This document shows, piece after piece, positions 1 to 7,967 of a DNA stretch of 7,967 nucleotides. Location: assembly GCA_043809745.1 (NCBI GenBank), contig JBDROU010000020.1, forward strand, positions 1 to 7,967, in the 5' to 3' direction. The notes below the pieces were generated by a model. The model made no database searches. It was not told the origin of the DNA and saw nothing but the letters and a program-made list of their open reading frames with translations. Source of the DNA: JBDROU01 sp043809745 [NCBI: bacterium] (lineage in GTDB: Bacteria; Elusimicrobiota; JBDRMW01). Each line of letters starts with the position of its first letter. The first letter of the stretch is position 1. Position numbers and translations under genes: made by a program.

Positions 1-1
1 T

Positions 2-184
2 CGTAGTGTAGGGGTTCAGTCAGCCTGGTATGATACGGATGACTGGGTAAAGATTGAAGGTTATGTATTTTTGAATTGGAGTAACTTCTTAAATTTTGCT
101 ATATTCACGGTTAATACAGCTGATGATCTGGTTGATTTTTACGTGGACGATTGCAGCATAACAAAATGCCTGTATAGTCCCTAA
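2..184 (+). CDS. C-terminal end of a probable secreted carbohydrate-binding (CBM4/9-like) protein, 5' truncated
   Basis: An open frame enters from the left edge and ends at TAA 182-184, giving 60 residues. The visible part alternates aromatic and hydrophobic residues in a beta-strand-like pattern: a W-Y-D-T-D-D-W-V-K-I-E-G stretch early on, and D-F-Y-V-D-D-C-S-I near the end. A penultimate strand of the form 'fyvDDvsi' is typical of the last strand of CBM4/9 jelly-roll modules and related beta-sandwich domains of secreted glycan-active proteins. No catalytic domain is visible because the start lies outside the window, so the full protein could be an enzyme, an adhesin or a surface protein. 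The gene converges on the sulfatase-maturase gene with a 32-nt gap, in which I see no clear terminator hairpin. The open frame itself is solid; the family is a pattern-based guess. Confidence 0.55.
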   Translation, partial: RSVGVQSAWYDTDDWVKIEGYVFLNWSNFLNFAIFTVNTADDLVDFYVDDCSITKCLYSP

Positions 185-216
185 CTAAAAGAGCGCAAGA
201 TTAAGATGATACTGTT

Positions 217-1440
217 TTAATGACCAAATGTGTTTTTTAGTTTGTTCATGTACGGATCAATATGCTTAAAATATTTTTTTAAACCACTGCACAGGTAATT
301 CAAGCCAGGTTCCCCAATGGGAGTACGGATAATTCTGTTTTTTGGACATCCTCCGTTACAGGCAAACAGATACACACAATCCCGGCAATATTGAGGTAAG
401 CCATTTTTTTTATCCATGCCAAATTTGATTTGGCTACGAGAAAAAGCTATATTGCTTAAAGTTTTCTGCTTAATATTACCGAGCCGGTATTTTGGATATA
501 CGAAGTGGTCACAGGAGTACACATCACCGTTATGTTCAATGGCGAGACATTTACCGCAGACAGGGCCAAAAACACATCCTACTTCCATAGGATTTCCCAA
601 CCATAACATCAGCGCATACTCAAAATTATAGATGAATATCTTGCCTACATCGTGCCGATACCACTCGTTAAACACTTCAATAAGAAAATTGCCATAATCA
701 TCCGGATCAACCGACCATTCATAAACAACGGAATCGTCTGATCGCGGTCGAGCTGCAGGATCTCCTAATTGTGGGTGTTTAATGGTATCCCAATAAGGCG
801 GTGCATCCTGGCAAAAAGTCTTTGCTTCAACACAGGCATTAAATTGAATAGCACGCGGTGTAATGTTATCTCTAATAAAGCGATAGAGATCTAACGGTTT
901 TTTGGCGTTATCGTAGTTAAGAGTGACTAAGGCATTAAACGGCACTCTGTATTGTTGTAAAAGTTTCGCAGCTTGGAAAACTTTTTGGAAAGTTGGCTGA
1001 TTGCCTTTATCACGGCGATGTTTATCGTGCAGCTCCTCTGGGCCATCAATGCTTAAGCCAACAAGAAAATTGTTTTCTTTTAAAAAACAGCAGAACTCCT
1101 CATCAAGTAAAACTCCGTTAGTCTGCAGGTCGTTTTCGATTTGTTTACCGTTTGCATATTTCTTTTCTAATTCAATGACTTTTTTGAAGAAATCCAGACC
1201 TAAAAGCGTGGGTTCTCCTCCTTGCCAGGAAAAAACAATCTTACGAGACGTCTGTTCATTAATATATTGGTCTATAAATTCTTCAAGAATTTCATCAGAT
1301 ATGCGCCATTGAGTCTGGGTCGAAAGCATGTGTTCTTTGTGCAAATAAAAACAGTAATCGCATTGTAAATTACACAAGGGCCCAATTGGCTTGGCCATGA
1401 TATGAAAATACGTTTGCACAGGTGTAGTTTTGTTAGGCAT
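217..1440 (-). CDS. Anaerobic sulfatase-maturating enzyme (radical SAM/SPASM formylglycine-generating enzyme)
   Basis: This 407-residue cytosolic enzyme is predicted to oxidise a Cys or Ser in type I sulfatases to formylglycine using S-adenosylmethionine and iron-sulfur clusters. The radical SAM motif CxxxCxxC is at C23, C27, C30 inside PLCNLQCDYCFYL, very close to the anSME consensus. GGEP is at 74-77, QTNG at 106-109 and SIDGP at 130-134. The SPASM region has C289, C295, C310, C352, C355, C361, C365 and C384, matching the spacing of the two auxiliary clusters of characterised anSMEs, except that the last interval is one residue longer by my recollection. D311 directly follows C310, where the catalytic Asp lies in that family. 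The length is normal and nothing is missing. The start has a GAAGGT Shine-Dalgarno (1450-1455) and an upstream promoter. No sulfatase gene is visible, so its substrate must be elsewhere. The family also includes regulators known as ChuR/AtsB/YdeM. Confidence 0.93.
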   Translation of the reverse strand: MPNKTTPVQTYFHIMAKPIGPLCNLQCDYCFYLHKEHMLSTQTQWRISDEILEEFIDQYINEQTSRKIVFSWQGGEPTLLGLDFFKKVIELEKKYANGKQIENDLQTNGVLLDEEFCCFLKENNFLVGLSIDGPEELHDKHRRDKGNQPTFQKVFQAAKLLQQYRVPFNALVTLNYDNAKKPLDLYRFIRDNITPRAIQFNACVEAKTFCQDAPPYWDTIKHPQLGDPAARPRSDDSVVYEWSVDPDDYGNFLIEVFNEWYRHDVGKIFIYNFEYALMLWLGNPMEVGCVFGPVCGKCLAIEHNGDVYSCDHFVYPKYRLGNIKQKTLSNIAFSRSQIKFGMDKKNGLPQYCRDCVYLFACNGGCPKNRIIRTPIGEPGLNYLCSGLKKYFKHIDPYMNKLKNTFGH

Positions 1441-1505
1441 TTTATGCTTACCTTCAAAGTTATTATTTCTTTTCGATAGGGATATCTATATATGTAGTAC
1501 AACAT

Positions 1506-1534
1506 ATTATATCATTTGCATAAATTCCTGTCTT
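1506..1534 (-). promoter_or_regulatory. Probable sigma70 promoter of the sulfatase-maturase gene
   Basis: Read on the minus strand there is AAGACA (1529-1534), a 17-nt spacer, then a perfect TATAAT (1506-1511) preceded by TGA, giving an extended -10. Transcription would start near 1500, leaving a leader of about 60 nt before the ATG at 1440. The -35 is weak (4 of 6), but the extended -10 compensates. Confidence 0.6.
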
Positions 1535-1609
1535 CATTTTTATTATCGATAGAGGCAGTCTTACCTAAAAACAATAAAAAATCAAAAGAAAAAATACGAT
1601 TTCGGCCTG

Positions 1610-1635
1610 CCCTCCGAAGCCTTGGCGAAGGAGGG
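1610..1635. repeat. GC-rich hairpin in the left repeat region
   Basis: CCCTCC (1610-1615) pairs with GGAGGG (1630-1635), and GCC (1619-1621) with GGC (1624-1626) around a TT loop. The two stems are separated by a symmetric GAA/GAA internal loop. It sits between two repeat blocks and is absent from the right-hand copy, so it looks like an insertion into the repeat. Confidence 0.6.
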
Positions 1636-1676
1636 GCGATTTTCCCATCATAGATGGACAGGGATGTTTTAGCGTC
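1634..1676 (+). repeat. Dispersed repeat core, left copy
   Basis: Positions 1634-1670 are identical, over 37 nt, to 7147-7183 in the same orientation. After one mismatch the match resumes for GCGTC (1672-1676 and 7185-7189). The core begins gggcgattttcccatc and contains GGACAGG at 1656-1662. An A-rich 19-nt block upstream (1577-1595) is also identical to 7120-7138. The two copies flank the efflux operon. Confidence 0.9.
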
Positions 1677-1680
1677 CAGC

Positions 1681-1699
1681 CGCCGCCCGCACGGCGGCG
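1681..1699. repeat. GC-rich hairpin, 7-bp stem
   Basis: CGCCGCC (1681-1687) pairs with GGCGGCG (1693-1699) around the loop CGCAC. No T-run follows, so it is not a standard terminator. In the right-hand copy the equivalent place holds a different hairpin (7197-7213). Confidence 0.6.
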
Positions 1700-1874
1700 T
1701 CAGTCCGCGCGTCCTACAACGCAAAAAAAGCAGAATTCTCCCACCCACCCAACAGTCTTCGTGCTCGGGACTCAACCACTACGTGTTTTCGCTTGCCTAC
1801 GCTGTGCGAAGCCTACACTTTGGGTGCAAAGCCTGCTTTTCCCAATAATGTAATAAGATTTCCTGTTTGCAACC

Positions 1875-1903
1875 TTGACAAGTTATAGCCAATATGGTAT
1901 TAT
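1875..1903 (+). promoter_or_regulatory. Strong sigma70-type promoter of the AbrB-TolC-MacAB operon
   Basis: A consensus TTGACA (1875-1880) is followed after 17 nt by TATTAT (1898-1903), itself preceded by TGG, giving an extended -10. The expected start is near 1910, leaving a leader of about 70 nt. An inverted repeat, ATGAAA (1908-1913) and TTTCAT (1923-1928), lies at the start of the leader and could be an operator, possibly for the AbrB-type product itself. That last point is inference. Confidence 0.75.
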
Positions 1904-1979
1904 TGATATGAAAGGTAATACATTTCATACATATCGTACAAAATTATTTTTGAAAGGTGCAATAAAAAAGGAGGAGAGA

Positions 1980-2240
1980 ATGAAAGGACCTAAGTTTTTT
2001 GGAAAAGCACCAGTAGGTACAAAAGGGCAAATAGTCATCCCTGCAGAAGCAAGGAAGGCATTGGGTATTAGTCCGGGGGATAGTGTAATGATTATTTCTG
2101 GTCCACCGCATCATAAGATGATCAGTATTATTCCTGAGGATGAGTTTAATAAATTTTTAAAGTTTTTAGAAGGCCACTTAAATATCATGAAGAAAGAAGT
2201 TTCTCCTAAAAATAAGGTCTCAAAGGGAAATAGAAAATGA
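1980..2240 (+). CDS. AbrB/SpoVT/MazE-type swapped-hairpin transcription regulator
   Basis: An 86-residue DNA-binding protein that probably acts as a dimer and controls its own operon. Residues 10-52 form the swapped-hairpin domain: VGTKGQIVIPAEARKALGI at 12-30 followed by SPGDSVMI at 31-38, very close to the family consensus. The C-terminal half (about 53-70) looks helical, and the tail (71-86) is Lys/Arg-rich and probably disordered. The ATG at 1980 is chosen because AGGAGG (1969-1974) lies 5 nt upstream. Longer in-frame starts at TTG 1875 and ATG 1908 fall on the promoter -35 and near the transcription start, so they are unlikely. Its stop codon overlaps the ATG of the TolC-like gene by 4 nt (ATGA), implying translational coupling. 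Such proteins can also be antitoxins (MazE type), but no toxin gene follows, so a regulatory role fits better. Confidence 0.85.
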   Translation: MKGPKFFGKAPVGTKGQIVIPAEARKALGISPGDSVMIISGPPHHKMISIIPEDEFNKFLKFLEGHLNIMKKEVSPKNKVSKGNRK

Positions 2241-3523
2241 AATATTTGTCATTAACTATTACATGCTTAATTTTTGTGACTTCTTTTGTATATATTGCTT
2301 ATGCAGAACAGGCTCTTACATGGAAGGAATGTGTCAGGGAAACTTTTCATAATCATCCTGATCTGATATTTTCGCAGTACCAACTAAAGCAGGCCCAGGC
2401 CGATAAGACGATTACTAAAAGCAGTGTTCTCCCGCAGATAAATGCTGAGCTGAGCGAGAAAACGAGTGATATAGAGACTAAAAATGCCACAGGAACTGTA
2501 ACTGGAACTAAAACAGATTCTTATTCTTATAGTGTAAATGGACGACAATTGTTATTTGACGGAAAGACGCCTAATGATATTAAAACTGCATCTTTGAATG
2601 TGAAGGCTTTTGAATATGATTATGCTGTTACTTCTTCTAATATTAGACTGAAGCTAAGAGCTGCTTTTGTCGGGCTTCTCAAAGCACAAGAACTTGAAAC
2701 TATTACAACAGATATTGCATCAAGGAGAAAGCAAAACCTGAAAATGGTTAAATTGCGATATGAATCTGGAACAGAGCATGAAGGAGCATTATTGACCGCA
2801 CAAGCGGATTTAGCACAGGCTGAATATGAAGTTGTAGAGGCAAAAAGAAATGTTGTGGTTGCGCAAAGACAGTTAATAAAAGAACTGGGGCGAAATAAAT
2901 TTATGCCGATTAAGGTAAAAGGAGATTTCAAGGTTATAGAAAATAATACTGAAGAAATTGACTTGGAAAATCTGGCCGAGAATACGCCTATGCTAAAAGA
3001 ACTAATTGCTAAAAAAGAGGCGGCAAAGTTTGGAGTTAAATCTGCCAAGGCTGATTTTTTCCCGCAGGTCTATCTAGATGGTTCTATTGGAAAGAGTTCA
3101 TCATCTTGGCCTCCTCAGGAAGAAAAATGGTCTGTAGGAGTCACTATGTCCCTGCCTATTTTTGAGGGAGGAAGCAAGATAGCGGAAGTTTCCAAAGCAA
3201 AAGCTGAATTTAAACAGGCACAGGAAACCGAACGCAGCGGACGTGATGGGGTTATATATACTTTGCAGGAAGCTTGGACGGATTTTAAAAACGCAGTAGA
3301 TAAAATTTCTGTGCAGCATAAATATCTCGAAGCTGCACAGGCAAGAGCAAAGATTGCTAATGCCGAGTATTCAACCGGGCTTATTTCTTTTGATGATTGG
3401 ATAATTATTGAAGATAATTTAGTGTCTACAAAAAAGGCTTTTTTGAATTCTCAGGAGGATATGTTAATTACCGAAGCTAAATGGATTCAGGCAAAGGGAG
3501 GAACTTTAGAATATGATAATTAA
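2237..3523 (+). CDS. TolC-family outer-membrane efflux protein
   Basis: A 428-residue outer-membrane channel subunit, expected to trimerise and form the exit duct of the pump encoded by this operon. Residues 1-23 form a signal peptide (K3, hydrophobic core, AYA before E24). The mature part shows the two-repeat plan of outer-membrane efflux proteins. In the first repeat, LTWKECVRETFHNHPDL at 27-43 opens the helical part, a strand pair follows at about 66-110, and long alpha helices run from 111 to 219. In the second, PMLKELIAKKEAAKFGVKSA (251-270) precedes PQVYLDGSIG (276-285) and SLPIFEGG (305-312), then helices to about 418. It is slightly shorter than E. coli TolC. A Shine-Dalgarno AAAGGGA (2222-2228) lies inside the end of the AbrB gene. 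Its last 11 nt overlap the adaptor gene. It could instead be a type I secretion channel, but the MacA/MacB neighbours favour the MacAB type. Confidence 0.9.
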   Translation: MKYLSLTITCLIFVTSFVYIAYAEQALTWKECVRETFHNHPDLIFSQYQLKQAQADKTITKSSVLPQINAELSEKTSDIETKNATGTVTGTKTDSYSYSVNGRQLLFDGKTPNDIKTASLNVKAFEYDYAVTSSNIRLKLRAAFVGLLKAQELETITTDIASRRKQNLKMVKLRYESGTEHEGALLTAQADLAQAEYEVVEAKRNVVVAQRQLIKELGRNKFMPIKVKGDFKVIENNTEEIDLENLAENTPMLKELIAKKEAAKFGVKSAKADFFPQVYLDGSIGKSSSSWPPQEEKWSVGVTMSLPIFEGGSKIAEVSKAKAEFKQAQETERSGRDGVIYTLQEAWTDFKNAVDKISVQHKYLEAAQARAKIANAEYSTGLISFDDWIIIEDNLVSTKKAFLNSQEDMLITEAKWIQAKGGTLEYDN

Positions 3524-4478
3524 AATAGAAAAGAAATATTTTGTTTTATTAGCCATTGCCTGCATTCTGATTTTCTTTTTTAAGTGGCGGGGGAAAGAGC
3601 CTAATCTGCAGGAATCTGTTAAAGAAGTACATGCGGTATACGGCAGTATAAGAAAAATAATAACTACTACAGGAGAAGTTGAACCTCAGAATCGTTTGGA
3701 AATAAAGCCGCCAATAGACGGTAGAATCGAGAAAATATTAGTCAAAGAAGGCCAGAAAGTTAAAGCTGGAGATATTCTTGCTCTTATGAGCTCGACAAAA
3801 AGGGCAGCGCTTTTGGATGCGGCCCGTCTTAAGGACGAAAAAGAACTAAAGTATTGGGAAAAAGTATATAATGCTACTCCATTAATTGCGCCTATTGATG
3901 GCAAAGTTATTGTAAGAGCAGTTGAACCAGGACAAACAGTAGTTGGCAGCGATGCGGTTATTGTATTATCTGATCGGCTTATAGTTAAGGCAAATGTGGA
4001 TGAAGTGGATATAGGTATGGTTAAGGAAGGGCAAGAGGCTTTGATTGGATTGGATGCTTATCCAGATATAAAAGTTAAAGGGGTAGTTGATCATATATCC
4101 TACGAATCTACAGTTGTTAATAATGTTACGATTTACGAAGTTGATATACTGCCTGAATATATTCCTGAGGTATTTCGTTCAGGAATGAGCGCGAACCTGG
4201 AAATAATAACTCAAAATAAAGACAGTGTTTTATTATTACCTATTGATGCGGTAAAAAAAGATAAGGAAGGAAGCCATGTTTTATTAAAAAGAAAAAGCAG
4301 AGAGTTAGTTAAACAGCCGATTCAGACCGGACTTTCAGATGATGAGAATGTAGAAATTCTGTCTGGTCTTTCTAAAAACGACACTGTCTTGATATTGGAC
4401 AAGAAATATGTAATGCCCGATAATAAAGGATCTACAGGTAATCCGTTTATGCCAAAGTTTGATAGAAAAAATAAATAG
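3513..4478 (+). CDS. MacA-like periplasmic adaptor (membrane fusion protein) with a very short helical arm
   Basis: A 321-residue adaptor that should link the MacB transporter in the inner membrane to the TolC-like channel. Residues 9-23 form a single N-terminal membrane anchor, as in MacA. The first lipoyl half is at about 62-92 (PPIDGRIEKILVKEGQKVKA within it) and the second at about 123-152 (PLIAPIDGKVIVRAVEPGQT). A beta-barrel region follows (about 153-240), then a membrane-proximal domain ending near 305 with a basic, disordered tail. Between the lipoyl halves there are only about 30 residues (93-122), whereas MacA-type adaptors usually carry a long coiled-coil hairpin there. The start overlaps the TolC-like gene by 11 nt, with GGGAGG at 3496-3501 as a somewhat distant ribosome site. 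Assignment as an adaptor is firm; MacA-like rests mainly on the adjacent MacB. Confidence 0.88.
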   Translation: MIIKIEKKYFVLLAIACILIFFFKWRGKEPNLQESVKEVHAVYGSIRKIITTTGEVEPQNRLEIKPPIDGRIEKILVKEGQKVKAGDILALMSSTKRAALLDAARLKDEKELKYWEKVYNATPLIAPIDGKVIVRAVEPGQTVVGSDAVIVLSDRLIVKANVDEVDIGMVKEGQEALIGLDAYPDIKVKGVVDHISYESTVVNNVTIYEVDILPEYIPEVFRSGMSANLEIITQNKDSVLLLPIDAVKKDKEGSHVLLKRKSRELVKQPIQTGLSDDENVEILSGLSKNDTVLILDKKYVMPDNKGSTGNPFMPKFDRKNK

Positions 4479-4499
4479 CTATAAATGTGGGAAAAGTAA

Positions 4500-6467
4500 A
4501 TGATTGAACTAAAGAATATTAATAAGATGTATACAATGGGCACGGTAGAAGTTTGTGCGTTGAAAGATGTTTCTTTAAAAATTTCTCAGGGAGAATTTGT
4601 TGCCATTATGGGGCCGTCCGGCTCCGGGAAATCTACTTTGCTGCATATCTTAGGTTTCTTGGATAGGCCTGATATCGGGAATTATTTATTGGAAGGAAAA
4701 GACGTATCAGCACTTAGTGACGATGAATTAGCTGTGGTAAGAACTAGTATAGCAGGATTCATTTTTCAGCAGTTTCATTTGCTCTCAAGAATGACTGCTT
4801 TAGAGAATGTGGAACTTCCTTTGATTTATGGAGGAAAAAGAGGATTAAAGCAAAAAGCTGTAGGGAAAATAAAAGCTGTTGGATTGTCAGATAGGATGCA
4901 GCATAAACCAAATGAACTATCAGGAGGACAGCAGCAAAGGGTTGCAATTGCCCGCTCTTTAGTTAATGAGCCGGCAATTATTTTTGCTGATGAGCCCACG
5001 GGAAATCTAGATACTAAGAGTGAAGAAGAAATAATTGCTATTTTAAAGAAGTTAAATCAGGATGGGAAAACAATTTTAATGGTAACTCACGAACAGGAAG
5101 TTGCTCAGTATGCCAAACGGATAATTTATATGCGTGACGGAAAGATTGTTTCCGATAAAATTAATGATAGTAATATTGGTCCTAGAAAAAATAGGCTGGA
5201 AAATAAAAATTTTTGGAAAATAAGTTCGATATCTGATGCTAGTTTTAACTTGGCTGAAATTATAGATAATTTACAACAAGGATTTCGGTCTATTTTTTCT
5301 AATAAGTTAAGATCTTTTCTTTCTATGCTGGGAATTCTTATCGGGGTAGCTGCGGTGATTGCAATGCTTGCTTTAGGTGAAGGGGCTAAAGAATCTATTG
5401 CTCAAAGTCTTTCTTCATTGGGAACAAATATACTTACAGTCAGGCCAGGTGCACATAGGATAGGAGGAGTTTCTTTAGAGCAGGGGACGGTAACCCGTTT
5501 TACCATAGAAGATGCCCAAGCTATATCTAAGATTCCACAGGTTAAAAGTGTTTCTCCTTCAGTCTCGGGGCGTGGGCAAGTAATATATGGGAATAATAAC
5601 TGGAATACACAAATTCAAGGAACTGGTGTTGATTATGAGCAGATGAAATCATCTATTCCGATTACAGGAAGGTTCTTTACAGATGATGAATTGAAACAGC
5701 GTGAGAAAGTTGCTCTTATTGGGCTTACCGTGACTAAAGAACTTTTTGGGCAGGAGAATCCCGTAAATAAGACTATAAAAATAAACAGAATAAACTTTAA
5801 AATTATTGGTGTTTTACCTGAAAAAGGGTCCGGAGGACCTCATGGAGATCAGGACGATGTTGTTATTATTCCTGTTACCACCGCCATGTATAGACTATTA
5901 GGCAAACAGTATGTTGATTCTATAGATGTGGAAATAACTGACCTTGAATTTATGGATAAAGCAAAAGAATCTATCAGTAACCTTATAATTAAACGGCATC
6001 ATCTTAATGATAATAAACAGGAATCATTTAATATTATGAACATGGCTGAGATTCAAGAAGCTTTGCAAAGCATGACGAAGACCATGACAATGCTTTTAGG
6101 ATTTATATCTGCAATTTCTCTTCTTGTCGGTGGTATAGGGATAATGAATATAATGCTTGTTTCTGTAACTGAACGAACAAAAGAAATAGGGTTGCGCAAG
6201 GCAATAGGTGCCAGGAAAAAAGACATAATGTTGCAGTTTCTTATTGAATCCGTAGTGATGACCTTTAGCGGAGGGATTATCGGAATTGTTCTTGGTATCG
6301 GATTAGCATTTTTGTTATCTATTTTTGCAGGATGGATGACCAGAGTGTCATTGTTTTCTATAATACTTGCTTCAGGTTTCTCAATTGCTGTAGGCTTAGG
6401 TTTTGGTCTTTGGCCGGCGCGTAAAGCTTCAGAATTAAATCCGATAGAAGCATTAAGATATGAGTAG
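4500..6467 (+). CDS. macB: MacB-type ABC transporter (ATPase fused to FtsX-like permease)
   Basis: A 655-residue inner-membrane mechanotransmission ABC transporter, close in length to E. coli MacB (648). The N-terminal ATPase has Walker [10 protein letters not shown] (38-46), Q-loop Q90, signature LSGGQQQR (140-147), Walker B IIFADEP (160-166) with catalytic E165, and switch H197; all are intact. A linker (about 217-265) leads to membrane helix 1 (about 272-293). A large periplasmic domain spans about 294-525, then three membrane helices lie at about 532-556, 584-610 and 616-640. The conserved loop [20 protein letters not shown] follows helix 2 and the end reads [20 protein letters not shown]. 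MacB dimers use ATP in the cytosol to move the periplasmic domains and push substrates through the TolC channel. Known family substrates include macrolides, peptides, toxins and lipoproteins; the substrate here cannot be told. The gene starts 21 nt after the adaptor gene with a weak GGGAA ribosome site, and it is the last gene of the operon. Confidence 0.93.
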
Positions 6468-6512
6468 ACTTTCCTTCCCTCGGCAATCGTCCGCCACAAA
6501 GCATAGCGAGAC

Positions 6513-6530
6513 AGGCAGTCTTAGCCTAAA
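6513..6530 (+). repeat. Short repeat block shared with 1553-1569
   Basis: The sequence aggcagtcttagcctaaa matches aggcagtcttacctaaa at 1553-1569 with one extra G. It is the first of several blocks present in the same order in both noncoding regions. Confidence 0.75.
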
Positions 6531-6561
6531 GGAAGCAAAAACACACCTTTTTACCAAGTGG

Positions 6562-6609
6562 GGACCCCGACTAGCATGATTAAATTTTTCAAATTTAATC
6601 AGTCGGTCC
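6562..6609. repeat. Hairpin with 10-bp inner stem and TTC loop
   Basis: Inner arms GATTAAATTT (6578-6587) and AAATTTAATC (6591-6600) are perfect complements around TTC. Outer arms GGACC/GGTCC and GACT/AGTC extend the stem with bulges at 6567-6568 and 6573-6577. No T-run follows. Confidence 0.85.
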
Positions 6610-6616
6610 AAATGGG

Positions 6617-6639
6617 TAGATTTTGCAAAGCAAAATCTA
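6617..6639. repeat. Hairpin with perfect 10-bp stem and AAA loop
   Basis: TAGATTTTGC (6617-6626) pairs perfectly with GCAAAATCTA (6630-6639). It begins 8 nt after the previous hairpin. Confidence 0.85.
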
Positions 6640-6655
6640 GGTCAAAAAATATTTC

Positions 6656-6691
6656 CCTACCTAAATTTCTTTTAGAAATTTGGCAGGTAGG
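6656..6691. repeat. Hairpin with 8-bp inner and 7-bp outer stem, TTT loop
   Basis: AAATTTCT (6663-6670) pairs with AGAAATTT (6674-6681), and CCTACCT (6656-6662) pairs with AGGTAGG (6685-6691) across a GGC bulge. It overlaps a GGACAGG word at 6690-6696. Confidence 0.85.
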
Positions 6692-6733
6692 ACAGGCGCC
6701 GCCGCCAAAAAAAGAATTTTATCTAGAGTTTTT

Positions 6734-6768
6734 CCCCGCTTGATTTCGCAGAAATCAAAGCTGCGGGG
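6734..6768. repeat. Hairpin with 8-bp inner and 6-bp outer stem, GCA loop
   Basis: TTGATTTC (6740-6747) pairs with GAAATCAA (6751-6758), and CCCCGC (6734-6739) with GCGGGG (6763-6768) across an AGCT bulge. It overlaps GGACAGG at 6767-6773. Confidence 0.85.
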
Positions 6769-6784
6769 ACAGGTGCGAGGGAGA

Positions 6785-6804
6785 GGACGCAGGGATGCGA
6801 GTCC
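6785..6804. repeat. Small hairpin with GGGA loop
   Basis: GGAC (6785-6788) pairs with GTCC (6801-6804) and GCA (6789-6791) with TGC (6796-6798), with a GA bulge. It is weaker than its neighbours but shares their layout of outer stem, bulge and inner stem. Confidence 0.5.
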
Positions 6805-7058
6805 AGCCATTTGGGCGGGACGAGCAGACTGAAGCCGAATCAGTGAATGAGTGTACTTGCCTGGGCTACTTCAAAGAAGGGTTTAAGAAATCTGTAGAAA
6901 ACAATCCAAGGGTCACTCGAAAGTACGGATGTAGACTTTTTTCGGCGAATTTTTGCCCTTCGACGTCCCTGAGGACTCCCGGAGGTCGTAATTATTTGAT
7001 TTTGTTGACATTGTGATTTTCTTTCTGATTCTGAAAACAAAAAATTAAAAGGGGGCGA

Positions 7059-7086
7059 TCCCGAGAAATTTGAAAAATTTCCGGGA
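7059..7086. repeat. Hairpin with 7-bp inner and 5-bp outer stem, GAA loop
   Basis: GAAATTT (7065-7071) pairs with AAATTTC (7075-7081), and TCCCG (7059-7063) with CGGGA (7082-7086), with a single A bulge at 7064. Confidence 0.8.
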
Positions 7087-7092
7087 CAAAGT

Positions 7093-7118
7093 CCTGGGAA
7101 TTCTACGAATTCCACAGG
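7093..7118. repeat. Hairpin with 7-bp inner and 4-bp outer stem, TAC loop
   Basis: GGAATTC (7097-7103) pairs with GAATTCC (7107-7113), and CCTG (7093-7096) with CAGG (7115-7118), with a single A bulge at 7114. It follows the previous hairpin by 6 nt. Confidence 0.8.
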
Positions 7119-7146
7119 GAAAAATCAAAAGAAAAAATCTCTTTTT

Positions 7147-7189
7147 GGGCGATTTTCCCATCATAGATGGACAGGGATGTTTTTGCGTC
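7147..7189 (+). repeat. Dispersed repeat core, right copy
   Basis: Positions 7147-7183 are identical to 1634-1670; one mismatch and five more identical bases follow. The upstream A-rich block 7120-7138 matches 1577-1595. In this copy the two blocks are 8 nt apart; in the left copy 38 nt apart, because a hairpin sits between them. Confidence 0.9.
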
Positions 7190-7196
7190 TCCGCCG

Positions 7197-7213
7197 CGCC
7201 AGCTTCGCTGGCG
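7197..7213. repeat. Hairpin with perfect 7-bp stem and TTC loop
   Basis: CGCCAGC (7197-7203) pairs with GCTGGCG (7207-7213). The closing GC-TTC-GC is the complement of GCGAAGC, a known extra-stable DNA mini-hairpin. Confidence 0.75.
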
Positions 7214-7269
7214 GGCGAGATCCGAAAAATTGTCTCTGTGCTCGGACTGCAATCCTTTCCTCCTACGCT

Positions 7270-7320
7270 AAAGCTTCGGCGGACAGGCAGGCTTGCGCGG
7301 AGTTTATCCGCCGTAGCTTT
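7270..7320. repeat. Long imperfect hairpin
   Basis: AAAGC (7270-7274) pairs with GCTTT (7316-7320) and GGCGGA (7278-7283) with TCCGCC (7307-7312), with a TTC/GTA internal loop and a 23-nt apical loop. The left arm runs into GGACAGG (7281-7287). Confidence 0.6.
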
Positions 7321-7363
7321 ATGCGAAGGCGGAAGCCAATTTTTTCCCCTGCAATGATTTCGC

Positions 7364-7392
7364 TTGACATTTATCATCTATAGTGATAACAT
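7364..7392 (+). promoter_or_regulatory. Promoter of the winged-helix/nucleotidyltransferase gene
   Basis: Consensus TTGACA (7364-7369), 17-nt spacer, then TAACAT (7387-7392) preceded by TGA, giving an extended -10. Transcription should start near 7399. The whole element is overlaid by operator palindromes. Confidence 0.75.
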
Positions 7393-7410
7393 TATCACCA
7401 AAAGTGATAA
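7371..7410 (+). promoter_or_regulatory. Two tandem 19-bp operator palindromes, 21 bp apart
   Basis: Operator 1 is TTATCAT (7371-7377), 5-nt spacer, GTGATAA (7383-7389). Operator 2 is TTATCAC (7392-7398), 5-nt spacer, GTGATAA (7404-7410). They repeat every 21 bp, two helical turns, so two dimers could bind the same face. The first covers the -35/-10 spacer and the second covers the start site up to the ribosome site. The most likely ligand is the HTH protein encoded just downstream (autorepression), which is inference. Confidence 0.8.
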
Positions 7411-7422
7411 GGAGGGTTTGAA

Positions 7423-7587
7423 ATGCAAGATAAAATAATTAAACTGTTCTACGACGATATATACTCTGAGTTTACAATAAACGAGTTAGCTACTAAGACA
7501 AAGATTTCCTATAGTTATGTTCACAGACAAGTCGAAGAGCTAGAAGGTAGGGGGTATTTTAATCGTAAGTCAGCGCACAAATCGTAA
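7423..7587 (+). CDS. Winged-helix DNA-binding N-terminal part of a split HTH-nucleotidyltransferase gene
   Basis: The ATG at 7423 has a near-perfect AAGGAGGG ribosome site (7409-7416) 6 nt upstream. The frame runs 54 residues to TAA 7585-7587. Residues about 18-41 (TINELATKTKISYSYVHRQV to E41) read as a helix-turn-helix with recognition helix SYSYVHRQVEELE, typical of winged-helix or MarR-like regulators. The protein ends just where the beta-hairpin wing should follow. Dropping one G from the G5 run at 7550-7554 restores a normal wing (GRGILIVSQRTNRKYCKPN) and joins it to the nucleotidyltransferase frame downstream. The last ten residues in the present frame are therefore probably out of frame. 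It probably represses its own promoter. A genuine stand-alone 54-residue protein is possible but less likely. Confidence 0.75.
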   Translation: MQDKIIKLFYDDIYSEFTINELATKTKISYSYVHRQVEELEGRGYFNRKSAHKS

Positions 7588-7967
7588 ATATTGCAAACCT
7601 AACTACAGCAATCCTGAAGTAAAGACAAGCTTTGTTAAAATATCGAATCAAATAGCTGACGATTTTCTAAAGAAAAGGGATAAGATTTTTTTTATTGTTG
7701 AAAAGCTTCTTTCGGTATTACCTAAAAAGACTGATTTTAATCTATTATCTGTTGTTTTATTTGGATCTTTAGCTAAAGGGACAGCTTTTAAAAAAAGCGA
7801 TATAGATCTTTTTATCCTTGTCCCTTCAAAAAAGAAATATGATGAAGCTATTGAGATGGAATGTGTTGCTTTATCAAAAGGCTTTGGCGTTGAAATCAAC
7901 CCTATAGTTTCCGAACCGACAAATTTATTAACAATGTTAAAAGATAAGGAGAATAATGTAGGTAAGG
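7544..7967 (+). pseudogene. Minimal nucleotidyltransferase (MNT, Pol-beta fold) part of the same gene, frameshifted and cut by the window end
   Basis: A second frame, +1 relative to the HTH frame, is open from 7544 to the window edge. It has no ATG, GTG or TTG before the domain core, so it cannot start on its own and should be the C-terminal part of the upstream HTH gene. It contains the nucleotidyltransferase signature LFGSLAKGTAFKKSDIDLFI at about 7757-7816 (GS, then D and D eleven and thirteen residues later) and a later acidic candidate in GVEINPIV. These metal-binding carboxylates mark MNT-type enzymes, including AMP-transferring antitoxins that pair with HEPN toxins and stand-alone regulators. 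Between wing and enzyme lies a helical linker (NPEVKTSFVKISNQIADDFL) common in HTH-MNT fusions. If repaired, 181 residues of the product lie in the window. It could be a truly broken gene, a programmed frameshift or a sequence error. Confidence 0.75.

What the first reader, a model, noticed from the sequence alone, without database searches (positions are those of the whole stretch)
7544..7587. One extra G in a G5 run splits an HTH-nucleotidyltransferase gene
The HTH frame (7423-7587) and the nucleotidyltransferase frame (open from 7544) overlap. The second has no start codon before its catalytic core. Removing one G from 7550-7554 joins them into a normal winged helix plus MNT fusion. This could be phase variation in a regulatory enzyme, a programmed +1 shift near AGG-GGG, a decaying gene, or an indel error.
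Basis: partly seen in the sequence, partly recalled or inferred. Interest (0 to 1): 0.7.

Follow-up and report, generated by a model that had tools for sequence, protein, structure and literature searches.

The report
Frame-broken antitoxin of a mobile TA module
A gene that relatives keep as one intact protein, probably the antidote half of a mobile toxin-antidote pair, is split here by one extra base, most likely a fresh mutation or a sequencing slip rather than a special regulatory trick.

Summary
The frame break is real in the given sequence. Frame 1 (7423-7587) encodes a winged-helix start and frame 2 (7544 to the window end) the nucleotidyltransferase; frame 2 has no usable start before its catalytic motif. 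All 13 relatives found that span the junction read through it in one frame. The gene is the 205-aa HTH-MNT half of a two-gene module; its partner, a 178-aa HEPN protein, follows it in relatives and would lie past the window end here. The nearest known kinds are PADLOC's candidate PDC-M05 and 'Class II' HEPN/MNT pairs. Relatives give a new clue: HEPN is broken in 7 of 15 copies, HTH-MNT in 1 of 13, and that one sits beside a dead HEPN. So the antitoxin tends to outlive the toxin, and the window looks like the next step of that decay, or an indel error near a contig end. dN/dS of 0.066 to the nearest relative means the break is recent. Phase variation and programmed frameshifting are not supported. 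One oddity: the junction AGGGGGTATTTT resembles the RF2 frameshift signal AGGGGGTATCTTTGAC in that relative's own prfB, but lacks its slippery sequence and stop.

The parts
7364..7408 (+). TTGACA (7364-7369) and two ATCA-N7-TGAT inverted repeats (7373-7387 and 7394-7408): likely promoter and autoregulatory operators
   Evidence: Both repeats in 12 of 13 rows (window plus 12 relatives; L009 has one) and TTGACA in 12 of 13 (not L045). L008 has no upstream sequence. Promoter and operator roles are inferred.
7411..7416 (+). GGAGGG, likely ribosome-binding site of the HTH-MNT gene
   Evidence: Sequence; similar purine-rich stretches in most rows
7423..7587 (+). Frame 1: winged-helix N-terminus (residues 1-43 homologous to relatives, then 11 more residues and TAA)
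   Evidence: the relative's model puts the recognition helix at 30-42 and wing strands at 46-59
7549..7560 (+). AGGGGGTATTTT: the junction, holding the G5 run at 7550-7554; resembles the RF2 (prfB) frameshift signal
   Evidence: 1 match, mean 0.01 expected; relatives; prfB
7544..7967 (+). Frame 2: MNT nucleotidyltransferase with intact GSX10DXD motif; runs off the window

Best explanation
This is the antitoxin gene (HTH-MNT) of a horizontally spread HTH-MNT/HEPN module in an Omnitrophota-like genome, broken by a recent one-base gain in a G run at the joint between the recognition helix and the wing. The intact protein would repress its own promoter through two inverted repeats (inferred) and would neutralise the downstream HEPN protein by nucleotidylation (inferred from type VII systems). 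The break leaves a 54-aa fragment without the wing and an MNT frame without a start. By the polarity seen in relatives, the HEPN gene past the window end is predicted to be already dead. Shown: the break, intact relatives, the HEPN partner in relatives, decay polarity and recent constraint. Inferred: TA function, order of loss in this genome, host group, and that the extra base exists in the organism.
For: 13 of 13 relatives spanning the junction are in frame there, and 12 of 13 have the whole visible gene unbroken. HEPN is intact in 8 of 15 and broken in 7 of 15. Among 13 loci with both genes visible: HEPN only broken 6, HTH-MNT only 0, both 1 (L045), neither 6; sign test 6:0 gives p = 0.031. 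The seven HEPN lesions are all different by inspection. The nearest relative, L001 (93% DNA), has a HEPN remnant of about 20 matching residues. Window-L001 dN/dS is 0.019/0.288 = 0.066, close to L001-L002 at 0.059, so constraint held until recently. Promoter-like element, repeats, ribosome site, start codon and GSX10DXD are intact. L045 carries an in-frame G4 at the same place, a natural precursor state. Four other window genes (about 5.4 kb) show no frame break by ORF length and family matches, which argues against a generally indel-rich sequence.
Against: The HEPN gene lies outside the window, so its state here is unknown. No reads or second copy of this locus were available, so a real mutation cannot be told from an assembly error. 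The break lies about 410 bases from the window end, where contig quality may be lower if that is a contig end. Six relatives, L001 among them, keep HTH-MNT intact although HEPN is dead, so HEPN loss alone does not soon lead to this break. Two of the seven HEPN breaks (L003, L029) look like single frame shifts and might themselves be errors; without them the sign test is 4:0 (p = 0.125 by arithmetic, not a call).
Confidence: 0.6

Rival explanations
1. The extra G is a sequencing or assembly error near a contig end; the organism has an intact HTH-MNT gene.
For: It is the only lesion seen in an otherwise constrained gene, it lies in a homopolymer about 410 bases from the window end, and the family is shared at high identity among many genomes, so reads from several copies could be mixed in assembly.
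Against: Four long neighbouring genes show no frame break. A run of five is short for common indel error with accurate short reads (general knowledge; the technology here is unknown). The window also carries an adjacent A-to-G change, so it is not a simple copy of a known relative.
Confidence: 0.27
2. A programmed +1 ribosomal shift like that of RF2: an SD-like AGGGGG pauses the ribosome and a shift at the next codons restores the MNT frame.
For: AGGGGG-TAT-TTT has the SD-like element, spacer length and register of the RF2 site AGGGGG-TAT-CTT-TGA, and the shift needed is also +1. prfB of G001, G002 and G006 carries the exact RF2 signal and G005, G007, G009 and G021 close variants, 7 of 12 prfB loci, so such shifts probably work in these lineages. 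The 12-mer is expected 0.01 times in the window by chance.
Against: The slippery CTTT is TTTA here and no stop codon follows it; eight codons lie between TTT and the frame-1 stop. None of 13 relatives needs a shift. No stimulatory structure follows: folding z-score +2.35.
Confidence: 0.05
3. Phase variation: G4/G5 slippage switches the antitoxin on and off.
For: A G run lies exactly at the break, and L045 shows that G4 in frame is tolerated there.
Against: Five G is a short run for phase variation (general knowledge). Among 13 relatives only L045 has a G run of 4 or more at this spot, so no conserved switch exists. Switching off an antitoxin next to a live toxin would be harmful (inference).
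Confidence: 0.04
4. Two separate proteins: a small HTH protein and an MNT protein with its own start.
For: Stand-alone MntA antitoxins shorter than 150 aa are known (PMC7641770, passages read).
Against: No ATG/GTG/TTG start precedes the catalytic core in frame 2; all 13 relatives spanning the junction are fused; the wing would be cut off.
Confidence: 0.03

Closest known systems
PDC-M05 (PADLOC candidate defence system; PDC-M05A nucleotidyltransferase plus PDC-M05B HEPN)
   Same: Relatives L004 and L001 match PDC-M05A over residues 2-195 (E 2e-20 and 9e-18); HEPN of L004 and L005 matches PDC-M05B (E 1e-8 and 3e-9). Same two-gene layout.
   Different: Here the A gene is frame-broken and the B gene is not in the window. 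PDC-M05 is 59% archaeal among detected instances and its antiviral role is unconfirmed according to PMC12988326 (passages read); these copies are in bacterial records, mainly Omnitrophota.
Class II HEPN/MNT pairs (PF05168 + PF01909) of PMC7641770
   Same: PF05168 HEPN partner, MNT upstream, GSX10DXD kept (12 of 12 aligned relatives), a conserved tyrosine and no RX4-6H in HEPN (8 of 8 intact copies).
   Different: Fused N-terminal winged helix; the passages of that paper that I read leave open whether Class II pairs are TA systems.
Type VII TA, MntA/HepT
   Same: MNT motif and gene order, antitoxin first.
   Different: HepT's RX4HXY is absent; NCBIfam MntA_antitoxin scores 31.6 bits for intact L001 and 33.4 for the window's frame 2 against a cut-off of 60; HTH fusion.
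prfB (RF2) programmed +1 frameshift
   Same: AGGGGG, three-base spacer, register and +1 direction.
   Different: No CTTT slippery sequence and no adjacent stop codon.

Membership tests
PDC-M05 | A gene matches the PDC-M05A models over most of its length | tested here: met
   Relatives L004 and L001: residues 2-195 of 205. In the window both fragments match the same model PDLC04368: 15-63 in frame 1 (E 6e-4) and 89-175 in frame 2 (E 6e-8). No PADLOC cut-off was shown, so this is by E-value and coverage.
PDC-M05 | Adjacent HEPN gene matching PDC-M05B | tested here: inconclusive
   Met in the two relatives tested, L004 and L005; the window ends before it.
Class II HEPN/MNT (PF05168/PF01909) | PF01909 with GSX10DXD next to PF05168 HEPN without RX4H | tested here: met
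   PF01909 (window frame 2) and PF05168 (L004) above their cut-offs; motifs. The HEPN part was tested in relatives only.
Type VII MntA/HepT | HepT RX4HXY motif | tested here: not met
   No R-x4-6-H in 8 of 8 intact HEPN partners.
Type VII MntA/HepT | MNT gene reaches NCBIfam's MntA_antitoxin cut-off | tested here: not met
   31.6 bits (L001) and 33.4 bits (window frame 2) against 60.
Type VII MntA/HepT | Antitoxin nucleotidylates the toxin and neutralises it | not testable with these tools
   Needs biochemistry.
RF2-type programmed +1 frameshift | SD-like AGGGGG three bases before the slippery codon | tested here: met
   7549-7557 AGGGGGTAT.
RF2-type programmed +1 frameshift | Slippery CTTT (or a poly-T variant) followed by an in-frame stop | tested here: not met
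   TTTAAT; no adjacent stop. Elements as given in PMC12421855 (passages read).
Phase-variable contingency gene | Repeat tract conserved or length-variable among relatives | tested here: not met
   No relative has G5 at the spot; one of 13 has G4.

The most novel reading that the evidence does not exclude
The A-to-G change and the extra G together created an RF2-like SD-stimulated +1 frameshift site inside an antitoxin gene, so that full-length antitoxin is made at a low, regulated level: a frameshift-gated antitoxin caught at its birth.
Probability: 0.04. Interest if true: 0.75.

Novelty: new member of a known kind. Interest (0 to 1): 0.33.

Why it matters
The break itself is ordinary. What it led to is more useful: in a mobile HTH-MNT/HEPN family found in several candidate phyla, the HEPN gene is often dead and the HTH-MNT gene almost never. 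[quoted passage not shown] It gives a firm prediction for this contig: the HEPN gene just past its end should be dead.

Tried and rejected
Rejected: conserved programmed frameshift (no relative needs it), conserved phase-variable tract, two independent genes, downstream stimulatory RNA. The intact protein had no match in the phage collection; in the plasmid collection 23 records matched, all below 60% identity, and the DNA had no match. Two exact-pattern scans of viral contigs, one for the operator region and one for the junction, found nothing. Literature searches on antitoxin persistence returned 0, 1 and 3 papers with my terms, so I cannot say how well that polarity is documented; a search for Omnitrophota with HEPN and toxin-antitoxin found 0 papers. 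A structure model of L001's protein is good only for about residues 1-60, so no fold search was made.

Own errors and their repair: one search searched prfB loci on the plus strand only, although six of the 12 genes lie on the minus strand (redone on the right strand, which raised the loci with an RF2-type signal to 7 of 12). One search read L024 on the wrong strand and did not include L045 (redone). One search read L024, L029 and L045 as empty because alignment rows carried the same names (redone). One search picked wrong prfB frames for G001 and G010 (redone).

Full report
What is there. The window ends inside a gene. Frame 1 runs 7423-7587 (54 aa) and carries a winged-helix start; frame 2 is open from 7544 to 7966 and matches NTP_transf_2 PF01909 (E 2.5e-11). 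In frame 2 no ATG, GTG or TTG opens an ORF of 50 aa or more. No whole genome is held for the window. The neighbourhood looks like an ordinary bacterial chromosome segment: an anaerobic sulfatase maturase-like radical SAM gene, an AbrB/MazE-like gene, and OEP, HlyD and MacB export genes.

Relatives. One scan of genome contigs gave 11 loci: six records labelled Omnitrophota, one labelled Candidatus Aadella gelida (which recurs in the same class search), and one each labelled NPL-UPA2, Aerophobetes, Nitrospirota and Ratteibacteria. Draws of 384 genomes from the phylum and 384 from the class of G001 overlap (all nine matching genomes of the first recur in the second) and gave 9 and 11 matching genomes at E 1e-30. 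Of 17 genomes of G009's phylum one matched, and of 9 in the phylum shared by G005 and G010 two matched, all already known. New were G021 (L024), G183 (L029), G229 (L030) and G449 (L045). Of the 15 loci, 13 span the junction (L001-L010, L024, L029, L045); L011 and L030 start after it. In 13 of 13 the frame is continuous over the junction; in 12 of 13 the whole visible gene is unbroken (L008 lacks its first six codons at a contig edge); L045 has an in-frame TAG further on, at codon 83. The intact protein has 205 residues (206 in L010).

The lesion. L001 and L002 read ggta-gaggtatt, the window ggtagggggtatt: an A-to-G change, silent in the intact frame (AGA to AGG), plus one extra G. L045 has AGGGGT, four G in frame. 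The model of L001's protein (mean pLDDT 54.7, but 83-91 for residues 21-60) puts helix 30-42, then strands 46-51 and 54-59, so the break at codons 43-44 separates the recognition helix from the wing.

Age. With codons 43-44 left out, window and L001 differ at 8 nonsynonymous and 23 synonymous codons; dN 0.019, dS 0.288. L001-L002 gives 0.031 and 0.529. On the window branch, with L002 as outgroup, there are 7 nonsynonymous and 11 synonymous codon changes; on the L001 branch 3 and 9. One window change, D121A, falls at a position invariant in the 12 aligned relatives, inside the X10 of GSX10DXD. The gene was constrained until recently, with at most a hint of relaxation.

The partner. In relatives an ATG 17 bases after the HTH-MNT stop opens a 178-aa protein (189 in L030) matching Pfam HEPN PF05168 (L004, E 2.8e-7). 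PADLOC names the pair PDC-M05A/PDC-M05B. HEPN is intact in 8 of 15 (L004, L005, L006, L007, L010, L011, L024, L030) and broken in 7 of 15: L001 (about 20 residues left), L002 (deletion and frame change), L003 (frame shift), L008 (start and end lost), L009 (43 residues left), L029 (frame shift), L045 (16 residues left). With both genes visible (13 loci): HEPN only broken 6, both broken 1, HTH-MNT only 0, neither 6. The sign test gives p = 0.031; Fisher on 7/15 against 1/13 gives p = 0.038, though those counts are paired. L003 and L029 could be sequencing errors; without them the sign test is 4:0 (p = 0.125, arithmetic). This polarity is what a toxin-antitoxin pair predicts. Against a simple story, six loci with dead HEPN still keep HTH-MNT, so the gene may have some use of its own or the HEPN losses may be young.

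Regulation. Two ATCA-N7-TGAT repeats precede the gene in 12 of 13 rows (window plus 12 relatives; L009 has one), and TTGACA in 12 of 13 (absent in L045). The window has both. Autoregulation is inferred.

Mobility. HTH-MNT identity to G001 is 72-94% in ten genomes, while RF2 identity to G001 is 47-61% in the same ten. G005 and G021, in different phyla by the searches, share 95.6% HTH-MNT and 55% RF2. So the module moves horizontally. A serine recombinase follows HEPN in L024 (PF00239 E 3e-41, PF07508 E 2e-22), and remnants with a similar start follow in L002 and L003 by eye; I saw none in the other loci, which were not searched for it by profile.

The RF2 resemblance. AGGGGGTATYTT occurs once in the window, at 7549; mean 0.01 expected. 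Of 12 prfB loci over the family cut-off, three (G001, G002, G006) have AGGGGGTATCTTTGAC near the start and four (G005, G007, G009, G021) a close variant; in the other five (G003, G004, G010, G011, G183) my pattern found none near the start. In G001, G006, G007 and G021 the zero frame ends at the TGA and the +1 frame continues. The window has the SD-like part and spacing but not the slippery sequence or stop described in PMC12421855 (passages read). No downstream structure is predicted. I take it as a coincidence produced by two base changes in AGAGGTATTTT, with a small chance of being functional.

Papers. PMC7641770, PMC3710099, PMC12988326, PMC12421855 and PMC3920263 were seen as found passages only. 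PMC7641770 divides HEPN/MNT pairs into Class I (with RX4HXY) and Class II (PF05168, without it) and says Class II needs validation. The partner here lacks R-x4-6-H in 8 of 8 and has an invariant Tyr145. PMC3710099 lists HEPN-T (PF05168) with PDB 2hsb, which is also the only PDB chain that the HEPN profile finds (E 0.0015); the HTH-MNT profile finds only 9xbd_E (E 0.005). PMC12988326 calls PDC-M05 archaeal-enriched with unconfirmed antiviral role. PMC3920263 tells of a relB-parE copy whose antitoxin gene looks truncated, so antitoxin damage is known elsewhere.

Verdict. A known kind of two-gene module, with its first gene frame-broken recently or by error. Interest lies in the decay polarity across relatives and in the prediction about the unseen HEPN gene.

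Noticed in passing
window 6780-7140: Among 13 genomes searched, pieces of this intergenic stretch lie on the same contig as the HTH-MNT gene in G001, G002, G003, G005, G006, G007, G009 and G021, within a few hundred bases in G001, G003, G006 and G009. By eye it might be the tail of a GIY-YIG gene or a remnant of a mobile unit that travels with the module.
   Followed up: partly
window 1634-1676 and 7147-7189: A 43-nt direct repeat, 98% identical, in two intergenic regions.
   Followed up: no
L024:2-943 (minus strand): A serine recombinase (Resolvase plus Recombinase domains) directly follows HEPN; remnants in L002 and L003 by eye. It may be the vehicle of the module.
   Followed up: partly
L024, upstream of HTH-MNT: A further ORF pair that by eye resembles another MNT-HEPN pair; tblastn finds a weak HEPN match there (27.8%, E 4e-5).
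   Followed up: no
prfB loci L031, L036, L041 (exact); L032, L035, L037, L042 (variants): RF2 +1 frameshift signals near the start of prfB in 7 of 12 loci from these candidate-phylum genomes; five others showed none by my pattern.
   Followed up: partly
window 1980-2240: An AbrB/MazE-like gene (PF04014 E 6e-8) directly precedes the OEP, HlyD and MacB genes, as if it were their regulator.
   Followed up: no
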